Assembly (NCBI GenBank): GCA_938003515.1
Contig: CALKYL010000307.1
Location: forward strand, 1 to 6,282
Reading direction: 5' to 3'
Source: an uncultured bacterium
GTDB lineage: Bacteria; Planctomycetota; UBA1135; UBA2386
Length of the DNA: 6,282 nt
Shown here: positions 1 to 6,282 of the stretch, piece by piece
Layout of the letters: the number at the start of each line of letters is the position of its first letter
Position numbering within the stretch: the first letter of the stretch is position 1
Notes under the pieces: generated by a model
What the model was told of the DNA's origin: nothing
Database searches by the model: none
Seen by the model: the letters and a program-made list of their open reading frames with translations, nothing else
Made by a program: the position numbers and the translations under genes

Positions 1-76
1 GCAGCGCCGTCACGCGGTTGCCGCCGCGGCTCCTGCGCGGCGCGGGCGTGACGATCGTGATCCGGAGCGGAGCGGC

Positions 77-82
77 TACGCT
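77..82 (+). promoter_or_regulatory. Putative -10 element (TACGCT) of a leaderless promoter
   Basis: TACGCT fits TAnnnT and ends 7 nt before the ATG at 90, so a transcript would start at or within about a base of the start codon. No Shine-Dalgarno sequence lies at a usable distance; the nearest purine run, GGAGCGG at 64-70, is about 20 nt away. The 12-mer GCGGCTACGCTG (72-83) recurs exactly in front of the gene starting at 5453 on the other strand. No convincing -35 is visible. Confidence 0.5.
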
Positions 83-89
83 GTCGGCC

Positions 90-776
90 ATGCGTGCTCG
101 TCGACTGTGCCTCGTCCTCGCCTGTCTCGCGGCGTGCAGCGCCGGCCCGGAAGAGGCCAGCGTCAAGCCGGGCATCAACGAGAACTTCCTCGATCCGGAC
201 CTCGATGTCGACGCCATGGTCCAGCGCTTCGAGACCGAGAGCCGCGAGGTGTTCGCGAAGCGAAGCGCGATCGCGCGCGCGGTCGGGCTCGGCCCCGGCA
301 TGGCGGTCGCCGACGTCGGCGCCGGCACCGGCATCTTCGTCGATTTCTTCGCGCGCGACGTGACCGCGAAGGGCCGGGTCTACGCGGTCGAGATCGCGCC
401 GAAGTTCGTCGCGGCGCTGCGCGAGCGGGCCGCGGCGCGGCGCATGCCGCAGGTGGAGGCGGTGCTCTGCACCGAGCGCGACGTCGGGCTGCCGCCCGGG
501 TCGGTCGACGTCGTGTTCACGTGCGACACCTACCACCACTTCGAGTATCCGCGCTCGACGCTGGCGTCGATCCGCGAGAGCCTGCGGCCCGGGGGCGCGT
601 TCGTCGTCGTCGACTTCGAGCGCATCCCCGGCGTGTCACGGCAGTGGCTGCTCGACCATGTGCGCTGCGGCAAGGAACAGGTGATCCGCGAGATCACCGA
701 GGCCGGCTTCGAACTCGTCGAAGAGGTGCCGCTCGGCTTCGAGGAGAACTACTTCCTGCGGTTCCGCAGGGTCTGA
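90..776 (+). CDS. Lipoprotein-anchored class I SAM-dependent methyltransferase
   Basis: This is a 228-residue protein with a class I (Rossmann-fold) methyltransferase domain. Motif I is DVGAGTG at residues 75-81. The acidic residue ending strand 2, expected to bind the SAM ribose, is E101 in VYAVE. The motif IV region is FTCDTYHHF (143-151), followed by LRPGGAFVVVDF (165-176). The N-terminus is a short basic and hydrophobic stretch ending in a lipobox, L13-A14-A15-C16, so C16 should be lipidated and the enzyme placed outside the cytoplasmic membrane. An in-frame TTG at 18 would add 24 residues, but ATG 90 is chosen because it puts the signal sequence at the N-terminus and follows a TAnnnT element. 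The family resemblance is to bacterial methyltransferases with the segment EYPRSTLASIRESLRPGG; the substrate is unknown. Export is puzzling because SAM is not known to be available in the periplasm. It ends convergently with the selenoprotein gene, 49 nt away. Confidence 0.88.
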   Translation: MRARRLCLVLACLAACSAGPEEASVKPGINENFLDPDLDVDAMVQRFETESREVFAKRSAIARAVGLGPGMAVADVGAGTGIFVDFFARDVTAKGRVYAVEIAPKFVAALRERAAARRMPQVEAVLCTERDVGLPPGSVDVVFTCDTYHHFEYPRSTLASIRESLRPGGAFVVVDFERIPGVSRQWLLDHVRCGKEQVIREITEAGFELVEEVPLGFEENYFLRFRRV

Positions 777-793
777 ACCGCTGCGGCGCGGCC

Positions 794-818
794 GCCGCCC
801 GACGATCGGCCGGGCGGC
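794..818. terminator. GC hairpin between convergent genes, likely bidirectional terminator
   Basis: GCCGCCCG (794-801) pairs perfectly with CGGGCGGC (811-818) around a 9-nt loop. It fills the 49-nt gap between the methyltransferase stop (776) and the selenoprotein stop (826), so it could serve both transcripts. No T tract follows on either strand, so intrinsic termination is not proven. It may instead work with Rho or act as a 3' stabiliser. Confidence 0.5.
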
Positions 819-825
819 ACAGCCC

Positions 826-1053
826 TCAACTCGGCTGCAGCCGGGACAGCACTTCGCCGTGCTCCGGGAAGCGGTCCCCCATGCTGCGCTTGTCCCAGAC
901 CCGGCGGCCGTCGACCGTGACGATGAAGTCGCCCCTGCCGCCGGGCACCTTCTCGACCTTCGCCTTGGGATGGGCCTTCTCGATCGCGGCGGCCAGACCG
1001 GCCGCCTTCGGAAGGTAGTTTCAGACCACGCAGTATTCGATCTTCACGTGCAT
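826..1053 (-). CDS. SelW-like (Rdx family) selenoprotein with in-frame UGA at codon 11
   Basis: Reading the minus strand from ATG (1053-1051) gives MHVKIEYCVV, then UGA (1023-1021), then NYLPKAAGLAAAIEKAHPK and on to a final UGA at 828-826. With the first UGA decoded as selenocysteine the protein has 75 residues, normal for bacterial SelT/SelW/SelH (Rdx) proteins, which are small thioredoxin-like redox proteins. The redox motif is C8-V9-V10-U11. The next residues, NYLP, and the later VPGGRGDFIVTVDGRRVWD (37-55) and RFPEHGEV (61-68) match the family on both sides of the UGA, so this is one continuous protein. A SECIS-like hairpin lies 15-33 nt after the UGA. The gene uses UGA both for Sec and for its real stop. 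No Shine-Dalgarno sequence is visible; TACACT ends 6 nt before the ATG. It lies 47 nt downstream of the DUF423 gene on the same strand. Its electron donor and cellular target are unknown. The main alternative, a pseudogene with a nonsense mutation, is unlikely because the UGA sits exactly at the catalytic Cys/Sec position. Confidence 0.92.
988..1006 (-). promoter_or_regulatory. Bacterial SECIS-like hairpin within the selenoprotein mRNA
   Basis: On the minus strand GGCGGCC (1006-1000) pairs with GGCCGCC (994-988) in a perfect 7-bp stem with the loop GGUCU (999-995). The stem begins at nucleotide 15 after the UGA and the loop at nucleotide 22. Bacterial SECIS elements sit inside the coding region directly after the Sec codon and are bound by SelB. 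The E. coli fdhF element has the apical loop AGGUCU, so GGUCU here is a striking match. The bulged U of the fdhF stem is absent, and the loop is about 4 nt further from the UGA than in fdhF. Confidence 0.75.
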
Positions 1054-1059
1054 GGCCGC

Positions 1060-1065
1060 AGTGTA
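1060..1065 (-). promoter_or_regulatory. Putative -10 element (TACACT) of a leaderless promoter for the selenoprotein gene
   Basis: On the minus strand TACACT is followed by GCGGCC and then the ATG at 1053. The 6-nt spacing would start the mRNA at the ATG. It lies in the 47-nt gap after the DUF423 gene, so the selenoprotein can be transcribed alone even if it is also read through from upstream. Confidence 0.5.
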
Positions 1066-1100
1066 GGCCACGTGCGGTGGCGGCCAAGGGTGCGCCGGCC

Positions 1101-1520
1101 TCAGCCTTCTCCGCTCCCGTGGCCGGTGCGGCGCCGGGCCGCGAGCAGCAGCGACAGCCATCCGGCGAGCAGCGCGACGCCGCCGATCGGCGTCACCGGC
1201 CCGAGCCAGCGCAGCTCGAGCAGGACGAGTCCGTAGAGCGAGCCGCTGAAGAGCGCGATGCCGACCGTGAACAGCCACGTCGCCGCCGTCGTGCGCACGC
1301 CGATCCGGTGCAGCGCGGCACAGCCGAGCAGCGCGAGCGCGTGGTACATCTGGTAGCGCACGCCGGTCTCGAAGGTGCGCAGCGCGGCTTCGTCGAAGCG
1401 CGACTGCATCGCGTGCGCGGCGAACGCGCCGAGGCCGACGGCGAGGCCGCCGAAGACGGCGGCGAGGCGCAGCGCGGGGCCGGCCGGGGCGGCGGCGAGG
1501 GGGGCGTCCGTGGCCTGCAT
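1101..1520 (-). CDS. DUF423 family small integral membrane protein (YgdD-like)
   Basis: This 139-residue protein carries the hallmarks of DUF423: GLAVGLGAFAAHAM (25-38), ETGVRYQMYHALALLG (51-66), a GIALFSGSLYGL segment (87-98) and GPVTPIGG (107-114). Four hydrophobic spans are visible, at about 17-38, 57-71, 79-98 and 108-127, followed by a basic, presumably cytoplasmic tail (ARRRTGHG). Length is typical for the family plus about 15 extra N-terminal residues. The ATG at 1520 is supported by a TAGCCT element ending 6 nt upstream. DUF423 proteins are widespread inner-membrane proteins of unknown function; E. coli YgdD is one. The small lipoprotein gene lies 26 nt upstream and the selenoprotein 47 nt downstream on the same strand, so the three could be partly co-transcribed. 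Nothing suggests a shared pathway. Confidence 0.9.
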   Translation of the reverse strand: MQATDAPLAAAPAGPALRLAAVFGGLAVGLGAFAAHAMQSRFDEAALRTFETGVRYQMYHALALLGCAALHRIGVRTTAATWLFTVGIALFSGSLYGLVLLELRWLGPVTPIGGVALLAGWLSLLLAARRRTGHGSGEG

Positions 1521-1526
1521 GCGCGC

Positions 1527-1532
1527 AGGCTA
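1527..1532 (-). promoter_or_regulatory. Putative -10 element (TAGCCT) of a leaderless promoter for the DUF423 gene
   Basis: On the minus strand TAGCCT is followed by GCGCGC and then the ATG at 1520. The string CTGCGCGCATG is identical to the start region of the gene at 5453. The element falls between the lipoprotein stop and the DUF423 start. Just upstream is a 5-bp hairpin, CGGGC/GCCCG at 1533-1545 with a 3-nt loop, which could separate the two transcripts. Confidence 0.5.
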
Positions 1533-1546
1533 CGGGCGGCGCCCGC

Positions 1547-1681
1547 TCAGCGACAGACGCGGACGAGCGGCGGTCGGAAGAGGAAGCCGCGGCAGCCGTG
1601 GCGGTGGAAGTGGCAGGCGGTGAGCGACGCGCCGACCACGGCCAGCACGACGATTCGGAAGATCCGGCGCGACGATGGCAT
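1547..1681 (-). CDS. Small Cys/His-rich lipoprotein, 44 residues
   Basis: The minus strand from ATG (1681-1679) encodes a 44-residue protein ending in UGA at 1549-1547. Residues 1-22 form a classic signal sequence: basic MPSSRR, then a hydrophobic core IVVLAVVGASL. They end in the lipobox L20-T21-A22-C23. The mature part is only 22 residues and begins CHFHRHGC, with Cys at 23, 30 and 43 and His at 24, 26 and 28. It is otherwise basic. Unlike its neighbours it has a good Shine-Dalgarno sequence, GAGGA ending 7 nt before the ATG. Tiny lipoproteins of this kind are common and poorly conserved, so I do not assign a function. The His/Cys cluster could bind a metal, which is inference. It is 26 nt upstream of the DUF423 gene. 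The combination of signal peptide, lipobox and Shine-Dalgarno sequence makes a chance reading frame unlikely. Confidence 0.68.
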   Translation of the reverse strand: MPSSRRIFRIVVLAVVGASLTACHFHRHGCRGFLFRPPLVRVCR

Positions 1682-1846
1682 CGGGGATTCCTCGGTTGTC
1701 GACGAGCCGCGGGCCGGCCAGCGGCGCCGTGCCGCCGTCGCCCGAGCGGCGAAGGGGGCCGTCGAGCGCAGGCGGGCGGGCAGCGTGCCGCCAGCGGCCC
1801 CGTTCTTCTCCGTCCCCGCGCCCGCATCGGCCGATAATCAGGCGTC
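1682..1846. other. Divergent intergenic region
   Basis: These 165 bases separate the lipoprotein start (minus strand) from the beta-lactamase/esterase fusion start (plus strand). They hold the lipoprotein's Shine-Dalgarno sequence (within about 1689-1693) and the GATAAT element at 1833-1838. I see no RNA gene, repeat or further credible open frame, and no clear promoter for the lipoprotein gene. Confidence 0.5.
1833..1838 (+). promoter_or_regulatory. Putative -10 element (GATAAT) for the fusion gene
   Basis: GATAAT matches five of six positions of TATAAT and stands out in GC-rich surroundings. It ends 8 nt before the ATG at 1847, so the transcript would be leaderless or have only 1-2 leader bases. 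No Shine-Dalgarno sequence is visible. An overlapping reading, TAATCA at 1835-1840, would give the 6-nt spacing seen at other genes but has A in place of the final T. Confidence 0.45.
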
Positions 1847-3781
1847 ATGGGCACCTCACGAACCATCCGTTGGTTGCTGCTCGGCGGGCTGATCGCGGCG
1901 CTGCCCGCCCAGGCCCCCGAACTCCCCGGCGTGCGCGACGCGGTCGACGGGGTCGCCAAGGGGCTCGGGCTGGACGGCGCGGCGCTCGTCGTGGTCCGGG
2001 CGGATCGCGAACTGCACCGCAGCGAGCACGGCGCCGTCGCGGGCGACACCGTGATGCCGATCGCCTCGGCGAGCAAGTGGCTCGCCGTCGCGACCGTGCT
2101 GACCGTCGTCGACGAGGGCAAGCTCGACATGGACGTCGAGGTCGGCCGCTACGTCGAGGAGTTCGACCGCGACGACCTTCGCGCCGTGACCGTGCGGCAG
2201 TGCCTCTCGTGCACGAGCGGACTGCCGGCGCGACTCGGCGAGAGCATGCGCGGCTGGGACATGCAACGCTTCGCCGAGGAGGCCGCCGGCGCCGGGCTGC
2301 GCGCGCATCCGAACACCGCCTTCGTCTACGGCGGCGTCGGGTTCCAGGTCGCGGCCGTCGCCGCGTGCCGCGCGACCGGCAAGGACTGGCACACGCTGTT
2401 CGAAGAACGCATCGCCGGCCCGCTCGGCATGCGGGACACGCGCTTCGGGAGCCTGCAGCCGATCGGCGGCGAGCCCGGGCGGACGGCGCTGCCCTGGGTC
2501 GCGGGCGGCGCGGTGTCGTCGCTCGACGACTACGCGCGCTTCGTGCGCATGCTGCTGGCCCAGGGCGAGTGGGACGGCGTGCGCGTGCTGAGCCAGAAGA
2601 GCGTCGCCGACATGTTCCGCGACCAGGTCCGGGAACAGATCGACGTGCGGGGCGTCGCGCTCGTGTCCGACGACGTGCGCTACGGGCTCGGCACGTGGAT
2701 CGAGCGGCTGGAGGACGGCGGCACGCGCGTCAGCGACCCCGGCGCGCTCGGCTTCACGCCGTGGATCGACCTCGAGCTCGGCGTCGGCGGCGTGTTCGCG
2801 GTGCAGGACCGCGCAGCGCGCGTGCTGCGCCGTCTCGAGCGCGTGCACGCTGCGACCCGCGCCGCGGTCCGCGCGGCGGAGATCCCCGGCGGAGCCGAGA
2901 CGGTCGAACTGGAGCACGGCGGTCGGGACCGGCGCTACCACCTGCACGTGCCGCCGCACCAACGCACCGCCGACGCACTGCCGCTGCTCGTCGTGCTGCA
3001 CGGCGGCGGCGGCAGCGGCGAGCACGTGCGCGAGGTGACGCGGCTCGACGAGCTCGGGGTCGAGGCGGGGTTCGTCGTCGCCTTCCCCGACGGCACCGGG
3101 CGCCTGCCGCGGCGGCTGTTGACGTGGAACGCCGGCGGCATCGACGTGTGGGCCTCCCGCAACGACATCGACGACGTCGGCTTCCTGCGCGCGGTCGTCG
3201 CCGACGTGCAGCAGCGGCTGCCGATCGACCCCCGTCGCGTCTTCGTCGCGGGCCACAGCAACGGCGGCATGATGTGCCACCGACTGGCACGCGAGGCGGC
3301 CGACGTGTTCACGGGTATCGCGGTCGTCGCCGGAGCGATGAACTGGACCGGCGCCGATGCGACCTCGCCGCTCGCCGTCCTGCTGGTCCACGGGACGAAG
3401 GACCGCCACGTGCGCATCAGCGGCGGCGAGACCGAGGTGCGCTTCGGCGGCGGCGAGGGCCGCGTCGACGCGCCGCTGCAGGCGGCCGTCGACTACTACG
3501 TCGAGCGCAACGGCCTGAAGGGATACCCGGAGTCGATCACCGAGGGGGGCGTGCGCGTCGACACGTACGCGACCGCGAAGCAGGACGGGACCGTCGTCGC
3601 GCCGGTGCGCGTCGTCACCCTCGAAGGCGGCGGCCACGCGTGGCCGGGCACCGCCGAGCGCCCCGCACTGCTCGCGGACGCGGCGATCGACTGGCCCGCG
3701 TCGCGCGCGATCGTCGAGTTCTTCACGTCGCTCCAGCCCGCGCGTTCCGCGCGGGAGCCGGCGCCGTCGGTGCCACGCTGA
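1847..3781 (+). CDS. Exported two-domain hydrolase: serine beta-lactamase-like domain fused to a PHB-depolymerase-type esterase
   Basis: This is a 644-residue protein. Residues 1-23 are a Sec-type signal peptide with an A-Q-A cleavage site. Domain 1 (about 30-325) belongs to the beta-lactamase class C/PBP-like serine hydrolases. It has the SxxK motif S74-A-S-K77, LSCTSGLP (120-127), Y161 in YGGVGFQ (in place of YxN), GPLGMRDT (191-198), AGGAVSSLDDYARF (219-232) and YGLGTW (279-284). The usual HxG/KTG motif appears replaced by D297-P-G299 in SDPGALGFTPW. Domain 2 (about 348-628) is an LpqC/PHB-depolymerase-type alpha/beta hydrolase. It shows an HGGGG oxyanion loop (385-389), the nucleophile elbow G469-H-S471-N-G473, likely catalytic D519 in HGTKDRH, and H597 in GGGHAWPG. 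Both active sites look intact apart from the altered third motif of domain 1. The protein probably cleaves ester or amide bonds outside the cytoplasm. Candidate substrates are polyesters, acylated plant or polysaccharide esters, or D-amino-acid peptides; the sequence does not decide. It stands alone on its strand. Confidence 0.9.
   Translation: MGTSRTIRWLLLGGLIAALPAQAPELPGVRDAVDGVAKGLGLDGAALVVVRADRELHRSEHGAVAGDTVMPIASASKWLAVATVLTVVDEGKLDMDVEVGRYVEEFDRDDLRAVTVRQCLSCTSGLPARLGESMRGWDMQRFAEEAAGAGLRAHPNTAFVYGGVGFQVAAVAACRATGKDWHTLFEERIAGPLGMRDTRFGSLQPIGGEPGRTALPWVAGGAVSSLDDYARFVRMLLAQGEWDGVRVLSQKSVADMFRDQVREQIDVRGVALVSDDVRYGLGTWIERLEDGGTRVSDPGALGFTPWIDLELGVGGVFAVQDRAARVLRRLERVHAATRAAVRAAEIPGGAETVELEHGGRDRRYHLHVPPHQRTADALPLLVVLHGGGGSGEHVREVTRLDELGVEAGFVVAFPDGTGRLPRRLLTWNAGGIDVWASRNDIDDVGFLRAVVADVQQRLPIDPRRVFVAGHSNGGMMCHRLAREAADVFTGIAVVAGAMNWTGADATSPLAVLLVHGTKDRHVRISGGETEVRFGGGEGRVDAPLQAAVDYYVERNGLKGYPESITEGGVRVDTYATAKQDGTVVAPVRVVTLEGGGHAWPGTAERPALLADAAIDWPASRAIVEFFTSLQPARSAREPAPSVPR
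3737..3755. repeat. Perfect 8-bp inverted repeat inside the 3' end of the fusion gene
   Basis: CCCGCGCG (3737-3744) and CGCGCGGG (3748-3755) pair perfectly around TTC. The hairpin falls in codons for the disordered-looking C-terminal tail (SLQPARSAREPAP), after the esterase fold has ended, and 25 nt before a second hairpin at 3781. It may be part of a tandem termination or mRNA-end structure. Confidence 0.45.
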
Positions 3782-3799
3782 GCGCGGCGCAGCCGCGCT
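3781..3799. terminator. Perfect hairpin overlapping both stop codons of a convergent pair
   Basis: AGCGCGGC (3781-3788) pairs with GCCGCGCT (3792-3799) around a GCA loop. Its outer bases are the last base of the fusion gene's TGA (3779-3781) and two bases of the minus-strand gene's TAG (3800-3798). It therefore fills the whole 16-nt gap and is symmetric, suiting a bidirectional terminator. No T tract follows on either strand. Confidence 0.55.
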
Positions 3800-5453
3800 A
3801 CCAGAAGAGCCGCCAGCGCCAGCGTCCCTCGGCCTGGCCGGACGCGGTGCGCACGCGCGTGAGGTCGTGTTCGCGCAGCAGCTCGCGAAAGCGCTCCTGC
3901 GCGGCCTCGGCCTCGGCCTCGGTCATGCTGTCGCCGACCGGCAGCGGCAGCAGTTCGGTCAGGATCGTGAACCACCACTCGGTCGGCACCCCGACGATCG
4001 AGTCGAGGTTCCCGAGGGTCGCGCCGCTGTGGCCCGGCGGCAGATGGCGCACCAGGTCGGCGAACGCGTCCGGAACCGTCGGCGCCGTGACGTCGAGCGT
4101 CGCCGAGCCCTCGAGCAAGGTCACGGCCCGGTCTTCGGCGTCGCGGCCACCGGCGAGGACGAAGAGGCCGTTGCCCGCGCCGAGCCAGAGGTCGTAACGC
4201 ATGAGGTTGCCGTAGCGGCGCAGCGCGACGTCGCCGACCATCGTCGTCTCCGCCGGGGAGAGGAACGGCTTGACCTGCTTCAGCACCTCGTCGAGCCCCG
4301 CGCGGAACTTCGTATCGTCCCGCAGCCGGATCGCGATCGCCCACGTCGCCTCGAAGGCGCGGTCGTAGTCCTCGAACGGCGCGCCGACGACCAGCATCTC
4401 GTCCGTCGCGTGCGCCAGGAAGCCGTCGAGGACGTCGACGCCCAGCTCCTTCTCGACGCTCTGGCGGGCTCGACCCGGCGCCCACTCCATCTCGAGGTCC
4501 ACGACCCGCAGGATCGCGTCGGCGAGCGCGTTCCAGTCGAAGCGCCCGACGCTCCAGACGCTGGCGCGCGCGGGCACCAGGCGCAGCAGCGGTGACAGCC
4601 CCTGGCTGCTCGGCAGCACGGCCGCGAACACGCCGCGTTCGGCGTCGCGGAACCCGACCCCCGCCTCGACCAGCACGTGAGGTCCGGCGGCCGCGACCTC
4701 GAACGTCACGTCGCCGATGCTGTCCACCCCGAGCGCGCGCAGCACCGCGGCTTCGTCGGCGTCGGGCGCGCCAGCCGCGACCAACGCCGGCACGTCGAAC
4801 CGGATCCGCAGCGCCGGGCTGCCGGGCGTGGGCTTGCCGATCGTCGGCGCGTGCGTCGTCAGCCACTCCGCGAGCCCCAGCGCTTCGTCGAGGCGGTCGC
4901 GCGGCCCGCTGACGACGGCGAGTCGCTCGCCGATCCAAAACGGCGCCGACAGCGCGTCGGGGCCGTCGAACGCCAGCTCGAGCGGCGCGGGGTCGTGCGG
5001 GTGCTCGGTCCACTCGTCGCCGACGGCGCCCTCGAGCAGGTCGCGCACGTCGGTCGCGACGACCGCGAGGTCGGTGCGCCCGTCGGGTTCGAGAACGAGC
5101 GCGAAGCTCGCGCCGCCGTCGGCACGGCGAACGTTCGGGTCGAGCCGCGCCGCGATCCGGATCGCGCCCGAGTAGCCGAGCAGGCGGTCCCGCGCCGCGG
5201 CGAAGGCCTGCTCGTCGCCGGCCAGCTGGCGCCAGAACGCGAACACGTGCCCCGCCAGCGGCTCCCAGTAGGCGCGTCCGGTCTCGGAAGCCAGCATGGT
5301 GCCGACGTTGGTCGGGCCGAGGCGCGCGCGCCAGCCATCGGGACCGACGGTCTCGAGGACGACGTGCGGCGTCGGCACGGCCGGCGGCTCGGTCTGGGCC
5401 GTGAGGACCGTGGCGAAGAGCAGGAACGACGGCGCGACGCGATGCGGACCCAT
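3798..5453 (-). CDS. Exported protein of unknown function, 551 residues
   Basis: I do not recognise the family. The ATG at 5453 gives a signal peptide (MGPHRVAPSFLLFATVLTAQ) and is preceded by TACGCT at 6-nt spacing. The frame stays open for another 262 codons upstream, but that part has no export signal at its start and overlaps the divergent DNA-repair gene, so it is spurious. The mature protein is soluble-looking with no transmembrane span. It has alternating hydrophobic strands and helices in about three similar-sized sections (for example SFALVLEPDGRTDLAVVATD, VTFEVAAAGPHVLVEAGVGF, ATWAIAIRLRDDTKFRAGLD). This repeated pattern, with a 'score' strand followed by a short helix, recalls large secreted proteins such as DUF3352, but that is only an impression. 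The C-terminus is unusually aromatic and basic (GRWRWRLFW). No catalytic motif is evident. It converges on the hydrolase fusion, with 16 nt between the stops. Confidence 0.85.
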   Translation of the reverse strand: MGPHRVAPSFLLFATVLTAQTEPPAVPTPHVVLETVGPDGWRARLGPTNVGTMLASETGRAYWEPLAGHVFAFWRQLAGDEQAFAAARDRLLGYSGAIRIAARLDPNVRRADGGASFALVLEPDGRTDLAVVATDVRDLLEGAVGDEWTEHPHDPAPLELAFDGPDALSAPFWIGERLAVVSGPRDRLDEALGLAEWLTTHAPTIGKPTPGSPALRIRFDVPALVAAGAPDADEAAVLRALGVDSIGDVTFEVAAAGPHVLVEAGVGFRDAERGVFAAVLPSSQGLSPLLRLVPARASVWSVGRFDWNALADAILRVVDLEMEWAPGRARQSVEKELGVDVLDGFLAHATDEMLVVGAPFEDYDRAFEATWAIAIRLRDDTKFRAGLDEVLKQVKPFLSPAETTMVGDVALRRYGNLMRYDLWLGAGNGLFVLAGGRDAEDRAVTLLEGSATLDVTAPTVPDAFADLVRHLPPGHSGATLGNLDSIVGVPTEWWFTILTELLPLPVGDSMTEAEAEAAQERFRELLREHDLTRVRTASGQAEGRWRWRLFW

Positions 5454-5459
5454 GCGCGC

Positions 5460-5465
5460 AGCGTA
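5460..5465 (-). promoter_or_regulatory. Putative -10 element (TACGCT) of a leaderless promoter
   Basis: On the minus strand TACGCT is followed by GCGCGC and then the ATG at 5453. The 12-mer GCGGCTACGCTG (5470-5459) is identical to the one before the methyltransferase gene at 72-83. A weak -35 candidate, GCGACA (5490-5485), lies 19 nt upstream. No Shine-Dalgarno sequence is visible. Confidence 0.5.
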
Positions 5466-5534
5466 GCCGCCGAGCGCGCCGCCTTGTCGCACGGCTCGGT
5501 CTTCGACCGGCTGTTCACCGGATCGCCGCCGGGC

Positions 5535-5540
5535 CATGAT
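5535..5540 (+). promoter_or_regulatory. Weak -10 candidate (CATGAT) for the DNA repair gene
   Basis: CATGAT ends 9 nt before the ATG at 5550 and shares four positions with TATAAT. It is less convincing than the elements of the other genes in spacing and sequence. The 96-nt divergent gap (5454-5549) must hold promoters for both genes. No Shine-Dalgarno sequence precedes the ATG. Confidence 0.25.
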
Positions 5541-5549
5541 GCGGCGCCG

Positions 5550-6282
5550 ATGACCGGACCGTTCAAGGAGCGCATCGACGCGGCTGTGGTGCGCACGGTC
5601 GCCGCGCACCTCACGCGCGTCTGGCCCCCGTTCCCGAGGCAGCGCTTCGTGCGGCGCGCGACGGCGGGGCTCGCCGAGCTCGAGCTCAAGGCGCGCGTGC
5701 AGCACGTCGCCGAGGCGCTCGCGGCGACGCTGCCCGACGACTTCGACCCCGCCGCAGACGTGCTCGAGGCGGCGCTCGCGCCGGCGCGCGACGACGACGA
5801 CCTCGGCGCGCTGCAGACGGGCCCGGCGGGACTCGCCGGCTGGGGGACCTGGCCGCTGACCGAGTTCGTGGCCGCGCACGGGCTCGCGCATCCCGAGCGC
5901 GCGCTGCGCGCGCTGCACGCGATGACGCAGCGCTTCACCGCCGAGTTCGCGATCCGTCCGTTCCTCGTCCGACACGAGGCGCGCACGCTCGCGACGCTCG
6001 CGCGGTGGGTCGACGATCCGAGTCCGCACGTGCGAAGACTCGTCAGCGAGGGCTCGCGGCCGCGGCTGCCGTGGGGCATCCGGCTGACGCGCTTCGTCGC
6101 CGACCCGTCGCCGACGCTGCCGCTGCTCGAGCGCCTGCAGGACGACCCGAGCGAATACGTGCGCCGCAGCGTCGCGAACCACCTCAACGACGTCGCCAAG
6201 GACCACCCCGGCGTCGCCGCCGGCTGGCCCGAACGGCATCTGCCCGGCGCGGCGCCGCCACGGCGCGGGCTGCCGTGCCAGG
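5550..6282 (+). CDS. AlkC-type DNA alkylation repair protein (HEAT-repeat glycosylase family), 3' end missing
   Basis: The frame from ATG 5550 is open to the window edge (244 codons seen), so the gene is partial only because the window ends. The family is the DNA_alkylation superfamily: all-helical HEAT-like proteins that recognise alkylated bases such as 3-methyladenine and start base excision repair, in the cytoplasm on DNA. The start MTGPFKERIDAAVVRTVAAH matches the usual N-terminus. Conserved segments seen are LAELELKARVQHVAEAL (41-57), LAGWGTWPLTEFVAAHG (95-111), FAIRPFL (133-139), HVRRLVSEGSRPRLPWG (160-176) and SEYVRRSVANHLNDVAKDHP (201-220). The last two are the strongest signatures of the AlkC branch. 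Full-length relatives usually have over 300 residues, so roughly 100 or more are missing. The last visible stretch (RHLPGAAPPRRGLPCQ) aligns loosely with the next helix pair and is a little diverged. It is transcribed divergently from the unknown exported protein, with 96 nt between starts. Confidence 0.87.
   Translation, partial: MTGPFKERIDAAVVRTVAAHLTRVWPPFPRQRFVRRATAGLAELELKARVQHVAEALAATLPDDFDPAADVLEAALAPARDDDDLGALQTGPAGLAGWGTWPLTEFVAAHGLAHPERALRALHAMTQRFTAEFAIRPFLVRHEARTLATLARWVDDPSPHVRRLVSEGSRPRLPWGIRLTRFVADPSPTLPLLERLQDDPSEYVRRSVANHLNDVAKDHPGVAAGWPERHLPGAAPPRRGLPCQ

Follow-up and report, generated by a model that had tools for sequence, protein, structure and literature searches.

The window analysed here, a stretch of 6,282 nucleotides, carries on its minus strand a small gene of the SelW-like (Rdx) family with two UGA codons in its frame, one at codon 11 and one at its end. 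The features of the locus and its surroundings are the following:

90..776, plus strand: class I SAM methyltransferase gene, convergent neighbour of the SelW-like gene
793..819, minus strand: 11-bp hairpin with the loop CGAUC after the terminal UGA, loop at 17 nt
826..828, minus strand: terminal UGA, read as stop, end of the SelW-like gene
826..1053, minus strand: SelW-like (Rdx family) putative selenoprotein gene, 75 residues, predicted Sec at position 11 (CVVU), terminal UGA stop
988..1006, minus strand: SECIS-like hairpin, perfect 7-bp stem GGCGGCC/GGCCGCC, loop GGUCU, loop start 21 nt past the UGA
1021..1023, minus strand: in-frame UGA, codon 11, probably read as selenocysteine, kept in 13/13 bacterial relatives
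1101..1520, minus strand: DUF423 family gene, upstream neighbour
1847-3781, plus strand: beta-lactamase-type serine hydrolase and PHB-depolymerase-like esterase domains in one protein

Read on the minus strand, positions 1053 to 826 translate to MHVKIEYCVV-UGA-NYLPKAAGLAAAIEKAHPKAKVEKVPGGRGDFIVTVDGRRVWDKRSMGDRFPEHGEVLSRLQPS-UGA, with the internal UGA (complement of plus-strand 1023-1021) placed after VV and before NYLP, the redox motif C8-V-V-U11 near the N-terminus and the C-terminus SRLQPS followed directly by the terminal UGA. The coordinates, frame and residues that the first-pass annotation had given for this gene were reproduced by the translation, and its remark that standard calling easily misses the gene also holds, as the gene is absent from the ORF list and is overlain by shadow ORFs, among others 749-1087 (minus strand) and 859-1236 (plus strand). 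A spurious ORF of 369 aa (1021-2130, minus strand) ends at the codon-11 UGA in the same frame and overlaps the DUF423 gene in a different frame.

The gene order around the SelW-like gene is partly shared with relatives, which were collected in one scan of genome contigs that yielded 22 loci (L001-L022). Within the flanks retrieved for each locus, the methyltransferase gene lies beside selW in three of the 13 bacterial loci (L006, L010, and L012), the DUF423 gene is found in four (L001, L006, L009, and L010), and the beta-lactamase/esterase fusion is kept in five (L001, L006, L009, L010, and L012), with 55-62% identity. These shared neighbours place the window with that Planctomycetota group (L001, L006, L009, and L010, plus L012). 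By eye, a TACACT/TAGACT/TAGAGT hexamer ends 6-7 nt before the ATG in the window (1060-1065, minus strand) and in L001, L006, L009, and L010, and no Shine-Dalgarno sequence was seen before the ATG of the SelW-like gene; a leaderless or nearly leaderless mRNA would fit this combination. The hairpin at 793-819 sits between the two convergent genes. Positions 740-1160 were scanned for sigma-70 promoters and terminators without a hit, and no terminator-like T-run site was found; against Rfam, the window had two hits below threshold (E 1.4 and 4), which are attributed to chance. Neither the plasmid collection nor the viral contigs searched held a match or relative of the SelW-like gene.

With both UGAs written as C for the searches, the read-through protein matches Pfam Rdx (PF10262) over residues 2-72 and profile positions 1-72 of 74 (E 1.4e-17; 64.1 bits against a gathering threshold of 22.6). 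Two NCBIfam SelT/SelW/SelH models were also over their cut-offs, with 57.2 bits for TIGR02174 (cut-off 34.2) and 90 bits over residues 3-72 for NF041051, the SelTWH_Campy (seleno)protein model; with a cut-off of 88, the window protein is barely inside the latter, whose name points to Campylobacter and relatives. With regard to the thioredoxin-like fold expected of the family, a sequence profile of it searched against the sequences of solved structures gave eight matches, the best being 3dex (E 1.1e-16) and including selenoprotein W, 2npb (E 3.5e-4). The family matches are far beyond chance, and from sequence the product is predicted to be a SelW-like protein with a thiol-redox role. The first-pass statement that SelW/Rdx proteins carry CxxU or CxxC at this site agrees with the alignment, in which each of the 17 rows has one of the two.

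Among the bacterial relatives, TGA occupies the same codon in 13/13 loci (L001-L013), which comprise seven from Planctomycetota (L001-L004, L006, L009, and L010), four of Verrucomicrobiota type (L005, L007, L008, and L013), one from Polyangia (L011) and one assigned only to a bacterium (L012). The eight Haloferax loci (L014-L021) all have Cys instead of UGA; their Rdx proteins share the domain, read IEYCVPC at the redox site and are 38-43% identical to the window protein. The first-pass annotation had suggested a search for such Cys-for-Sec homologues, and the alignment of an in-frame UGA with Cys in homologues, by which selenoproteins are recognised, is therefore present here. One further locus, L022 (E 5e-4), was left out, since no Rdx gene can be read from its match. 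In the set of 14 genes formed by the window gene and L001-L013, pN was 0.20 and pS 0.55 in codons 3-10 before the UGA (0.014 and 0.415 for the IEYC codons), and 0.26 and 0.59 in codons 12-29 after it, so that both sides are under purifying selection as protein.

These data bear on two other explanations of the internal UGA. According to the first, translation stops there and an internal start yields only the part after it, as in public gene models. The database search found 12 homologous proteins of 47-64 residues, all of which start after the aligned UGA position, as this explanation would have it, and consequently lack the CxxU motif; P0002 is named a putative SelT/SelW/SelH-like selenoprotein, P0003 and P0004 are Rdx family proteins from Planctomycetota and P0012 is the same from Deltaproteobacteria, while the other eight carry no source name. 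Against such a restart stand the strong protein-level selection on IEYC before the UGA, the Haloferax Cys relatives that read through the site, and the loss of the redox motif that it would entail, all of which make it very improbable. Less probable still is a pseudogene, in which a CxxC Rdx gene in decay would have acquired the UGA by nonsense mutation: the frame is indeed closed under the standard code, but the identical UGA in 13/13 bacterial relatives, the otherwise open frames and the purifying selection on both sides speak against it. The decay in close relatives that the first-pass annotation had named as contrary evidence was not seen.

Downstream of the internal UGA, the hairpin at 988-1006 has the properties of a bacterial SECIS element. 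The published model (PMC13188914) calls for a loop of 3-9 nt with G within its first two nucleotides, a stem of 4-16 bp, a spacing of 16-37 nt and a minimum free energy of at most -7.5 kcal/mol, and the window hairpin falls within all of these limits (loop GGUCU, 7 bp, 21 nt, and, over the 45 nt that follow the UGA, -20.5 kcal/mol). In the single-sequence minimum fold, the top of the stem pairs slightly differently, and the same is seen in the upper pairs of a 54-nt stretch including the UGA, which has a fold z of -2.47 and is equalled by 4/200 shuffles. Across the 14 genes, 92.9% of cells are paired, against at most 62.2% for slid versions, and RNAalifold without a supplied structure recovers this helix with one additional inner pair. 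The covariation score was matched by 0/500 shuffles, a significance overstated by the fact that the relatives are not independent. Pair 21/33, which connects third codon positions, is seen as GC, AU, CG, and UG. The stem does not appear to be rigid, because the outermost pair is broken in 5/14 genes and pair 22/32 in two (L001 and L009), and because the number of stem pairs with changes on both sides, three of seven, was reached by 150/500 shuffles. The single-strand fold of L001 differs.

Residue 19, whose codon lies in the loop, is Gly or Ser in all 14 genes, with the codon always GGT or AGT, while elsewhere in the same genes GGT makes up 20/90 Gly codons and AGT 2/10 of the AGT/AGC codons; in four neighbouring genes of the window, GGT accounts for 6/165 Gly codons. 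In 12 relatives, the loop codon represents 0-22% of its synonyms, with the background frequencies taken from selA/B/D loci only (L005 has none). Multiplied over 13 genes, the loop-codon frequencies come to 7e-15, or to 3e-11 with Ser limited to AGT/AGC, the significance of both values being overstated by shared ancestry. The motif [AG]GT[CT]TGG stands 21 nt past CxxU in 30/30 loci of a phylum-wide survey (L055-L084), which represent 26 distinct stretches and of which L055 repeats L001.

The genes for selenocysteine synthesis and insertion are found in most of the relatives' genomes. SelA, SelB, and SelD were each over cut-off in 12/13, with one in-frame TGA in ten of the 12 SelD matches, preceding AAK in all eight looked at, and tRNA-Sec exceeded its cut-off of 47 bits in 11/13 (best scores 59.3-78.8 bits, among at most 150 candidates scored per genome). 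The tRNA-Sec cut-off is not clean, because five of 14 control genomes exceed it as well; SelB and SelD were over cut-off in two controls each and SelA in one, and weak matches to tRNA-Sec, SelB, and SelD occur in 14/14 controls and to SelA in 4/14. The draft genome G005 had none of selA, selB, selD, and tRNA-Sec over cut-off, and G001, which holds the closest relative, had no tRNA-Sec over cut-off among the 150 of 1365 candidates scored; the genes missing in some genomes are likely draft gaps. The absence of selB and selC, which the first-pass annotation had held would refute its reading, was thus not seen in these 13 genomes, except in G005, where none of the four genes was over cut-off. The window contains no tRNA, and the machinery would be expected in the source organism's own genome by analogy with its relatives. 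A genome-wide reassignment of UGA, for example to Trp or Gly, is the least probable explanation, to the point of being negligible: a conserved in-frame UGA by itself would look identical, but UGA is a normal stop in the window (of four neighbouring genes examined, three end in it and none has an internal stop), TGG is used in all four, and Sec machinery is present in the relatives.

It is proposed here, with a probability of about 96%, that the product of the gene is a SelW-like redox protein in which the codon-11 UGA is read as Sec via the downstream SECIS hairpin and the terminal UGA is read as stop. Ribosomes would arrive at the UGA of codon 11, where the hairpin with the loop GGUCU just downstream would bind SelB carrying Sec-tRNA-Sec; the insertion of selenocysteine would complete the C-x-x-U redox centre, and the terminal UGA, having no matching SECIS loop, would be read as stop. 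The insertion of Sec, already put forward in the first-pass annotation, is supported by the conservation of the UGA, the Cys in Haloferax, the covarying hairpin and the Sec machinery of the relatives.

The presence of Sec and stop readings of UGA within one 228-nt gene, also pointed out at first pass, holds as well, and the use of UGA for both purposes is normal in Sec-decoding bacteria. Nine of the 14 genes end in TGA, four in TAG and one in TAA, and [AG]GU[CU]U was found within 60 nt after the terminal TGA in 0/9 of the genes with this stop. The terminal hairpin of the window gene agrees with a loose SECIS geometry but departs from the usual G[G/U] loop pattern, since in CGAUC the G is second and not followed by G or U. 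The loop sequence therefore likely discriminates the Sec UGA from the stop UGA, as judged from the terminal hairpin as read in the window. Both UGAs are followed by strong hairpins of loose SECIS geometry, and a bolder and rather doubtful extension is that, with the first alone read as Sec, they form a natural matched pair that isolates the loop sequence; if true, SelB in this lineage would read the loop sequence and not the shape or spacing of the hairpin.

The survey of 294 Planctomycetota genomes (the phylum of G001) found SelW family matches in 110, with a total of 126 matches, 119 of them having one in-frame TGA and seven being stop-free; where the TGA lies within the gene was determined for L055-L084, the 30 loci retrieved. 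The stop-free matches have CxxC (L085, L089, and L090), CxxG (L086, L087, and L088) or neither (L091, SEPA). The three CxxG loci, in G294, G161, and G146, respectively, are second copies with Gly for Sec (CVPG, CEVG), and a TGA-containing copy is present in the same genomes; GGA, a Gly codon, is one base away from TGA. Two SelW-type matches with one TGA each were found in 11 genomes (G001, G067, G078, G098, G138, G162, G168, G177, G190, G191, and G204), which may therefore encode a second SelW-like selenoprotein. A selA match was found in 193 genomes at E < 1e-40 and in 191 over cut-off. By the former measure, it is present in 98/108 genomes with a TGA-containing SelW match, the other ten having no strong selA match, versus 95/186 of the remaining genomes (Fisher p 6e-13, with significance overstated as the genomes are not independent). 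G017 and G304, whose sole SelW match is stop-free, have no selA match at E < 1e-40. The TGA form is the rule in the Planctomycetota genomes sampled (119/126 matches), and selenium use in this phylum is thus probably under-annotated. The 12 database homologues illustrate the gap, as the start after the UGA leaves the catalytic motif missing from the annotated protein.

Bacterial SelW-like CxxU selenoproteins have been published since at least 2005 (PMC1088965, PMC1794560, and PMC2398784). The family was the most abundant selenoprotein family in the Sargasso Sea set, with 48 genes (PMC1088965), was among the most widespread in the GOS data, where its members are tabulated as 427 selenoproteins against 56 Cys homologues (PMC2398784), and is listed in tables of PMC1794560. 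Sec use in Planctomycetes has likewise been published (PMC4807772), with SelW absent from the main text of that paper. The window gene shares with the known bacterial SelW-like selenoproteins the CxxU motif, the small Rdx domain, the bacterial SECIS and membership in a family of mostly Sec forms, and nothing fundamentally different was seen in it. Its own traits are the high-GC window, the Planctomycetota-like gene order and the CVVU followed by NYLP. It leaves existing knowledge of selenoproteins unchanged and is very probably one further Sec-encoded SelW gene of a well-known family, of an ordinary kind that is easily missed.
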